DNA from: Anderseniella sp.
GTDB taxonomy: Bacteria; Pseudomonadota; Alphaproteobacteria; Rhizobiales; Aestuariivirgaceae
Assembly: GCA_030626025.1 (NCBI GenBank)
Contig: DAOUPT010000001.1
Span: forward strand, 62,001-126,000
Reading direction: 5' to 3'
DNA: 64,000 bases
In this document: one piece after another, positions 1 to 64,000 of the stretch
How positions within the stretch are numbered: the first letter of the stretch is position 1
Layout: every line of letters starts with the position of its first letter
Translations under genes and position numbers: made by a program
The notes under the pieces: model-generated
What the model was told of the DNA's origin: nothing
The model's database searches: none
What the model saw: only the letters and a program-made list of their open reading frames with translations

Positions 1-2325
1 CCGGTTTTTTAAACGTTGTTGCCGGTTTGCGGCCCTTCGCGCTTTGATCAAGGCATCGGTTATCCGGTCGGGGGTCAAGGGTAGAAAATTGACATCAATG
101 TCAATTGCGTTGGCAACAGCGTTGGCAAGGGCGGGAGGGAAGCCTGACAGGGCTCCTTCACCTGCTTCCTTGGCACCAAGTGGTCCAAGCGGGTCGATAC
201 TTTCGACAATGTGGGCTTCAATGTCGGGGGATTCCACTATGGTCGGGAAACGATAATCAAGTAAGTTTGCGTGTACCGGCAGGCCATTGGTGAAAGAGGT
301 TTCTTCGCTTAGCGCCTGCCCCATGCCCATCCATACAGATCCCTCAATTTGACCCTCCACAGCCAGACGGTTCAGGGCAAAACCGCAATCTAGTGCGGCC
401 CAGACTTTCTCGACTGTTACAAGGCCAGTATCGACATCTACCGATACTTCAACAACTTGGGCTGCATAACTAAAACCCATGGTCGACCCGACGGCACCAC
501 CACGGTGTTTCCCTCCTTGTGCTTCAGGCGGGCAGGTAAACGTGCCCTTGACGGCAATGGTGCCATCTACAGCCAGCGCGGCCTGGGCGACCTCAGCAAA
601 AGACAGGGCTGATTGCTGGCTGGAGCGGACGCTGAAAACTTCTCCATCGCAGTCAATGTCCTGGGGTTCGGCATCAAGCTTGCCGGCAGCCGCTTCAATC
701 AGAACATTGCGCAGGGCTTTGGCGGCTTCAATGGCGGCGTTGCCGACCATGAAGGTGACACGTGATGAATAGGAGCCATTGTCTTTCGGGGTGATGACAC
801 TGTCATTGGTGACGACCCTGATGCGGCTCATATCAATGCTGAGGGTTTCCGCCGCAACCAGCGCGACCATGGTGGTTGACCCCTGACCGATGTCAGAAGC
901 ACCGGTGAAGATGGTGATTGAACCGTCAAAATCAAGCTTCAGGCTGACAACAGCATGGGGTTCGCCGGTCCAGTGGACCGGTTTGGCGGCACCGCTGACA
1001 TAGTGTGAGCAGGCCATGCCCAAACCGCGACCATGCGGTAGCGTACCGATACGCTCTTGCCAGTTGCTGGCTGCTTCGACTTTGGCAAGGCATTGCTTGA
1101 GTCCATAGGAGTTAATCAGCAATTCGTTGGCGGTGCGGGTTGGGGCAGTCAGCAGGTTTGCCCGTCTGACCTCAAATGGATCAAGCTCGAGCTGTCGGGC
1201 CATGCGATCAAGCAAACACTCAAAACCATGGCGAACATCGACAGTGCCGTGGCCACGCATGGCGCCGCAAGGCGGCTGGTTGGAATAGAGCCGCAGCCCG
1301 TCATATTTCACGGCCGGAATATCATAGAGACCATGTAGCAGCGCTCCGGCATAGAGAATGGTTACGAGGCCATAACCGGCATAGGCACCGCCACGCTGGA
1401 TGACCCGGCATTGGCAGGCGGTGATATTTCCCTTTTTTGTAAGGCCAAGTTTGAGCTCAACCCGGGTTTCGGGTCTGCCGCGATGGGTAATGAAACTTTC
1501 TTCCCGCGACAACCGCATCATCACCTTGCCACAGGCGGCGCGAGCCAGAAGAGCAGTAATAATTTCAAAATTGAGTGTTTCGGTACGGGCACCAAAGCCA
1601 CCGCCGACAAATGGCTTGATGACCCTGATGGCCGAGGGATCCATTTCCAAACACCGCGCAAGAGTCAGGTGAACGTAAAACGGCACCTGTGTCACCGAGT
1701 GGAATGTCAACCGGTCGCGTTCGGCGTCATATTCGGCAAGAGCGGCGTGGGGTTCCATCTGGGCATGGTTGACTTCGGCACAATCGAAGGTTTCTTCACA
1801 GACCAGATCAGCAAGTTCAAATCCTGCGCTGACATCGCCAAATTCATTTTGAACCTTGCGCTCGATATTGCCGGGCTTGTCGTCATGCAACAAACATGCG
1901 TCTGATACACTGGCCTCATCGATCGTGTAACAGGCGGGAAGTTCTTCAATTTCAACTTCAATTAGTTCCAGTGCCAGCGCAGCGGTTGCAGCATCGCAGG
2001 CGGCAACGGCAGCAATGGGTTCGCCGCGATAGCGGACCTTGTCGCGAGCCATGGGGTATTCATTCATGGCGATGGGAATAACGCCATAAGTGTGGGCGCA
2101 ATCAGCACCGGTTATGACCGCAGAGACGCCTTTAAGGCCTAGCGCTCTGCTGGTGTCGATATCGACGATATGGCCATGGCTGACCGATGAACGCAAAATG
2201 GCCCCGGCCAGACAAGCCGAGCTTTCAAGATCGGCGGTGTAAACCGCTTTGCCGGTTACTTTCTCGATGCCGTCAATCAGTGGCACCGGTTGGCCGACGG
2301 TGCTGTGTTTGACCTGTTTGTTCAT
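1..2325 (-). CDS. 4-hydroxybenzoyl-CoA reductase-like molybdenum subunit (partial, 3' end outside window)
   Basis: Large molybdopterin-binding subunit of the xanthine oxidase family. The frame is open for 775 codons and runs off the left edge, so only the last few residues should be missing. Seen: the N-terminal aldehyde oxidase/xanthine dehydrogenase a/b hammerhead region (about residues 20-130), the Mo-binding glycine-rich FVGGGFGA segment near residue 240, a CGAMRGHG substrate-pocket motif, and GAKEAGEG near the C-terminus carrying the expected catalytic Glu. Length and a [11 protein letters not shown]-like ending fit the HcrA/HbaC branch, whose enzyme removes the para-hydroxyl of 4-hydroxybenzoyl-CoA in the cytoplasm. 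It starts inside the stop of the small Fe-S subunit (ATGA overlap), so the two are co-translated. The FAD subunit (HcrB/HbaD) is not seen and may lie further left. Substrate is inferred; another aryl-CoA or purine substrate is possible. Confidence 0.82.
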
Positions 2326-2789
2326 GATGAAGTCCCGATGGCGGCGCGGACCGATTTGATAATTTTGACATAGCCAGTGCAACGGCACAGGTTGCCAGCA
2401 AGTGCCGCCCTGATCTCTCCATCGTTGGGATTTGGGTTGTCGCGTAACAAGCCACTGGCAGCCATAATCATGCCGGGGGTGCAAAAGCCACATTGGGTGC
2501 CTAGGTTTTCGTGAAAAGCTCGCTGCAGGGCGGAAAGGCGACCGTTGTTGCTTTCCCCTTCGATGGTTTCAATTTCGGCATTTTGGCAGGTCGCTGCCAG
2601 CGTGATACATGAGAGTCGCGGTTGTCCGTTGACCAGCACGGTGCAGGCCCCGCATTCACCACCATCGCAGCCGCTTTTTGTGCCGGTCAGTGTTTTGTTT
2701 TTGCGCAGATAGTCGATCAGCAACAGATTGTCATCAATAGCATCCTGACAGGAGGTGCCGTTTATTGTTGCGCTGATAATCTGTTTCAT
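2322..2789 (-). CDS. [2Fe-2S] small subunit of 4-hydroxybenzoyl-CoA reductase-like enzyme
   Basis: Small iron-sulfur subunit of a three-subunit molybdenum hydroxylase, 155 aa, the usual length for HcrC/HbaB/CoxS proteins. Residues 1-75 form a plant-type ferredoxin domain with the [12 protein letters not shown] cluster motif and a fourth Cys in LSC. Residues 80-150 form the helical [2Fe-2S] domain with CGFCTPG and NLCRCTGY. It passes electrons between the molybdenum centre and an FAD subunit. It is the first gene of a leftward operon. A GAGG ribosome site lies 8 nt before the ATG, and the candidate Rrf2/BadM operator lies 32 nt upstream. The gene order small-large matches hbaB-hbaC of Rhodopseudomonas palustris. 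Confidence 0.88.
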
Positions 2790-2821
2790 TGGCGGGCCTC
2801 AGGCAGAGACAAGTTAAATAG

Positions 2822-2841
2822 ATATTGTAGTACTGTTATAC
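2822..2841 (-). promoter_or_regulatory. Candidate Rrf2/BadM operator before the reductase operon
   Basis: On the minus strand this site reads GTATAACAGTAC followed by TACAATAT, a near-palindrome with GTAT...GTAC...ATAT symmetry. The first 12 bases recur exactly, in the same orientation to the gene, before the aryl-CoA ligase at 4086-4097. The distances from the 12-mer to the ATG are 40 and 43 nt. A -10-like TACAAT follows directly, and there is no good -35 hexamer in front, which suits a regulator bound at or over the promoter. That the neighbouring Rrf2 protein binds here is inferred. Confidence 0.6.
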
Positions 2842-3048
2842 CGATTTTATGCTATGGTACAGAGGAAAGCCAGAAAAAATATACCAATAGATCGTGGCAA
2901 GCTGCTTGAAAAGCAGTGTGTATCATGAGGATTGCCGGTAAACTTGCATGTAGTGGCCTATCTGGTTTACACAAAAACTGACAGGTAGATCAGATTCGCA
3001 TTTAAAACCCGTTCACAGGCAGCGTTTCAAAAGAAAGAATAACCGGGT

Positions 3049-3546
3049 ATGGACAAACAGGCTCATACATCAGGTTCAGATTTGAACCAGCAGATCAGCA
3101 TCAGGCGCGTGGCCAGTGGTGATTTGAGCTTTGTGATGGCACTTGATGAAAGTGTGACGGGATTGGCCAAGCCGGACTATTGGCAAGACATTTTTTCCCG
3201 CTATGCCAAACGCCGGACGCAGGAGCGGTTTTTTCTGGTGGCTGAAAATACTAACCAAGATTTTGCCGCCCCGATCCTCGGGTATATTGTTGGTGAGGTG
3301 CGGGCCTGGGAATTTGGTTCTGAGCCGAGTGGCTGGGTTTTTGCTTTTTCAGTTGATCCTGACATGCGCGAACGCGGGGTTGGTGAGCAATTGTTTGAGG
3401 CGATTTCAGAAAAGTTTCGTGGCGCGGGCGTAAGCTCAATGCGTACAATGGTGGAACGCAAGAACCAGTTGCATATGGCTTTCTTTCGCAGCGAAGGCAT
3501 GGCAGCGGGGCCGTATATTCAACTGGAGAAAAACCTTGATGAATAA
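3049..3546 (+). CDS. GNAT acetyltransferase, BadL-like
   Basis: A 165-aa Gcn5-related N-acetyltransferase. The acetyl-CoA pyrophosphate-binding motif is visible around RERGVGEQL (about residues 105-113) after the beta-4 strand. Known: in Rhodopseudomonas palustris the GNAT BadL acetylates aminobenzoates, and the products relieve repression by the Rrf2 regulator BadM. Here the gene sits 32 nt before an Rrf2 gene and between reductase and aryl-CoA ligase genes, so the same role is inferred. An alternative is acetylation of the catalytic lysine of the neighbouring ligase, as Pat enzymes do. The ribosome site before this ATG is weak. The family call is secure; the substrate is not. Confidence 0.75.
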   Translation: MDKQAHTSGSDLNQQISIRRVASGDLSFVMALDESVTGLAKPDYWQDIFSRYAKRRTQERFFLVAENTNQDFAAPILGYIVGEVRAWEFGSEPSGWVFAFSVDPDMRERGVGEQLFEAISEKFRGAGVSSMRTMVERKNQLHMAFFRSEGMAAGPYIQLEKNLDE

Positions 3547-3578
3547 GTGGCGCGTTGTTTGGGAAGGTCGAGGTTGAT

Positions 3579-4022
3579 ATGAAGCTGCAAAAATCCAGCA
3601 GGCTGGCAATTTTCGCCTTGATTGAACTGGCATCTGATCCAAAGGCGCAAGTTTCAGTGTCCGAAATTGGCGACAAGTACGGTGTGTCTTCGCACCATCT
3701 AGCTAAAGTCATGCACACTCTCGGGCGGGCTGGTCTGGTGCGCTCAATTCGTGGAGTTGGCGGTGGGTATAGTTTCAGTGGTAATGAAAAGCGGACCACA
3801 TTGCTGGATGTGATTATGCTGTTTGAAGATACTTCTACTGGTGATTGTGCGGTGGAAAATCCTGCCGATGTTACGGCAGCGGAATGGGCCTTATGTCAGG
3901 TGGTCAACGAGATTGACGAAATAGCTCAGGCAACGCTTGGAGCGATTACTATTTCAACGATGCTCAAGCAGATTGAGCGCAATAAAAAGACCGCTAAAAG
4001 GGCAAAAGCACTTTCTGCCTGA
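3579..4022 (+). CDS. Rrf2-family transcriptional regulator, BadM-like
   Basis: A 147-aa Rrf2 regulator with an N-terminal winged helix (LQKSSRLAIFALIELA, then a VSSHHLAKVMHTLGRAGLV recognition helix and the GGGY wing). The three closely spaced cysteines that hold the Fe-S cluster in IscR/NsrR are absent: only two Cys, 16 residues apart, lie in the effector region, so a small-molecule ligand is more likely than a cluster. The ATG at 3579 has GAGG five nt upstream and gives a standard Rrf2 N-terminus; an in-frame TTG at 3555 is less likely. BadM of R. palustris is an Rrf2 repressor of benzoate genes next to the GNAT BadL, and the context here is the same. Targets are probably the two sites at 2822-2841 and 4086-4105. 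Confidence 0.8.
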   Translation: MKLQKSSRLAIFALIELASDPKAQVSVSEIGDKYGVSSHHLAKVMHTLGRAGLVRSIRGVGGGYSFSGNEKRTTLLDVIMLFEDTSTGDCAVENPADVTAAEWALCQVVNEIDEIAQATLGAITISTMLKQIERNKKTAKRAKALSA

Positions 4023-4085
4023 AGTTTGTTTTCTGAAATTTGAATTGATCAGAATGAGGCAAGCTTGCATGTTTTAGCAATTGAC

Positions 4086-4105
4086 GTATAACAGTACGAT
4101 AATAC
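4086..4105 (+). promoter_or_regulatory. Candidate Rrf2/BadM operator before the aryl-CoA ligase
   Basis: Reads GTATAACAGTAC then GATAATAC, giving GTAT....GTAC....ATAC dyad symmetry. It shares 12 consecutive bases plus the following AATA with the site before the reductase operon. A -10-like GATAAT overlaps its right half. The ligase ATG begins 35 nt after the site. No third copy was noticed elsewhere in the window. Confidence 0.6.
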
Positions 4106-4140
4106 AAAAATACTTGGGAGGCTGCTGGAAAGGTGAGGTT

Positions 4141-5682
4141 ATGAGTGATGCCGGATGGTATAATGCGGTTTCCGATTTTGTTGACCAGAATGTGGAAAAA
4201 GGCTTCGGGGCCAAGCTTGCCTTTGTTGATCCTGAACGTACTCTTACCTACCAGCAATTACAGACGTCGAGCAAAAAACTGGCCAATGTGTTGAGTGAGC
4301 TAAAAGTAAGGCGCGAGTGCCGAATTGCTATGCTGATGCTTGATACGATAGATTTTCCCGTTGTCTTTTGGGGGGCTCTTCGGGCAGGTGTAGTGCCAGT
4401 TTGCATGAATACGTTGTTAACTGGTGAGCAGTGTAAATATATGCTCAGCGACAGTCGGGCTGAAACTCTTTTTATCGCGGCTTCCCTGTTGGAAATCGTC
4501 GAACCAGTATTGAAGAAACTGGAGTTCCTTAAAGCTATTGTTGTTGTTGGGGGGCAAGGCGGGTTTCATCATTACTTGTCGTTTGAGGATTTACTTGCAG
4601 ATGCAGATGATGATTTCCAAACTGTAAAGACCTGCAAGGACGAGACGGCATTTTGGCTTTATTCATCTGGATCGACCGGTGACCCAAAAGGGGTCCGTCA
4701 CGTTCACACCAGCATGAAGTATGTGGCACATCACTATGGCAAAAACCTGCTGGGAATTGAACATGACGATATATGTTTTGCGGCAGCAAAACTGTTTTTC
4801 GCTTATGGCCTGGGTGCTGGTATGGCGGTATCCTTATCGATTGGCGCAACTACAGTTTTGTTGCCTGATCGCCCGACACCAGAATCGGTTTTACATATGC
4901 TCAAAATATATAACCCGACTCTATTTTTTGGTGTTCCAACATTATATGCTGCAATGCTGGCAGATGAAAATTGCAAGCCGGAAAATGCGTCAAGCAGGTT
5001 GCGAATTTGCATATCAGCCGGTGAGGCCTTGCCAACTGATGTTGGGTTGAGCTGGAAAAAGCGCATGGGTATAGATATCATAGATGGTATCGGGTCGACT
5101 GAAATGTTGCACGTATTCCTTTCCAACCGCCCCGGTGATATTCGCTATGGAACATCAGGCAGAGAGTTTGATGGTTACGAACTGCGCTTGGTGGATGATG
5201 ATGGCTGTGATGTTGGCGTTGATGAAATCGGCGAGTTGCTGGTATCAGGCGGTTCTGCTGCTGATGGTTACTGGAACAAACGGGCCAAATCACGTGCCAC
5301 TTTTGCCGGTATCTGGACCCATACCGGGGACAAATATTATCGCGATAGGGACGGTTATTATCATTATTGTGGCCGCACTGATGACATGTTCAAGGTCTCG
5401 GGCCGCTGGGTTTCACCGTTTGAAGTTGAAGAGGCACTCATTTCACACCCAGCTGTGCTTGAAGCAGCTGTCGTTGCCCAAGAAGATGATGAAGGTTTGA
5501 TCAAGCCCATGGCCTTCGTGGTTTTGAACAAAACAGCACCAAATGACAGCTTGTTCAAAGAACTGAAAGAACATGTAAAGTCATCGGTAGGTGTCTGGAA
5601 ATACCCTCGCTGGATAGAATTTGTACCTGATCTTCCCAAAACGGCCACGGGTAAAATCCAGCGTTACAAACTACGGGCATAA
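4141..5682 (+). CDS. Benzoate / 4-hydroxybenzoate-CoA ligase family
   Basis: AMP-forming aryl-CoA ligase, 513 aa, activating an aromatic acid to its CoA thioester in the cytoplasm with ATP. Seen: the phosphate loop SSGSTGDPKG near residue 178, the motif with GIGSTEMLH, the hinge CGRTDDMFKVSG, and the catalytic lysine in TATGKIQ at residue 505. That lysine is the position acetylated in R. palustris BadA/HbaA. The EVEEALISHP ending and the N-terminal FVDP...TYQQL fit the benzoate-CoA ligase family. The ATG at 4141 follows a GGTGAGG ribosome site; the upstream in-frame TTG at 4081 would place the operator inside the gene and is rejected. It probably supplies the CoA substrate to the divergent reductase. 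Benzoate versus 4-hydroxybenzoate cannot be decided from sequence alone. Confidence 0.85.
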   Translation: MSDAGWYNAVSDFVDQNVEKGFGAKLAFVDPERTLTYQQLQTSSKKLANVLSELKVRRECRIAMLMLDTIDFPVVFWGALRAGVVPVCMNTLLTGEQCKYMLSDSRAETLFIAASLLEIVEPVLKKLEFLKAIVVVGGQGGFHHYLSFEDLLADADDDFQTVKTCKDETAFWLYSSGSTGDPKGVRHVHTSMKYVAHHYGKNLLGIEHDDICFAAAKLFFAYGLGAGMAVSLSIGATTVLLPDRPTPESVLHMLKIYNPTLFFGVPTLYAAMLADENCKPENASSRLRICISAGEALPTDVGLSWKKRMGIDIIDGIGSTEMLHVFLSNRPGDIRYGTSGREFDGYELRLVDDDGCDVGVDEIGELLVSGGSAADGYWNKRAKSRATFAGIWTHTGDKYYRDRDGYYHYCGRTDDMFKVSGRWVSPFEVEEALISHPAVLEAAVVAQEDDEGLIKPMAFVVLNKTAPNDSLFKELKEHVKSSVGVWKYPRWIEFVPDLPKTATGKIQRYKLRA

Positions 5683-5802
5683 TTGGATCAACTTCCTCCC
5701 TTGATTCGGGCCATTTGTCAGTAGAATCAGTTAGTGATTTTCATGGTTATAGGGCCACGAAAGACTGGGTGAACTCACACCAAATTATCTCGATCAAACA
5801 CC

Positions 5803-5833
5803 TTGACCTTCCATTGACCGGAAGCTCTATATT
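5803..5833 (+). promoter_or_regulatory. CueR/MerR-type copper-responsive promoter
   Basis: TTGACC (5803-5808) and TATATT (5828-5833) are separated by 19 bp, the over-long spacing typical of promoters activated by MerR-family regulators. Between them lies the dyad CCTTCC-N7-GGAAGC at 5807-5825, close to the known CueR box of copA promoters. No cueR gene is in the window, so the regulator must be encoded elsewhere. Confidence 0.8.
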
Positions 5834-5872
5834 GATCTCAAATTGAATCGAGATTCCATTTGGAGCCCTGTC

Positions 5873-8335
5873 ATGGATACCCTTCTTTCGAAAACGAATA
5901 CACCTGAAATCGCATCGGCCTCACAAGGTAGCGCAGGCAACAGCCGGATTGTTCTGTCGGTGAGCGGCATGAGCTGTGCCGGTTGTGCATCGCGGGTCGA
6001 ACGGACCCTCAAACAAGTCACCGGCGTCTCAGATGCCAATGTTAATTTGCCAATGGAACGGGCGGATATTGAATTTGCAACTGCGCAAACCAGCGCTGCA
6101 GCATTAGCAGAAATTATCCGCGGTGCCGGTTTTGAAGTTCCGGCCCAAACAATTGTTCTTGATGTAACCGGCATGACCTGCGCCAATTGCGCCGGTCGGG
6201 TGGAGCAGGCTCTAAAAGCCCTGCCTGATGTACTTGATGCCCGGGTGAATGCGGCAACCGACCGGGCTGATGTTGACTGGCTGGGCGGTGATATCACGGT
6301 TTTAATCGATGCAGTTAAAAACGCAGGTTATGAAGCAACACCCCGATTAACCGCTACTGCGCAACGCAAAGAGCAGCAGGCAAAAAAAGCCCAACAGGAT
6401 GCAGCGGCTGCCAAAAAGGATCTGACCCTGTTTGCGATTTCAGTCGCCCTCACCCTGCCTCTGGTTGGCCAGATGGTCCTTAACGCCATCGGTTTCAATT
6501 TCCACATGTCTGGCTGGGTGGAACTGGCACTGGCAACCCCGGTACAATTTGTTATCGGTGCACGGTTCTATAAAGGCGCCTGGAATGCAATTAAGGCCGG
6601 TGCCGGAAATATGGATGTCCTGGTGGTTATGGGCACCAGTGCGGCTTATTTCTTTTCACTGGTGACACTTTTGCGCCTTGGCGAAGCTTCACGCGGTCAT
6701 CTCTATTTTGAAGCCGCCGCCGTCATTATCACCCTGATCCTGCTTGGCAAGATCCTTGAAGCCAGAGCCAAGCGCGGCACCACTGCAGCAGTCATTGAGT
6801 TAATGGCATTACGCCCCGAAGAGGCAAAAGTTTTGCGCAACGGGAAAGAAATCACCCTGCCGGTTGAAGACGTTACTCTTGGCGATATCGTTATCGTGCG
6901 CCCCGGCGAGCGCATTCCGGTTGACGGCGAAGTGGTTGAAGGTAAATCACAGGCCGATGAAGCACTGATTACCGGTGAGAGCCTGCCGGTCGACAAGGCA
7001 ATCGGTGATGCGGTGACCGGCGGCTCGGTCAACGGCACTGGCCTGCTGCACATCAAGGCCACCAAAGTTGGTCAGGACTCAACCCTCAACAAGATCATTA
7101 CCCTGGTCGAAAATGCTCAAAGCGGCAAGGCACCGGTTCAGCGCATGGTCGATAAAATCAGCGCCATTTTTGTACCAGTTATTATTGTCATCGCCGCCCT
7201 GACATTTGTCGGCTGGATGCTGGCTGGAGGCAGCTTTGAAAGCGCTCTGGTGGCGATGGTATCCGTCCTGGTCATCGCCTGTCCTTGTGCCCTTGGCCTG
7301 GCAACGCCAACCGCCATTGTTGCCGGCACCGGTGCAGCAGCCCGGGCCGGTATTTTGTTTAAAGATGTTGAAGCGCTTGAAATGGCCCACCGAGTTGACA
7401 CAGTCATTTTTGACAAAACCGGCACCCTGACAGAAGGTCACCCGGCTGTCAGTGACGTTCTTGCTGTCAATTTTGATGAGGCAGAACTCATTCGTCTGTC
7501 GGCCAGTTTGCAATCGGCCAGCGAGCACCCGTTGGCCAAAGCAATTGTTGCCCATGCAGACAGCATAAGCCTTTCCAAAGTCAAAGACTTTGCCAGCCAC
7601 ACCGGGTTTGGCGTCAGCGGCACGGTGGATGACCATAAACTTCTGATCGGCAACCGCGCCTTGATGCTTGATCGCAAAGTCAATGTCCCCGAAGAAATCG
7701 CGGCATCGCAATCGGTTTGGGAGGAAGAAGGCAAGACCGCCATACTGGTGGCAATCGATGGTTCACTGGCCGGTGTCATGGCAATTTTCGACCCTATTCG
7801 CAAGGAAACCATTGCAGCCATTGCCGGGTTGAAGAAACAGGGCATTGAGCCCCTTATGCTGACCGGTGATTCCGAGCGCACCGCCAGAACCGTAGCCAAA
7901 CTGGCCGGTATCGACAATTTCAAAGCTGAAACCCGCCCGCAAGACAAAGTCCGGGTGATTGAGGAATTACAAGCCCAGGGCAAAATCATCGCCATGGTAG
8001 GTGATGGTATTAACGATGCTCCGGCACTGGCGCTGGCCGATGTCGGTATTGCCATGGGGTCTGGCAGCGATGTGGCTATGGAAACCGCCGGCATCACGCT
8101 TATGCGTTCCAACCCCGGCATGGTTCACGCCGCCTTGCAGGTATCACGGCGCACCTGGTCCAAGCTGTGGCAAAACCTGTTCTGGGCCTTTATCTACAAT
8201 GTTATTGGCATACCGCTGGCCGTTCTCGGTCTGCTAAACCCGGCCATCGCCGGTGCTGCCATGGCCATGAGTTCAGTCAGCGTCGTCACCAGCTCCCTAA
8301 TGCTCCGCTTCTGGAAGCCTAAATCTATTTCATGA
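5873..8335 (+). CDS. copA: Cu(I)-exporting P-type ATPase CopA
   Basis: P1B-type copper ATPase of 820 aa in the inner membrane, exporting Cu(I) from the cytoplasm. Two N-terminal metal-binding domains carry GMSCAGC (about residue 32) and GMTCANC (about residue 100). The transmembrane CPC motif (IACPCALGL), phosphorylation site DKTGTLTEG, the HP dipeptide (SEHPLAKA) and the GDGINDAPAL hinge are all intact. The ATG at 5873 has GGAG 7 nt upstream; the in-frame TTG at 5843 lies between the promoter and this start and is less likely. It is a single-gene unit behind a CueR-type promoter with a hairpin terminator after it. Confidence 0.95.
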   Translation: MDTLLSKTNTPEIASASQGSAGNSRIVLSVSGMSCAGCASRVERTLKQVTGVSDANVNLPMERADIEFATAQTSAAALAEIIRGAGFEVPAQTIVLDVTGMTCANCAGRVEQALKALPDVLDARVNAATDRADVDWLGGDITVLIDAVKNAGYEATPRLTATAQRKEQQAKKAQQDAAAAKKDLTLFAISVALTLPLVGQMVLNAIGFNFHMSGWVELALATPVQFVIGARFYKGAWNAIKAGAGNMDVLVVMGTSAAYFFSLVTLLRLGEASRGHLYFEAAAVIITLILLGKILEARAKRGTTAAVIELMALRPEEAKVLRNGKEITLPVEDVTLGDIVIVRPGERIPVDGEVVEGKSQADEALITGESLPVDKAIGDAVTGGSVNGTGLLHIKATKVGQDSTLNKIITLVENAQSGKAPVQRMVDKISAIFVPVIIVIAALTFVGWMLAGGSFESALVAMVSVLVIACPCALGLATPTAIVAGTGAAARAGILFKDVEALEMAHRVDTVIFDKTGTLTEGHPAVSDVLAVNFDEAELIRLSASLQSASEHPLAKAIVAHADSISLSKVKDFASHTGFGVSGTVDDHKLLIGNRALMLDRKVNVPEEIAASQSVWEEEGKTAILVAIDGSLAGVMAIFDPIRKETIAAIAGLKKQGIEPLMLTGDSERTARTVAKLAGIDNFKAETRPQDKVRVIEELQAQGKIIAMVGDGINDAPALALADVGIAMGSGSDVAMETAGITLMRSNPGMVHAALQVSRRTWSKLWQNLFWAFIYNVIGIPLAVLGLLNPAIAGAAMAMSSVSVVTSSLMLRFWKPKSIS

Positions 8336-8375
8336 ACAATGAAAAGATTTGGGCTTTATACCGTTCACGGCGTAT

Positions 8376-8419
8376 CCGAGCTACGCTCGGGCCTGCACTT
8401 GCGCGGCGCAGTAGCGCCG
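8376..8419. repeat. Two GC-rich palindromes (REP-like) after copA
   Basis: CCGAGC-TAC-GCTCGG at 8376-8390 and CGGCGC-AGTA-GCGCCG at 8404-8419 lie between the convergent copA and nhaD genes, next to a third hairpin that acts as terminator. The arrangement resembles a small palindromic interspersed element, but no second copy was found in this window. Confidence 0.4.
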
Positions 8420-8436
8420 GGCAGCAGTCACCGCCT

Positions 8437-8471
8437 ACTGTTTCAGTAAAACTGAAACAGTCTTCTTTACT
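8437..8471 (+). terminator. copA: Rho-independent terminator of copA
   Basis: Perfect 10-bp stem ACTGTTTCAG / CTGAAACAGT with a TAAAA loop, followed by the T-rich run CTTCTTTACTCTTT. It ends just before the stop of the convergent nhaD gene. Confidence 0.7.
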
Positions 8472-8475
8472 CTTT

Positions 8476-9867
8476 CTAAAACAAAGACGCATTAATCCAT
8501 AGGTGGGCATAAATGCTGGCTGCATATCCAAGTGCTATTGCCCATGTCCATTTCAGATGGCTCATAAAGGTGTAATAACCTCGCGCCGTTCCCATCAAGG
8601 CAACACCGGCTGCTGAACCAATTGACAGTAATGAACCACCGACTCCGGCCGTCAGGGTAATCAGCAACCACTGGCCGCGAACCATTTCAGGGTCCATGGT
8701 CAACACTGCAAACATCAATGGAATGTTGTCAACAATGGCCGACAGGGCACCGATAATGACATTGGCACTGGTGTGACCAAGGTCGACATAAAGCAGTTGT
8801 GACATGGTCTCCAGATAGCCGACAACCCCGAGGCCACCCACGGCAAAAATAATCCCGAAGAAGAAAAACAGCGTATCCCACTCAACTCGCTCAACCTCTT
8901 TAAAGGCATCAAGAACCATGTCAGGTTCGTTCTTGCGATCCGGGTGTTTTTTAAGAAAATAACTGAACATCATCAAATAACCAAGGCCGAGCATCATACC
9001 CATCGCTGGTGGCAGGTGAAAAAAGTTCTTGAATGAAACGGCGGTAAAAATAGTTGACGCAAACAGAAAAATAACCACCTTTGCGCCCCGCTTCAACGAC
9101 GGATTTTCACTCACAGCTTCAGGCGTAATCTTGGGCACTGAAAAACTCATAATGACCGCGGGAACAATATAATTGATCACCGAGGGAATGAAAATCACAA
9201 AGAAACCGGCAAATTCAATTTTTCCCTTATTCCAGACCATCAGTGTTGTAATGTCGCCAAAAGGTGAGAATGCCCCGCCAGCGTTGGCCGCAACCACCAC
9301 ATTGACACAAGCCAGCACAATAAATTTTGTCGAACCTGTTCCAACCGCCATAACCACAGCGCCCATAATCAGCGCGGTTGTCAGATTATCCAGCAAGGGT
9401 GACAGGAAGAACGCAAGAATACCGGTAAGCCAAAACAGTTTTTGGTAACTCAAGCCCATACTGACCAACTTGGCCCGCAAGACATCAAAAACCCGGCGTT
9501 CTTCAAGCGAGTTCACATAGGTGATCGCCACCATCAAAAACAGGAAAAGCTCGCCATATTCCAGAATATTGTGTTTGGCTGCCGCATTAAGGGCCGCTTC
9601 CTTGCCGGTGCCCATATAGGCAAAGGCGACACAGGCCCATATCAGACCTGCCGCCAGCATAACCGGCTTTGATTTACGCATATGGATGGCTTCTTCAAAA
9701 ATAACCAGAAGATAGGCAATAACAAAAATTGCCAGGGCAAAATAACCCGCCGCATGATTGGTTAGGTCAAGCAATGCGCTCGGGCCGGTTGTTTCACTAC
9801 TTGCATAAGCCAGCGTCGGTGACATGGCCAAAACCCCAGCCAGCAAACCCCATAAAACACGCACCAT
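8476..9867 (-). CDS. nhaD: Na+/H+ antiporter, NhaD family
   Basis: Integral membrane sodium/proton antiporter of the ion transporter superfamily, about 463 aa, with a signal-like N-terminus (MVRVLWGLLAGVLAMSPTLA) followed by about a dozen hydrophobic segments. Seen: the conserved SPLLDNLTTALIMG and AIVDNIPLMFA membrane motifs with buried Asp-Asn pairs, and the NAGGAFSPFGD segment shared by NhaD proteins. The ATG at 9867 is preferred over an in-frame GTG at 9882 because GAGGG and GTAGG lie between the two. ArsB belongs to the same superfamily, but this sequence has the NhaD-specific motifs. It stands alone, head to head with nothing and convergent with copA. NhaD is common in marine and halophilic bacteria. 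Confidence 0.88.
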   Translation of the reverse strand: MVRVLWGLLAGVLAMSPTLAYASSETTGPSALLDLTNHAAGYFALAIFVIAYLLVIFEEAIHMRKSKPVMLAAGLIWACVAFAYMGTGKEAALNAAAKHNILEYGELFLFLMVAITYVNSLEERRVFDVLRAKLVSMGLSYQKLFWLTGILAFFLSPLLDNLTTALIMGAVVMAVGTGSTKFIVLACVNVVVAANAGGAFSPFGDITTLMVWNKGKIEFAGFFVIFIPSVINYIVPAVIMSFSVPKITPEAVSENPSLKRGAKVVIFLFASTIFTAVSFKNFFHLPPAMGMMLGLGYLMMFSYFLKKHPDRKNEPDMVLDAFKEVERVEWDTLFFFFGIIFAVGGLGVVGYLETMSQLLYVDLGHTSANVIIGALSAIVDNIPLMFAVLTMDPEMVRGQWLLITLTAGVGGSLLSIGSAAGVALMGTARGYYTFMSHLKWTWAIALGYAASIYAHLWINASLF

Positions 9868-9947
9868 CAAACCTACCCTCACCTGTTGTTTTCATCGCCT
9901 CTCATAAGAAATATCACGCAGTTCTGCAAGGACTCAAGCGATAAACT

Positions 9948-11162
9948 TTACAGGTTATACCCGGTTTCACCGTGAGAAGTATAATCAAGACCTTCGATCT
10001 CGCTTTGTTCATCAATCCGCAGGCCAACACTTGCCTGACAGATTTTGACGATAATAAAAGTTGCCACACCCGACCAGATGGCTGTGACAGCAACACCGAT
10101 AGCCTGCACGCCAAACTGACCAATAATTGTTTGCCCTTCAGCAAGAGCGGTTCCACCCGGCAGGCTGATCAGAAAAACCAGCAACAATGTGCCAAGCGCC
10201 CCGCCCACACCGTGCACCGCCAGCACATCAAGACTGTCATCAATCCCGATGCGGTTACGGATAAGATCAACTGCATAATAACACAAAAGACCACCGGCAA
10301 GCCCGAGCATAACACCAGCCATCGGCCCGACATAGCCCGAAGCAGGCGTAATTGTCGCCAACCCGGCAATGGTGCCGGTGACAATACCAACCAGCGAGGG
10401 TTTGCCAAACCGCTTCCACTCAATAACCATCCATACCAGCGAGCCGGTCGCTGCTGACATATGGGTAACCAGCAAGGCCATACCGGCATCAGTCCCGGCT
10501 GACAAAGCACTACCTGCATTAAAGCCGAACCAGCCAATCCACAGCATCGATGCCCCGATCATCACCATCCAGGGTGCATGGGGCGGTTGAATATGAGAGG
10601 GAAACCCGCGCCGCTTGCCCAGCATGACAGCAATGACCAGCGCCGAAACACCGGCCGTGACATGTACCACAATACCCCCGGCAAAATCCATCACCCCCAT
10701 ATCGGCCAGCCAGCCACCCCCCCACACCCAATGGGTAACCGGCGCATAAACCACCAGCAGCCAGATAGAGGAAAACAGCAACACTGCGGCAAATTTTATC
10801 CGCTCAACATAGGCCCCGACAATCAGCGTCGGGGTAATAATGGCAAAGGTTGCCTGAAACATGAAGAACACGGTTTCGGGCAGGCCGCTGCCCTCCATGA
10901 CCGTATCACGGCCAACACTGAGCAAAAACGACTTGCTCAATCCACCGATGAGACCGTTACCATCAGCAAAGGCCAGAGAATAGCCAACGATCAGCCACAA
11001 AAGCGAAGCCACACAGGCAATCGCCATACAGTGCATCAACACCGAAAGAATATTTTTCGACCGCACCAACCCGGCGTAAAACAATCCCAATGCCGGTAAT
11101 GTCATAAACAATACCAACGCCGTTGATGTTAAAATCCAGGCGGTATTTGCTTCGTTGACCAT
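9948..11162 (-). CDS. amt: Ammonium transporter Amt
   Basis: Amt/MEP/Rh ammonium channel, 404 aa, eleven membrane segments expected. Seen: N-terminal LPALGLFYAGLVRSKN, the THWVWGGGW loop, the DFAGGIVVHVTAGVSALV signature with the conserved pore His, and HGVGGALG with the second pore His. The start at 11162 (MVNEANTAW) has GAGGG 7 nt upstream; the longer frame from 11195 has no such site. No glnK/glnB gene is beside it, unlike the usual glnK-amtB pair, so regulation by a PII protein would be in trans. Confidence 0.93.
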   Translation of the reverse strand: MVNEANTAWILTSTALVLFMTLPALGLFYAGLVRSKNILSVLMHCMAIACVASLLWLIVGYSLAFADGNGLIGGLSKSFLLSVGRDTVMEGSGLPETVFFMFQATFAIITPTLIVGAYVERIKFAAVLLFSSIWLLVVYAPVTHWVWGGGWLADMGVMDFAGGIVVHVTAGVSALVIAVMLGKRRGFPSHIQPPHAPWMVMIGASMLWIGWFGFNAGSALSAGTDAGMALLVTHMSAATGSLVWMVIEWKRFGKPSLVGIVTGTIAGLATITPASGYVGPMAGVMLGLAGGLLCYYAVDLIRNRIGIDDSLDVLAVHGVGGALGTLLLVFLISLPGGTALAEGQTIIGQFGVQAIGVAVTAIWSGVATFIIVKICQASVGLRIDEQSEIEGLDYTSHGETGYNL

Positions 11163-11251
11163 GATCTGTCCCTCTTGAAAGTTCGACGGCAACATAACAG
11201 GTCAGATCAGCCACGCACTGAAAAAATTAAAAATGCGGCAATATGCTTTCA

Positions 11252-11268
11252 TGCCTAATTTTTAGGCA
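11252..11268. promoter_or_regulatory. 17-bp palindrome between argG and amt
   Basis: TGCCTAA-TTT-TTAGGCA has perfect 7-bp arms, 90 bp upstream of the amt start and 28 bp after the argG stop. There is no T-run on the minus strand after it, so an operator for amt is somewhat more likely than an argG terminator. The regulator is unknown. Confidence 0.4.
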
Positions 11269-11295
11269 GGAACCGTCACCCTCAGAGTTCCGGCT

Positions 11296-12525
11296 CTAAT
11301 CCTTAATATTCCTGTTGCGCGCTGCCAGCGTGCGAAGCCGCAGGGCGTTCAGTCGAATAAAGCCGTGGGCATCTTGTTGGTTATAAGCCCCTTCATCATC
11401 CTCAAAGGTCACCAATTCTTCCGAATACAGCGACTTGGGCGACTTGCGGCCTTCAACAATGACGTTACCCTTATAGAGCTTCAACCGCACCGTACCTTCA
11501 ACATGCTCCTGGGATTTATCGATCAACGCTTGCAGCATTTCGCGTTCAGGTGCAAACCAGAAACCATTATAGATCATCCGGGCATAATCAGGCACAAGGC
11601 TGTCCTTAAGGTGCATGGCATCACGATCAAGGGTCAGGGTTTCCATTGCCCGGTGGGCGGCCAGCAAAATGGTTCCGCCAGGTGTTTCATAAACCCCGCG
11701 TGACTTCATGCCAACAAACCGGTTCTCGACCAGATCAAGCCGACCGATACCGTTGTCATGGCCATATTCGTTCAATTTGGCAAAAAGCGTTGCTGGTGAC
11801 ATGGCCTTGCCGTTGATTGCAACCGGGTCACCATATTTAAATTCAATCTCGATGACTTCGGCCTTGTCTGGAGCATCCATCGGATCGATGGTGCGCTGGA
11901 ACACATAGGGCTCAGGGCCAACCCACGGATCTTCCAGCACTTTGCCTTCAGAAGAGGAATGCAGCATGTTGGCATCAACCGAGAACGGTGCCTCACCCCG
12001 TTTATCTTTAGGCACCGGTATCTGGTGTTTTTCGGCGAAATCAAGCAAATCAGTCCGGCTCTTGAATTCCCAGTCCCGCCACGGCGCAATAACCTTGATG
12101 TCGGGATCAAGGGCATAGGCTGCAAGTTCAAACCGCACCTGATCATTGCCTTTGCCGGTCGCACCATGGGCGATTGCATCAGCCCCGGTTTCGCGGGCAA
12201 TTTCAACCAGACGTTTTGAAATCAGCGGCCGGGCAATCGAGGTTCCAAGCAGATAAACCCCTTCATAAACAGCATTGCCCCGAAACATCGGAAAGACAAA
12301 ATCCTTGATGAATTCCTCGCGCAAATCCTCAATATAGATTTCCTTGATACCCAGCATCTCGGCTTTTCTGCGCGCTGGTTCCAGCTCATCGCCCTGGCCC
12401 AGATCAGCGGTAAAGGTCACCACTTCACAATTGTAAGTCTCTTTCAGCCATTTCAGAATAATGGACGTATCAAGCCCACCGGAATAAGCCAGAACAACTT
12501 TTTTGATTTTGTCGGTTTGTGCCAT
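11296..12525 (-). CDS. argG: Argininosuccinate synthase
   Basis: Joins citrulline and aspartate with ATP to make argininosuccinate in arginine synthesis; cytoplasmic, 409 aa, full length for the family. The ATP-binding N-terminus [16 protein letters not shown] is intact, as are [13 protein letters not shown] and the [10 protein letters not shown] region. The ATG at 12525 is chosen over an adjacent TTG; AAGG lies about 10 nt upstream. It is a single-gene unit here, with argJ of the same pathway 34 kb away. Confidence 0.96.
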
Positions 12526-12614
12526 CAAGCAATACCTTCTAATGTCGATTTCAAGTGATTTTGCGCTGCACTATAGGAATGTCAGGCCGATGAGCAAGGA
12601 AAGAATCAGGTAAA

Positions 12615-13208
12615 ATGACCACAATTGAATTTTGGTATGAATTTGCCTCGACTTACTCCTACCCGGCTGCAATGCGAATTGAGGAAATAGCGGCAAAAAA
12701 TGGTCTGAAAGTGCAATGGTGCCCGTTTTTGCTAGGACCTGTTTTCAAGGCACAAGGATGGGCTGATTCTCCTTTTAATATTTACCCGGCAAAAGGCGCT
12801 TACATGTGGCGGGACATGGAGCGCATTTGCCAACAACAAGATCTCCCCTTTATCCGCCCCAATAAATTTCCACAAAACGGCCTGACCGCTGCCCGTTTGG
12901 CCCTTTGCCCTCTGGTTTCAGACCAAAGAGCGCAATTCTCCAAACAAGTCTACCAAGCCGCTTTTGCACACCAGCAAGACATCTCATCAGCACAGGTTTT
13001 GACCACTATTCTCAAATCTCTTGCTATTGATGGGCAGAAAGCTTTTGCGCAAGCCGCCAGTCCCGAGATCAAGCAAACCTTGCGCACCAATACCGAAACA
13101 GCAATAAAAAAACAAATATTCGGCGCACCGACATTTGTTACTGCAGATGGCGAATTATTTTGGGGAAATGATCGTTTGGAGCAAGCAGTTGCATGGCAGC
13201 CCGGTTAA
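12615..13208 (+). CDS. 2-hydroxychromene-2-carboxylate isomerase family protein (DsbA-like fold)
   Basis: A 197-aa thioredoxin-fold protein of the glutathione-dependent HCCA isomerase / DsbA family. Seen: FWYEFASTYSYPA at the N-terminus, where the Ser of the S-x-Y motif takes the place of the catalytic Cys as in kappa-class GST relatives, the PFLLGPVFKAQGW segment, and FGAPTFVTADGELFWGNDRL at the C-terminus. The naphthalene-pathway role is known only for some members; nothing nearby supports it, so the true substrate is open. Divergent from argG. Confidence 0.8.
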   Translation: MTTIEFWYEFASTYSYPAAMRIEEIAAKNGLKVQWCPFLLGPVFKAQGWADSPFNIYPAKGAYMWRDMERICQQQDLPFIRPNKFPQNGLTAARLALCPLVSDQRAQFSKQVYQAAFAHQQDISSAQVLTTILKSLAIDGQKAFAQAASPEIKQTLRTNTETAIKKQIFGAPTFVTADGELFWGNDRLEQAVAWQPG

Positions 13209-13292
13209 GGGCATATTGGCAGCGAATCCTGGGGGCCATTTCCGGGCCATTATTTGATCAGGGCTTATCGCCCGTAAATAAAGGAAAGTTAT

Positions 13293-13781
13293 ATGTTTCG
13301 TTTTCTGATCGGAAAGATAGCCGCGCTGGCGTTTATCCTTGCTGCCTTCACATTTGCACCACAGACAGCACAGGCTGCCGAATGCAAGGGTTTAAGCAAA
13401 ACTCAATGTACGGCAAATGACTCCTGTTCCTATGTAAAATCGTTCACCCGCTCAGACGGCACCAAGGTGAAATCCTTTTGCCGCAACAAACCAGGCCGCG
13501 GCACGTCCTCTGCCACCAAGAAAAAGAAGAAAAAAGTGGTAAAGAAAAAAGTCAAAAAGACGAATGAGACGACGGCTGCTGATACAAAGAAGAAGAAGAC
13601 CACATCAACTGACAAAAAGAAAAAGACAGCAAAAAAGGCCAAAAAGTCAGAATCAGCTGAAGATAAAAAAGCTGCTGAAAAAAAAGCCGCCAAAAAGAAA
13701 AAGGCTGATAAAGAAAAAGCAGCAAAGAAAGCCAAAGACAAAAAGAAGAAGGCTAAAAAGAAAAAGAAATCTTCTTCTTGA
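13293..13781 (+). CDS. Exported lysine-rich low-complexity protein
   Basis: 162 aa with a clear signal peptide (residues 1-28, cleavage near AQAAEC), a short Cys-containing segment (four Cys between residues 31 and 65: AEC, TQC, DSC, SFC) and a C-terminal tail of about 95 residues made almost only of Lys, Ala, Thr, Ser, Asp and Glu. AAGGAAAG lies before the ATG. The tail is far more basic than anything else in the window and resembles histone H1-like or DNA/polyanion-binding tails, but after export it would face the periplasm or outside. No enzyme domain is recognised. The four Cys may form two disulfides. The antisense frame is an artefact of the AAG/AAA codons. Confidence 0.8.
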   Translation: MFRFLIGKIAALAFILAAFTFAPQTAQAAECKGLSKTQCTANDSCSYVKSFTRSDGTKVKSFCRNKPGRGTSSATKKKKKKVVKKKVKKTNETTAADTKKKKTTSTDKKKKTAKKAKKSESAEDKKAAEKKAAKKKKADKEKAAKKAKDKKKKAKKKKKSSS

Positions 13782-13790
13782 GTTAACTTG

Positions 13791-13842
13791 AGTTGAAAAA
13801 ACTGGGTGCGGCGGTTTTTACCGTCGCCCCCTTTCTCTTTCA
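13791..13842. repeat. Left imperfect direct repeat flanking the LysR/monooxygenase segment
   Basis: Resembles 15201-15254 over about 52 bp with one small gap, including an identical 14-bp core GCGGCGGTTTTTAC and a shared CCCTTTCT. The right copy overlaps the 3' end of the heparinase gene; the left copy lies just after the lysine-rich gene. The identity may reflect a duplicated gene end or two related hairpins. Confidence 0.4.
13804..13840. terminator. Bidirectional hairpin terminator between lysine-rich gene and LysR
   Basis: Stem GGGTGCGGCGGT / ACCGTCGCCCCC with a TTTT loop (one mismatch, one wobble), followed by TTTCTCTTT on the plus strand and AGTTTTTTC on the minus strand. It suits both convergent genes. 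Confidence 0.65.
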
Positions 13843-13854
13843 CGCCATAAAGAT

Positions 13855-14715
13855 TCAGATTCCAGCAAACAACTTGGCCAAACGGTCCGCGATAAGCCTT
13901 TGTGGCCTGAAATGGCGGTCATCAACATGGCTTACCAACCATCGTGAGCTTGTAAGTTCATCAATTGCATCAGACACGCGGACCAGCCCGCAACAGTGAT
14001 CACCAATAAAACAAGGCAGGATGCACAATCCCGCACCAGCAACGACCGCATCCAAAACGGCATGTGAAGATGAACATGTTATGCGTGCCGAACACGGCAT
14101 GTGTTGTTCAAGCCAGAACAAGGAGGGCATACGTCCTGCTTGTGATGACAGCGTCACCCATTCACACGCTTTATACCGGTCTTTCGTGGTCGCCTGCCGA
14201 TTGACACCGACGTATGCCGGGGCGCCATATATGGCAAAATTCACCTGCCCTATCTTTCGGCAGGCAAGGCCGGTTTGGTGGGGTCGTTTATTGCGAATCC
14301 CCAGATTCGTTTCACGTCGCGATATATCAAGAAAACCAGCTCCAGTGACAAGTTCGATCCTTGCCGGTGTTTTTGTCGGTAAAATTTTTTGAATGTGTTG
14401 TGAGATAAAAGAGCTTGTCCATGAACCAGCAGCAATCGTTACAACGGGCCGTGGGTCAATTACCGTTCGCCACCGCTCAATCGCTATTGCGCCCTGCTCC
14501 AATGTTCCTGAGCGTTCAAACAATTCGCACCCGGCTATAGTGAGATCATATCCAGTGCGGTGACGATCAAACAGGGTTACACCAAGGCTATGTTCCAGCG
14601 CTAGAATTCGTCGTCCCAGTGTCGGTGGACTTAGCTCAGTTGTAACAGCGGCACCTGCCAATCCGCCTGCGCGGGCAACTGCCATAAAAACCTTGATATC
14701 TTCCCAATTAATCAT
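13855..14715 (-). CDS. LysR-family transcriptional regulator
   Basis: 286 aa. Residues 1-60 form the winged helix (INWEDIKVFMAVARAGGLAG, then LSPPTLGRRILALE), and the rest is a periplasmic-binding-like effector domain, shorter and more Cys-rich than usual. It diverges from a small monooxygenase gene across a 156-bp AT-rich spacer holding several palindromes, the classic arrangement of a LysR regulator and its target. Signal unknown. The spacer composition differs from the surroundings and suggests later acquisition. Confidence 0.85.
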   Translation of the reverse strand: MINWEDIKVFMAVARAGGLAGAAVTTELSPPTLGRRILALEHSLGVTLFDRHRTGYDLTIAGCELFERSGTLEQGAIAIERWRTVIDPRPVVTIAAGSWTSSFISQHIQKILPTKTPARIELVTGAGFLDISRRETNLGIRNKRPHQTGLACRKIGQVNFAIYGAPAYVGVNRQATTKDRYKACEWVTLSSQAGRMPSLFWLEQHMPCSARITCSSSHAVLDAVVAGAGLCILPCFIGDHCCGLVRVSDAIDELTSSRWLVSHVDDRHFRPQRLIADRLAKLFAGI

Positions 14716-14744
14716 TTCAATTATGAAACAGCACTTTCATTAAT

Positions 14745-14832
14745 ATCGATTTATTTCGATACAAGTATCCATGTATTCTATTTAGTGGTGAAAAACACCT
14801 ATTTTTTTAATTTCATTTTTGAAATTCAAAAA
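14745..14832. promoter_or_regulatory. Palindrome cluster in the LysR/monooxygenase intergenic region
   Basis: ATCGA-N6-TCGAT at 14745-14760; AATTTCA-TTTT-TGAAATT at 14809-14826; and a perfect 17-bp palindrome TTTTTGAAATTCAAAAA at 14816-14832, 39 bp before the monooxygenase ATG. These are candidates for LysR recognition and activation sites. The whole spacer is AT-rich, so some symmetry may be chance. Confidence 0.5.
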
Positions 14833-14871
14833 TTATAAATTATCAATTTAATTCAATCAGGAAATACGCCA

Positions 14872-15159
14872 ATGAGTCTGAAATTTATTATTACATTTCA
14901 AGCAAAAACCAATACAATCGCTGATTTTCTCAAAATCATGCAACAAGTGAAAACAGATTTGCCAATGGTTGATGGTTGCCATGATGTCCAAGTTCTAAGG
15001 AATATCGACAATCCTTGTGTATTCACTTTGGTAGAGACTTGGGAGAACAAGGAAAGCCATCAAGAAAACAGTAAGAAACTACAGGATTCCGGCAGTTGGG
15101 ATCACATTATCGGCTTGCTCGCTTCTGAACCTGATGGAAGTTATTTCAGCGACATATGA
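14872..15159 (+). CDS. Antibiotic biosynthesis monooxygenase (ABM) domain protein
   Basis: 95 aa, a single ferredoxin-like ABM domain as in quinol monooxygenases (YgiN) and LsrG-like proteins. Seen: the opening beta strand LKFIITFQAK, the DGCHDVQVLRN segment, and the family signature FTLVETWENKESHQEN in the middle. These dimeric proteins act without metal or cofactor, or serve as small aldehyde/quinone-handling enzymes. The substrate is unknown. Divergent from its likely LysR regulator. Confidence 0.8.
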   Translation: MSLKFIITFQAKTNTIADFLKIMQQVKTDLPMVDGCHDVQVLRNIDNPCVFTLVETWENKESHQENSKKLQDSGSWDHIIGLLASEPDGSYFSDI

Positions 15160-15200
15160 GTGACCCAAAGTCTGATCACATTACACGATCTGCTGCACAA

Positions 15201-15254
15201 AGTTAGAGAAGTTGGGGAGCGGCGGTTTTTACTTTCGCTCCCTTTCTTTTTTCA
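15201..15254. repeat. Right imperfect direct repeat flanking the LysR/monooxygenase segment
   Basis: Partner of 13791-13842. On the minus strand it encodes the last residues of the heparinase gene (KRKGAKVKTAAPQLL). The left copy, read in the matching frame, gives KRKGATVKTAAPSFF between stop codons, so it looks like a second copy of that gene end. Confidence 0.4.
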
Positions 15255-16981
15255 ATCCGCTTGAACGCCCACATGACCTTGTTTGGTCCGCCAACAGCGC
15301 CGCGCAGAATAAGCTGTGTGGTTTTACGTACCCGGCCATCTTCGGGCAGATAAACACTGTCTTCCAGTTTTAATTGTGCCCCACGCGCTGAAAATCGCCA
15401 GCCGGTTTTGTTTGCCAGTAACAGCATGGCGCTGGCACCGTCTTGTGAGATTGTTGCCCGTACCGATGGATGCAGGTGAAACCGGATGGCAAAAGGAACC
15501 GGCTCGCCCCGTCGTTCAAGTCGTTCACCATCAACCCCAAAACGATCCTGACCGCGAAAATCAACCCCACTGGCATTCAAAAACAATTCCCGCTCATGAA
15601 TAACCCCGTGCGACTTTTCATAACCATCGTGACTGCCGCTGAAAATCGTGCCTTCTTTACTCATCTGCGTTTCAGCAACAACATTGGGCGCCGACAAAAC
15701 AACCGGGCCGCCAAAAGCCAGCCGCGATAATGGATTATCCAGAATGCCCGCAACCGGTTGATCATCAATACAGGCACTGGAATGAGCCTGAGTAGAGCGA
15801 GCCGCAGCACACCACGCCTCATCACCATATTGAATGGCCCCGCAATTGGTCACCAACCGGGCACCGCCGTCACAAAATTCAAAAGCCAGCGCCCCTGCCG
15901 TTGCCCTGACATTAACACCGGGCATGGTCGGTTTGCCCGCATCAATCATTACTGTCGAGTTGCCCTGTTGCAAGCGCACATAACCCGAATGACGGGCATG
16001 ACTAAGCGGTGTTCCACATACCGTATCTGTTTCGAGAATTCGACGCACAAGCCCGGCACGGGTATCATTGACACCGTTAAAAACAGCCAAACCACCATCC
16101 ATATAGGTAAAAAACCGCAAGGCTGGTAGCATTCTTTCCAACGCCCCGTTCAGCGTTGCCGGCACTTCAAGATGGGCCGTTTCCAGTGCAAGGCGCACCG
16201 GGACCAGATCAGCCAGCAAATCTCGTAATATCTGCGGATTACGCGAAACATGGCCGCCATCAGCCAAAATCTGGGCATCAAGTTCGGAGCCAAGGCGATC
16301 AAATGCCTTTACCCGCAATCCCTCCAGCCCCTCAAGACCAACTGCGGCATAAACCAGCGCAATTGCCGACTGCAAACGTTTCAGCCCGTTGCTTTCCACA
16401 TAAGTTCGCCGGTAAAGACTTTTGGTTTGCTGGCTTATGCTGGCAAAAAACCGGTCAGAAAAATCTTGCGAGCAACCAGTCAGAACAAATGCTGCATGTT
16501 GCACCCACGATATAACCCGACGGGCTAAAATATCGCTCTGACAAGAATTGCCAAATGGGTGCCAGCGACCAGCGGATGCTGACGACACAATCCATTCTGA
16601 TATTAGCGCCCGCGACTGCGCCCGGACCAGTTCACGTCCGGCCGCTTGCATATCTGCCAACCATGAAAAGCCATGCAGGTCTTTTTGCCAATTCGCGCTC
16701 ATACCGCGCTCGGCAAAAACGTTACTTTCTGCCCGAATAAATTTTTCGCCGCAAAAATCAAAGTTTCCGCGATACAGCATTTTCGCTTTGCCGCTGGTTC
16801 CACCACGCAAATTAATCATCGGCAATGCCAAGCCTTGCGCTTTGTTGCCGAGCAACAATCTGGCATGAAAGCTGTTCACCCTACGCAAATGTCCGGCCAC
16901 GAAAGCCTGCCCACCCCGGTCCAGCAGGCTGAAAGCAGCACTGGGCGTTTCAAAACTGTTTATACTGGCGACGGTGGACAT
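15203..16981 (-). CDS. Heparinase II/III family protein
   Basis: About 592 aa: an alpha/alpha toroid N-terminal half and a beta-sandwich heparinase II/III C-terminal half (from about residue 310: HSGYVRLQQGNSTVMIDAG, later AHSSACIDDQ and SHDGYEKSHGVIHERELFLN). The family includes polysaccharide lyases acting on uronic-acid polymers; many alphaproteobacterial members sit next to rsmB with no proven substrate. The ATG at 16981 is preferred over a TTG seven codons upstream. No signal peptide is evident. The last 45 bp form a hairpin and resemble a copy at 13791-13842. Downstream of rsmB and htpX on the same strand, so probably co-transcribed. Confidence 0.82.
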   Translation of the reverse strand: MSTVASINSFETPSAAFSLLDRGGQAFVAGHLRRVNSFHARLLLGNKAQGLALPMINLRGGTSGKAKMLYRGNFDFCGEKFIRAESNVFAERGMSANWQKDLHGFSWLADMQAAGRELVRAQSRALISEWIVSSASAGRWHPFGNSCQSDILARRVISWVQHAAFVLTGCSQDFSDRFFASISQQTKSLYRRTYVESNGLKRLQSAIALVYAAVGLEGLEGLRVKAFDRLGSELDAQILADGGHVSRNPQILRDLLADLVPVRLALETAHLEVPATLNGALERMLPALRFFTYMDGGLAVFNGVNDTRAGLVRRILETDTVCGTPLSHARHSGYVRLQQGNSTVMIDAGKPTMPGVNVRATAGALAFEFCDGGARLVTNCGAIQYGDEAWCAAARSTQAHSSACIDDQPVAGILDNPLSRLAFGGPVVLSAPNVVAETQMSKEGTIFSGSHDGYEKSHGVIHERELFLNASGVDFRGQDRFGVDGERLERRGEPVPFAIRFHLHPSVRATISQDGASAMLLLANKTGWRFSARGAQLKLEDSVYLPEDGRVRKTTQLILRGAVGGPNKVMWAFKRIEKRKGAKVKTAAPQLL

Positions 16982-17060
16982 AAGGAGGCAAAAACCGGTC
17001 AATTAAATTATGATTAACCAATTTTTACAGCCAAGGTCGTTAATGTTCTGATAACGAATT

Positions 17061-18371
17061 TCAGGTTTTCCGAACAAGACGGCTAACAAAAAAGCCGTCC
17101 ATGCCAGCACTATCACCAACACCATGAAACGGCAGCGTGCGAAGATCGCCGTTATCATTGATCAGATGATCCATCCCGCCCACATCATCAGGTGTTACCG
17201 GCAGGCGTTCAAAATTTTCATTTTCTTGCAGGAAGGCATCAATCTGCAGCTCGCCCTCACGCTTTTGCAGCGAGCACGTGCAATAGATAATCGTTCCCCC
17301 CGTCTTGACCATGTTGGCAGCCCTGGCCAGCAGCTTTTTCTGCAATTTGCACAATGCATCAATATCACTGCTCTTTTTCAGATAAAGCGCATCGGGGTGT
17401 CGGCGAATAGTACCGGTGGCCGAGCAGGGCGCATCCAGCAACAGGGCATCAAAAAGCTCATCAGGCTGCCACTCCATCACATCAGCGCAAATGATGTCGG
17501 CACTCAAATCCACCCGACCAAGGTTTTCTTCAACCCGCAAAAGCCGTCGTTCAGAAATATCAACAGCGCTGACATGGGCATTGCCAGCCGCAAGCTGCAT
17601 GGTTTTGCCACCCGGTGCCGCACATATATCAGCAACACTTTTACCGGCCACATCACCCAGCAATTTTACCGGCAGACTGGCGGCAAAATCCTGCACCCAC
17701 CATTCACCCTCTTCATAGCCAGCTAGATCTTCAATCCGGCCATAACCGCTATCAAGACGCAAGGTTCCAGTGGGCAAGACAACTGCCTCTAGCTGACTAG
17801 AGCCAGTTTTCAGCGATAGATCCAGTGCCGCTTCATGCAAATGCGCTTCAGCAATTTTTTCCGCAACATCCTTGCCATAATCCTTGGCCCAAAGCTGCCA
17901 CAACCATTTTGGCGTATTTAAACGCCCAACGTTTTTCTCTGAGGCAACCTGTTGTTTCGAGGTCACCACCTTGCGCAATACCGCATTGGCCATACCTGAA
18001 AGGTGATGAAGTTTGCGCTGTACCCGCAACTGGGCGACGGCCAGATCAATAGCCGAATGATCGGGAACATCCATAAACAAAATTTGGGCGCTGGCCGTAT
18101 AAAGAATACATGAGGCATGGGCAAATTTTGGCGCCAGCGGCTTTTTCAAATGCTCACCGAGTACTGCCTGAATTTGCCCTAAACGCCGCAAAGTTGTTGC
18201 CGAAATCGCCCGCACCAATCCGCGGTCGCGATGAGCAAGGTTATAATCACTGACCACTTTGACAAAAGCATCATCGACATAGGAGCCATCGATCAGCACA
18301 CGCCAGATGATTTCACTGGCCGCTGATCGCGCCGCCAGTCCCGCTTGATTTTTCTTTGGATTTTGTACCAT
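17061..18371 (-). CDS. rsmB: 16S rRNA (cytosine-C5) methyltransferase RsmB
   Basis: 436 aa. Residues 10-140 form the NusB-like RNA-binding domain. The SAM-dependent methyltransferase follows with CAAPGGKTMQLA (SAM motif I), DAPCSATGTIRRHPD and the catalytic YCTCSLQKREGE, both Cys present. It methylates a cytosine of 16S rRNA (C967 in E. coli numbering). Placed 48 nt after htpX on the same strand and before heparinase, an order common in Hyphomicrobiales. Confidence 0.93.
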   Translation of the reverse strand: MVQNPKKNQAGLAARSAASEIIWRVLIDGSYVDDAFVKVVSDYNLAHRDRGLVRAISATTLRRLGQIQAVLGEHLKKPLAPKFAHASCILYTASAQILFMDVPDHSAIDLAVAQLRVQRKLHHLSGMANAVLRKVVTSKQQVASEKNVGRLNTPKWLWQLWAKDYGKDVAEKIAEAHLHEAALDLSLKTGSSQLEAVVLPTGTLRLDSGYGRIEDLAGYEEGEWWVQDFAASLPVKLLGDVAGKSVADICAAPGGKTMQLAAGNAHVSAVDISERRLLRVEENLGRVDLSADIICADVMEWQPDELFDALLLDAPCSATGTIRRHPDALYLKKSSDIDALCKLQKKLLARAANMVKTGGTIIYCTCSLQKREGELQIDAFLQENENFERLPVTPDDVGGMDHLINDNGDLRTLPFHGVGDSAGMDGFFVSRLVRKT

Positions 18372-18419
18372 CCGACCCTTTTAGCCCCATGGGCCGGATT
18401 TGGAAGCCTTTTCTGCTGA

Positions 18420-19316
18420 TCATCTTGTTGATCTCGGTCCGGTCGGTGACCAGGATTGGCGCGGCGCTCCGATATTCCATTCATCAGCAAGTTTTTCCAG
18501 TTCGGCAATCCGGTGGTCGGTGTTGGGATGGGTTGTAAACAAGCTATCGATCCGGGTACCGGTCAACGGGTTGATAATGAACATATGGGCCGTAGCCGGA
18601 TTGGCTTCTGCCGTCTCGTTTTCAATGGCAGCACCACCACCGGCGATCTTTGCCAGTGCCGAGGCCAGCCACAGCGGGTTACCGCAAATCTCGGCCCCGC
18701 CACGGTCGGCTGAATATTCACGGGTCCGGCTAATCGCCATCTGCACCAGCATGGCCGCCATCGGTGCCAAAAACATCATTGCCAGCGTGCCGATAAACCC
18801 TAGCGGGTTGTCGCGCCCCCGGCCACCAAAAAACATCGCAAAATTAGCCAGCATCGAAATCGCCCCGGCAATGGTTGCGGTAATGGTCATAATCAGCGTG
18901 TCATGATTTTTGACATGAGCTAGCTCATGAGCCATCACACCGGCCAGCTCTTCATTGGTCAAGGTGCGCATCAAACCCGTTGTTGCCGCTACAGCGGCAT
19001 GTTCGGGGTTTCGGCCGGTGGCAAAGGCGTTTGGCTGATCTTCATCAATCACATACACTTTTGGCATTGGCAGATCAGCTTTATTGGCCAACCGCTCGAT
19101 CATGCCATAAAAAGCCGGGCTGGATTGTCGGTCAATCTGGCGGGCATTGTGCATTTTCAACACCATTTTGCCGGAATTCCAATAGGCAAAAAAGTTGGTG
19201 CCAATGGCAAAAACCAGCGCAATTAGCATGCCAACCTCACCACCAAGCAAAAACCCGATAACCAGAAACAGTGCGGTCATTGCCGCCAATAACAATCCGG
19301 TACGAAAGATATTCAT
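18420..19316 (-). CDS. htpX: Membrane zinc metalloprotease HtpX
   Basis: 298 aa, M48 peptidase of the inner membrane involved in quality control of membrane proteins. Two N-terminal transmembrane segments ([20 protein letters not shown] and a second), the zinc site HELAH in [14 protein letters not shown], a further membrane pair, and the third-ligand region [11 protein letters not shown]. The start at 19316 (MNIFRTG) matches the family and has AAGGA 6 nt upstream; a TTG/ATG two codons earlier is unlikely. Confidence 0.95.
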
Positions 19317-19389
19317 TATCATCCTTGATCAAAAAATTCTGTTGGGCCATATATGATGCTCATTGAGCAAAATGCAAATGATAACCCTT

Positions 19390-19578
19390 ATGAAAACTAC
19401 CAGCAATTCCAGCCAAAAAGAATTACCACCGGCAGCAAAGCGTGCCCTTGCCGAAGCACAGGCGCGACGCAAAGCGACTCAAAAAGCTGAACTGGAACCG
19501 GAGTTTCAAGGTCGAAAAGGCCCTGAAGCCACTCGTTTTGGCGATTGGGAAAAAAACGGTATCGCGTCAGATTTCTAA
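19390..19578 (+). CDS. DUF1674 protein, SDHAF4-like succinate dehydrogenase assembly factor
   Basis: About 62 aa (or 71 from a TTG at 19363). The C-terminal motif GPEATRFGDWEKNGIASDF is the signature of the DUF1674/SDHAF4 family, whose eukaryotic members help assemble flavinylated SdhA. The rest is a charged, probably disordered helix. Divergent from htpX. The start is uncertain; MKTTSNSS is chosen because homologues have short N-termini. Confidence 0.8.
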   Translation: MKTTSNSSQKELPPAAKRALAEAQARRKATQKAELEPEFQGRKGPEATRFGDWEKNGIASDF

Positions 19579-19581
19579 AGT

Positions 19582-20307
19582 TTAAGCAACTTTAACCTGC
19601 GCTGCATTACCGCTTGCAAGCCAGTCATCAAGCAGCCTGTCCAGCCACAACTCAACTGCCGGATCATGAACCATACGGTCAGAAAAGTGACTATGGCGCG
19701 GACGTACGCCAGGCAATACAAATCGCTCTGCTGCCAATACTGTCCAGCGATGAACCATCGCCAACGTTACTTCGGGATGAAATTGCAATCCAATCGCTGT
19801 TTCACCATAATCAAAGGCCTGATTGGGAAAGGCATTACCGCCGGTTGCCAACAGCCGTGCACCAGCAGGTAACTCAAACCCTTCACGATGCCATTGATAA
19901 ACACAGCCGGGCCAGTCGCCAAACCGCTCCTGCCCGGTTTTTGTTGCCTGAACCGGATAATAACCGATTTCGGCGCATTCTTTGGGGTGAAAATTCACTT
20001 CAGCTCCCAAATGCCGGGCCAGCAATTGCGCCCCCAGACAAAGCCCCAGGAACGGAACTTTTTCCTCAAGCGGCACCTTTATCCAGTCAATTTCGCGGCG
20101 AATGCCATCAATCGTATCATCATCATTAGCGCTCATCGGCCCGCCAAAAACCACTACCCCGGCGTAGCCTTCAAGTGTTTCAGGTAATGCATGCCCAAGC
20201 GGTGGCCGTACAATATCAAGCTCAAACCCGCGCTGGCGGAGTTTTAAACCAACCCGCCCCGGCGTGGATCGCTCCTGATGTACAACAATAAGAATTCGTC
20301 TGCCCAT
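19582..20307 (-). CDS. Class I glutamine amidotransferase (GMP synthase-like)
   Basis: 241 aa stand-alone GATase domain. The nucleophile elbow GLCLGAQLLA holds the catalytic Cys, and LQFHPEVT holds the His and Glu of the triad. The N-terminus RRILIVVHQERSTPGRVG is typical of the family of stand-alone GMP-synthase-like amidotransferases. No partner synthetase gene is adjacent, so its acceptor is unknown. An ATG at 20307 fits the beta-strand start; the longer frame adds an unlikely 36-residue leader. Confidence 0.85.
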   Translation of the reverse strand: MGRRILIVVHQERSTPGRVGLKLRQRGFELDIVRPPLGHALPETLEGYAGVVVFGGPMSANDDDTIDGIRREIDWIKVPLEEKVPFLGLCLGAQLLARHLGAEVNFHPKECAEIGYYPVQATKTGQERFGDWPGCVYQWHREGFELPAGARLLATGGNAFPNQAFDYGETAIGLQFHPEVTLAMVHRWTVLAAERFVLPGVRPRHSHFSDRMVHDPAVELWLDRLLDDWLASGNAAQVKVA

Positions 20308-20339
20308 ATGCAGAGATTTATAGCGCTTTGTCTGCAAGA

Positions 20340-21143
20340 TCAACTTTGTTTTGGTTTTTGGAAAAACTTGATGATTGGCATCAATACCATTTTGGGTAAA
20401 AATTTCGCCGACCACGCCGTCAACAAATCAAGTAGCCCGGGAAAAACCGTGCGATTGCCCGCCTTGAACCCTGCCCATCCGGCTTCAGCAACTTCCTCAG
20501 CTGTTTTGGGCATCATCATTTTGTAAGTCCAGCGTTTGGTATCCATGCCCGCGGTCGACTGAAAGCCGGTATCAACCGGCCCCGGACACAGGGTCATGAC
20601 CCTGACCTTTGTCCCTTTAAGCTCCTCTGCCAGTCCATCTGAAAACGATTGAACAAAAGCCTTGGTGGCATAGTAAGCGCTCATATAAGGCCCCGGCAGG
20701 AATGCCGCCACTGACGAGACATTAATAATGCCGCCACTGTTACGGGCTACCATGTCAGGCAGAAATTTCATTGTTATGGCACTGAGCGCCCGCACATTGA
20801 GGTCAATCATTTGCAACTGCCTGTCCATCGACAGTTTGACTACTTCCCCGGCCATCCCGACACCGGCATTATTGACAATGATATCTGGAACAATGCCGCG
20901 CTCAGCCATTTCAGCAACAAGCCTGTCCACCGAGTCAGCCTTGCTCAGGTCAAGCGAAACCGGAATAACTTTGGTCTCGTTACGGGTCATCTCCATCCCG
21001 GCAATGCGATTAAGCTCATCACTATTGCGGGCGACCAGAACCAGATCATAATCTTCTGCCGACAGTATTTCGGCAAAAGCCTTGCCAATGCCGCTGGTTG
21101 CACCGGTAATCAGTGCCACTTTTTTCTCTATAACCGTTTCCAT
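20340..21143 (-). CDS. Short-chain dehydrogenase/reductase
   Basis: 267 aa classical SDR. Seen: cofactor motif TGATSGIG at residues 13-20, NNAG, and the catalytic SAYYATKAF with Tyr and Lys. A basic residue pattern after the second beta strand (ARNSDEL) suggests NADP(H). The C-terminus has a hydrophobic stretch (LLDLLTAWSAKFLPKMVLM) as in DltE/YqjQ-type SDRs. The substrate is unknown. It shares a divergent region and a perfect palindrome with glpK. Confidence 0.88.
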   Translation of the reverse strand: METVIEKKVALITGATSGIGKAFAEILSAEDYDLVLVARNSDELNRIAGMEMTRNETKVIPVSLDLSKADSVDRLVAEMAERGIVPDIIVNNAGVGMAGEVVKLSMDRQLQMIDLNVRALSAITMKFLPDMVARNSGGIINVSSVAAFLPGPYMSAYYATKAFVQSFSDGLAEELKGTKVRVMTLCPGPVDTGFQSTAGMDTKRWTYKMMMPKTAEEVAEAGWAGFKAGNRTVFPGLLDLLTAWSAKFLPKMVLMPIIKFFQKPKQS

Positions 21144-21164
21144 CACGCATACATACTTGAATTG

Positions 21165-21178
21165 CTGTAAATTTACAG
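21165..21178. promoter_or_regulatory. 14-bp perfect palindrome between SDR and glpK
   Basis: CTGTAAATTTACAG lies in the 98-bp divergent region, 21 bp before the SDR start and 63 bp before glpK. Its size and position suit a dimeric repressor controlling one or both genes. No regulator gene is adjacent. Confidence 0.45.
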
Positions 21179-21241
21179 GTCAATATGGACAATAACCACA
21201 CAAACAACAAGACGCCACAAAAGCACAGAGGTAAGCCCTAA

Positions 21242-22741
21242 ATGAGTACATTTATTCTGGCAATCGATCAGGGAACAACATCATCTCGCGCCATTGTCTT
21301 TGAAACTGTAAATGCCAGCGCTTCACCGGTTGCCACCAGCCAGATGGAATTTGCCCAGCATTTTCCAAAATCCGGCTGGGTTGAGCATGATCCGCAAGAC
21401 ATCTGGCAGACAACCCTTGAAACCTGTCGCATAGCGCTTGAAAAAGCCAACCTCTCTGCCAGCGACATTGCCGCCATCGGCATCACCAACCAGCGCGAAA
21501 CCACCATCGTCTGGGACCGCAACACCGGCAAGGCGGTTTACAATGCCATCGTCTGGCAGGACCGCCGCACCGCTGACATTTGCGCTGATCTGCGCAATGC
21601 TGGTGCAGAAAAGACTGTCACCGACAAAACTGGCCTGCTCCTAGACCCTTATTTTTCCGGCACCAAAATCGCCTGGATACTTGATAATGTTGAAGGGGCT
21701 CGCAGTGCGGCTGAGAATGGCGATCTGTTATTTGGCACCGTTGACAGTTTTATTCTCTGGCATTTGACCGCCGGAAAAGTCCACGCCACCGATGCAACCA
21801 ATGCTTCGCGCACCATGCTCTACAATATCAAAACCGGCGGCTGGGATGACCAATTGCTAGAACTGTTGAAGGTCCCTTCGAGCATGCTGCCTGAGGTAAG
21901 GGATTCATCGGCAGATTTTGGCAATACCGAGCCCTCGCTGTTTGGCGGCAGAATTCCTGTTTGCGGTATCGCCGGTGATCAACAAGCTGCCCTTGTCGGT
22001 CAGGCCTGCTTTGAACCGGGCATGATGAAATCCACCTATGGCACCGGTTGCTTTGCCATTTTAAACACCGGCGACCAGATCGTTCATTCAAACAACCGCC
22101 TGCTCACCACCATCGCCTATCAATTCAACGGCAAGCCGACTTATGCGCTGGAGGGATCAATTTTTATCGCTGGTGCTGCAGTTCAGTGGCTGCGCGATGG
22201 CCTGAAAATAATAGACGATGCCGCTCAAACCGGTGAGATGGCCAAAAACGCTGACAAGGAACAAGACGTCTATCTGGTTCCCGCCTTCACCGGCCTTGGC
22301 GCGCCTTATTGGGATGCCGACTGTCGGGGCGCAATCTTTGGCTTAACCCGTGGCACCGGCCCCAATGAGCTGGCCCGCGCTGCTCTTGAAGCGGCATGCT
22401 ATCAAACCCGCGATCTGGTTGAGGCGATGCGGGCCGACTGGCAATCACCGCACCAAACCACATTACGGGTGGACGGTGGTATGGTTGTTTCTGACTGGAC
22501 CATGCAATTTCTGGCTGACATGCTCGATGCCGATGTCGACCGCCCGCAAGTCCTCGAAACAACCGCCCTTGGTGCTGCTTACCTGGCTGGATTACAAAAG
22601 AGCATTTTTCCGGACCTCGCCAGTCTTGCTGACAGCTGGCAATTGCAACAGACATTTAACCCGCAAATGACGGCCAGCCGGCGCCAAACTAAATACGATG
22701 GTTGGCGCGATGCCGTCTCGCGAACCCTGAGCAAACCGTAA
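21242..22741 (+). CDS. glpK: Glycerol kinase
   Basis: 499 aa FGGY kinase phosphorylating glycerol to sn-glycerol 3-phosphate. Seen: [12 protein letters not shown] at the N-terminus, [14 protein letters not shown], the sugar-binding [22 protein letters not shown], and the second FGGY region [21 protein letters not shown] precedes the ATG. No glpF or glpD is next to it, so glycerol uptake and oxidation genes are elsewhere. Confidence 0.96.
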
Positions 22742-22841
22742 ATAACCGACAAAAACAACAAAACGATAAAATTTGAATCATCAGATTTTCGCTTCCTAAA
22801 AGGTCTTCCTATACAAGTCTCGACCATACAGGGAGTGGAAT

Positions 22842-23840
22842 ATGAACGAGAGAATAGCGACCGAACGTCGTTTGAACATTGTTGAAAGCGCTTTGCTTTA
22901 TCAACAGTTTGATGCCGTTGATCCAGCCGAAATACTTAAATTCCTGAACGTCAAGCCGGAGAACTCCGGCATCAGATTTGGGATGCAAAGCCACAACGCC
23001 GATTCTGCCATATTTGTCAGTCAGGACCTGCGTATTGAGGTTTGCCAAACCCGCCAACCACTGGGACTGGATGGCTTTGCTTCGGCTCTTGCCTCACCGG
23101 TAACCCGGCTGGCATTTCCTGATGCCCATGAAAAAATCCACCAGCACTGTATGCGGGTTTTCATTACAGTCGGTGATTTGACCGACAAGTCCGGCGCTCC
23201 ACATGCCTACAAGGCCAATCTGGAAACTTGCACCAGACTGACGAACTTCATGTTCGAACAAAACCGGCCACAGGCTATTCACTGGCATCAATCCAACCAG
23301 CTTGTCAGCCCGCAGTCTTTCAAACTGACACTGGCCAATTTTGAATTTCCCACCCCGCTCTATGTGCATCCCGGTTTGTTTTCCAGCAACGAAGTCATTA
23401 ACGGCACCAAGGTTCTTGGCTTGACGACATTGGGCGCGGTTGATTTAATCGGCAAGGAAGTCATCTTCAATGAAGCCCCGGTACCGTTTCACTGGCTTTA
23501 CCACCGAACCATTGCCTTTATAGAAATGATGCGCAATAGCGGTTCAACCGTATCAGATGAAGATAGTTTCGGGTTGAACAAGGATGAAGTTATCCGGATC
23601 AGACACTGCCCGCCAAGCCAAAAACACCCACAAGGCAATATCGCCCTGACATTGGAGAAGAGCGGAGAGTTTCCCGTCGCCGAAGCGTCAATTCCAGGAT
23701 CACAAGTCCTGTCAGTTGAACCATATGATGCAGACCTTGGCCCTGACAATCCAATTGATCGGGCCATCATCACGCAGTTGAAAAAAACCGCTGAAATGCT
23801 GGAAACAAGCAAGTCAACTTTTGGCCGTCGCCTGCATTAA
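22842..23840 (+). CDS. Conserved-looking protein of unknown function
   Basis: 332 aa, not recognised. GGGAG precedes the ATG. No signal peptide or membrane segment is seen. It is soluble-looking, with a His/Gln-rich patch (QAIHWHQSNQLVSPQSF) and FHWLYHRTIAFIEMMR in the second half, and a segment of repeated Leu/Thr (KVLGLTTLGAVDLIGKEVIF). Codon use matches its neighbours, and it lies between glpK and a quinone oxidoreductase gene, convergent with the latter. No function is proposed. Confidence 0.75.
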   Translation: MNERIATERRLNIVESALLYQQFDAVDPAEILKFLNVKPENSGIRFGMQSHNADSAIFVSQDLRIEVCQTRQPLGLDGFASALASPVTRLAFPDAHEKIHQHCMRVFITVGDLTDKSGAPHAYKANLETCTRLTNFMFEQNRPQAIHWHQSNQLVSPQSFKLTLANFEFPTPLYVHPGLFSSNEVINGTKVLGLTTLGAVDLIGKEVIFNEAPVPFHWLYHRTIAFIEMMRNSGSTVSDEDSFGLNKDEVIRIRHCPPSQKHPQGNIALTLEKSGEFPVAEASIPGSQVLSVEPYDADLGPDNPIDRAIITQLKKTAEMLETSKSTFGRRLH

Positions 23841-23852
23841 ATTCAACGTGGG

Positions 23853-24851
23853 CTATTCACATACCAGGACAATCTTGCCCATATGGCTTGAGGTCTCCAT
23901 TAACGCATGAGCCTTTGCAGCGTCTTCCAGAGCAAATGTTTTGAATAATTGCGGTTTCACCTTGTCAGCTTCGATCAGCGGCCAGACTTTTTGTAAAAGA
24001 GCTTGCGCCAGTTTTTCTTTTTCCGCCACCGAGCGTATGCGCAAGGTTGATCCGGTAAGGGTCAGGCGTTTAAGCATCACCGGCATAAAATCGATCTCGA
24101 CTTTCGAGCCTTGCAGAAAGGCAATCGACACAATCCGTCCCTGACTTGCTGCCGCCTTGATATTTCGCCCGATATATTCACCACCGACCATATCAAGAAT
24201 TACATCTGCACCATGTTTGTCGGTTGCCTGTTTGATGCCGGACACAAAATCTTCTGTCTTGTAATTAAAACACTTTTCAGCCCCGAGCTTTTCAGCCACA
24301 GAGCATTTTTCATCACTGCCAGCGGTCGCAAACACCCGCGCCCCGAAAGCTCTGGCCAACTGAATCGCCGTCGTGCCAATGCCGCTGGTGCCGCCATGAA
24401 CCAAAAATACTTCGCCCGCTTTAAGCCCGGCCCGGTCAAAGACATTGGTCCATACGGTAAAAAATGTCTCGGCCAAACCACCCGCCTCAGCCATACTCAA
24501 TCCGGCCGGTATCGGCAAGGTGTTGGCCTGCGCCGCAACACAATATTGCGCATAGCCACCACCCGTCACCAGCGCCAAAACCTCATCACCAATTTTAAAC
24601 TGATCAGTCCCGTTGCCCAGCCCGCAAACAGTCCCGGCCACTTCCAGCCCCGGAATTTCTGAAGCCCCCGGCGGCGGCGGATATTTTCCCTCACGCTGCA
24701 AGATATCAGGCCGGTTAATGCCAGCCGCAGCAACCTTGATCAAAATCTCGCCGTCACCAGCTTGCGGTGTGGGCATTTGCACCGGTTGCAGCACTTCAGG
24801 ACCACCGGGTTCGCGAACGGCAATCGCCGTCATTTTTTCAGGAATGCTCAT
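23853..24851 (-). CDS. NAD(P)H:quinone oxidoreductase, zinc-free MDR (PIG3-like)
   Basis: 332 aa medium-chain reductase. N-terminal GroES-like domain (AGINRPDILQREGKYPPPPGA, a PIG3-type signature) and a Rossmann domain with HGGTSGIGTTAIQLA. The structural and catalytic zinc cysteines of alcohol dehydrogenases are absent. It likely reduces quinones or enones with NADPH. The ATG at 24851 is used; another ATG six codons later is possible, as neither has a strong ribosome site. Divergent from the DUF1192 gene. Confidence 0.88.
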   Translation of the reverse strand: MSIPEKMTAIAVREPGGPEVLQPVQMPTPQAGDGEILIKVAAAGINRPDILQREGKYPPPPGASEIPGLEVAGTVCGLGNGTDQFKIGDEVLALVTGGGYAQYCVAAQANTLPIPAGLSMAEAGGLAETFFTVWTNVFDRAGLKAGEVFLVHGGTSGIGTTAIQLARAFGARVFATAGSDEKCSVAEKLGAEKCFNYKTEDFVSGIKQATDKHGADVILDMVGGEYIGRNIKAAASQGRIVSIAFLQGSKVEIDFMPVMLKRLTLTGSTLRIRSVAEKEKLAQALLQKVWPLIEADKVKPQLFKTFALEDAAKAHALMETSSHMGKIVLVCE

Positions 24852-24928
24852 ATTTGCCAATTAGCCATATTGCAGGCACAATGACAAACAGTATTTCGTG
24901 ATGTATCTGAATGAGGCAGGAATAAAAA

Positions 24929-25117
24929 ATGCACTTTGATGACGACAGCCCAAAGACAACAACACCAGTCACAATAGGTGAGGACCTTTACGATTTCTCG
25001 ATTGAGGAACTGACTGAGCGAATCAGCCTGCTTGGCCAGGAAATTTTGCGGGTCGAGGCGGAAATCGTTAACAAAAAGTCAACAAAAACTGATGCTGATT
25101 CTGTTTTCAATCTTTAG
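24929..25117 (+). CDS. DUF1192 family small protein
   Basis: 62 aa, full length for DUF1192. Seen: acidic start, then the conserved LYDFSIEELTERISLLGQEI helix that probably forms a coiled coil. AGGAAT precedes the ATG. These proteins occur in Alphaproteobacteria, often near rcdA (DUF1465), as here. The function is unknown. Confidence 0.85.
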   Translation: MHFDDDSPKTTTPVTIGEDLYDFSIEELTERISLLGQEILRVEAEIVNKKSTKTDADSVFNL

Positions 25118-25249
25118 CGATTCAAAACGGGAACTATAACTGATTGATTTTTAATGGATTTTGTATTTTTTCAATAAAATTTGTCTAAAATTTTACCAAT
25201 ATGTTGTTTTGTTAACTTTTTAGTAACGCTGTCTATGTAATTTAATACT
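25118..25249. other. AT-rich leader region before the candidate small RNA
   Basis: Part of the 348-bp gap between the DUF1192 gene and rcdA. It holds no ORF of note but is strongly AT-rich, with several T-runs and possible promoter hexamers (for example TTAACT near 25212 and a TATGTAAT-like -10 near 25234). It probably carries the promoter of the structured RNA that follows. Confidence 0.4.
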
Positions 25250-25353
25250 CATGGTTCAGTTGATCTGAACTTTGTAAGACGAGTGGCTCCTGCCACTCTG
25301 TTTGACGCCTCCCTGTTAGACTTTAGAGCCGCATTTTTGCGGCTCTTTTTTTT
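25250..25353 (+). ncRNA. Candidate trans-acting small RNA (three hairpins, CCTCC-bearing loops)
   Basis: About 100 nt. Hairpin 1: TTCAG-TTGAT-CTGAA (25255-25269). Hairpin 2: GAGTGG-CTCCTG-CCACTC (25281-25298), with an anti-Shine-Dalgarno CTCC in the loop. An unpaired CGCCTCCCTGTT stretch follows at 25307-25318. Hairpin 3 is a textbook terminator, GAGCCGC-ATTTTT-GCGGCTC plus eight T (25326-25353). The layout, with exposed CCTCC between hairpins, resembles alphaproteobacterial Hfq-type sRNAs such as the suhB/MmgR group, but membership is not established. No ORF explains it, and the next gene starts 113 nt later. Confidence 0.55.
25326..25353 (+). terminator. Strong intrinsic terminator
   Basis: Seven-base-pair GC-rich stem GAGCCGC/GCGGCTC, six-base loop, then eight consecutive T. 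It ends the candidate small RNA and could also end read-through from the DUF1192 gene. Confidence 0.85.
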
Positions 25354-25465
25354 ATCTGGCATTCCATTTGCAGAGCAGTATTTGAATTAAAACCAACTGC
25401 CCCATATTGACCGCGCCTTAATCACAGGTCATCATGGCAAATGAAACAAGGGTGAGAAACTTTAT

Positions 25466-25987
25466 ATGACGGATGAAAACCAGCCAGCAAACCTTCCTGT
25501 CGATTTTCTGACGCGGTTTACACAATCTGAGCAATTCAATGATGTCTTTAATCAGGGCATGGGATTGGTCGAGGAAACTGCTAATTATCTTGATGGCCCT
25601 GGCAGAAAAGACGCCCGCTTGCTCGACCGTCACGGTTCAATCGCCTATGCTACAGAAAGCATGCGACTAACCACACGCTTAATGCAACTGGCCTCATGGC
25701 TGTTGCTGCAACGGGCAATCTCTTCCGGCGAGCTCACAGTTGAAGCGGCCCAGGAAGAAAAGAAACGCATCAATCTGTCAGAAATCGGTGACATTCAGGA
25801 AATGTCCGGCGCCAGTCAAATGCCGCAAGCCCTGCAGGATCTGGTAAACCGCTCAACCCGTGTTCACTCCCGCATCATCCAGCTCGATAAAATGATCCGC
25901 GACACCGCCATACCCGATGAACAACCGGTCAACCCCATCGCCAACCACCTCGACCGACTGGCACAAGCTTTTGGCGGGCGAAAATAA
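25466..25987 (+). CDS. rcdA: DUF1465 / RcdA, regulator of CtrA degradation
   Basis: 173 aa. Homologues in Caulobacter are RcdA, an adaptor that helps ClpXP degrade the cell-cycle regulator CtrA. Seen: the N-terminal FTQSEQFNDVFNQGMGLVEETA helix, GPGRKDARLLDRHGSIAYATESMRLTTRLMQLASWLLLQRA (the conserved central helices, given here only as a landmark around residues 45-85), and a C-terminal disordered tail. Residue spans are approximate. The RcdA assignment rests on family knowledge. The gene stands alone before the convergent pnt operon. Confidence 0.82.
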   Translation: MTDENQPANLPVDFLTRFTQSEQFNDVFNQGMGLVEETANYLDGPGRKDARLLDRHGSIAYATESMRLTTRLMQLASWLLLQRAISSGELTVEAAQEEKKRINLSEIGDIQEMSGASQMPQALQDLVNRSTRVHSRIIQLDKMIRDTAIPDEQPVNPIANHLDRLAQAFGGRK

Positions 25988-26048
25988 GTTCGCCAGTAAT
26001 TTTCTCACATAAATGATGATGCCTCCAAGTCCCCAAGACCTGTTGGGC

Positions 26049-27449
26049 TTAATTCATCGCCTTAACAATGCCCTCAACCATTTTCTTGGCATCGCCAAGC
26101 AGCATCATGGTGTTGTCACGATAGAATAGTGAATTATCGATACCGGCATACCCTGAGGCCAGCGAGCGTTTGGAGAACATCACCGTATTAGCTTTCCAAA
26201 CCTCAAGCACCGGCATGCCATAAATCGGCGATTGCGGATCATCTTTGGCAGCAGGGTTGGTCACATCATTGGCTCCGATCACATACACCACGTCGGTATT
26301 GCCAAATTCAGCATTGATGTCTTCCAGCTCGAACACTTCGTCATAAGGCACATTGGCTTCAGCCAACAGCACATTCATGTGTCCGGGCATGCGTCCGGCA
26401 ACCGGATGAATGGCGTATTTAACCGTCACACCATGTTCTTTCAGCTGGTCAGCCATTTCTCGCAAGGCATGTTGGGCTTGTGCAACCGCCATGCCGTAAC
26501 CGGGAACGATAATCACCGAGCCGGCATTTTTCATCAGGAACGCCGCATCATCGGCAGACCCCAGTTTAACCGGTTTCTGCTCACCATCATCACCCGCCGC
26601 TGGACCGGCAGTCTCACCGCCAAAGCCACCAAGGATAACATTAAAGAATGAGCGGTTCATGCCCTTGCACATGATGTAGGACAAAATAGCACCCGATGAG
26701 CCCACCAGCGCACCGGTAATAATCAGCGCCGTGTTGCCAAGGGTAAAACCAATACCCGCCGCAGCCCAGCCTGAATAGGAATTGAGCATCGAGACAACAA
26801 CCGGCATATCAGCCCCGCCGATGGGAATAATGATCAAAACACCCAGAACCATAGCCAAAATGGCCAGCATCCAGAAAGTTGTGTGGCTTTCATTACCAGC
26901 AAACAGGGCAATCAAAATAACAAGGAGAATCCCAAGGCCGAGATTGAGCATATGCTGGCCGGGAAAGGTGATCGGTGAACCTGAAACAAGACCGTGCAGC
27001 TTGGTAAAAGCAACGATTGAGCCGGAAAAAGTAATCGCCCCAATGGCAGCACCCAGCGCCATTTCGATCAGGCTGCCCGTATGGATGTGTCCGACACTGC
27101 CGATACCAAAGGAAGCGGGCGCATAGAGCGCCGCAGCAGCGACAAAAACCGCCGCCAGACCAACCAGTGAGTGAAAAGCTGCCACCAATTGTGGCATTTC
27201 CGTCATCGCAATGCGCTTTGCTGTTACCGCCCCGATACCGCCACCAATAGCAATACCGAGCAGGATAATCAACCAGGTCGTGACACTGCCGGGCGCAACC
27301 AGCAAGGTGGTGACAATGGCAATGCCCATACCAATCATGCCCAGCGTATTGCCACGCCGTGCACTTTCAGGATGTGACAGACCTTTAAGGGCCAGAATAA
27401 AAAGACTTCCGGCAAGAAGGTATAAAAGAGCAGCTAAATTGGCTGACAT
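26049..27449 (-). CDS. pntB: Proton-translocating NAD(P)+ transhydrogenase, beta subunit
   Basis: 466 aa inner-membrane subunit: about nine transmembrane segments in the first 270 residues, then the NADP(H)-binding domain III with GYGMAVAQAQHA and HPVAGRMPGHMNVLLAEA. It couples proton entry to hydride transfer from NADH to NADP+. It is the third gene of pntAA-pntAB-pntB, 9 nt after pntAB, the three-polypeptide form known from Rhodospirillum rubrum. Confidence 0.95.
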   Translation of the reverse strand: MSANLAALLYLLAGSLFILALKGLSHPESARRGNTLGMIGMGIAIVTTLLVAPGSVTTWLIILLGIAIGGGIGAVTAKRIAMTEMPQLVAAFHSLVGLAAVFVAAAALYAPASFGIGSVGHIHTGSLIEMALGAAIGAITFSGSIVAFTKLHGLVSGSPITFPGQHMLNLGLGILLVILIALFAGNESHTTFWMLAILAMVLGVLIIIPIGGADMPVVVSMLNSYSGWAAAGIGFTLGNTALIITGALVGSSGAILSYIMCKGMNRSFFNVILGGFGGETAGPAAGDDGEQKPVKLGSADDAAFLMKNAGSVIIVPGYGMAVAQAQHALREMADQLKEHGVTVKYAIHPVAGRMPGHMNVLLAEANVPYDEVFELEDINAEFGNTDVVYVIGANDVTNPAAKDDPQSPIYGMPVLEVWKANTVMFSKRSLASGYAGIDNSLFYRDNTMMLLGDAKKMVEGIVKAMN

Positions 27450-27458
27450 GATGCGGCC

Positions 27459-27923
27459 CTATCCTTTTTTCTTGTACATGGCCAGCATCCGCTGGGTGAC
27501 GAGGAAACCGCCGAAGATATTCACAGATGCCAGAATAAGCGCCAGAAAACCAAGGCCCATGGCAATAGAATTACCCGAGGCCACCGCACCGGCACCAACC
27601 GCCAATAAGGCACCAACCACAATCACCGAGGAAATCGCATTGGTCACCGCCATCAGCGGCGTATGCAGGGCGGGCGTTACGCTCCAGACGACAAAATAAC
27701 CAACGAAAATCGCCAGAACAAAAATCGCCAACCGAAATACAAATGGATCAATACCGGTTGCAGCACTTGCCGCCTCGGCAATGCCATCATTGGCAGCACC
27801 GCTTTGCGAGGCCATCAAAGCGGCCTTGTCAGCCAGAGCCTGTGCCCGGTCTGCCGCCTGTAACGCTTGTTCGGCCGCAGTTTTTGCAGCTTCTGCCGCC
27901 TGTTGGACTGTCATTTGAGCCAT
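27459..27923 (-). CDS. pntAB: Transhydrogenase subunit alpha part 2 (membrane)
   Basis: 154 aa. A long Ala/Gln-rich N-terminal helix ([20 protein letters not shown]) precedes three transmembrane segments with the conserved [21 protein letters not shown] loop. It corresponds to the C-terminal membrane part of E. coli PntA. The Ala-rich extension is longer than in many homologues. Between pntAA and pntB. Confidence 0.93.
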
Positions 27924-27935
27924 TATATGCCTCGC

Positions 27936-29057
27936 CTATTTATTAAATATCGGGTGAATGACCTTGCCATCATGGGTCAAGGCACAACCAGTGATAATTT
28001 CGTCTTCCCAATCAATGGCCAGCTTGCTGTCTTCAGAAATCATCAAATCGATAAAATTCTGCAGGTTTTTGGCATACAGCGAAGACGCATTTCCAGAAAG
28101 GCGACCGGGCAGATTGGTGTAACCCATGATTGTCACCCCTTTATGGGAAACAACTTTACCGGCTTTAGATAATGGACAATTGCCGCCGCGCTCGACCGCC
28201 ATGTCAACAATAATCGAACCGGACGCCATGGTCTCAACCATCGCCTTGCTCACCAGTTCAGGTGCTGGACGACCGGGAATCAGGGCTGTGGTGATAACAA
28301 CATCTTGCCCCTTGATATGATTGGCCACAAGTTCAGCCTGTTTTTTCTTGTCTTCGTCAGACAATTCCTTGGCATAGCCACCTTCAGTGGAACTGTCTTT
28401 CATGCCTTCGACAAAAACAAATTTTGCCCCCAGACTGGCAACCTGCTCACCGGCGGCAGCACGAACATCTGTGGCTGAAACAACCGCGCCCAACCGCCGC
28501 GCTGTAGCAATTGCCTGCAGACCAGCAACCCCCGCGCCCATAACAAAAACCTTGGCCGGTGGTACTGTACCGGCCGCTGTCATCATCATTGGAAAGGCCC
28601 GTGAAAATTGTTCTGCTGCATCAACAACTGCTTTATAACCGGCCAGATTTGCCTGCGATGACAAAACATCCATTGACTGAGCCCGGGTAATCCGCGGGAT
28701 AAGCTCCATCGAAAAAGCGGTCAGTCCCGCCTTGGCCAGCCCATCAATGTCTTTGCGGTCACCAAATGGGTCAAGCTGAGCTGCAACAACGGCGCCCTTT
28801 TTCATTGCCTTGACCGCAGTAGCTGCCGGCCGGCGGACACTTAACACAATGTCAGCACCTTTTGCAGCAGCAGTAGCGGTTTTAGCTATGGTCGCCCCGG
28901 CTGACTTGTAATCGTCATCGGAAAAAAATGAGCCATTTCCGGCTCCGGCCTGGATAACAATATCCAGCCCTTTGCCAACAAAAGCTTTTACGCTGGCGGG
29001 TGATGCGGCAACCCGCGTTTCATCGGACGCGGTTTCTGCCAGAACGGCTATTTTCAT
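27936..29057 (-). CDS. pntAA: Transhydrogenase subunit alpha part 1 (NAD-binding)
   Basis: 373 aa soluble domain I that binds NAD(H). Seen: ETRVAASPASVKAF at the start, the nucleotide-binding VFVMGAGVAGLQAIATARRLGAVV, and the mobile loop region with EGGYAKELS. GAKFVFVEG follows. First of the three pnt genes; a small membrane protein gene lies 35 nt upstream. Confidence 0.94.
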   Translation of the reverse strand: MKIAVLAETASDETRVAASPASVKAFVGKGLDIVIQAGAGNGSFFSDDDYKSAGATIAKTATAAAKGADIVLSVRRPAATAVKAMKKGAVVAAQLDPFGDRKDIDGLAKAGLTAFSMELIPRITRAQSMDVLSSQANLAGYKAVVDAAEQFSRAFPMMMTAAGTVPPAKVFVMGAGVAGLQAIATARRLGAVVSATDVRAAAGEQVASLGAKFVFVEGMKDSSTEGGYAKELSDEDKKKQAELVANHIKGQDVVITTALIPGRPAPELVSKAMVETMASGSIIVDMAVERGGNCPLSKAGKVVSHKGVTIMGYTNLPGRLSGNASSLYAKNLQNFIDLMISEDSKLAIDWEDEIITGCALTHDGKVIHPIFNK

Positions 29058-29092
29058 GTTTACTCAGGTCCTGAACCAAATGGTCAAAAAAC

Positions 29093-29377
29093 TCAGGTTA
29101 TAGTAACTGCAACAAGTATTCCATAGGCAATTAGCAGTCCGACAGAAAGATACCATTTTGACGGATTTGCCCGGGCATCGATGATAATCGCAATCAAACC
29201 TGCAATCATGCCACCAAAGCCGATCAAAAATGTCATTGAGGTACCAAAGCCAAACTCACACAGCGCTACAACAATAAAAGCGCACATTAGAGACAACGCA
29301 ACACAGCCTTTAACAAAACCTTCCCAGGTTGCTGTGTGATCTTCCATGCCGTGGCTTGCGATTTCGGTTTTTGTCAT
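29093..29377 (-). CDS. Small membrane protein, aa3-type cytochrome oxidase subunit IV-like
   Basis: 94 aa. A soluble start (MTKTEIASHGMEDHTATWEGFVKG) is followed by three hydrophobic segments. The HGMED...TWEGFVKG part resembles the bacterial aa3-type subunit IV (about 45-70 aa, one membrane span), which is often found before pnt genes in Alphaproteobacteria. This protein has two extra spans. The ATG at 29377 follows GGAGGG; the longer frame from 29422 is rejected. Likely first gene of the pnt operon. Confidence 0.65.
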   Translation of the reverse strand: MTKTEIASHGMEDHTATWEGFVKGCVALSLMCAFIVVALCEFGFGTSMTFLIGFGGMIAGLIAIIIDARANPSKWYLSVGLLIAYGILVAVTIT

Positions 29378-29580
29378 GATATTCTTCCCTCCAGAATTTC
29401 GATTCAAAATATAATTATTCACTTAGCACAAAACCCTGTGCGACAGTGCTTTGTCAATATAGACTTGTTCCTGCGCGGCGCTTCGTCTCATGTCTGGTTG
29501 CAGATTATCTGCTTTTTAACACTCGTTTCATTAGAATCACAGTATTGACTGGAAAACTTCTTTAGTGGAATGCATTAAAT

Positions 29581-30951
29581 ATGAGCAACAGTACAGAAAG
29601 ACCCGCCGTTTCCAAAAAGGGAATTTGGAGCTGGATTTTTTATGATTGGGCCGCCCAGCCGTTTTTCACCCTGATTTTAACATTCACATTCGGTCCGTAT
29701 TTTGTCGCTAAACTTGCCGCAACCCCCGAGATCGGCCAAAGTTACTGGACAGCAGCAACCGCTATAGCCGGTATTGTTATCGCCATTTGCTCTCCTTTTT
29801 TGGGTGCCATTTCAGATGCTGGTGGACCACGCAAACCATGGATCGCGGCGTTTTCTGTATTCTTTATCGCTGGCTGTTCTGCCCTGTGGTGGGCCGGGCC
29901 CAACATTGAATATGCGATTTATATCGCCCTTGCCGGATTTGTCATTGCAACGATCGGGGCTGAATTTGGTATCGTTTTCACCAACAGCATGATGCCCGCT
30001 CTGGTGCCAAAAAGTAAAATCGGCTGGCTATCAGGCACCGGGTGGGCGATGGGCTATGTTGGAGGATTGCTGACCCTGATCATCATGATTTTGCTGATTA
30101 TTCCCGGGGGTGACAAAAACCTCACCATGCTGGGCATACCTTCATTTCTGGGGTTTGATGCTGCCAATTTTGAGGGTGAGCGGTTTTCGGGTCCTTTTGC
30201 CGCTCTGTGGTATCTGGTTTTTGTCATACCACTGTTTCTGTTCACACCCGATACACCGGGAAAATTGACCCTGAAAGACGCAACAAAGGCAGGCATCAAG
30301 CAACTCAAACAAACCTTTTCCACGTGGCGCGAGCACGCCAATATCTTTAAATTTCTTGCCGCCTCAATGATCTATCGCGATGCACTGGTCGGGGTCTTTG
30401 CCCTTGGCGGCATTGTTGGGGCAGCAGTGTTTGACTGGCCGATCACCACAGTTGGCATTTATGGCATTTTACTATCAATTACCGGTGCCATCGGCGCCTA
30501 TGCAGGTGGCAAACTGGATGATCATTTCGGCCCCAAAGCCATCATTAGCGGCGGTATCATCATATTATTTTTTGGCACCATCGCCACATTATCAATCGGC
30601 AAGGATTATATCTTTTTCTTTTTTGCCGTAGAACCACCGATGCCGGACGGATCGCTGTTTGCGGCCATTTCGGAAAAAACCTTTGTGCTGGTCGGATCGA
30701 TAGTTGGGCTTGCCGTCGGCCCGGTACAGGCCGCCAGTCGCTCAATGCTGGTACGCATTGCACCGCCAGACAAGATCACTGAATTTTTCGGCCTCTATGC
30801 CCTGTCTGGAAAAGCCACAAGTTTTCTGGTTCCGGCCTCCATCGCGCTGGTCACCGCCCTGTCACAAAACTTCCGCATCGGCCTGACACCAATTTTAGTC
30901 ACATTCGCTATCGGCTTGGTCATCATGATTTGGGTTAAGGAAGAACGTTAA
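29581..30951 (+). CDS. MFS transporter, UMF1 / Atg22-like family
   Basis: 456 aa with about twelve transmembrane segments. The N-terminal WSWIFYDWAAQPFFTLILTF is the signature of the UMF1 branch (YxFA/DWA motif), and the inter-domain loop and VQAASRSMLVRIAPPDK in the second half also fit. The substrate is unknown; eukaryotic relatives export amino acids from the vacuole. Preceded by a 203-bp gap after the divergent small membrane protein. Ribosome site weak. Confidence 0.88.
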   Translation: MSNSTERPAVSKKGIWSWIFYDWAAQPFFTLILTFTFGPYFVAKLAATPEIGQSYWTAATAIAGIVIAICSPFLGAISDAGGPRKPWIAAFSVFFIAGCSALWWAGPNIEYAIYIALAGFVIATIGAEFGIVFTNSMMPALVPKSKIGWLSGTGWAMGYVGGLLTLIIMILLIIPGGDKNLTMLGIPSFLGFDAANFEGERFSGPFAALWYLVFVIPLFLFTPDTPGKLTLKDATKAGIKQLKQTFSTWREHANIFKFLAASMIYRDALVGVFALGGIVGAAVFDWPITTVGIYGILLSITGAIGAYAGGKLDDHFGPKAIISGGIIILFFGTIATLSIGKDYIFFFFAVEPPMPDGSLFAAISEKTFVLVGSIVGLAVGPVQAASRSMLVRIAPPDKITEFFGLYALSGKATSFLVPASIALVTALSQNFRIGLTPILVTFAIGLVIMIWVKEER

Positions 30952-31076
30952 GCTTGCCAATTCGCTTCTGTCCAGTCTAAGCAATTGATATTGTTGCAAC
31001 AGGTCGCTACAAAACAAATATAAGTTATCATGATGGCTAATAACGCCAACAAATCAAAAAAGTTGAATAACGTAAG

Positions 31077-32411
31077 ATGAAAATTCTGATGATCGGTACC
31101 GGCTATGTCGGGTTGGTAACAGGGGCATGCTTTGCTGAGCTTGGTCACCACGTGACCTGCATGGACAAAGACAAGTCGAAAATTGCACGATTAAATAACG
31201 ATGAAATCCCAATTTTTGAACCTGGCCTGAATGAACTGGTTGCCTGGAACAAGGGTCATGGCAAACTGCGTTTCATCGACACTCTCGATGATCTGGGAGT
31301 TGATGTGCCTGACTTTGTTTTCCTGGCAGTTGGAACACCTTCTCAAAAACAAACCGGCAAAGCAGACCTTTCCTTTGTCTTTGCCGCAGCCGGTGAGGCA
31401 GCAGAAAAACTCTCCGAAATGAATGCCGATGGGTTCACGGTTTTCGTCACCAAGTCGACCGTGCCGGTTGGAACCAGCAAACAGGTACACAAGGTTATTT
31501 GCCAACACTTGCCTCAAGAAAGATTTGCTGTGGCCTCCAACCCCGAGTTCTTGCGCGAGGGGGCGGCAATCGAAGACTTTATGAAACCTGACCGCATTGT
31601 TGTTGGTAGCGACAGCGAACAAGCCCGTGGCATGTTTGAAGAAATGTATCGACCCTTAACCCGTCAGGGCTATCCACTGGTCGTGACATCAACAATTGCC
31701 ACTGCCGAGCTGACAAAATATGCCGCAAATGCTTTTTTGGCGACAAAAATCACCTTCATCAATGAGCTTTCCCGCCTATGTGAGAAAGTTGACGCGCGCG
31801 TGGATGAGGTTGCTCTGGGACTTGGGCTGGACAGCCGGATTGGCAACAAGTTCTTAAACCCCGGACCGGGGTTTGGCGGCTCCTGTTTGCCAAAGGACAC
31901 ACTGGCGCTGGTTAAAACCGCGATTGATTTTGACTCTCCGCTGGAGATCGTTGAAACCGTCATCCGTTCCAATGACAAGCACAAACATTTGATGACCGAA
32001 AAAATTCGTCATGCTGCTGGTGGCGATGTCAAAGGCAAACGCATCGGCATTCTGGGCCTTGCTTTCAAGGCAAACACCGATGATGTTCGCGATTCTCCAT
32101 CGCTGACAATTATTCCCGGCCTTGAGCAGGATGGCGCTTCGGTTATTTCCTATGACCCTGAAGGAATGGATCAGGCCCGGGCTAGCCTGCCAGATAGCCA
32201 ATATGCAGAAACGGCCGAACAGGTTTTTGAAAATGCCGACATGGTTGTGCTGGTGACCGAATGGCCACAATTTACCACGCTGGACTGGCCCGACCTGTAC
32301 AAAAAGATGCGCACTCCGGTCGTGGTTGATCTTCGCAACATCCTGCCTCACGCAAAACTGCGCGAGATCGGATTTACCTGTCACAGCACCGGCGGATTTG
32401 TCGGCGAGTAG
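31077..32411 (+). CDS. UDP-glucose 6-dehydrogenase
   Basis: 444 aa. Converts UDP-glucose to UDP-glucuronate with two NAD+. Seen: Rossmann motif GTGYVGLVTGACFAELG at residue 7, STVPVGTS, and the catalytic Cys in GPGFGGSCLPKDT. Supplies uronic acid for surface polysaccharide. It ends 3 nt before the stop of the convergent ThDP gene, so there is no room for a private terminator. Confidence 0.94.
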   Translation: MKILMIGTGYVGLVTGACFAELGHHVTCMDKDKSKIARLNNDEIPIFEPGLNELVAWNKGHGKLRFIDTLDDLGVDVPDFVFLAVGTPSQKQTGKADLSFVFAAAGEAAEKLSEMNADGFTVFVTKSTVPVGTSKQVHKVICQHLPQERFAVASNPEFLREGAAIEDFMKPDRIVVGSDSEQARGMFEEMYRPLTRQGYPLVVTSTIATAELTKYAANAFLATKITFINELSRLCEKVDARVDEVALGLGLDSRIGNKFLNPGPGFGGSCLPKDTLALVKTAIDFDSPLEIVETVIRSNDKHKHLMTEKIRHAAGGDVKGKRIGILGLAFKANTDDVRDSPSLTIIPGLEQDGASVISYDPEGMDQARASLPDSQYAETAEQVFENADMVVLVTEWPQFTTLDWPDLYKKMRTPVVVDLRNILPHAKLREIGFTCHSTGGFVGE

Positions 32412-32414
32412 ATC

Positions 32415-34019
32415 CTAAAGCCTCCCCTCATAGGCCTTGCGCCCGATACGTGCCGCGATCAGTGTAAAGCTATCGCGGCCAAGGGCGGCACTGACTTCAG
32501 CATAAACAGCGTCACGGTCATCGCACCACTTTCCATAGCCACCAAGCGCTTTGGCAACTGCCGGTAAATCCGAACCGCCAAAATCTACCGCCAGATTTGC
32601 CATCTGCGATCCGCGTTGTTTCAGTTCGATCAACCCCAGACTTTCATCAACAAAAACAATAATCGGAATCCCAAGTTTTTTCTCACGAAGTGTCGCCAGC
32701 TCACCTAAAAACATTTCAAGGCCCGCATCGCCAATGAAAGCGGCAACCGGACGATCCGGTTCGGCAATTTTACGACCGGCTGCAAGTGGTACAGCGCAAC
32801 CCATCGTACACAGCGCCGTTGATTGCAGCATGCCGCGTGGTTCAAAACATTGCCACGCCTGCGATAACAAAATTCTGTGGGCGCCGGAATCAACCGTCAC
32901 AATCGTCTCAGCAGGCAAGGCTTTACGGCACTCATCAATGACAGCTGCCGGTCCCCATTCTTCATCCAGATTTAACCCGTTGCGTAATTGTTCACGCACT
33001 TTGCCAGGCTCACCATCGGGCCAACTGGCTTTGGGTTTATTGTCAGCACAAAGCACCGTCAAACCGGCAGCTACATTGCCAACAAAATTAATTGCTGCCT
33101 GATGCATATAATGAGTATTCGACACTGCAGAAAAATCAATCACCCGGGCATCATCGGCCCAGACATTCTGCCAACCGATGCGCATTTCAATCGGATCATA
33201 ACCAGCCAGAATGATACAATCGCTGGCCTTCACCAATGGCAGTAATTTGGCATCGGCACTTGGTGCCAGCCCAGCACCACCAAGTGCCAAACGATCATTT
33301 TCAGGCAGTATACCTTTGCCTTTATAGGATGTAATCAGCGGGATGGCATGATCGCGGCAAAATTGCCCAACAGTTTCACAACCATTCTGGTTCAGTGTGT
33401 CGACACCAGCAATGACCAGCGGTCTTTCAGCTTCGGCAAACCAGCGGCGGGCTGTATCAAGATCTGGCCCGGCAGCCGGTCCAACCGGTGCAAGCCTTGC
33501 CCGGCGTGGCCAGACCGGATTTTCTTCCGCTGTCTGCACATCAATCGGCACATCAAGCAAAACCGGTCCCTGCCGGTCTTCCATGGCAATCGCCACCGCC
33601 TTGTCGGCAAGTATCGCTGCCGTATTTGCTTCGACTCGAAACGCTGCCTTGGTCACTTCCTGCGCCAGTTTGAGATGATCCATCACCTGATGTGTATAGG
33701 TGTGTTGCTCAATTGCCGGTACACAGCCGGTCAGGGCAATCATCGGCACCCGGTCTTGCAGCGCATTGGCGATTACGTTGATGGCATTGGCGATACCGGG
33801 ACCAATGGTAGCGATCAAAATTGCCGGTGCGCCATCAAAATGAAAAACTCCTTCGCCCATAAACCCGGCGCAGTTCTCATGCTTGACCAAATGCATTTCA
33901 ATGCCGACTCGATCCAGCGCTGCCATCAAAACCATTACTTCGCCGCCGGGAATACCAAAGGCATGACGACAGCCAGCATCGTACAATCGCCGGGCAATAA
34001 TATCGGAAGCGGTCGGCAT
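32415..34019 (-). CDS. Thiamine-diphosphate-dependent acetolactate synthase-like enzyme
   Basis: 534 aa with the full Pyr / central / PP domain layout of the acetolactate synthase family. The catalytic Glu is present in VKHENCAGFMGEG (about residue 47), with IGPGIANAINVIANA after it. The metal/ThDP motif starts as GDAG, but the usual NN 25-26 residues later is VD (IVFVDESLGLIEL), so the Asn ligand is replaced by Asp. No ilvN-like small subunit is near. It starts directly at the stop of the desulfinase-like gene, so the two are tightly coupled. Candidate activities: decarboxylation or carboligation of a 2-oxo acid linked to the sulfinate pathway. Not assigned further. Confidence 0.8.
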   Translation of the reverse strand: MPTASDIIARRLYDAGCRHAFGIPGGEVMVLMAALDRVGIEMHLVKHENCAGFMGEGVFHFDGAPAILIATIGPGIANAINVIANALQDRVPMIALTGCVPAIEQHTYTHQVMDHLKLAQEVTKAAFRVEANTAAILADKAVAIAMEDRQGPVLLDVPIDVQTAEENPVWPRRARLAPVGPAAGPDLDTARRWFAEAERPLVIAGVDTLNQNGCETVGQFCRDHAIPLITSYKGKGILPENDRLALGGAGLAPSADAKLLPLVKASDCIILAGYDPIEMRIGWQNVWADDARVIDFSAVSNTHYMHQAAINFVGNVAAGLTVLCADNKPKASWPDGEPGKVREQLRNGLNLDEEWGPAAVIDECRKALPAETIVTVDSGAHRILLSQAWQCFEPRGMLQSTALCTMGCAVPLAAGRKIAEPDRPVAAFIGDAGLEMFLGELATLREKKLGIPIIVFVDESLGLIELKQRGSQMANLAVDFGGSDLPAVAKALGGYGKWCDDRDAVYAEVSAALGRDSFTLIAARIGRKAYEGRL

Positions 34020-35231
34020 TTATTTGTTTCCTTTTTGCGCAAGCCGTGAATAACCATCACGGGTCTGGGGCACTTTCATATCAAGAATACGACCGGCAAT
34101 CAGATTGCGCAGCATCTGGGCCGTACCGCCACCGATGGTGAACATGCGGGCATCACGAACCATCCGCTCCACCGGCAAATTGCGCGAATACCCCGCCGCA
34201 CCATGAAGCTGCAAAGCATCGTTGGACACCTTGACGGCGTTTTCAGAGGCAATCAGTTTTGCCTGCGCTGCCAGCAGCGGATCAGGAAAACCGGTGTTGG
34301 TCGTCTGGGCACTGCAAGCGGCCCGCCACAACATCATCCGGGCGGCATCAAGGGCAACATTCATGTCCGCCAGCATCCACTGCAATCCCTGAAACTCGGC
34401 AATCGGACGGTCAAACTGCTCACGAACTTTGACATATTCCATCGCCTGATCATAGGCGCCATGGGCAATCCCGAGCGCCACCGTACCAGCCCCGACCCGC
34501 TGGCCATTATAGGCATTCATCAATCCGGCAAAGCCACGCTTTAAACCCTCAGGTGGAATAACCGCCATGTCTTCATCGATTTCAAGGTCCTCAAAAATAA
34601 TCTCGGTTTCAGGAATGCCGCGCAGGCCCATCGCCGGTTCGCGCTTGCCGATTTTTAAACCTTCATCTTCATCACCCACAGCAATAAAACCACCTATGCC
34701 CTGACGCTCGCCGTGTTCTTCAACCTGGGCAAAAATCAAATGGGTTTTTGACACCCCGCCCCCGGTAATCCAGTGCTTGATGCCATTGATGATATACTTG
34801 TCACCCTTTTTAACCGCCGTCGTGGTCATCGAGGTGGCAGCTGAACCCGAGCCCGGTTCGGTAATACAAATCGCCGGTTTATCACCGGCCAGTATCAAGG
34901 GAGCGACTCGCTCTATTTGCTTTTTGGAACCATAGGCGGTGATCGCCCCGATCGCCCCCATATTACCTTCAACCACAATACGGGCCGTGACACCGCAAAC
35001 CCGCGCCAGTTCTTCAACCACCAGCACCACATCCATATAGCTCAGACCAAGACCGCCATATTCCCTGGGAATGGTCATGCCCATAAAACCGGCATCAGTC
35101 AGGTCTTTGATATTATCCCAAGGGTACTGCTCGCTACGATCAATTTCGGCAGCCCGACCTTTGAAAACCTCATTGGCCAATCGCCGGGCAGTCTCCTGAA
35201 TTTGGATTTGTTCATCTGACAGTTGAAACAT
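34020..35231 (-). CDS. 3-sulfinopropionyl-CoA desulfinase-like acyl-CoA dehydrogenase homologue
   Basis: 403 aa acyl-CoA dehydrogenase fold. The usual catalytic Glu near the C-terminus (EGT) is GGGT in RDARMFTIGGGTAQ, and the alternative Glu position of isovaleryl-CoA dehydrogenase is Gln (YNGQRVGAG, Q244). Known: Acd of Advenella mimigardefordensis lacks the Glu and splits 3-sulfinopropionyl-CoA to propionyl-CoA and sulfite, using an Arg at position 84 to hold the sulfino group and a Gln near 246. Counting from MFQLSDEQ, Arg84 is present here (ARIVVEGN), and EQYPWDN and KVPQTRDGY also match that enzyme as remembered. The ATG at 35231 is preferred over a GTG three codons earlier. It sits 19 nt after a family III CoA-transferase, as in known 3-sulfinopropionate clusters. 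Confidence 0.78.
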   Translation of the reverse strand: MFQLSDEQIQIQETARRLANEVFKGRAAEIDRSEQYPWDNIKDLTDAGFMGMTIPREYGGLGLSYMDVVLVVEELARVCGVTARIVVEGNMGAIGAITAYGSKKQIERVAPLILAGDKPAICITEPGSGSAATSMTTTAVKKGDKYIINGIKHWITGGGVSKTHLIFAQVEEHGERQGIGGFIAVGDEDEGLKIGKREPAMGLRGIPETEIIFEDLEIDEDMAVIPPEGLKRGFAGLMNAYNGQRVGAGTVALGIAHGAYDQAMEYVKVREQFDRPIAEFQGLQWMLADMNVALDAARMMLWRAACSAQTTNTGFPDPLLAAQAKLIASENAVKVSNDALQLHGAAGYSRNLPVERMVRDARMFTIGGGTAQMLRNLIAGRILDMKVPQTRDGYSRLAQKGNK

Positions 35232-35250
35232 CTCTAGCACTCTCTGCTTT

Positions 35251-36471
35251 TCATTTAATAGCTTGATTTTTTATTGCCCGCTGCAAACCTTCTTTGCCCA
35301 GCAATTCACCCACAACTTCTTGCGTGTGCTGGCCAAGGGTTGGCGGTGGCCTTTGATAATTGACTGGCGTCTTGCTCAACTTCAACGGGTTGCCAATCAG
35401 ATCCACTGTGCCAGAGGCCGAGATCGGATGGTCCATGGTAATTTTCATCTCGCGGGCAGCAACCTGATCGGTGGCAAAAACTTCTGGCAGAGTATTGACC
35501 GGTCCGGCCGGAATGCCACGGTCATCCATGCCCTGCAGAAACGCATCTTTTTGCCAGCGACTGATTATTTCAGCCAGAATGGGGATAAGAATATCACGAT
35601 TTTCAAGACGGGCGCGGTTGGTGGCAAAACGCTCATCACTGGCCAAATCAGGACGCTTGATCAGCTCACAGAACCGGCCATACTGACCATCATTTCCAGT
35701 GGCAACAATGACATGACCGTCAGCGGCTTCAAAAACCTGATACGGCACGATATTGGCATGCTGATTGCCCTGCCGTTCAGGTGCTTTACCGGTGGTGAGA
35801 TAATTGGTTCCCGCATTCTTCAGCCAGGCCACCTGAGTGTCGACCAACCCTAAATCAATTTGTTGTCCGCCATGGCCCAGATCACGGTACCGCAACGCTG
35901 CCAAAATCGCGGTTGATGCATATAATCCGCACACTACATCAGCGATGCCCACCGCAACTTTCATCGGCTCGCCTTCCGGCTCCCCGGTTAAACTCATAAT
36001 GCCACCATAGCCTTGCGCCATCAAATCATACCCGGCTTTTTGAGCATTCGGCCCGGTCTGGCCAAACCCGGTTATTGAGCAATAAACCAGATCAGGAAAC
36101 TCATCTTTCATGCTGGCATAATCAAGACCATATTTTTTCAGCCCACCGACTTTAAAGTTCTCGATCAGAATATCGCACTCGTGTGCCAGCTCCCTGATCA
36201 GGGCAGCACCCTCAGGCGTGGCCATATCAATAGCAACCGAGCGCTTGTTGCGATTGGCACACAAATAATAGGCACTTTCACGGCTGTCATTGCCATCCCT
36301 GTCCTTGATAAAGGGCGGCCCCCAGCTACGGGTATCATCACCAACACCGGGGCGTTCAATTTTGATAATATCGGCACCCAGATCACCCAATAATTGAGTG
36401 CAGCTTGGTCCGGCAAGTATTCGGGTTAAATCAAGAACCCGCACCCCGTCTAGCGGTCCGGCAGTTGGCAT
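35251..36471 (-). CDS. Family III CoA-transferase (CaiB/BaiF), probable 3-sulfinopropionate CoA-transferase
   Basis: 406 aa. Seen: N-terminal PLDGVRVLDLTRILAGPSCTQ, the NRNKRSVAID segment, the catalytic Asp in VAVGIADVVCGLYAS, and the C-terminal GQHTQEVVGELLG. Family III enzymes move CoA from succinyl-CoA or another acyl-CoA to a carboxylate. In Variovorax and Advenella a homologue activates 3-sulfinopropionate beside the desulfinase gene; the same role is inferred from the next gene. Alternatives such as glutarate or other dicarboxylates cannot be excluded by sequence. Confidence 0.82.
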   Translation of the reverse strand: MPTAGPLDGVRVLDLTRILAGPSCTQLLGDLGADIIKIERPGVGDDTRSWGPPFIKDRDGNDSRESAYYLCANRNKRSVAIDMATPEGAALIRELAHECDILIENFKVGGLKKYGLDYASMKDEFPDLVYCSITGFGQTGPNAQKAGYDLMAQGYGGIMSLTGEPEGEPMKVAVGIADVVCGLYASTAILAALRYRDLGHGGQQIDLGLVDTQVAWLKNAGTNYLTTGKAPERQGNQHANIVPYQVFEAADGHVIVATGNDGQYGRFCELIKRPDLASDERFATNRARLENRDILIPILAEIISRWQKDAFLQGMDDRGIPAGPVNTLPEVFATDQVAAREMKITMDHPISASGTVDLIGNPLKLSKTPVNYQRPPPTLGQHTQEVVGELLGKEGLQRAIKNQAIK

Positions 36472-36603
36472 TTCTATCTCACTTTGTCATTGTCGATTGA
36501 AAATTAGCTAAGGCGAGAGCAGTATAAGCTTAAACAAAACCCAAAAAAAGTGAGAAATTCGCGTAAGTTACTTTGAAATATTTCAAGCAAAAGGGTTTGA
36601 TCT

Positions 36604-37479
36604 CTAAATTTGTGAGGTGCCAACTTGCCGCAAGACATCCGTTAATGCTTCAACCAACAGCGATTGCGGGCTTGCCTGACGTTCAATCATCACCAGTGAG
36701 CGGTGCAATGGCGGATCACCAAAGGGCAGCCATTTAAGGCTGTCAAGCATGGCCGATGCGGTACGGGGCAACGGCACCACTGAAACCCCAAGGCCAAAGC
36801 TGACCATACGGGTTATGGCATCCAGTGAATCAATTTCCATTCCCCGTTTGACGACAATCCCTCTGTCACTGAGATAACGCTCGATCAGCTGACCGGTCCA
36901 GGCATGACGGGAAAACTGAATAAAAGATCCCGCTTCCAGTAGCTCCCGATCAGTTTCACCGGGCACATCGGGCGGTGCAATAACCAGAAACGGCTCGCGT
37001 GTTATCCGGTTGGAAATCAACCCATCAGCCAATCTGACCGGTTCTGCAACAATCGCAGCATCAAGTTCACCGGTTCGCGTTGCAGCGGCCAGTTCAGCCG
37101 ACAAACCACTGGTCACCTTGATATGCAATTTTGGGTGTCGCTCACGCATCATTGCCAAAGCCGGTGGTAAGATTGACGCTACACTGGTCGGCACGGCACC
37201 AAAGGCCAGAATACCTTCAAGGGGAACATCATCGCCATGACGGGTAATATCTTCACACATCTCTAGCACCTTGCGGGCCTTTTCAACCAGCGTGCGACCT
37301 TTGTCGTTGAGCAGCGGTGGACGGTGGCGACGGTCAAAAACCTCGGTGCCAATTTCCTGCTCCAACCCTTTAATCTGAAGACTGACAGCAGATTGCGTCA
37401 AACCAATCGCGTCAGCAGCGGCAGCAAAGGTTCCAAAATCGGAAATTGCCACAAGAGTTTTTAACTGGCGAAATTCCAT
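36604..37479 (-). CDS. LysR-family transcriptional regulator
   Basis: 291 aa. Helix-turn-helix at residues 1-60 (MEFRQLKTLVAISDFGTFAAAA, then GLTQSAVSLQIKGLE), followed by an effector domain with GILAFGAVPTSVASILP. Translation from the ATG at 37479 gives the standard LysR start; six extra codons are possible. It lies in the same direction as, and 132 bp before, the CoA-transferase/desulfinase/ThDP genes, and is their likely regulator. Known 3-sulfinopropionate clusters also carry a LysR gene. Confidence 0.9.
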   Translation of the reverse strand: MEFRQLKTLVAISDFGTFAAAADAIGLTQSAVSLQIKGLEQEIGTEVFDRRHRPPLLNDKGRTLVEKARKVLEMCEDITRHGDDVPLEGILAFGAVPTSVASILPPALAMMRERHPKLHIKVTSGLSAELAAATRTGELDAAIVAEPVRLADGLISNRITREPFLVIAPPDVPGETDRELLEAGSFIQFSRHAWTGQLIERYLSDRGIVVKRGMEIDSLDAITRMVSFGLGVSVVPLPRTASAMLDSLKWLPFGDPPLHRSLVMIERQASPQSLLVEALTDVLRQVGTSQI

Positions 37480-37558
37480 CGATCCTAAAATATCCATATT
37501 GCTTGAGTTCTGCTTACTTTAAACTCTAGCACAGCCTTTTAGATTAGCAACGCAATAT

Positions 37559-38740
37559 CTACAGATGAAAGAAAGGCCGAGATTTAATGCCAAAATAACT
37601 GCCAATAAAACCGGCAACCAGCCAGGCCCAGCCATGAAAACTGCCCGATGCTATGCCTGAAAACAGTGCACCGATGTTACAACCGGCAGCAAGCCGGGCC
37701 CCGTAACCCATCAGCAGACCGCCAATTACCGCCGCCAGAACAGATCGCACTGGTAATCGGGCAAAGGTCCCAAATCGCCCGGCCAGACCAGCAGCAAGGG
37801 CAGCACCAAACAGGATGCCAAAATTCATTGCCGAAGTATCTTCAGCAAACAGACTGCCTTTGAGAGCCCGTGAAGGATATCCCCAGGTCCAAAACTCTGT
37901 CTGGCTCAAATCCACACCAACCGCACCGAGCGCCTTTGTCCCCCACAATGCGTAACCAAATGATATCGACCACAAATGCCCGGTAAGCGCCAGTACGCCA
38001 AAATTACCAAGTGCCAGTGCCAATCCGCCCCAAAGTAATGGCCAGGGTCCACGGGTAAACCGCCTGATCAGACTTTCATGTTGGTGACCGGGATAATCGC
38101 CATGTTGCAAAATCCCGTGTTTTTTCCGTTCAATCACAATGGTGACCCAGGCGATAAACGCCAAAAGACTCAATGTAATAATCAGGGCACCGGCAAGGCC
38201 AAATGCCTGTAGCAAAGTCCCGCTTGGCAACCGCCATGTTGTAAACCACCAGGGCAAGTGAGCACTGCCAATCACCGACCCGGCCAGAAAAAAGATCAGG
38301 GTAATCACCATCCGTGTCGAGCCGCCGCCAACCGCATACAGCGTACCCGATGCGCATCCCCCGCCCAGTTGCATGCCATAGCCAAAAACAAAAGCCCCAA
38401 GCAACATGGCAATACCAACCGGTGCGACAGAGGGACTAACACCATGGCCTGCAATCTCGCCAGCATTGAGGATTGGTAGAATCAGCACAACGGCGATGGC
38501 AAAGGTGAACAACTGGGCCCGCATTCCGGCACCGCGGCCTTCATTAACCAGAATTCGCCAGCCAAAGGTAAAACCAAATCCGGCATGATAAAGAGAAATG
38601 CCCATGGCGCCGCCAAGCAGATAAAGTAAGGGTTTGCCATTTGGAACCAGATTGCCGATATAAAGCGCGCCACCGAAAAGGATCAGTGACGCAACTGCTA
38701 CCACCAGCCAATTAACGCGCGGCGCAGAATTGGCCAGCAT
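37559..38740 (-). CDS. YeeE/YedE family membrane transporter
   Basis: 393 aa with about ten hydrophobic segments and the two conserved Cys motifs GGGCASGTLYA and AAGCNIGALFSG, one in each half, plus HAGFGFTFGWR. Members include TsuA, which takes up thiosulfate; others are linked to sulfur or selenium traffic. Placed just upstream of a LysR gene and a putative sulfite-releasing pathway, so export of sulfite or uptake of a sulfur compound is inferred. Confidence 0.88.
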   Translation of the reverse strand: MLANSAPRVNWLVVAVASLILFGGALYIGNLVPNGKPLLYLLGGAMGISLYHAGFGFTFGWRILVNEGRGAGMRAQLFTFAIAVVLILPILNAGEIAGHGVSPSVAPVGIAMLLGAFVFGYGMQLGGGCASGTLYAVGGGSTRMVITLIFFLAGSVIGSAHLPWWFTTWRLPSGTLLQAFGLAGALIITLSLLAFIAWVTIVIERKKHGILQHGDYPGHQHESLIRRFTRGPWPLLWGGLALALGNFGVLALTGHLWSISFGYALWGTKALGAVGVDLSQTEFWTWGYPSRALKGSLFAEDTSAMNFGILFGAALAAGLAGRFGTFARLPVRSVLAAVIGGLLMGYGARLAAGCNIGALFSGIASGSFHGWAWLVAGFIGSYFGIKSRPFFHL

Positions 38741-38805
38741 AAAAATACCCTTAAATTGTCGTCTGTCACTGGTTTGTGCGACATAAGGATTTACTTTGCA
38801 AGGTG

Positions 38806-40338
38806 CTATGCCACTGGAACACTGTCTTGTGATGGCGAACCGGACAAAGCGCTTTCCTGTTCACGCAGGGTTGTTTTAAGCACCTTGCCATAATTGTTTT
38901 TCGGTAACTCTGAGACAAAACGATAAATTTTGGGGCGTTTAAAGCGGGCGATATTCTCAAGACAATGAGCATCAAGTGTCTCACTGTCTGTGTCACCAAC
39001 CACATAGGCAACGACAATTTCACCCCAGTCAGAATCAGCCCGGGCAATAACAGAGACTTCTTCGACACCGTGAGCTGTCAACAAAACTTCTTCGATTTCA
39101 CGCGGATAAATATTACTGCCCCCGGAAATAATGAGGTCTTTCGACCGGTCGGTAAGGGTTAAAAACCCGTCTTTATCAAAATGACCAATGTCGCCTGTAT
39201 GCAACCAGCCGTCTTTTAGCGTCGCAAGACTGGCCTTTTCATCACGCCAATAACCTGACATCACAGCATCCCCCCGGCAGATGATCTCTCCCACCTCGCC
39301 AACCGCCAGACTGTTTCCATCAGCATCGACAGTGCGTACATTCATACAGCTATCAGGAACACCAACTGTTCCCAAACGATAGCGCCAGTCGGGGTGTTGT
39401 CGGTCGCCAATCATCGCGCGCGGCAGATGGGTAATGGTCATCGGGCTTTCACCCTGGCCGTAAAGCTGTGCCAGTTTCGGTCCAAACCGGTCCAGCGCAT
39501 CAATGCAATCAGTGACATACATCGGTGCACCACCATAGACGATGAGTTTAAGATTATCTGTATCAACATCCTTATCAAATAACGTCAGACGCCGCACCAT
39601 GGTCGGGGCGGCAAACATCGAAAGATTTGGCCAATGTTGCAAATCGGAAAATATTTCAAGCGGATCAAAACGCCCGCTTTCAGGAATAACATTACAGGCC
39701 ATGGCGCAAACATGAGGCAACATCCATAACCCGGCCCCATGACTGAGCGGTGCCGGATGATAAATTGTATCGCCAGGCCGGACCCGATCAAAATCAGCAA
39801 AGTAATTAAGCGTCATCGTCATCAGGTTTCGATGACTCAACATGGCTCCCTTTGGGTTACCGGTGGTTCCCGATGTAAAGAAAATCCATGCCAGCTCATC
39901 GGGCCGCACCTCGCAAACCACTTGAGGGTCGAACCGGACCAGTTCCTCATAGTCAGGATCAGTACAGCAAAACACAGGTTTTGTGGTAACCTGACTGATT
40001 ATCGAGGTTAGTTCCGGCGTGGTGATGCACAGGCTGATATCGGCTTTATCCAGAATATACTGAAATTCTTTATGATGCAGTTTGGCGTTTACCGGCACAG
40101 CCACCAGCCCGGCATGCCAGATAGCAAAAAGCACCTCAATATAATGAGGAACATTATACATAACCACGCCAACCCGGTCACCGCGCCTAAGGCCAAATTT
40201 ACGTGTCAGGCCCGCTGCAAGGCCTGCAGTACGACGCGATAATGTGCGATAATCATGAACAACAGACCGGCCCAAACCCACAGCAGGTGCGCCGGGAACA
40301 ACACGTCCGGCCCGTGCAACCCAGTGAGCAATATTCAT
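38806..40338 (-). CDS. AMP-forming acyl-CoA synthetase
   Basis: 510 aa. Seen: phosphate loop FFTSGTTGNPKGA (about residue 150), LYGQGESPMTITH, HTGDIGHFDKDGFLTLTDRSKD, GGSNIYPREIEE and the catalytic Lys in NNYGKVLKT. The substrate-binding N-terminal half resembles fatty acid or aryl-acid ligases without a clear match. It lies 65 nt before the YeeE/YedE gene on the same strand, so it may belong to the sulfinate cluster and activate a related acid. Confidence 0.85.
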   Translation of the reverse strand: MNIAHWVARAGRVVPGAPAVGLGRSVVHDYRTLSRRTAGLAAGLTRKFGLRRGDRVGVVMYNVPHYIEVLFAIWHAGLVAVPVNAKLHHKEFQYILDKADISLCITTPELTSIISQVTTKPVFCCTDPDYEELVRFDPQVVCEVRPDELAWIFFTSGTTGNPKGAMLSHRNLMTMTLNYFADFDRVRPGDTIYHPAPLSHGAGLWMLPHVCAMACNVIPESGRFDPLEIFSDLQHWPNLSMFAAPTMVRRLTLFDKDVDTDNLKLIVYGGAPMYVTDCIDALDRFGPKLAQLYGQGESPMTITHLPRAMIGDRQHPDWRYRLGTVGVPDSCMNVRTVDADGNSLAVGEVGEIICRGDAVMSGYWRDEKASLATLKDGWLHTGDIGHFDKDGFLTLTDRSKDLIISGGSNIYPREIEEVLLTAHGVEEVSVIARADSDWGEIVVAYVVGDTDSETLDAHCLENIARFKRPKIYRFVSELPKNNYGKVLKTTLREQESALSGSPSQDSVPVA

Positions 40339-40355
40339 CTGTTATCTCTCCAAAA

Positions 40356-40805
40356 CTAGCGACACACCCTTACCTGCTGGCCAATCACGTCCCGTCGGCT
40401 CAATCCCAAACGATCAGCAACATTGTATATCATGGCTTCTTCAAGAGTATGGAGTTCATTGTCGCTAAGGGCAATGTCCCATAAATCCCGGACGAAACTT
40501 ATCAGTTTCTTTTCACTGTAGTACGACTTGATCTCATCCACCATCACATCAACTGTTGCCAGCCGATTCCGGTTTAATTCAGTCAAATCCATAAACTCCC
40601 GCACCACGCCCTGGCTTACACCAAACCGACGCGATATCAATTTGGCCAACCGGTCCGTTTCACAATCAAGCACTTTGCCATCAGCAGGAATTAAATGAGA
40701 CAGCAAAAGGCAAACAGCCATTTTGCCCTCTATATCTTCACACTGTTTCAGGTCGGGATTGTGCTTAATCAGCTTATCAACAGTTTTTTTGAGAACGATC
40801 AACAC
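40356..40805 (-). CDS. TerB-like / tellurite-resistance-domain protein
   Basis: 149 aa, all-helical. Seen: CLLLSHLIPADGKVLDCETDRLAKLI and DLWDIALSDNELHTLEEAMIYNVADRLGL, the paired acidic-helix pattern of TerB/YebE domains, including the DGK and DNELHTLEE metal-site-like segments. The start is a GTG (40805) or TTG one codon later, directly after an in-frame stop and with no strong ribosome site. Ends 17 nt before the acyl-CoA synthetase start. Function unknown. Confidence 0.7.
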   Translation of the reverse strand: MLIVLKKTVDKLIKHNPDLKQCEDIEGKMAVCLLLSHLIPADGKVLDCETDRLAKLISRRFGVSQGVVREFMDLTELNRNRLATVDVMVDEIKSYYSEKKLISFVRDLWDIALSDNELHTLEEAMIYNVADRLGLSRRDVIGQQVRVCR

Positions 40806-40945
40806 TTAACACCAATCCAGAGTTGTATTTGAATATCTCCATAGTTGAACATTTAAATACATACAATTAAATTTTTCTATCCACGCAGCACCGAAAATGG
40901 CATAAGTTGCACACCAAATTATTAGTGATCTTTCAGGAGAATAAA

Positions 40946-42169
40946 ATGAGCTATTCAGCCGTGGAAAACCGGCGATCGTCTCATGGCGTTAAAGTTGGCA
41001 ACATCACTGTCGGTGGTGGTGCACCAATTGTTGTGCAATCAATGACCAACACAGATACCGCCGATGCAACAGCAACAGCAAAGCAGGTTGCCCAGCTTGC
41101 CCGGGCCGGTTCAGAACTGGTCCGCATTACCGTTGATCGCAAAGAAGCTGCTGCAGCGGTTCCAGCCATTCGCGAAAAACTGGATGCTGAGGGTATTGAT
41201 GTCCCGCTGGTGGGAGACTTCCATTACATCGGCCACACACTACTGCGCGATTATCCTGAATGTGCACAAGCGCTGGCCAAATATCGCATCAATCCGGGCA
41301 ATGTCGGTTTCAAGGCCAAACAGGACCGCAATTATTCGATGATGATTGAAAAAGCCATCGAATATGACAAGCCGATCCGCATTGGCGTTAATTGGGGTTC
41401 TCTTGATCAATCGATGATCAAGCGGTTGATGGATGAAAACGCCCAAAGCAATCAACCACTCGATGCCCGCCTGATCATGCATGAAGCCATGGTGCAATCA
41501 GGCATCAGCTCGGCTGAACGGGCAATGGAAATTGGTCTCGGCAAAGAAAAAATCATCATTTCAGCCAAGGTTTCAGAGGTTCAGGACCTTATCGCCTGTT
41601 ATCGCATGTTGGCTGAACGCTGCGATTTTGCCCTCCATCTTGGCCTCACCGAAGCTGGCATGGGATCAAAGGGTATCGTTGCCTCAACTGCTGGATTATC
41701 TGTTCTGCTACAAGAAGGTATCGGTGATACAATCCGCATTTCCCTGACCCCGAAACCGGGCGGTGACCGGTCTAGGGAAGTGATCGTTGCCCAGGAAATT
41801 TTGCAAACCATGGGCCTGCGGGCCTTTAAACCAATGGTCATTGCCTGTCCCGGCTGTGGGCGCACCACCTCAACAGTATTTCAGGAACTGGGTCAGGATA
41901 TCGAGGAATTTATTCTCGAACGCACCCCACATTGGCGCGAAAAATATGACGGATTCCAGAACCTGCAACTTGCCGTAATGGGCTGTATTGTCAACGGTCC
42001 TGGCGAATCAAAGCACGCCGATATCGGCATATCCCTGCCCGGCACCGGCGAAGTTCCCGCCGCACCGATTTTCATCGACGGGAAAAAGGTTACAACCCTG
42101 CGCGGAAAAGACATCTCGGCCCAGTTTAAAACAATCGTAGAAGAGTATATCGTCAATCGCTGGGGTTAG
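40946..42169 (+). CDS. ispG: 4-hydroxy-3-methylbut-2-enyl diphosphate synthase (flavodoxin)
   Basis: 407 aa [4Fe-4S] enzyme of the MEP isoprenoid pathway. Seen: [15 protein letters not shown] in the TIM barrel, the N-terminal GDFHYIGH, and the C-terminal cluster ligands in CPGCGRTT and [15 protein letters not shown] precedes the ATG at 40946. The 13 codons upstream in the same frame are not needed. Monocistronic here, followed by RNA hairpins. Confidence 0.96.
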
Positions 42170-42170
42170 G

Positions 42171-42266
42171 GGGCTGTTACAACATAATCACGACTTCTAT
42201 GATTTGCAGGGGAAGGGGACAAATGAAGTAACAGCCCGACCCGATCCCTTAATGACCGGGGATCGG
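42171..42266 (+). other. Paired stems after ispG
   Basis: GGGCTGTTAC (42171-42180) pairs with GTAACAGCCC (42228-42237) around a 47-nt loop, followed at once by CCGATCCC (42241-42248) / GGGATCGG (42259-42266). There is no T-run, so it is not a standard terminator. It may stabilise or end the ispG and convergent transcripts. Confidence 0.45.
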
Positions 42267-42283
42267 TGGATTCAGAATGTTCG

Positions 42284-42565
42284 TCAATATACCGGCGCGC
42301 GATAAGTTGCGTGCCAACCGTAATCTTTCAGGCAACGATTATATTTTGCCCATGCTGCATTGGCCCGGTTGCCATATTTTCGCACACCAGGATTTGCCCG
42401 GGCTTTGCGCCCGGCAAAATTGGCTTGATTTTTGTAATAGTTGCAATAGTCAATCGCAAAGTCCCCGGAATCACCCCGGTCTCCGCGAGCACCACGCGAC
42501 AACGCTGGTTCAGTAAACAGAACTGCGGTGCTAGCTATCACCAGCGTCATTGTAAACAACTTCAT
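42284..42565 (-). CDS. Small exported protein of unknown function
   Basis: 93 aa with a clear signal peptide (MKLFTMTLVIASTAVLFTEPALS), leaving a basic, aromatic, Asn-rich mature chain of about 70 residues with two Cys (YCNYYKNQ and YNRCLKDYGW), probably disulfide-bonded. GGAG lies 10 nt before the ATG. Not recognised. Similar small YxxxY/CxxYY secreted proteins occur in Hyphomicrobiales, but that is only an impression. Convergent with ispG. Confidence 0.7.
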   Translation of the reverse strand: MKLFTMTLVIASTAVLFTEPALSRGARGDRGDSGDFAIDYCNYYKNQANFAGRKARANPGVRKYGNRANAAWAKYNRCLKDYGWHATYRAPVY

Positions 42566-42699
42566 GATGGATTACTCCTTATAGCAAAAGCCACCTCTCT
42601 GCCTTTTGTCTGAGTAATCGTGAATTTGTTTATGAATTTAGTGCAAATAACACGCGTTCAATTTTTAAATATATAAACGTGAAGCGTACCGATATGTGA

Positions 42700-45423
42700 T
42701 CAGCTCAAGGCCCCATGGCAATGTTTGAATTTTTTGCCTGAACCGCAGGGACAACGTTCATTACGGCCAACTTTGCCCCATGTTTCAGGGTTCTCTGCAT
42801 CGCGCTCACCCACAAGGGCTGGATCAAGTGGATCACCGAAAGCCAGCGGTGCCATTTCATCCATACCGGTAAGAGGATCGATATGCGAACCGTGCATTTC
42901 CGGCAGATCACCTTCACGGGGAAGCATATCTTCCCCCATCATATTTTCATCAATTTCCACCCGCATCAGCTGACCAATCGTATTGTCACGCAATTTATCG
43001 AGCATCTGCTGGAACAGGGTAAAACCTTCGCTCTTGTATTCATTAAGCGGATCGCGCTGGGCATAGCCGCGCAGGCCAACCGCCTGACGCAAATGCTCAA
43101 GGGTGACAAGGTGTTCGCGCCACAATTCATCAAGGGTGCGCAACAGGACTTCTTTTTCGATCATCTCCATCAGTTCAGCGCCGTACTTCTCGCGCTTTTC
43201 TTTATAAAGGGTATCGGCAGCTTCACCCAGACGCTGGCGAATTTCTTCATCCGCAATGCCTTCTTCCTTGGCCCATTCATCAATAGGAAAATCAATCGCA
43301 ACAGTTTCACGCAGCCGCTCGGCCAATCCTTCAACATCCCATTGCTCGGCATAGGCCTTTTCAGGAATGTGAACAGCGACCAGATCATCAAGCACCTGAT
43401 TGCGCATGTCATCAATGGTTTCGGCAATCTCTTCGCCATCCATAATTTCAATACGCTGTTCAAAAATAACTTTGCGCTGATCATTCATCACATCGTCAAA
43501 TTTCAGAATATGCTTGCGGGCATCAAAGTTGCGGGCTTCGACTTTTTGCTGGGCCTTCTCCAGCGCCTTGTTGATCCACGGATGAACAATTGCCTCGCCT
43601 TCTTCAAGGCCAAGTTTCTGCAACATGTTATCCATCCGCTCAGAACCAAAAATCCGCATGAGGTCATCATCAAGTGACAGATAGAACTTGGAATGTCCCG
43701 GATCACCCTGACGACCCGAGCGACCACGCAACTGATTATCAATCCGTCGGCTTTCATGGCGCTCTGTTCCGATAACATAAAGGCCGCCCGCTGCGATCGC
43801 CTGTCCTTTAAGCGTTGCAATTTCCTGTGCAATCTTGTCCTTGGCTGAATTCAATTCATCGCCTTCAAGGTCGGCATCAATTTCATTCTTGACCCGCATA
43901 TCAAAATTGCCGCCCAGTTGAATATCCGTACCGCGCCCAGCCATATTGGTCGCAATGGTCACCGCACCCGGTGCCCCGGCCTGAGCAATAATCTCGGCCT
44001 CTTGCTCATGAAACCGCGCATTAAGTACATTGTGCTTGATTTTCATTTGCGCCATCAACGCAGCAAGGTTTTCAGATTTCTCAATCGAGGTCGTACCAAC
44101 CAGAACCGGCTGACCGCGTTTTTGACAATCGGTCACCTGTTCGATAATTGAAGCATATTTTTCAGCCTCAGTCCGGTAGACCTCATCATCAGAATCAACC
44201 CGCAAAACATCAACATTGGTTGGGATATCAACCACATCAAGCTTGTAGATATCCATAAATTCTTCCGCTTCGGTCATCGCCGTACCGGTCATGCCAGCAA
44301 GTTTTTCATACAAGCGGAAATAGTTCTGGAACGTAACTGAAGCAAGGGTCTGGTTTTCCGGCTGAATGGCAACTTTTTCCTTGGCTTCAAGAGCCTGATG
44401 CAGGCCATCTGAATAACGCCGTCCCTGCATCATACGACCGGTGAATTCATCAATAATCACAACTTCATTGTCTTTGACAATATAGTCCTTGTCCGCATGA
44501 AACACTTTATGGGCCTTGAGGGCCTGGTTGATATGATGAACCATGGTGACATTTTCAGATTCATAAAGATCACCTTCCATCAAACCGGCTTCAGTCAGCA
44601 TCTTTTCAACGTGTTCATTACCCTCTTCAGTAAGGGAAACATTGCGATCTTTTTCATCAAGCTCATAATCGCTTTCATCCAACTTGGGAATAAAGCTGTC
44701 TATAGTTGTGTAAAGATCAGTTTTGTCCTCAAGCGCCCCGGAAATAATCAGCGGAGTGCGAGCCTCGTCAACCAGAATTGAATCGACCTCGTCAACAATT
44801 GCAAAATGATGGCCACGCTGAACCATTTCTTCGAGATGGTATTTCATGTTATCGCGCAGATAATCAAACCCATACTCATTATTGGTGCCATAGGTGATAT
44901 CACAGGCATAGGCTTCACGGCGCTGTTCATCGTCCATCTCATTGGTAATGCAACCAACGGTCATGCCCAGAAATACATAAACCTTGCTCATCCATTCCGC
45001 ATCGCGCGCCGCCAGATAGTCATTGACGGTGACCAGATGAACACCCTCACCACCCAGAGCGTTTAAATAGCCGGCCAGCGTCGACACCAGTGTCTTGCCC
45101 TCACCAGTTTTCATTTCCGAAATATTGCCACCGTGCAACACCATACCGCCGATCAACTGAACATCAAAATGGCGCATGCCCAGCGACCGCTTTGCCGCCT
45201 CGCGCACCACAGCAAATGCTGGCACCAGCAGATATTCAAGATCGCTACCGTTTTCCAGCATGTCGCGAAATTCCTGGGTCTTGCCTTTCAACTGTTCATC
45301 GGACAATTGCTCGATCTCGCTTTCAAGCGCATTGATCGCATTAACATTTTTGCGATAAACTTTAACCGCGCGATCATTGGAGGAGCCGAAAAGTTTTGCG
45401 GCAATAGTATTTAGTCCGAGCAT
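42700..45423 (-). CDS. secA: Preprotein translocase ATPase SecA
   Basis: 907 aa motor that pushes unfolded preproteins through SecYEG. Seen: Walker [12 protein letters not shown], the DEAD-like [16 protein letters not shown], the helicase half with [12 protein letters not shown] and [10 protein letters not shown], and the C-terminal zinc site [23 protein letters not shown] precedes the start. Divergent from a parvulin gene, as usual in Hyphomicrobiales. Confidence 0.97.
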
Positions 45424-45893
45424 AAGTTATTGTCCTCAAACGGTTGTTGCACACGCAATCAACAGCCCAATTGTCATTGATTCGCTGCATTTTCAACCGG
45501 AATTCCCGCCGGGGCGGAAACGGGTTCACATTTACTGGTTGTTCTAGTCGAATTATCCGGCCAGAGCAATTACTACATTATTTTACAAAAATAGTAACAT
45601 TCCGCCAAAATTCAATATTCCAGCCCAACAGAAAAACCGTTGCAAGATAGCAACATATTGATCAAGATCACCCTCCAGCCTCTTGATAAATATCCATTTT
45701 ACCATCATTGTGCGGCGATAATTAACGCTGTGGTATTTGTCACAGCCATTCACTATGTTTTATTATGTTTTATCAGAGCAAATTTTTGCCCAATTTTGGC
45801 GCCATTAAGCAAGTCGCCTGGCAAACAGGTCGCTATACAGGGCAGGAAAACCGCCCGTTACTAACGGTTTTTCGCTATTAAGGTTTTAAAGTG
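45424..45893. other. 470-bp divergent region between secA and the parvulin gene
   Basis: No convincing ORF. It is AT-rich in the middle and should carry the two divergent promoters. It holds a hairpin GCTGTG-N8-CACAGC at 45727-45746 and a terminator-like CCGTT-ACT-AACGG followed by five T at 45855-45872, which lies only 22 nt before the parvulin start and could act as an attenuator, although its stem is short. Confidence 0.45.
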
Positions 45894-46850
45894 ATGAAAA
45901 GTCTTCACAAATTATTTCGTGCAACTGCAACGGCAGCAACAATGGCCGCTGTAATAGCAGGCAGCGTGGCACTTGTTTCCACATTTGGCGCTTCATCCGC
46001 ATCCGCCCAGGCAAAAACTGCAGAAAACAAGGTTTTGGCAATTATCAATGGTCACAAGATTACCACCAAAGAGGTTAAGCTTGCTGCCGACGACATTTTG
46101 CCTCACCTGTCAAATGTACCGCCAAAATTACGCTACCCCTTTATTGTCGAATATCTGATCGAACGCCGGTTACTTGCCCAACAAGCGATTCGCGAAGGTT
46201 TAGGTACCAACAATGAATACAAAACCCGGCTTGTTTTTTATCAGGCAAAAGCTCTGCGTGACGCCTATTTTGTAGAAAAATTGAAAGCTGGCATTACCGA
46301 TGAAATGATCCGGGCGGTTTATGACAAGGAAGCCTCAACGGTCACCCCGGAGGAAAGATTTCGGGCCCGGCATATTCTGGTCAGCACCGAACAGGAAGCC
46401 AAAGACATTGCAGCCAAGCTCAAAAAGGGTGAAAAGTTTGCTGATCTGGCTAAAGCCAAAAGCCTTGATGGTTCAAAAGACTTTGGTGGTGATCTCGGCT
46501 ATTTTACCGCGGATGAAATGGTGGCTGAATTTGCCAGTGCGATCAAGGTCTTGAAAAAAGGTGAAATCTCCAAGCCGACAAAATCCGAATTTGGCTGGCA
46601 TATCATTCAGTTGATTGACCGGCAAGCCGGTGGCCCGCGGCCCTTTAAAGAGGTCAAGGCGGCGATAAAACTAGTGCTTTTGCGTAAAGCTGTGCAGGAG
46701 AAAGTTGACCAATTGCGCAAGTCTGCAAAAATAGAAATGATTGATCCCGGTTTGAAGGAAATGCTCAAGCTTGCCCGCAAGCAGCGTGCCGAAATTGAAG
46801 CACGCAATGCCAAGGCAAAGGCCCAAAAATCCAAACCAGCCAGCAATTAA
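45894..46850 (+). CDS. Periplasmic peptidyl-prolyl isomerase (parvulin/PpiC-SurA type)
   Basis: 318 aa. Signal peptide with a VALVSTFGASSASAQA-like end near residue 40, a SurA-like N-terminal domain (LAIINGHKITTKEVKLA), and a parvulin domain from about residue 155: RARHILVSTEQEAKDI, FGGDLGYFTADEMV, and FGWHIIQL. Assists folding of exported and outer-membrane proteins. AAGG precedes the start; a GTG one codon earlier is possible. Co-directional with argJ. Confidence 0.9.
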   Translation: MKSLHKLFRATATAATMAAVIAGSVALVSTFGASSASAQAKTAENKVLAIINGHKITTKEVKLAADDILPHLSNVPPKLRYPFIVEYLIERRLLAQQAIREGLGTNNEYKTRLVFYQAKALRDAYFVEKLKAGITDEMIRAVYDKEASTVTPEERFRARHILVSTEQEAKDIAAKLKKGEKFADLAKAKSLDGSKDFGGDLGYFTADEMVAEFASAIKVLKKGEISKPTKSEFGWHIIQLIDRQAGGPRPFKEVKAAIKLVLLRKAVQEKVDQLRKSAKIEMIDPGLKEMLKLARKQRAEIEARNAKAKAQKSKPASN

Positions 46851-46856
46851 CCTGAC

Positions 46857-46884
46857 CCCGCCTTGTGGATTTCCCCGAGGCGGG
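46857..46884 (+). terminator. Possible hairpin between parvulin gene and argJ
   Basis: CCCGCCT / AGGCGGG arms with a 14-nt loop, followed by CTTCCCTC rather than a T-run. It lies in the 63-bp gap. A weak or Rho-assisted stop is possible. Confidence 0.4.
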
Positions 46885-46913
46885 CTTCCCTCAAAATAAG
46901 GCCTTGTGGTTTC

Positions 46914-48158
46914 ATGACAGGTAAAATCTCTCCCCTTGCCCCAACTGACCAACCACAACTGCCGGTGCTTGATGGCATTCAGCTTGCCGTTGCCGAGACC
47001 GGCATCAAATACAAAGACCGCGCCGATCTCATGCTGGCCATCATGCAACCTTCAGCGACAATCGCTGGTTGTTTCACCACCTCAAAAACCGCATCAGCGC
47101 CGGTGGATTTCTGCAAAGCCAACCTTGCAGCCAGCTCCCCGTCAGGAGGCAAAGCAACAGCGATTATCGTAAACGCCGGCAACGCCAACGCCTTTACCGG
47201 TAAAAAGGGCCAAAGCTCGACAGAAAAAGTCGGCAGCATGGTTGCCGCAGCCGTGGATTGCCCAATCCACGAAGTTTTCATGGCCTCCACCGGCGTCATT
47301 GGCGAGCCCCTTGACCCAACCGACATTATATCAGCCATCGACGGCCTGATTAAAAACGCCCGCCCCGATGGTTGGTCCGATGCCGCACGGGCCATAATGA
47401 CAACCGATACCTATGCCAAGCAGGCTACCGTTCAGGCAAAAATCGGTGACCAGACGGTCACCATTAACGGCATCGCCAAAGGTTCAGGCATGATTGCCCC
47501 CAACATGGCAACCATGCTGGTGTTTTTATTTACCGATGCCAGCCTGCCACGCGATATCATGCAACCGCTACTAACCAGCGCCGTTGATCAAAGCTTTAAC
47601 AGCATAACTGTTGATAGTGACACTTCGACCAGCGATACGGTTTTGCTGTGTGCGACCGGGCAACAATCAACCAGCTTTCAAGGCCCTGATGATGCAGCCC
47701 TGCAAGAATTTAAGTCAGCGCTGAATTATTTGACCCGCGACCTTGCCCATCAGGTTGTCCGCGATGGCGAAGGCGCTGAAAAATTCATTGCGATTAAGGT
47801 ATCTGGAGCAGAAAACGATATGGCCGCCCGCAAAATCGGCTTGTCGATTGCCAATTCACCGCTGGTAAAAACAGCAATTGCCGGTGAGGATGCCAATTGG
47901 GGCCGAATTGTTATGGCCGTTGGCAAGGCTGGCGAGAAAGCTGACCGTGATGCCTTGTCAATCAGCATCGGCAGTATATTGGTCGCCAGTCAGGGTGAAG
48001 CAGATGAAAACTATAACGAGCAGGATTTAATCCCCCATATGCAGGGCCGTGAAATCAATATCGCCGTTGATGTCGGCATCGCCGACGGCACCGCCACAGT
48101 ATGGACCTGCGACCTCACCCACCGCTACATCGAAATCAACGCCGACTACAGAAGCTAA
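46914..48158 (+). CDS. argJ: Bifunctional glutamate N-acetyltransferase / N-acetylglutamate synthase
   Basis: 414 aa. Recycles the acetyl group from N-acetylornithine to glutamate in arginine synthesis. Seen: KGSGMIAPNMATMLVFLFTD with the Thr at which the chain cuts itself into alpha and beta parts, and GEDANWGRIVMAVGKAG near the end. The ATG at 46914 (MTGKISPLAP) is chosen over an upstream TTG that would lie in the preceding hairpin. Ends 10 nt before the stop of the convergent accA gene. Confidence 0.95.
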   Translation: MTGKISPLAPTDQPQLPVLDGIQLAVAETGIKYKDRADLMLAIMQPSATIAGCFTTSKTASAPVDFCKANLAASSPSGGKATAIIVNAGNANAFTGKKGQSSTEKVGSMVAAAVDCPIHEVFMASTGVIGEPLDPTDIISAIDGLIKNARPDGWSDAARAIMTTDTYAKQATVQAKIGDQTVTINGIAKGSGMIAPNMATMLVFLFTDASLPRDIMQPLLTSAVDQSFNSITVDSDTSTSDTVLLCATGQQSTSFQGPDDAALQEFKSALNYLTRDLAHQVVRDGEGAEKFIAIKVSGAENDMAARKIGLSIANSPLVKTAIAGEDANWGRIVMAVGKAGEKADRDALSISIGSILVASQGEADENYNEQDLIPHMQGREINIAVDVGIADGTATVWTCDLTHRYIEINADYRS

Positions 48159-48168
48159 CTTTTTGAGT

Positions 48169-49122
48169 TTAGAGATCGCGGCCAATGGCCAGGAATTTAT
48201 CGCGGCGCTGCTTGCGAAGTTCATCTGGTGACAATTTTTTGAATGCCAAAAGAGCATTGGCGATGGCATCGCTGACATCATTAAGGGTTTTTTCCCGGTC
48301 CCGATGAGCACCGCCAACCGGTTCGGCAATAATATCGTCAATAACGCCAAACTCTTTAAGGTCAGTGGCGGTAATTTTCATTGATTTGGCAGCATCTTGT
48401 GCTTTGCTCGAGTCTTTCCACAAAATCGAAGCAGCACCTTCTGGCGAAATAACACTGTAAATAGCATGCTCAAGCATTAAAACCGTATTGGCTGTGGCAA
48501 TCGCAATCGCCCCGCCAGAGCCGCCCTCACCGATAACAATCGAAATAATCGGTACACCAAGCCCGAGACAACAGTCTGTAGAGCGGGCAATCGCTTCAGC
48601 TTGTCCGCGTTCTTCTGCACCAATGCCTGGATAAGCGCCAGACGTATCGACAAAACTGATAACCGGGATATCAAATTTCTCGGCCATTTCCATCAATCGC
48701 ACCGCTTTACGATAACCTTCCGGCCGGGCCATACCAAAATTGCGCTTTAAACGCGAATCCGTATCGTGACCTTTTTCCTGACCCAGCACCATCACCGGCT
48801 CGCCGCGAAACCGGCCCAGCCCTGATATAATCGCCTGATCTTCCGAAAACTTCCGGTCACCGGCCATCGGAGTAAATTCAGTGATCAACCCGGCAACATA
48901 ATCCTTGCAATGAGGCCGTTCAGGATGGCGGGCAACCTGCGTTTTTTGCCACGGGTCAAGCTGTTTATATAGATCAACCAGGTGTTTATCTGCTCTTGCC
49001 TCTAGTTTTTCGACCTCGTCATCAATCGACATGGCCTCATCTTCCTTGGCCAAAGCTTTAAGCTCTGCCACTCTGCCACGCAAATCTGCAATCTGACTTT
49101 CAAAATCCAGAAAATTAGTCAT
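48169..49122 (-). CDS. accA: Acetyl-CoA carboxylase carboxyltransferase, alpha subunit
   Basis: 317 aa. Together with AccD it transfers CO2 from carboxybiotin to acetyl-CoA, the first step of fatty acid synthesis. Seen: FLDFESQIADLRGRVAELK, VMVLGQEKGHDT, the oxyanion-forming IGEGGSGGAIAIATAN, and SPEGAASILWKD. The ATG at 49122 gives the conserved N-terminus; 24 extra codons upstream are not family-like. Downstream of xerD on the same strand. Confidence 0.96.
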   Translation of the reverse strand: MTNFLDFESQIADLRGRVAELKALAKEDEAMSIDDEVEKLEARADKHLVDLYKQLDPWQKTQVARHPERPHCKDYVAGLITEFTPMAGDRKFSEDQAIISGLGRFRGEPVMVLGQEKGHDTDSRLKRNFGMARPEGYRKAVRLMEMAEKFDIPVISFVDTSGAYPGIGAEERGQAEAIARSTDCCLGLGVPIISIVIGEGGSGGAIAIATANTVLMLEHAIYSVISPEGAASILWKDSSKAQDAAKSMKITATDLKEFGVIDDIIAEPVGGAHRDREKTLNDVSDAIANALLAFKKLSPDELRKQRRDKFLAIGRDL

Positions 49123-49278
49123 ATGGAATAAAACCTGCCCCAAAACCCGACAACAACAGAGACACTTTAATGTCTCAATTGATACAAACAACATATTTAC
49201 AAGCTATATAAGGCGGAAAATCGGTTATTGCAAAATTATCACACCCAATTGTGCAAATTTTTTCAGTTTATTCAATTT

Positions 49279-50235
49279 CTAATCTTCCGCGCCCGCAAGC
49301 GGGTGATGTTCTTCAACAGCAGCTTTAAGACGCTCGGCCAATACATGGGTATAAATCTGGGTTGTGGAAATATCCGCATGGCCAAGCATTTGCTGGACCG
49401 CCCGCAAATCTGCCCCACCTTCCAGCAAGTGACTGGCAAATGCATGGCGCAGAACATGCGGGGAGACCTTGGCCGCCTCAAGACCAACACTAACCGCAAG
49501 ATTTTTTAATGCTAAGGCAAAGTGTTGGCGGGTCAAATAGCCAGCTTTGCCACGCGAGGGAAACAGAAACGGCGATTCGACCGCCTGTTTTTCATCATAG
49601 TGTTTGGCCACCTGCTCAAATTGTCGAACGGCAACACCGGCGGCATCACTGACCGGCACCAGTCTTTCGCGGCCGCCCTTGCCTTTAATTGTCAATAATC
49701 GCGGATTACCGGCAAAAGCCATCCGCGGCAGACTAACCAGTTCGGACACCCGAAGCCCGGTTGCATATAAAAGCTCAAGCAGACAATACAAACGTGAGGC
49801 ATCAAGCCGCTTGCGCCCTTTAGCTCTTTCAGCATTACTCTTTGCCGCCTCGAGCAAGCGGTCCACTTCCGTGATCGAAAGAACTTTTGGCAACCCACGC
49901 ACGGTTCTCGGGCTTTCAATGATGTCAGCCGGATTGCCTTTTACCACTCCCTCTGCATACAAAAATTTGTGAACCTGACGAACCGCCGATAACCGTCTTT
50001 GAACTGTCGAGGCAGCAAGGCCCTGGGCATTGAGAAACACCAGATAAGATCGAATATGCTCGCTGGTTACCTGACTGAAACCCACCCCCGATTTGCCCAG
50101 ATGCAATACATATTCAGACAAATCACGCCCATAGGCTTCAAGGGTGTTGCGCGCCGCACCACGCTCAGCGCTCATCATTTCCAGAAACGCCTCAATCTGG
50201 CGTTGATCTTTTTCTCTAACCACGCAATCGGCCAT
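49279..50235 (-). CDS. xerD: Site-specific tyrosine recombinase XerD
   Basis: 318 aa. Resolves chromosome dimers at dif with XerC. Seen: core-binding domain (residues 10-100) and catalytic domain with ATGLRVSEL (Arg), HVLRHAFASH (His, Arg), LGHADISTTQIYTHV (His and the nucleophilic Tyr). The ATG at 50235 gives the standard start. Its first 20 bp overlap the end of a 46-codon membrane ORF. The chromosomal neighbourhood and full active site mark this as the housekeeping enzyme, not a phage integrase. Confidence 0.93.
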   Translation of the reverse strand: MADCVVREKDQRQIEAFLEMMSAERGAARNTLEAYGRDLSEYVLHLGKSGVGFSQVTSEHIRSYLVFLNAQGLAASTVQRRLSAVRQVHKFLYAEGVVKGNPADIIESPRTVRGLPKVLSITEVDRLLEAAKSNAERAKGRKRLDASRLYCLLELLYATGLRVSELVSLPRMAFAGNPRLLTIKGKGGRERLVPVSDAAGVAVRQFEQVAKHYDEKQAVESPFLFPSRGKAGYLTRQHFALALKNLAVSVGLEAAKVSPHVLRHAFASHLLEGGADLRAVQQMLGHADISTTQIYTHVLAERLKAAVEEHHPLAGAED

Positions 50236-50356
50236 TGGAGATAGACTTTTCAATTTCGACCGGCTCAGGTGGAAAATTGGCCAGCCACCACGCCCCGCCA
50301 TAAACGACACCGCCCGCAACAAAAAGGATTATCAAATATCGTAAACTGTCAGGCAT
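50216..50356 (-). CDS. Small single-span membrane protein upstream of xerD
   Basis: 46 aa, read directly from the sequence. One membrane helix (YLIILFVAGGVVYGGAWWLA, residues 7-26) is followed by a short soluble tail with NFPPEPVEIEK. It overlaps the xerD start by 20 bp in another frame, so translation is probably coupled. The Pro-Pro-Glu-Pro tail after a single helix resembles tiny proteins found in the same place in other Hyphomicrobiales, as far as can be remembered. Function unknown; too short for most gene finders. Confidence 0.65.
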   Translation of the reverse strand: MPDSLRYLIILFVAGGVVYGGAWWLANFPPEPVEIEKSISNGRLRG

Positions 50357-50512
50357 GTCCGCATCGACTTGTTATTTTAGCTGTTTTGACCATTTATGCA
50401 TGATAGGCGTCCCGGTTGCAAACGAAGTCGTCTTTTTAATCCTTTGCGCTTTATTTTCTAAACCGCTAAAACAACTGCAATTCTTGAAATTTTATTTGAT
50501 GCTGAAACTGGC

Positions 50513-51094
50513 ATGACCAAAAAAATTACCCGGAGCGATATCGAAATGATCCGCTCTAAACTTGGCTCGGACACGATTGTAATGGTCGGCTTGATGGGCG
50601 CTGGAAAAACCACTGTTGGGCGACGTCTTGCCCAGCGATTGAACCTGCCGTTTGTTGATGCCGATCACGAAGTCGAACGGGCTGCAGGCATGTTGGTCAG
50701 TGATATTTTTGAACAACATGGCGAGGCCCATTTCCGTGATGGCGAGCGCCGGGTAATCGCCCGCCTGCTTGAATCAGGTCCGCAAATTCTGGCAACCGGC
50801 GGCGGTGCCTATATGGATGAAGAAACCCGCCGAAACATTACCAGCAAAGGGATTAGCATCTGGTTGAAATGCAGCCATAAATTATTGATGACGAGAGTGC
50901 GCAAACGCGATGGCCGACCATTGCTCAAAACCGATAATCCTGATGCAATCATGCAAGACCTGATCGATAAACGTTATCCGGTCTATGGACAGGCTGACCT
51001 GACCGTGGTTTCCCGTGATGTCACCCACAACACGATTGTTAATGACGCAGTACGTGCCCTGCGTTCATATTTTGACCCTGACCAGGACCATTAA
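50513..51094 (+). CDS. aroK: Shikimate kinase
   Basis: 193 aa. Phosphorylates shikimate in aromatic amino acid synthesis. Seen: P-loop GLMGAGKTTVGRRLA, the shikimate-binding VDADHEVERAAG, and LATGGGAYMDEETR. The N-terminal extension of about 20 residues before the first beta strand is common in this order. Starts the run aroK-aroB-CorC-FAD enzyme, 5 nt before aroB. Confidence 0.95.
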   Translation: MTKKITRSDIEMIRSKLGSDTIVMVGLMGAGKTTVGRRLAQRLNLPFVDADHEVERAAGMLVSDIFEQHGEAHFRDGERRVIARLLESGPQILATGGGAYMDEETRRNITSKGISIWLKCSHKLLMTRVRKRDGRPLLKTDNPDAIMQDLIDKRYPVYGQADLTVVSRDVTHNTIVNDAVRALRSYFDPDQDH

Positions 51095-51099
51095 AACCA

Positions 51100-52242
51100 A
51101 TGACCACCAACGAACCATTCACCAGTAAAGATGGCACGGCTGTTAAAGTTGACCTTGGTCAGCGCAGTTACACAATTCATATTGGCGAAGGCATCCTTAG
51201 AGACGCCGGCCAAATCATTGGTCCGCTTCTTTCACGCCCCAAAACAGTAATTGTCACCGATGAGAACCTTGCCAGACTGCACCTGAATACTTTAAATAAA
51301 AGCCTTGATGGTGCTGGCATAGAGCACACGGCAATCATTCTACCGCCGGGCGAAGCAACAAAGTCATACGAAAAGTTTTCGTTTCTTTGCGACGCATTGT
51401 TGGAAAATGATGTCGAGCGCAACGATATTATCATCGCGTTTGGTGGCGGTGTTATCGGTGATCTGGCAGGCTTTGCTGCTGCGGTTCTGCGCCGTGGTGT
51501 AAACTTTGTTCAAATACCCACCAGCCTGCTGGCCCAGGTCGATTCTTCGGTTGGCGGCAAAACCGGCATCAACTCCCGGCACGGCAAAAACCTTGTTGGC
51601 GCCTTTCACCAGCCTCTGGCGGTCATTGCCGACATCGCTCTGCTTGATACCCTGCCACCACGCGAACTGGCATCAGGCTATGCAGAGGTTGCTAAATACG
51701 GTTTGCTCGGCGACATCGGATTTTTCGAATGGTTGGAAGAAAATGCCAAAGCGCTATTTGCCGGTGATGGTCAGGCCCGCATCAAGGCAATTTCGAAAAG
51801 TTGTGAGGCAAAGGCAGATATCGTTGCCCGCGATGAAAAAGAAAACGGCGTTCGCGCCCTGCTAAACCTTGGCCACACCTTTGGCCACGCTTTGGAAGGG
51901 GCAACCGGTTATGGTTCATGCCTGTTACATGGTGAGGGTGTTGCCATCGGCACCGTGCTGGCCTTCAGATTTTCCGAACAAAACGGTCTCATTGCATCTG
52001 GCGCTGCCAAACGCGTGCAGGCCCACTTTGCCAGCATCGGTCTGCCCACTACATTGTCAGACATAAAGGGTGACTTGCCCGATGCCCAAACACTGGTAAA
52101 TTATATGCGCCAGGATAAAAAGGCCACCGGTGGCAAACTGGTTTTCATTTTGGCCCGTCAAATTGGTGACACCTTTGTTGCAAAAGATGTGGCAGAATCT
52201 GATATACTGAACTTTATGCGTGAGGAACTGCAAAACCGATGA
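51100..52242 (+). CDS. aroB: 3-dehydroquinate synthase
   Basis: 380 aa, NAD- and zinc-dependent second enzyme of the shikimate pathway. Seen: FGGGVIGDLAGFAAAVLRRG, QIPTSLLAQVDSSVGGKTGIN, KNLVGAFHQP and the zinc ligand region LNLGHTFGHALE. Translationally close to aroK (5-nt gap) and ends 10 nt before the ATG of the next gene. Confidence 0.96.
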   Translation: MTTNEPFTSKDGTAVKVDLGQRSYTIHIGEGILRDAGQIIGPLLSRPKTVIVTDENLARLHLNTLNKSLDGAGIEHTAIILPPGEATKSYEKFSFLCDALLENDVERNDIIIAFGGGVIGDLAGFAAAVLRRGVNFVQIPTSLLAQVDSSVGGKTGINSRHGKNLVGAFHQPLAVIADIALLDTLPPRELASGYAEVAKYGLLGDIGFFEWLEENAKALFAGDGQARIKAISKSCEAKADIVARDEKENGVRALLNLGHTFGHALEGATGYGSCLLHGEGVAIGTVLAFRFSEQNGLIASGAAKRVQAHFASIGLPTTLSDIKGDLPDAQTLVNYMRQDKKATGGKLVFILARQIGDTFVAKDVAESDILNFMREELQNR

Positions 52243-52252
52243 GCCCGATTCC

Positions 52253-53527
52253 ATGAGCTTGGCTATCATTATCACCGCCGGTGTTATTTTCGCCCTGCTG
52301 ATTTTATCAGCATTCTTTTCCGGTGCCGAAACAGCCATGACTGCCACCTCCAAAGCGCGTATGCACGAATTGGGGAAACGCGGCAACAAACGGGCAAAAA
52401 TCGTACAGCGCCTGATTGACACGCCCGAGCGGGTAATCGGAGCCATTCTGCTCGGCAATAATCTGGTCAACATTTTAGCCTCGGCCCTTGCAACCAGCTT
52501 GTTTCTCACCCTGTTTGGCAACTCCGGTATAATCTATGCCACACTGGCAATGACCGCCCTTGTGCTGGTCTTTGGTGAGGTCATGCCCAAAACCTATGCG
52601 ATCACCAACCCTGATAAATATGCTCTGTTTGTTGCACCTGTTATCAGACTGATCGTTGCGGTTTTTGCCCCCATCGTGATGACCGTTGAGTTCATCGTGC
52701 GGAAGGTCATGTGCCTGTTTGGTGTCGATATTTCCAAATCTCAAGATATACTGAATCCCCGCGAAGAACTGCGAGGTGCGATAAATCTACACCATAAAAC
52801 CGGTGCCTTTATCAAAACCGACCGTGACATGCTCGGTGGAATTTTGGACCTTGACGATCTTGAACTGTCAGATGTCATGGTCCATCGCACCAAAATGCAC
52901 ACCATCGACATCGCCATGTCACCAACCGAAATAATAAAGGATGTCCTCGACAGCGGCTTTTCCCGGGTGCCCGTATGGCGCGAGGATAAAGACGACATCA
53001 TCGGCATTCTCCATGCCAAAAACCTGCTTGCCGAACTTCACAAATGCAAGGGCCAGGCAGAGAAAATCAACATAGAGGCGATCTGCATAGAACCGTGGTT
53101 CGCACCCGATACCACGCCAGCTCTTGACCAGCTGAATGCCTTTTTGCGCAAGAAAAAACATTTCTCTCTGGTTGTCGATGAGTATGGCGAAGTGATGGGC
53201 ATGGTCACCCTTGAAGACATTCTCGAAGAGATCGTGGGTCAGATTGCTGATGAACACGACGTGCCTGAAACCGATGTGGCGCGCGAATCAGGCGGATCTT
53301 ATGTGGTAAATGGCGAAACTCCGATCAGGGACCTGAACCGTTTGCATGATTGGGAGCTACCAGACGATGAGGCAACAACTTTGGCCGGCCTTGTCATTCA
53401 TGAAGCCCAAATCATTCCCGATACCGGACAGGCCTTTACCTTTCACGGCTTTCGTTTCGAGGTGCTTGAGAAAGACCGCAATCAGATTAAATCAATCCGT
53501 ATCACCAACCTTTTGAAAAGATCCTGA
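52253..53527 (+). CDS. CNNM/CorC family membrane protein with CBS pair
   Basis: 424 aa. Residues 1-190 form a DUF21/CNNM membrane domain (AFFSGAETAMTATSKARMHEL is its signature), then two CBS domains (MVHRTKMHTIDIAMS and FSLVVDEYGEVMGMVTLEDILEEIVG), then a CorC/HlyC C-terminal domain. Members act in magnesium or cobalt homeostasis. The ATG at 52253 follows the aroB stop. Its last base overlaps the next start (ATGA-type). Confidence 0.9.
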   Translation: MSLAIIITAGVIFALLILSAFFSGAETAMTATSKARMHELGKRGNKRAKIVQRLIDTPERVIGAILLGNNLVNILASALATSLFLTLFGNSGIIYATLAMTALVLVFGEVMPKTYAITNPDKYALFVAPVIRLIVAVFAPIVMTVEFIVRKVMCLFGVDISKSQDILNPREELRGAINLHHKTGAFIKTDRDMLGGILDLDDLELSDVMVHRTKMHTIDIAMSPTEIIKDVLDSGFSRVPVWREDKDDIIGILHAKNLLAELHKCKGQAEKINIEAICIEPWFAPDTTPALDQLNAFLRKKKHFSLVVDEYGEVMGMVTLEDILEEIVGQIADEHDVPETDVARESGGSYVVNGETPIRDLNRLHDWELPDDEATTLAGLVIHEAQIIPDTGQAFTFHGFRFEVLEKDRNQIKSIRITNLLKRS

Positions 53528-54651
53528 TGCCGAACAGCTGGCAAACCTACGACCTTGTTATCATCGGTGCCAGTTTTTCAGGCTTGACCTGCGCCCGTGC
53601 CGCCGCCTTGCGAGGACTTTCTGTGTTTGTCATCGAGGCAAAGGATGATCCCGGTGCCCGTATTCACACCACCGGCATTTTGGTCAAGGAGGCTGCCGAA
53701 GAGCTTGACGTTCCAGCCGACCTGACTCGAGCCATCCACGGTGTTCGCCTTTACGCACCCAATCTCAAATCGGTCGACCTGTTTTCGCCGGGCTATTATT
53801 TCTTAACCACCAAAACCAGCAACCTCATGCGCTGGCTGGCCGACGAAGCCCGACGGGCCGGGGCAGAAATCAGATGCGGCATAAAGTTTACCGGCGCAAC
53901 TCATGTTGGCGAAACAATAAAAATCGCTCAAACAAAAATTTCCTGTCGCTATCTGGTTGGTGCCGATGGCGCAAAGTCAACTGTCGCTGACTGTTTCGGT
54001 CTTGGCAAAAACAGCCGTTTTCTGGTTGGTATTGAGGCCGAGTACACAAAACTGGATGGTTTTGATGACCGCTTCCTACACTGCTTTCTCGATTCAAAAA
54101 TTGCCCCCGGTTATATTTCCTGGGCGGCAGCATCCCCAGATGCCATTCAGATCGGTCTGGCCACCAAATCTTCACACAAACCAGATCTCAATCGGTTTCG
54201 CCAACACACCAAAGGCCTGTTTGCCTATGATGAGAGCGCCATCGTGGAAAAACGTTCCGGCGTCATCCCTTGCGGCGGCATTGTCAGGCCTTATGCGGCC
54301 AAGAATGTTTTACTGATTGGTGATGCCGCCGGTCTGGTATCGCCTTTAAGCGCCGGGGGTATTCGACTGGCTTTTCGCTTTGGCAAAAAAGCCGGTCAAG
54401 CCATTGCCGATCACCTGACGCGTTTCGGCCCGCCACCGGAAACTGTCCTTGAAAAACAACTACCCGGTTTTGCCAAAAAACAAACCCTGAGAAACCTGCT
54501 CGACCTGGCCCCACCAAATTTTCTCTACAACAGCCTGTTAACAACGCCGTTAATGCGCAAATTTGCCCGGCATGTCTACTTCCACAAACGCCTGACCAAA
54601 GACATCAATTTGGAAGAATTCACCGCACAACTACCCACGGGCGCCAAGTAA
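53527..54651 (+). CDS. FAD-dependent oxidoreductase, geranylgeranyl reductase-like
   Basis: 374 aa. N-terminal FAD motif DLVIIGASFSGLTCARAAA and the second flavin motif NVLLIGDAAGLVSPLSAGGIRLAF, with a GADGAKS region between, as in geranylgeranyl reductases and related group A flavoproteins. The Cys in PGARIHTTGILV-type loops is absent, so the exact branch is uncertain. Starts in the stop of the CorC-like gene, so the two are coupled. A role in quinone or isoprenoid side-chain chemistry is possible. Confidence 0.82.
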   Translation: MPNSWQTYDLVIIGASFSGLTCARAAALRGLSVFVIEAKDDPGARIHTTGILVKEAAEELDVPADLTRAIHGVRLYAPNLKSVDLFSPGYYFLTTKTSNLMRWLADEARRAGAEIRCGIKFTGATHVGETIKIAQTKISCRYLVGADGAKSTVADCFGLGKNSRFLVGIEAEYTKLDGFDDRFLHCFLDSKIAPGYISWAAASPDAIQIGLATKSSHKPDLNRFRQHTKGLFAYDESAIVEKRSGVIPCGGIVRPYAAKNVLLIGDAAGLVSPLSAGGIRLAFRFGKKAGQAIADHLTRFGPPPETVLEKQLPGFAKKQTLRNLLDLAPPNFLYNSLLTTPLMRKFARHVYFHKRLTKDINLEEFTAQLPTGAK

Positions 54652-54659
54652 CGCTCGAT

Positions 54660-55025
54660 TTAGAGCCGCGCAGCGACAGCATTGATATCAACATTGCTGA
54701 CATCCCACACCGCTGCCATATTGATAATATTTGACCCGCAAACCCGGGCTCTCCTGGGCAAGTTCGAGCGTGTCACCTGCCGTACCCCGCCATCCTCAAT
54801 CACCAGTTCACCAACCAGTGCACCGCAGGCCTGTTTTGCATAATCGCGCTCCACCGGCGCAATCGTCACCAGCAATCCGTCGAGCTCCCACGCCGCCGCT
54901 TCAATCGCTGGAACCCCGCGCCTGCTCATTAAAATATGACCATAACGATGCAACGGCCGTCGCAAGATCTTTTCCAGTTTAACCCCAATATTCGTTGCAA
55001 AAAACTTCACATATCCAGAATTCAT
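54660..55025 (-). CDS. Hypothetical protein with good ribosome site and palindromic upstream site
   Basis: 121 aa, not recognised. GAGG lies 5 nt before the ATG, supporting it as real. It has a basic start (LEKILRRPLHRYGHIL), a middle mostly hydrophobic-acidic part (AWELDGLLVTIAPVERDYA) and a region with paired Arg and a Cys (LPRRARVCGSN). No signal peptide, membrane segment or DNA-binding helix is evident. A perfect 14-bp palindrome lies 11 bp upstream. The opposite strand has only short frames. Convergent with the FAD enzyme gene. Confidence 0.5.
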   Translation of the reverse strand: MNSGYVKFFATNIGVKLEKILRRPLHRYGHILMSRRGVPAIEAAAWELDGLLVTIAPVERDYAKQACGALVGELVIEDGGVRQVTRSNLPRRARVCGSNIINMAAVWDVSNVDINAVAARL

Positions 55026-55036
55026 GCCGCCTCATT

Positions 55037-55050
55037 TGTAACGTTACAAT
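55037..55050. promoter_or_regulatory. 14-bp perfect palindrome with central CG
   Basis: TTGTAACGTTACAA lies 11 bp upstream of the start of the hypothetical gene at 54660-55025. The central CG and TGTAA arms resemble LacI-type operators. No such regulator is encoded in the window. Confidence 0.45.
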
Positions 55051-55166
55051 AAGCAACATCACATACAATTATTTCTGGTAAACCGTCAATGAGTGATCTC
55101 AGGCAAGGCACTTTTCATAGCTGTTTGAGGCGTCTGAAAATTGCTAATCCAGCTAGACAGTAACAC

Positions 55167-57431
55167 TTACACCGGGATTTTATTGCCGCGGGCAAAGGCG
55201 TGTAGCTGGGTGCGTATGGTTTGTGATGGTGTCTCGATCAGCGGTTCGATAAATTTTGTCAGCTTGGCCTGATCAACACTTAAAACCATCGCCTTAACCG
55301 GCCCGATTGATGCCGGTGCCATTGAGATGGAACGATAACCGGCGCCAATCAATGCCAGCGCTTCGAGCGGGTCACCGGCCATTTCGCCGCACAGCGTTAC
55401 CGGCACATCATGTTCTTTACACTTGCGAGCAATTTCCTGCAGCACTCGTAAAAATACCGGAGACAACAAATCATAGCGTCTGACCAGGCTGCTTTCGGCC
55501 CGATCCGAAGCAAACATATATTGGGCAAGGTCATTTGAGCCGACCGATACGAAATCCACTTCAACCAAAATATCATCAAGTTGCCAGACGATCGCGGGAA
55601 CCTCGATCATGATGCCAAGCCTGATATCTACTGGTACCGGCTGATCAGAATGCTGCAGCCGCCGGGTTTCATGCTCAACAATTTGTCTGGCCTCTAAAAA
55701 CTCCGACAGATTGGCTACAAATGGAAACATCACGCGAAGGGTTTTTCCTGCCGCAGCCTGCAACAAAGCCCGGATTTGCAATTTCAGAAATGCCGGTCGC
55801 GACAGGGACATTCTAAGGCCACGCCAGCCAAGCGCCGGATTATCTTCTTTTGCTCTCGACAGGTAAGGCAGCCTTTTATCCGATCCAATATCAAGTGACC
55901 GAAAAACCACTGGTTGATCACCGGCTGTATTGAGAACCGCTTTATAAAGTTCCACTTGTGCATCAAGACGCGGGAACGAACGGGCAATCATAAATTGCAG
56001 TTCGGTTCGAAACAGGCCGATACCCTCGGCACCTGAATCTGCCAAATGTGGCAAGTCGGCCATCAGTCCGGCATTGATGTTCAAATTGACCTTTTCCCCA
56101 TTTCTGGTAACCGCTTCGACGTCTCGCAATTGGGCGTAACGGGCCTGTTTACGGGCATAAAACCGCACCTTTTCCGCATAAGCACCAACCACTTCACCAT
56201 TGGGACGGATATGAACTTCGCCACTATTGCCATCAATGATGATGTCATCACCCGTATCAACCAGCTCGACAACACCATCAAGCTCGCCGATCACTGGAAT
56301 ATCGAGCGCCCGGGCAACAATCGCCACATGGCTATTTGAGCCTGCATCCTCGAGCACCAGCCCGAATATTTTTGATCGGTCATAATCAAGCAGTTCAGCC
56401 GGACCCATTGTCCGCGCCACCAAAACCGCAGCATCAGGAAGCACTTCATGGGCCGCGGTCTGAGCTGTTCCGGTTAAAACCCGCAACAACCGGTTGGCAA
56501 GATCGTCAAGGTCAGTCATCCGTTCGCGTAAATATGGATCAGCAGATTTGGCCAGCCGGGCACGGTTTTCATTCTGCACACGCTCAACTGCAACTTCAGC
56601 AGTCAGACCGCTTTCTACAGCATCAACAATCCGCTCGACCCAGCCGCGGTCATTGGCAAACATCCGGTAAGTTTCGAGCACCTCATTATAGTCACCACCA
56701 AGTGGGGAATCGCTACTGGTAATCAATTGATCAATCTGCCCCCGCAGCGTGTCAACACCCGCTCGCAGCCGCCGGACTTCCTCATCCACATCAGCGGCAA
56801 CGAAATTTACAATAATCACCCGGGGTTGATGTAAAACCACATGACCAATGGCAATTCCCGGCACCACCGCTTCACCAGTCAGAAAGTGAGAGCGCAGATG
56901 GGCAACGTCCGTTTCGGTTGAATTGGCAACATCATGAAGCTCACCCGATGAAATAATTTCAGCCAGCACCATGGCGGTCGTCTGAACCGCCTCTTCTTCT
57001 TCAGAGGAATAATGGCGCCGTGTTTCATTCTGCACCACCAGAACGCCGATCGGTTTGCCGTTTTTTAGAATAGGAACGCCCAGAAACGAGTGAAAAACCT
57101 CTTCCCCGGTTTCGGGCATAAATTTAAAGGCCGGGTGGTTTTGTGCATCGGACAAATTGAGCATTGCCGAATTTGCCGCAATTGTGCCAACCAGCCCTTC
57201 ATTAATGGCAAGCTGTGTATTGTGCACCGCTTCCTGCTTTAAACCTTTTGTTGCAAACAGCTCAAGCTCATGCCCCGGCCGCATAACATAGATCGAGCAC
57301 ACTTCGGCCACCACATTGGCAGCGATCAGTTTTGTGATTCGATCAAGTCTGGCCTGTGCGACTTCCGGCCCCGCCATAACCTCTCGCAGTTGCCGGAGCA
57401 GAACGCGGGGGCCTAAAGCGGGTGGGTGCAT
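55167..57431 (-). CDS. ptsP: Phosphoenolpyruvate-protein phosphotransferase PtsP (nitrogen PTS enzyme I)
   Basis: 754 aa. N-terminal GAF domain (residues about 20-160), then the enzyme I body: the phosphohistidine swivel region DAGSNSHVAIVARALDIPVIG, GIGLFRTELQFM, and the PEP-binding C-terminal barrel ending with VTLCGEMAGDPLEALALIGAG. It starts the PTS-Ntr phosphorelay, which in Alphaproteobacteria adjusts potassium, nitrogen and polyhydroxyalkanoate metabolism rather than sugar import. 36 nt after lysC on the same strand, a conserved pair. Confidence 0.95.
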   Translation of the reverse strand: MHPPALGPRVLLRQLREVMAGPEVAQARLDRITKLIAANVVAEVCSIYVMRPGHELELFATKGLKQEAVHNTQLAINEGLVGTIAANSAMLNLSDAQNHPAFKFMPETGEEVFHSFLGVPILKNGKPIGVLVVQNETRRHYSSEEEEAVQTTAMVLAEIISSGELHDVANSTETDVAHLRSHFLTGEAVVPGIAIGHVVLHQPRVIIVNFVAADVDEEVRRLRAGVDTLRGQIDQLITSSDSPLGGDYNEVLETYRMFANDRGWVERIVDAVESGLTAEVAVERVQNENRARLAKSADPYLRERMTDLDDLANRLLRVLTGTAQTAAHEVLPDAAVLVARTMGPAELLDYDRSKIFGLVLEDAGSNSHVAIVARALDIPVIGELDGVVELVDTGDDIIIDGNSGEVHIRPNGEVVGAYAEKVRFYARKQARYAQLRDVEAVTRNGEKVNLNINAGLMADLPHLADSGAEGIGLFRTELQFMIARSFPRLDAQVELYKAVLNTAGDQPVVFRSLDIGSDKRLPYLSRAKEDNPALGWRGLRMSLSRPAFLKLQIRALLQAAAGKTLRVMFPFVANLSEFLEARQIVEHETRRLQHSDQPVPVDIRLGIMIEVPAIVWQLDDILVEVDFVSVGSNDLAQYMFASDRAESSLVRRYDLLSPVFLRVLQEIARKCKEHDVPVTLCGEMAGDPLEALALIGAGYRSISMAPASIGPVKAMVLSVDQAKLTKFIEPLIETPSQTIRTQLHAFARGNKIPV

Positions 57432-57467
57432 CAGGCCGCGATCCTTTTAGACAGGGTTACAAACATC

Positions 57468-58721
57468 TCAAGCCGCATCCAGATCATAAACCGTATGCAA
57501 AGAGCGCAGGGCAAGTTCGGTATAATCTTCATCAATCAGAACTGAGGTTTTAATTTCCGACGTGGTAATCGCCAAAATGTTAATACCGTGACTGGCAAGG
57601 GTATCAAACATTGTTGCCGCCACACCAGCATGCGAGCGCATACCAATACCAACAATCGACACTTTGGTAACATTTGGTGCTGATTCAAGCGACTCAAAAC
57701 CGATTTTTTCTTTGTTGCTTTCAAGCACAGACACTGCCGTATCAAGGTCATTGACCATCACCGTAAAGGTGACATTGGCAAACTCGCCATCGGGCGACAC
57801 ATTCTGTACAATCATGTCAACGCTGATATTGGCATCAGCAAGCGGCCTGAATATCGCCGCTGAAATGCCCGGCTTGTCTTTTACGTGACGAACCGTGACT
57901 TTGGCTTCATCCCTGGAATAGGCTATGCCGCTTACAACTTCTTGTTCCACAATCAACTCCTCATCACAGACCAGCGTGCCCGGCCCGAAATTATTGCCCG
58001 GCACTACCGGGATGTCATTGGGTGGATCAAAACTTGATCGCACCTGTAGCGGTACCTTATACACCATTGCCAGTTCAACCGAACGGGTTTGCAAAACTTT
58101 TGCACCCAGTGAAGCCATCTCGAGCATTTCCTCATAGGAAATCCGCGACAGCTTTTTCGCCTGCTTAACAATCCGCGGATCGGTTGTATAAACCCCGTCC
58201 ACATCGGTATAGATATCACATCGCGCCTCAAGGGCTGCCGCCAAAGCAACGGCGCTGGTATCAGAACCGCCACGGCCCAGTGTCGTGATCCGGTTTTCGG
58301 GAGAGACCCCCTGAAAGCCGGCAATTACACAAACCTGCCCGGCCGCCATTTCATCTGCCAACCGCTCAGAGTCAATTTCTGAAATCCGCGCCGCACTGGC
58401 CGCTGAATTGGTTTTGACCTGCACCTGCCAGCCGGTCCATGACCGCGCCTTGATGCCCATGTCCTGCAAAACAATAGCCAAAAGGCCCGAGGTTACCTGT
58501 TCACCGGTGGCAACGATACTGTCATATTCGCGTCGGTCATAGTCAGCCGAAGCCTGACGACACAGATCAACCAGTTCATCGGTCCGCCCCGCCATGGCCG
58601 AAACCACCACCGCAACCTCATTGCCCGCTTCAACTTCGCGCTTAACATGCAGCGCCACATTGCGGATACGGTCAATATCTGCAACCGACGTTCCGCCAAA
58701 TTTCATAACCAAACGGCCCAT
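57468..58721 (-). CDS. lysC: Aspartate kinase
   Basis: 417 aa, first step of the lysine, threonine and methionine branch. Seen: KFGGTSVADIDRIRNVA, GRGGSDTSAVALAAALEA, DVDGVYTTDPRIV in the kinase domain and two C-terminal ACT domains (VRHVKDKPGISAAIF and VSIVGIGMRSHAGVAA) for feedback control. GAGG sits 6 nt before the ATG. Operon with ptsP; divergent from ubiG. Confidence 0.96.
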   Translation of the reverse strand: MGRLVMKFGGTSVADIDRIRNVALHVKREVEAGNEVAVVVSAMAGRTDELVDLCRQASADYDRREYDSIVATGEQVTSGLLAIVLQDMGIKARSWTGWQVQVKTNSAASAARISEIDSERLADEMAAGQVCVIAGFQGVSPENRITTLGRGGSDTSAVALAAALEARCDIYTDVDGVYTTDPRIVKQAKKLSRISYEEMLEMASLGAKVLQTRSVELAMVYKVPLQVRSSFDPPNDIPVVPGNNFGPGTLVCDEELIVEQEVVSGIAYSRDEAKVTVRHVKDKPGISAAIFRPLADANISVDMIVQNVSPDGEFANVTFTVMVNDLDTAVSVLESNKEKIGFESLESAPNVTKVSIVGIGMRSHAGVAATMFDTLASHGINILAITTSEIKTSVLIDEDYTELALRSLHTVYDLDAA

Positions 58722-58849
58722 GTCTGCCTCGAAAAAATATCAGTTGAATAATTAATCTCATTGCGCTGTTAAATTACGCGCGCTAGTCATACCCTCGTGA
58801 TCGATAATATGCAATATTGACGATTAAGTTTGTTCTTTCTGGTGTTTTC

Positions 58850-59626
58850 ATGTCTACAAATTCAATTGCCGGCTCCCTGTCTCTTGACCCTTCAGAAGTT
58901 GCCAAATTTTCTGCCATTGCTGATCAATGGTGGGATGAAACCGGCAAGTTCGGGGTTTTGCACAAGTTCAACCCGACCAGAATAGCCTTTATAAAAGAAC
59001 AGGTTACCGCCCGCCTCGGGCTTGACCCGCTGAGTAATAAACCATTGAAAGGTTTGCGACTACTTGATATCGGTTGCGGTGGCGGTTTGCTCAGCGAGCC
59101 TTTGGCAAGGATGGGTGCTGACATTGTCGCAGCCGACCCATCGGAGAAAAATATCAAGACTGCCATGGTCCATGCCAGCCAGCAGGGTCTGGAAATTGAC
59201 TACCGTGCCACCACCGCAGAACAGCTACAACAGGCCGGTGAAAAATTCGACGTGGTTCTTAATATGGAAGTCATTGAACACGTCAAAGACCCCAAGCAAT
59301 TTACCGCCACTTGCGCCGCAATGGTCAAACCTGGTGGCATGATGTTTGTCGCCACTTTAAACCGAACCCTGAAATCCTTCGCGCTGGCCATTGTCGGAGC
59401 CGAATATATCCTTGGCTGGATGCCCAAAGGCACCCATCAATGGGAAAAATTCATCACCCCCCAAGAGTTAAAGACCTGGCTCGAGGCGGCTGAAATGCAC
59501 CAGAAAACGTTGTCCGGTGTTACTTTTAACCCGATTACCAACACCTGGCACCGTTCGGGCGATACCGGCGTCAATTACATGATTGCAGCAATGAAAGCTG
59601 ATGATGAGCCAGTCAAGGCTTGTTGA
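58850..59626 (+). CDS. ubiG: Ubiquinone biosynthesis O-methyltransferase UbiG
   Basis: 258 aa SAM methyltransferase carrying out both O-methylations in ubiquinone synthesis. Seen: FSAIADQWWDETGKFGVLHKFN, SAM motif LDIGCGGGLLSEPLARMGA, and the ADPSEKNI and VLNMEVIEHVKDP segments. The start at 58850 gives the conserved N-terminus; the in-frame TTG at 58817 is rejected. Its last 14 bp overlap the tail of the convergent PLP gene. Confidence 0.95.
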   Translation: MSTNSIAGSLSLDPSEVAKFSAIADQWWDETGKFGVLHKFNPTRIAFIKEQVTARLGLDPLSNKPLKGLRLLDIGCGGGLLSEPLARMGADIVAADPSEKNIKTAMVHASQQGLEIDYRATTAEQLQQAGEKFDVVLNMEVIEHVKDPKQFTATCAAMVKPGGMMFVATLNRTLKSFALAIVGAEYILGWMPKGTHQWEKFITPQELKTWLEAAEMHQKTLSGVTFNPITNTWHRSGDTGVNYMIAAMKADDEPVKAC

Positions 59627-60662
59627 GCAACAGGTCTTCATTTTGAATTGACGGGAAATGTGATTTGTCGATGTATTTGAAATACTCATCCAGATAAGGC
59701 AGCGGGCCATCGGGGCAGGGGAATACACAAATAATTTCACCGGTTTCTTTGTCGCCAAGCTCATCCAGCCCGTTTCTTGCTTTCAGGTCACCGAGATATT
59801 GCTGTAAACCAGCCAGTGCCAATCCCGAGCTTGGTCCGACAATAATGCCACTGCGGCTCATTTCGAGACTAAGCTGGTAGGATAGCGCTGTCTCAACCCG
59901 TTCAATGGTATCAACATGTTTGCCCCAGTCAAACCCGACAAGTTTCAACAGCTTTTCTGTTCTAACCCCGGGGACGTAATTATCAGGTGCCCGCATGGCA
60001 CCGACAACCTGTAAGGACGGCTTTTTGGCTTTCAGATATCTTGAATTGCCGATGATCGTTCCCGTCGTGCCCAGCCCGGCACAGAAAACATCGATTTTGC
60101 CGTCGGTCTGATCCCATATCTGAGCCGCCGTCCAGCGCTCATGGGCCCGCGGATTGGCTTGGTTGTCATACTGGCCGGGGTTAAGCACATCATCCTGCTC
60201 GGCATCTTTTTTGGCCTTTGATACACCACTGTTCGGGTCACCTTCATCAGGGTTTTCCGGCTCAACATTAACAATCGGCTCGACCCCGAAAAACAGCAAC
60301 ATCAGCAATTTGTGCCATGAAATCTCGCTTGGCACATAGGATTGAATGTCATTGATGCCAAAATGCCGGGCGACCAGCGCCACCGAAGACACCGTATTGC
60401 CGGATGAATTCTCAACAATTTTCCGAACCCCCTCCAACTCACCGTTCAGATACTTTTCTTCAATCATATTGAAGGCCGGGGCTGCCTTGACATTGCCCAA
60501 CGGCATCATATTCATCAGCTTGGCAAAAATGCGAACATTGTCACCGGCAAATGGATTTAGCGTGGACGGCAATTCGACCAGCGGCAGGTAGGTATTCTTG
60601 CCCGGATCAAGAAAGTCTCTTATTGCCGATGATCCCTCAAAGACATTTTGCCGATTCCCCAT
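59613..60662 (-). CDS. Cysteine synthase / cystathionine beta-synthase-like PLP enzyme in an ars operon
   Basis: 349 aa fold-type II PLP enzyme. The PLP lysine lies in MPLGNVKAAPAF (about residue 53), where most cysteine synthases have NPxGSxKDR. The substrate loop is NSSGNTVSS instead of TSGNTG, and the phosphate-binding loop is GLGTTGT instead of GTGGT. GQYDNQANPRAHERWTAAQIW and GIIVGPSSGLALAG are close to CBS/CysK. The start at 60662 has GGGAG 7 nt upstream. It begins 26 nt after arsA, so it belongs to the arsRDA operon. Its reaction is not known; making cysteine, or handling an arsenic-thiol adduct, are guesses. Confidence 0.78.
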   Translation of the reverse strand: MGNRQNVFEGSSAIRDFLDPGKNTYLPLVELPSTLNPFAGDNVRIFAKLMNMMPLGNVKAAPAFNMIEEKYLNGELEGVRKIVENSSGNTVSSVALVARHFGINDIQSYVPSEISWHKLLMLLFFGVEPIVNVEPENPDEGDPNSGVSKAKKDAEQDDVLNPGQYDNQANPRAHERWTAAQIWDQTDGKIDVFCAGLGTTGTIIGNSRYLKAKKPSLQVVGAMRAPDNYVPGVRTEKLLKLVGFDWGKHVDTIERVETALSYQLSLEMSRSGIIVGPSSGLALAGLQQYLGDLKARNGLDELGDKETGEIICVFPCPDGPLPYLDEYFKYIDKSHFPSIQNEDLLLNKP

Positions 60663-60688
60663 TGCATTACTCCCGTTTTTTTCGACAA

Positions 60689-62461
60689 TCAGGCGGCCAC
60701 AGAACTTTTGGCGACCACACACAGGCTTTTTAGTTTTTCAACCCCGACAGGCTCTGCTGCCTGCATCGGAACCACGGCGTAGCGCTGGCAAAGCTCATTG
60801 CGTACTTTGTCAATCTGCTGGTGCTCGGACCGAGCCCGCTGACGCAACAACGGCTGGGTTGTATGGGCAGCAGCAAGACTGGAGTTTATAATCCACCCCC
60901 ACGGCGCTATACCGGCCCGCTGCAGATCATCCTGCAAGTGGGCTGCTTCGAGAACCGGTGTGGTTTCCGGCAAGGTGACAATCACCATTTTGGTTTGTTC
61001 GGGATCCTGCAGGCGCATCATCGGCGTTACCATTCTTGTGCGCTGCTTGCCATCGCTGTGGCGCAGGATATCGCGATGATACGATCCGGTTGCATCAAGC
61101 AACAACAGGGTATGGCCGGTCGGTGCTGTATCCATGATAACAAAATGTTTTGTGCTTTCGCGAATGACCCGTGAGAATGCCTGAAAGACCGCGATTTCTT
61201 CGGTGCAGGGCGAGCGTAAGTCTTCTTCCAGCATCGCGCGACCTTGCGCATCAAGGTTCTTGCCTTTGGTCGCCATCACATGCTGATGATATTGCGCGGT
61301 CACCTCGACCGGATCGATACGACTGACCGTCAGCCCGGCAACATCACCGGCCAGCGTTTCAGTGATATGAGCCGCCGGATCGGTTGTGGTCAACAAAACT
61401 TCATGGCCACGTGCCGCCAGTTCAACCGCAACAGCAGCAGCCATTGTTGTTTTGCCCACACCGCCCTTGCCCATGAACATCACCAGGCCCTTGCCCGGTT
61501 GTTCAATATCATCGACCAGCCCACCCAATGTCGGGAAGTCCTCATGCACTGTAGTCTGGTCTGGTTCAGTGCTAATAAGGTCGGGGGCTCCGGCAGCAAA
61601 CCGCTTCAAGGCACCAATTCCCACAAGATTCTCGGCCCGCAGGGCAAATATTGCGCGCGGCAGCGCTGCAACTTGGCTCGTCATACCAGCCAGCGCATCC
61701 TTATCGCGCTGCAACAAAGCAGCTGATAGCGCATCGCCACCAGTTTCCTGCGGCATCATGCCGTTGATTGCCAATTGCTGGTTTTTGATCCCGATCGCAG
61801 CCAGTTCTTTCGAAGTTCGCGCCACCTCAGACAGGGCAGAGTGACGGGGACGGGCAACCAGCACAAGCCTTGTGGTCGCCCCGTCCGACAAGCGGTCAAC
61901 CGCTGCCGCATAACGGTCGCGCTGTTTTTCCAGCCCGGCCAGCGGCCCCAGACATGAAGCATCGCCCTTGCCCGCTTCCAGAAAACCGGACCAGGCACCG
62001 GGAAGCTTCAGCATCCGGATGGTGTGACCGGTTGGTGCGGTATCAAAAACCACGTGATCATAGCGCTCGACCAAATCATTGTCGGTCAAAAGAGCGGTGA
62101 ATTCATCAAAGGCAGCAATTTCAGTGGTGCAGGCACCGGAAAGTTGTTCCTCGATGCTTCTGAGTGCATCTTCGGGCAAAATACCGCGCATCGGACCAAC
62201 GATACGGTCACGATATTTTGCAGCAGCTTCCTCGGGATTAATTTCAATGGCATCAAGACCGGTCACTTTGGTAATCGGGGTAATTTTGTTGCCGATCTCG
62301 GTTTCAAAAACCTGCCCGACATTTGAGGCCGGATCGGTACTGACCAGCAAAACTTTTTTACCGGCATCTGCCAGGCTAAGTGTCGTTGCGCAGGCAAGCG
62401 ATGTTTTTCCAACACCCCCTTTGCCGGTAAAGAAAACAAACTTTGGAAGATCAGTGAACAT
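60689..62461 (-). CDS. arsA: Arsenite-stimulated ATPase ArsA (two-domain)
   Basis: 590 aa with duplicated A1 and A2 halves. Each half has a deviant Walker A (GKGGVGKTSLACATT at residue 12; GKGGVGKTTMAAAVA at about 335) and the signature DTAPTGHT. The three metalloid cysteines of E. coli ArsA have counterparts: SGACTTEIAAF, GDASCLGPLAG and RSPCTEEIAVF. It powers arsenite or antimonite efflux through a membrane partner, normally ArsB. No such partner is in the operon. Confidence 0.95.
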   Translation of the reverse strand: MFTDLPKFVFFTGKGGVGKTSLACATTLSLADAGKKVLLVSTDPASNVGQVFETEIGNKITPITKVTGLDAIEINPEEAAAKYRDRIVGPMRGILPEDALRSIEEQLSGACTTEIAAFDEFTALLTDNDLVERYDHVVFDTAPTGHTIRMLKLPGAWSGFLEAGKGDASCLGPLAGLEKQRDRYAAAVDRLSDGATTRLVLVARPRHSALSEVARTSKELAAIGIKNQQLAINGMMPQETGGDALSAALLQRDKDALAGMTSQVAALPRAIFALRAENLVGIGALKRFAAGAPDLISTEPDQTTVHEDFPTLGGLVDDIEQPGKGLVMFMGKGGVGKTTMAAAVAVELAARGHEVLLTTTDPAAHITETLAGDVAGLTVSRIDPVEVTAQYHQHVMATKGKNLDAQGRAMLEEDLRSPCTEEIAVFQAFSRVIRESTKHFVIMDTAPTGHTLLLLDATGSYHRDILRHSDGKQRTRMVTPMMRLQDPEQTKMVIVTLPETTPVLEAAHLQDDLQRAGIAPWGWIINSSLAAAHTTQPLLRQRARSEHQQIDKVRNELCQRYAVVPMQAAEPVGVEKLKSLCVVAKSSVAA

Positions 62462-62497
62462 GGTTTTTCCCGTTTTGAATAATATTTTGCCGTCAGA

Positions 62498-62890
62498 TCA
62501 GCAGCAGCTGGAGGACACTTTTTCAGACTCAGCTGCATCACCGCCGCAACAGGATGTCGAAGCTGTTTCGGTCGCACCGGCTTTAAATTCGACACCGGTC
62601 ATTTTCGCCAATTTCTCACGGACCGGATATTGCCCGGACGTCTGCAACGTATCGCCAAGCATAATAACCGGCAGACCTTCAACGCCAGATTTTTCCAACA
62701 CTGCCTTAACGCTCTCATTCTCAGCAAACAGTACTGGTTCTTGTGAAAGATTAATACGTTTCACCTCAACGCCGCGCTCGGCAAGCCAGTCAAGATCTGC
62801 TGCAAACTGCACGAGATGCGGATCAATATCAGGGCCGCAAATACCGGTGGAGCAGCACATGGCCGGATCATAAACAGTTAGAGTGGTCAT
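62498..62890 (-). CDS. arsD: Arsenic metallochaperone ArsD
   Basis: 130 aa. Translation from the ATG at 62890 puts the metalloid-binding residues at Cys12, Cys13 and Cys18 (PAMCCSTGICGP), exactly the positions used in known ArsD, which confirms this start over an in-frame ATG six codons upstream. Two further vicinal pairs, CC at 114-115 and 129-130, lie in the tail. It hands As(III) to ArsA. 14 nt after arsR and 36 nt before arsA. Confidence 0.95.
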   Translation of the reverse strand: MTTLTVYDPAMCCSTGICGPDIDPHLVQFAADLDWLAERGVEVKRINLSQEPVLFAENESVKAVLEKSGVEGLPVIMLGDTLQTSGQYPVREKLAKMTGVEFKAGATETASTSCCGGDAAESEKVSSSCC

Positions 62891-62904
62891 TTGAATTTTC
62901 CTAT

Positions 62905-63309
62905 TCAACAGGTTGATTTTGTGGATTTGGAATTGGGTGATACCCAGCAGGCATCGTCATCATCGCCGCTTTGCAATTTGCTCTCAAAAACCGAATTCAG
63001 GAAGTTGGCGAACGGCAGCAATCTGCCAGCATTAACTGAATAGCAAACCCGCGGTCGTTCAATTTCACCGATGATGATACCGGCAGATTTCAGAATGCGC
63101 AGGTGTTCAGAAACCGTCGATTGGGCCAAGCCCACTTCACCAACAATATCGCCGCCAATGCAGGATTTCTTTTCCATCAAAAGACGTATGATCTGAATGC
63201 GGGCCGGATGGGCCAGCGCCTTGGCCAGTGCTGCAAGATCCTCACCCGACACATCATTTGCGGTCTGGTCTCGACTTTCCGGGGCAGACGTTTTCACCGC
63301 TAATTGCAT
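62905..63309 (-). CDS. arsR: ArsR-family repressor
   Basis: 134 aa winged-helix repressor. Seen: ALAKALAHPARIQIIRLLMEK, then GLAQSTVSEHLRILKSAG, the recognition helix. The ELCVCDL metal site of plasmid ArsR is missing; Cys occur in KKSCIGGD, RVCYSVN, DDACWV and at the C-terminal STC, so As(III) is probably bound by a different Cys set, as in ArsR types with C-terminal cysteines. First gene of the operon, with a palindromic AT-rich operator upstream. Confidence 0.93.
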   Translation of the reverse strand: MQLAVKTSAPESRDQTANDVSGEDLAALAKALAHPARIQIIRLLMEKKSCIGGDIVGEVGLAQSTVSEHLRILKSAGIIIGEIERPRVCYSVNAGRLLPFANFLNSVFESKLQSGDDDDACWVSPNSKSTKSTC

Positions 63310-63341
63310 CTCGTTCCCTTTTGCTTTGCTTTGCTTAACCT

Positions 63342-63379
63342 AATATCGTATATCGTCGATACACTATATAGTCGATATT
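63342..63379 (-). promoter_or_regulatory. Candidate ArsR operator/promoter
   Basis: AATATCG (63342-63348) and CGATATT (63373-63379) are inverted arms around a second palindrome TATCGTCGATA (63351-63361). The site lies 32-70 nt upstream of arsR and contains TATATAG-like -10 sequences, the usual place for ArsR autorepression. Confidence 0.6.
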
Positions 63380-63400
63380 TTTCGTCGTGCAATCAAAAAA

Positions 63401-63426
63401 AATCCCGGCTCGCCAGAACCGGGATT
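63401..63426 (-). terminator. lepA: Intrinsic terminator of lepA
   Basis: AATCCCGG / CCGGGATT, 8-bp stem with a 10-nt loop. The minus strand then has a run of eight T (63395-63402 region). It lies 42 nt after the lepA stop and before the arsR promoter. Confidence 0.85.
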
Positions 63427-63467
63427 TTTATCAACTTTTGAAAGACCACAAGCCGAAGAGCGTGGCC

Positions 63468-64000
63468 TTAATTCTCATCCATCTTCAAGGCTGAGATAAA
63501 GGCATCCTGCGGGATGTTTACCTGGCCGAACTGGCGCATTTTCTTTTTGCCCTCTTTTTGTTTATCGAGCAATTTGCGCTTGCGTGAAATATCGCCGCCG
63601 TAACATTTCGCCGTAACATCCTTGCGCATCGCAGCAATGGTTTCACGGGCAATAATTTTACCGCCAATTGCTGCCTGAACAGGAATTTTAAACAAATGGC
63701 GCGGAATAAGGTCTTTAAGTTTTTCGCACATGCCCCGTCCGCGCTGTTCGGCCCGTCCACGGTGAACAATGATCGACAGCGCATCAACCGGCTCGGCGTT
63801 GACCAGAATTGACATTTTGACCAGATCGCCCTGCTCATAACCGATCATATGATAATCAAAGCTCGCATAGCCGCGGGTTACTGATTTGAGCCGGTCATAA
63901 AAGTCAAAAACCACCTCATTCAAAGGCAATTCATAAACCAGCATGGCCCGTGACCCGGCATAGGTCAGTTCTTTTTGCCGCCCGCGCCGGTCTTCACACA
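63468..64000 (-). CDS. lepA: Elongation factor 4 (LepA), C-terminal part
   Basis: About 177 C-terminal residues of a roughly 600-aa GTPase; the frame continues off the right edge ([29 protein letters not shown]). Seen: [12 protein letters not shown], the [15 protein letters not shown] segment, and the LepA C-terminal domain with [25 protein letters not shown], given as a landmark. It acts on stalled ribosomes in reverse translocation. The GTPase domains are outside the window. Confidence 0.95.

Follow-up and report, generated by a model that had tools for sequence, protein, structure and literature searches.

Gene content of the locus

The window, by which is meant the whole stretch of 64,000 nucleotides that was analysed, begins within a larger anaerobic benzoyl-CoA cluster, the rest of which lies upstream on the same contig (C30). 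Its first two genes, both on the minus strand, are hcrA (positions 1 to 2325, with its last codons beyond the window), which encodes the alpha subunit of 4-hydroxybenzoyl-CoA reductase, and hcrC (2322 to 2789), probably for the gamma (iron-sulphur) subunit, and they are joined by hcrB, located after hcrA (C30:61009-61989). Within this equivalog set HcrA scores above its cut-off (TIGR03194, 1226.7 bits, cut-off 994.55), while HcrB (TIGR03195, 394.2, cut-off 404.55) and HcrC (TIGR03193, 241.9 bits, cut-off 257.8) fall slightly below theirs. The plus strand carries a GNAT acetyltransferase gene (3049 to 3546; PF00583, 38.5 bits), a gene for a predicted Rrf2 repressor of 147 amino acids counted from the ATG at 3579 (3579 to 4022; TIGR00738, 94.4, cut-off 73.3; PF02082, 87.2 bits), and an aryl-CoA ligase gene of the benzoate-CoA ligase family (4141 to 5682; TIGR02262, 756.9 bits, cut-off 375.25).

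The initial annotation regarded the GNAT and Rrf2 genes as a BadL/BadM-like pair, and reciprocal best hits do link the two proteins to BadL and BadM of the Rhodopseudomonas type, the reverse search having been made with proteins of an R. palustris-like genome (G560). The window Rrf2 protein, for which the sequence from 3585 onward was used in searches, is 48% identical to this BadM (128 bits versus 35 for the next match).

A structure model of the Rrf2 protein (pLDDT 90.5) is matched best by CymR (2y75; Z 16.4, rmsd 1.9, 126 residues aligned), tied with the IscR of T. potens (4cic; Z 16.0), and the Rrf2 fold is common to CymR, IscR, NsrR and the window protein. The GNAT model (pLDDT 85.2) is matched by many acetyltransferases at a tied Z of 17 to 19, and neither model fixes the ligand. 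IscR and NsrR bind an Fe-S cluster through cysteines. In contrast, the cysteines of the window protein are not conserved in its clade: in an alignment of 87 sequences both of its cysteine columns vary, and in none of the remaining columns is cysteine the most frequent residue. Fe-S sensing of the IscR/NsrR type was therefore rejected. The window GNAT carries Ser94 at a position occupied by cysteine in 72 of 78 aligned GNATs, within the motif WEFGSxPCGWVF.

Predicted operators and the wider cluster

The 12-mer GTATAACAGTAC is found at 4086 to 4097 on the plus strand and at 2830 to 2841 on the minus strand, each copy being followed by NNNAATA; the start codon of the ligase gene (4141) is 43 nt away from the first copy, and that of hcrC (2789, minus strand) 40 nt from the second. 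A sequence check agreed with the initial annotation on these positions, on the orientation and spacing, and on the extension of both copies into 20-bp near-palindromes. Predicted operator 1 (2822 to 2841; GTATAACAGTACTACAATAT on the minus strand) is situated in the divergent gap between hcrC and the GNAT gene, and the equivalent gap of many relatives also contains a site. Predicted operator 2 (4086 to 4105; GTATAACAGTACGATAATAC) overlaps the -10-like hexamer GATAAT (4098 to 4103), which a promoter scan flagged, a weak signal given two promoter-like sites in the region versus 1.8 expected. A -10-like overlap had been proposed for both sites; at the hcrC site the scan flagged no such hexamer and the proposal depends on reading by eye.

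The degenerate 20-mer GTATNNNNGTACNNNNATAY occurs twice in the 3.7-Mb assembly, in both cases at the window sites. A looser 19-mer with up to 3 mismatches yielded 18 matches in the assembly versus 37 for the reversed-pattern control, and thus loose matches alone mean nothing. Six of these have at most 2 mismatches, including three on C30, and a fourth match on C30 has 3 mismatches. The two C30 matches that were new precede other aromatic-cluster genes. On other contigs, two identical 19-mers (TTATAACAATACCAGAATA; G000:C18:47937 and C24:93) differ from the operator pattern by 2 mismatches.

Upstream on C30 the cluster comprises a molybdenum oxidoreductase operon, which we take to be pad-like and which has no family match above cut-off. 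It further comprises korAB (TIGR03710 for the alpha subunit, 532.1, cut-off 482.75), a second pair of 2-oxoacid oxidoreductase genes, identified by eye, and had (TIGR03201, 364.8, cut-off 338.65, partial protein). The benzoyl-CoA reductase genes are represented by bcrC (TIGR02263, 684.8, cut-off 421.15), bcrB (TIGR02260, 870, cut-off 486.55), and bcrA and bcrD (PF01869). Two further genes with general enoyl-CoA hydratase matches are presumably oah and dch, the names being drawn from gene order and recall. The same cluster includes genes for a tandem GNAT, a hemerythrin-like protein and a short-chain dehydrogenase (SDR).

In the assembly of the window, C30 was scanned with matrices and the other contigs by pattern search. 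A matrix built from four sites, applied to 96 kb, identified a fifth at C30:49163 in the korA-had gap (18.6 bits, with 10.4 for the runner-up position), and with the five-site matrix the remainder of C30 reaches a maximum of 9.0. All five sites (C30:38151, 49163, 58724, 64822 and 66086) fall within gaps of the benzoyl-CoA cluster, at the pad-like operon, kor/had-oah-dch-bcrCBAD, the hemerythrin-tandem GNAT/SDR genes, hcrCAB and the ligase gene. Direct control of a 4-hydroxybenzoate-type branch had been proposed from the window alone; the identity of hcrA supports that part, and the proposal was too narrow, since sites also precede the bcr operon, other genes of the cluster and, elsewhere, box operons. 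The predicted regulon is wider than first proposed, most operons of the organism's pathway for benzoate-like aromatics being preceded by a site, and the system is of a known kind with a readable operator. Control of the organism's own aerobic boxC-boxB genes (G000:C115, L172:8211-11321) by this operator was rejected, as no site was found there (best score 8.5).

The tandem double GNAT (C30:57172-58697; L011:7172-8697) is the second-best BadL match in the genome, at 29 and 24% identity. Its gene comes after that of the hemerythrin-like protein, close to an operator of its own, and the two are found together in many relatives; they perhaps serve in protecting the reductase from oxygen.

Conservation among related loci

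Relatives were represented by 55 named loci with Rrf2 orthologs (52 to 91% identity in the best segment), the titles of which are alphaproteobacterial for the most part, with a few beta- and gammaproteobacterial entries. A GNAT gene lies immediately upstream of the Rrf2 gene in 54 of the 55; the remaining locus (L085) begins where its contig does. Among 22 genomes of the class with the Rrf2 gene, the same arrangement is seen in all except G226.

An initial set comprised 71 loci, including 16 fetched via bcrC; here 75 positions scored at least 14, whereas 30 permuted matrices gave 1.6 on average and never more than 6. In the final set (1.47 Mb), the five-site matrix located 102 sites in 62 of 93 loci, whereas 60 permuted matrices averaged 2.05 and never exceeded 7. 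Of the 102, 97 lie no more than 350 bp upstream of the start of a recognised pathway gene, and such zones make up 17.5% of positions. A family matrix, which is partly circular because it was trained largely on the same loci, detected 131 sites in 79 of the 93 loci, 122 of them near a start. The genes most often associated with these sites, a divergent-gap site being counted for both genes, are those for GNAT (57), hcrC (20), hemerythrin (18), ligase (14) and had (13). No site of at least 13 bits was found with the family matrix in 14 of the 93 loci (L049, L054, L058, L070, L071, L074, L080, L083, L122, L138, L180, L184, L187 and L188).

Six of the genomes behind these loci were searched with RTAWNNNNGTACNNNNWTAC, the reversed form of which matches in four of the six. 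The pattern has four matches in G388, each of them within the aromatic cluster (at the pad-like, had/kor, hemerythrin and ligase genes), and its matches are within the cluster in G385 (2/2), G386 (1/1) and G389 (1/2); there is no match in G387 or G390, whose loci carry only weaker sites. A matching change between recognition-helix residue 39 (His or Asn, full numbering) and operator position 2 (T or C) was looked for, C half-sites making up 24 of 44 with Asn and 32 of 234 with His; several Asn loci keep T, the loci are related and other columns score higher, and this reading was set aside. At the level of sequence, the shared site behaves as an operator conserved in this clade of Rrf2 proteins would.

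Co-occurrence with benzoyl-CoA pathways

Among 385 genomes of the class, bcrC above cut-off is present in 15, an Rrf2 ortholog in 22 and both in 14, and BoxB above cut-off is found in 81. Sixteen of the 385 contain the strict pattern GTAWTNNNGTACNNNAWTAC, namely 12 of 22 Rrf2-positive versus 4 of 363 Rrf2-negative genomes (p = 6e-14), and it is absent from the other 10 Rrf2-positive genomes; the reversed pattern occurs in seven genomes, none of which is Rrf2-positive. When genomes with a pathway (bcr or box) are considered, the pattern is present in 12 of 20 with Rrf2 versus 1 of 61 without. These contingency counts cover all 385 genomes, with sub-cut-off matches to boxB (G312, G327, G353) and bcrC (G094) dropped. 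The one Rrf2-negative case (G306) has the operator before a had gene and a bcr contig cut within bcrA, and a search of this genome for a close Rrf2 ortholog found none. One locus (L139) has the GNAT-Rrf2 pair and a site (19.5) in a genome (G267) that yielded neither a bcr nor a box gene, and another (L138), from the 70% complete G226, has the Rrf2 gene but no GNAT match, site, bcr or box gene.

Eight Rrf2-positive genomes are bcr-negative, and in six of these boxC-boxB adjoins the GNAT-Rrf2 pair and the gap between the GNAT gene and boxC holds a site (16.1, 17.6, 11.8, 21.4, 20.8 and 23.1 bits, the third being weak). The BoxC and BoxB models score above cut-off on the two proteins tested. In G560, in the stretch adjoining the badD region, a site of 15.7 bits stands before a group of dehydrogenase genes that continues into boxC-boxB. 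Because of the six box loci and this G560 site, the pair could be regarded as sensing the benzoyl-CoA pool in general and acting on bcr and box genes through one operator, a tentative and rather unlikely reading. Here, the acyl donor used by the GNAT for the inducer might be benzoyl-CoA or a different CoA ester of the pathway, with the published acetamidobenzoates as weak mimics; the choice of acyl donor is a guess. With one sensor for bcr and box, the shared signal would be upstream of both pathways.

Comparison with Rhodopseudomonas BadL and BadM

Three Rhodopseudomonas-like genomes, reached via a Bradyrhizobium locus, have the order badDEFG, ligase and then the GNAT-Rrf2 pair. With a matrix trained without the Rhodopseudomonas-like loci, the best site in each 20-kb stretch around badD is located just before badD in all three genomes (13.9, 15.8 and 14.6 bits, with 1.3, 10.7 and 3.1 at the next-best positions), the first of these, in G560, being weaker than the site before the box-leading group. 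The badD sites end 74 to 75 bp upstream of the putative badD ATG, beside TTGATCCGCATCAA. They are weak by the window organism's own matrix (10.8 to 13.1). In 2000 trials, resampled sequences scored as high in no more than 0.05% of cases by the family matrix and in 0.05 to 0.2% by the own matrix. Upstream of the hba reductase genes, nothing site-like was seen in the one such genome (G560).

In the accessible text of PMC6191541, BadM binds a 212-bp badC-badD probe spanning -191 to +21 of badD, BadL acetylates aminobenzoates and the products free BadM, 10 mM 2-acetamidobenzoate releasing it from this probe. In the literature searched, PMC6191541 alone was found to deal extensively with an Rrf2 regulator of benzoyl-CoA genes. 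The badD sites fall inside the published span, and Peres and Harwood 2006 or Hirakawa 2015 may already contain a map of the BadM site of R. palustris. The locus thus shares with R. palustris BadL/BadM, as far as that text describes it, an orthologous GNAT-Rrf2 pair, the gene order, a benzoyl-CoA reductase operon as target and an operator-like site within the probe span. It differs in having five sites, a wider predicted regulon that includes 4-hydroxybenzoyl-CoA reductase, and bcr genes accompanied by had-oah-dch. In the part of PMC10803450 that was available, BadM is placed near the benzoate-CoA ligase of Alphaproteobacteria and in Alphaproteobacteria only; by contrast, the Rrf2 clade is here also found in loci titled Burkholderiales and Gammaproteobacteria. 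Further related literature, likewise available in part, includes PMC4344238 and PMC6079105.

Proposed circuit and alternatives

The five sites are very probably operators of the local BadM-type Rrf2 repressor, which would hold the anaerobic benzoyl-CoA regulon off, the GNAT making or relaying the signal. Judged by sequence, the link between repressor and operator is strong. The Rrf2 protein would bind, probably as a dimer, a 20-bp palindrome with the consensus GTATTnnnGTACnnnAATAC near promoters, and would repress the pad-like operon, kor, had-oah-dch-bcrCBAD, the hemerythrin-tandem GNAT and SDR genes, hcrCAB, the aryl-CoA ligase gene and, by autoregulation, its own badLM pair. The GNAT, as the BadL ortholog, may make or relay the signal for induction, which the analogy with R. 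palustris would make an N-acetylated aminobenzoate. On this reading, a repressor known from work on a single species would gain an operator that is readable and probably widely shared, and the regulons of the BadM clade would become predictable from sequence in uncultured aromatic degraders. Aerobic and anaerobic benzoyl-CoA metabolism would also be tied to a single repressor that has an acetyltransferase as its partner.

An alternative to the signal step only is that the GNAT modifies the Rrf2 protein or partners it physically, in the style of CysK and CymR, rather than making a diffusible acetamidobenzoate. CysK is a physical partner of CymR. This arrangement, a doubtful one that nevertheless deserves some weight, would fit the near-constant pairing of the two genes and the first rank of CymR among the structural matches of the Rrf2 model, but resemblance to CymR is common to the whole Rrf2 fold. 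It would also fit the 10 mM ligand required for the published release, a doubtful point of the published model, yet in the same accessible text (PMC6191541) it is the acetylated products of BadL that release BadM; short defined DNA makes this release testable.

It is quite unlikely that the palindrome is instead the site of another benzoyl-CoA regulator (BadR/MarR, BoxR/BzdR or FNR type) and that the Rrf2 gene merely travels along. Such a regulator would account for G306, which carries the operator although no close Rrf2 ortholog was detected there, but the operator tracks Rrf2 rather than the pathway in the counts above, and all six box loci with the pair have a site in the GNAT-boxC gap, one of only 11.8 bits. 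BzdR and BoxR of Azoarcus are alike in controlling benzoyl-CoA pathways, the anaerobic (bzd) one and, on the BoxR side, the aerobic (box) one. To our knowledge, they belong to a protein family different from Rrf2 and have no GNAT partner. Both repressors are named in the available part of PMC4424350. The BadR site given in the accessible text of PMC9795900, CAATnnATTG, is a different sequence from the palindrome, and a BadR operator was rejected as its identity. An FNR/AadR box beside the sites, as before badD, was likewise rejected, the best FNR-type box having 2 mismatches (before the ligase gene) and the others 3 or 4.

Chance palindromes in AT-rich gaps, for which the strict pattern in three genomes that lack both Rrf2 and pathway genes (G014, G026, G218) might speak, are hardly credible against the permuted-matrix counts of the final locus set.

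Three loci (L187, L188 and L189) contain more distant GNAT-Rrf2 pairs, with Rrf2 proteins 41 to 44% identical, beside other molybdenum hydroxylase genes (29 to 30% identity to HcrA), which suggests a broader family of such pairs.

Follow-up and report, generated by a model that had tools for sequence, protein, structure and literature searches.

A thiamine diphosphate-dependent enzyme encoded beside a desulfinase, a candidate 2-oxo acid decarboxylase in 3-sulfinopropionate metabolism

What reaction is carried out by a thiamine diphosphate (ThDP)-dependent enzyme whose gene directly follows that of a desulfinase? This question is raised by an operon on the minus strand of the window (the whole 64,000-nt stretch of DNA analyzed here), in which a CoA-transferase gene is followed by a desulfinase gene and then by the ThDP gene (Table 1). 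Judging from operon evidence alone, our answer is a tentative one, plausible though far from secure: the ThDP gene may encode a decarboxylase that acts non-oxidatively on a 2-oxo acid and so supplies the 3-sulfinopropionate (3SP) pathway from an amino acid.

The operon and its desulfinase

Table 1. Coordinates of the ThDP gene and its upstream neighbours in the window
Feature	Position	Strand	Basis or remark
ThDP-dependent enzyme, 534 aa	32415..34019	minus	Pfam TPP_enzyme_N/M/C; separate clade beside acetolactate synthases
3-Sulfinopropionyl-CoA desulfinase (Acd), 406 aa, GTG start as called	34020..35240	minus	NF042439
Class III CoA-transferase (Act-like), 406 aa	35251..36471	minus	PF02515, 423.9 bits
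LysR-type regulator, upstream of operon	36604..37497	minus	PF00126 + PF03466
YeeE/YedE-type sulfur transport membrane protein, possibly linked	37559..38740	minus	PF04143, 225 bits
AMP-dependent CoA ligase, operon-upstream, same strand	38806..40338	minus	

The ThDP reading frame is translated from an ATG at 34019 down to 32415, and the plus strand of the same interval contains seven stops. The ATG follows the TAA of the desulfinase gene with no base between them, just as an earlier note on this DNA had recorded, and a gap of 10 bases separates the desulfinase gene from the CoA-transferase gene. A convergent UDP-glucose-dehydrogenase-like gene ends at 32411, 3 bases beyond the ThDP gene, which is therefore the last gene of the operon. 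With this convergent gene downstream and the desulfinase and CoA-transferase genes upstream, no small-subunit ORF adjoins the ThDP gene, in agreement with the earlier view that the enzyme has no regulatory subunit. A promoter and terminator scan gave no clear excess over shuffled sequences. As for the genes further upstream, LysR relatives flank many desulfinase-ThDP loci elsewhere, and of the 126 distinct loci of the ThDP clade, 11 have a YeeE homologue within 6 kb of the ThDP gene, none of these 11 having the desulfinase there.

The identity of the desulfinase appears credible from its sequence features. The protein passes the NCBI curated equivalog model for 3-sulfinopropanoyl-CoA desulfinase (NF042439; 654.6 vs. 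a cut-off of 600), and its presumed specificity for 3SP is the one assigned by that model. Its closest solved relative is PDB 5af7 (520 bits; the next structure scores 255), which we take to be the Advenella enzyme. The Arg of 5af7 at position 84 is kept as R87, and the motif FTIGGGTAQ has Gly where ordinary acyl-CoA dehydrogenases have their catalytic Glu; Arg84 and the missing Glu are presumably functional markers of the desulfinase. For the CoA-transferase, the best NCBIfam model is succinate-glutarate CoA-transferase, at 489.3 bits and thus under the cut-off of 750, and we propose that this enzyme charges 3SP with CoA.

A separate clade beside the acetolactate synthases

In annotated records the ThDP clade is called only "thiamine pyrophosphate-binding protein". 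Sulfopyruvate decarboxylase (ComDE) consists of two separate subunits, alpha and beta, unlike the enzyme studied here, which carries all three TPP_enzyme domains on a single chain. Its closest sequences and fold are those of catabolic acetolactate synthases (ALS; AlsS/BudB, PRK08322), with which it shares the three domains, an Asp in the metal motif and the lack of a detectable regulatory subunit. The predicted structure (AF2; mean pLDDT 93.4) has B. subtilis AlsS (4rji) as its nearest fold, with a TM score of 0.90 and 24% identity. These likenesses would be expected of an ALS-like carboligase that acts on pyruvate and merely shares an operon with sulfur genes. However, the enzyme is only ~24-29% identical to catabolic ALS and falls below the cut-offs of all the NCBIfam ALS models that it matched (284.8 vs. 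509, 234.3 vs. 510 and 218.1 vs. 551.1 bits). In a tree of 41 sequences, the ThDP family forms one clade with support of 100/99, outside the ALS clade; its sister group is the PRK08322-type ALS (98/99 for the pair, including one unassigned paralogue), while AHAS, Xsc, PoxB, Gcl and Oxc all lie outside it, several on long branches. At the base of the clade stand members without a desulfinase, from Rhizobium, Bosea and Roseibium. The tree thus places the enzyme in no characterized clade, including those of Xsc, Oxc and ALS, three of the families with which the earlier note had suggested comparing it. Further, at 26 positions the ThDP clade shows little or no variation in residues that are absent or rare in 18 other ThDP sequences, and residues such as R280, W283, H303, H306 and R382 set the clade apart from catabolic ALS, as does its tie to CoA-transferase and desulfinase genes. 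No acetolactate-handling gene was recognized among the neighbours examined, and the source genome has a separate AHAS (L002, 989.8 vs. 974). An ALS-like role is therefore improbable in our estimate.

The second N of the NN motif is a metal ligand in ThDP enzymes. The earlier note had reported that the usual GDAG...NN had become GDAG...VDE, and this reading of the motif holds: GDAG occupies residues 430-433 and FVDES residues 456-460, with Asp458 aligned to the second N. In an alignment of 61 sequences, E48, G430 and D431 are invariant and D458 nearly so, and the enzyme therefore has the catalytic Glu of the PYR domain and the metal motif. Both are common to ThDP enzymes generally and so are not specific for a 2-oxo acid decarboxylase. 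Nor is the Asp the special feature of the metal site that it had been taken for, as it also occurs in the PRK08322-type sister clade (in motifs such as LDGEYG and LNDSAYG), in Klebsiella ALS and in B. subtilis AlsS. Since both the sister group and the characterized ALS have it, the Asp is an inherited trait on the ThDP clade's side of the tree.

The same comparisons bear on two other families. At 76 of the 126 loci, the ThDP gene has a class III CoA-transferase gene within 6 kb, an arrangement that recalls oxc-frc of E. coli, and one could suppose that the ThDP enzyme acts on the CoA thioester made by the transferase, in the manner of oxalyl-CoA decarboxylase or 2-hydroxyacyl-CoA lyase. However, E. 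coli Oxc sits on a very long branch, far off in the tree, and HACL/Oxc structures score ~100-108 bits, compared with 149-174 for the best ALS structures, which leaves this reading very improbable. Sulfoacetaldehyde acetyltransferase (Xsc) comes to mind for any ThDP enzyme that adjoins a sulfite-releasing enzyme. Here, however, the Xsc clade is separate at 100/100, and the source genome encodes a genuine Xsc at another locus (G000:C44:40033-41760; 952.6 vs. a cut-off of 676.4, TIGR03457). On these two grounds an Xsc identity was rejected, and we regard it as hardly conceivable. Because the source genome has its own AHAS and its own Xsc, neither of these jobs is left open for the ThDP enzyme.

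Conservation of the pairing

The pairing of the ThDP and desulfinase genes is more than chance: it extends beyond the source genome, recurring in several families of the order. Among 59 relatives, the ThDP gene (counted at about 50% identity or more) is present in 10, the desulfinase gene in 15 and both in 8 (p ~9e-5, shared ancestry ignored); the two genes are adjacent in six of these eight. A survey of 398 genomes of the phylum found the ThDP gene in 14, the desulfinase gene in 7 and both in 5 (Fisher p = 5e-7, uncorrected for phylogeny). In three of these five (G105, G240 and G265) the genes lie far apart, and the link is therefore more than inherited adjacency. At the level of loci, 80 named ones include 30 in which the desulfinase gene adjoins the ThDP gene; the desulfinase gene is nearby in 31 of the 80, the CoA-transferase gene in 50, and at least one of the two in 71. 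The corresponding numbers within 6 kb at the 126 distinct loci are 45 for the desulfinase and 103 for at least one of the two genes.

Several variants of the locus were seen. In SAR324/deltaproteobacterial MAGs (L082-L085, L089 and L093), where the flanks were examined, genes for a Mur-ligase-like protein and an AMP-dependent ligase come after the desulfinase-ThDP pair on the same strand. The desulfinase beside the ThDP gene is in two reading-frame pieces on a Parasedimentitalea marina plasmid and in a Deltaproteobacteria MAG (L167:8958-9986 and L093:3295-4516, respectively), through either gene decay or sequencing error. A search of 350 genomes of one family, presumed to be Burkholderiaceae, yielded a single strong relative of the ThDP gene of Cupriavidus necator (G602), which stands alone with neither desulfinase nor CoA-transferase nearby.

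The association is not universal. Thirteen of 18 ThDP-positive genomes that were checked have no desulfinase above the cut-off, so that the ThDP/CoA-transferase pair must work without a desulfinase there. Moreover, the ThDP gene lies near an OpgC-type gene in 52 of the 126 loci, often along with genes for a TPR-like protein and DUF302 and never together with the desulfinase. This context, seen in roseobacters and some other Alphaproteobacteria (L090, L118, L172-L174, L176, L178, L180 and L181, among others, with no desulfinase at the locus), comprises the CoA-transferase, a TPR-like protein with no Pfam match, an OpgC-family acyltransferase and DUF302. The ThDP clade therefore has a second context that the pathway proposed below does not explain, and the natural alternative substrate would be a related anionic keto acid. 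Under such an explanation, the enzyme would decarboxylate a similar anionic 2-oxo acid (2-oxoglutarate, or 2-oxo-4-sulfobutanoate from homocysteate), and ThDP/CoA-transferase would be the older unit to which the desulfinase was added later in one branch, as the desulfinase-less members at the base of the clade would also lead one to expect. However, the desulfinase and ThDP genes co-occur even when unlinked, and the aminotransferase and semialdehyde dehydrogenase genes described below are found only at desulfinase loci. We consider this alternative unlikely, though the most serious of those weighed here.

Wider operons and a proposed route from an amino acid to 3SP

Longer operons at some loci hint at the function. 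In L259, from an order-mate genome (G985), one strand carries in succession the desulfinase, the ThDP enzyme, an exporter-like protein (PF03601), an aminotransferase resembling aspartate transaminase, a CoA-transferase and a dehydrogenase of the succinate-semialdehyde dehydrogenase (SSADH) subfamily (713 vs. a cut-off of 646). Read from sequence, this single operon would supply all five of the steps proposed below, together with a putative exporter. On plasmid pBB1 of C. necator N-1, a CoA-transferase-desulfinase pair is followed ~4 kb on by genes for a class I aminotransferase, the ThDP enzyme and an aldehyde dehydrogenase that is SSADH-like but scores below the cut-off (606 vs. 646); no dioxygenase gene is present at the locus. 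This gene set gave rise to the idea that the aminotransferase produces a keto acid and that the ThDP enzyme then decarboxylates it. An aminotransferase also accompanies the ThDP enzyme and the desulfinase at L079, L125 and L132. Within 6 kb, the aspartate-type aminotransferase thus occurs at 5 of the 126 loci and an SSADH-like gene at 2; the aminotransferase is confined to desulfinase loci (5/45 vs. 0/81, p = 0.005), and both SSADH-like genes are at desulfinase loci, among the five with the aminotransferase. The five aminotransferases form two groups, with 69-72% identity inside each group and 46-48% between them, so that two lineages probably acquired or retained the association.

Other loci offer hints of amino acid sulfur chemistry, namely a polar-amino-acid ABC transporter that ends 21 bp before the desulfinase in L109 and the PLP enzyme of L072. 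The latter (L072:6706-7893, retrieved again as L247:2642-3829) comes directly after the ThDP gene and is nearest to D-cysteate sulfo-lyase, at 341.5 vs. a cut-off of 450. Several other neighbours belong by Pfam to unrelated families (PHO4 transporter, deaminase, TPR, NMT1-like and beta-lactamase). The aminotransferase of L132, a tight aminotransferase/CoA-transferase/desulfinase/ThDP operon (6359-11605) in a record titled Streptomyces coffeae, is 72% identical to that of C. necator N-1, reflecting assembly contamination or recent transfer.

If the desulfinase acts on 3-sulfinopropionyl-CoA, then 3SP would be preceded by the aldehyde 3-sulfinopropanal, this aldehyde by the keto acid 2-oxo-4-sulfinobutanoate, and the keto acid by the amino acid homocysteine sulfinate. 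These compounds are the sulfinate counterparts of succinate semialdehyde, 2-oxoglutarate and glutamate, respectively, and each partner enzyme appears to be of a type that handles a glutamate- or succinate-like compound. In the proposed pathway, homocysteine sulfinate would be transaminated to 2-oxo-4-sulfinobutanoate, which the ThDP enzyme would decarboxylate to 3-sulfinopropanal. A succinate-semialdehyde-type dehydrogenase would then oxidize the aldehyde to 3SP, the CoA-transferase would convert 3SP to 3-sulfinopropionyl-CoA, and the desulfinase would yield propionyl-CoA and sulfite. We infer from this scheme the activity of the ThDP enzyme, its substrate, which is probably 2-oxo-4-sulfinobutanoate, and its product, probably 3-sulfinopropanal. 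The aminotransferase and SSADH-like dehydrogenase are absent from the 64,000-nt window, and in the source organism both would be supplied from elsewhere in the genome. A commercial mix of GABA-transaminase and SSADH converts homohypotaurine quantitatively to 3-sulfinopropionic acid (PMC11396700), and therefore a dehydrogenase of this type can make 3SP.

The earlier note had offered two possible activities, decarboxylation of a sulfinyl or sulfonyl oxo acid and carboligation of an aldehyde made in the pathway. Decarboxylation of a sulfinyl 2-oxo acid gives the best fit to the wider operons, all of which include an aminotransferase and two of which add a semialdehyde dehydrogenase, whereas nothing points to carboligation. 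Thus the link to the desulfinase and this decarboxylation survive from the earlier interpretation, the activity itself being deduced from gene context, while the significance given to the Asp, carboligation and the supposed lack of ThDP enzymes in known 3SP clusters do not.

A transaminase, a sulfino-aldehyde, a CoA thioester and the loss of sulfite also feature in hypotaurine degradation via sulfinoacetaldehyde in Paracoccus; compared by description only, that route is one carbon shorter than the proposed pathway and has no ThDP decarboxylase. Among known 3SP systems, the dithiodipropionate cluster of Advenella mimigardefordensis DPN7 resembles the window in its desulfinase, family III CoA-transferase and LysR regulator, but there 3SP is supplied by the 3-mercaptopropionate dioxygenase Mdo, and no ThDP enzyme is among the cluster genes shown (PMC5373536). 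In contrast, the thiodipropionate/3SP cluster of Variovorax paradoxus TBEA6 does include a putative acetolactate synthase gene, ilvX (VPARA_05550), which contradicts the earlier statement that known clusters have no ThDP enzyme; ilvX was 6.78-fold more abundant on 3SP than on gluconate, yet its deletion left growth on thiodipropionate unchanged (PMC6370202). Likened by gene content rather than by sequence, TBEA6 thus matches the window operon in having a putative ThDP enzyme with act and acdA, and differs from the source organism in having Mdo, which was not found here. If ilvX is an orthologue, a role of the ThDP enzyme upstream of 3SP would account both for the abundance of ilvX on 3SP and for the unchanged growth of the deletion mutant on thiodipropionate, although its dispensability equally fits no role at all.

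We also considered Mdo as the source of 3SP. The Diaphorobacter Mdo query found no match in the source organism, and this candidate was set aside; PF05995 likewise gave no match in the source genome, although this model is insensitive and missed even the good Mdo-like match in G196. Among 20 desulfinase-bearing genomes, a protein search found a 3-mercaptopropionate-dioxygenase-like gene in two, and the only good match was that in G196, a genome without the ThDP gene. By the searches used, six of the 20 lack both the ThDP gene and an Mdo-like gene; therefore, 3SP must have further sources unless genes were missed.

A full-text literature search for the two proposed intermediates, with most subscription literature outside its reach, found no paper, and no earlier description of an amino-acid supply route into the 3SP pathway was found. 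In the literature that was found, 3SP figures chiefly as an intermediate in the Mdo-dependent breakdown of industrial thioethers and disulfides. Where no Mdo-like gene is found, the tie between a ThDP enzyme and the desulfinase points to another, perhaps natural, source. It is possible, though we hold this broader claim with more doubt than that of a decarboxylase feeding 3SP, that marine and soil Proteobacteria have an undescribed catabolic pathway that breaks down homocysteine sulfinate in the manner of glutamate, with propionyl-CoA and sulfite as products; the ThDP clade would then be a new decarboxylase family, and 3SP would have a natural source besides 3-mercaptopropionate. If an amino acid sulfinate is indeed the source, oxidized homocysteine would be linked to propionyl-CoA and the release of sulfite, and the ThDP clade would gain a testable activity.
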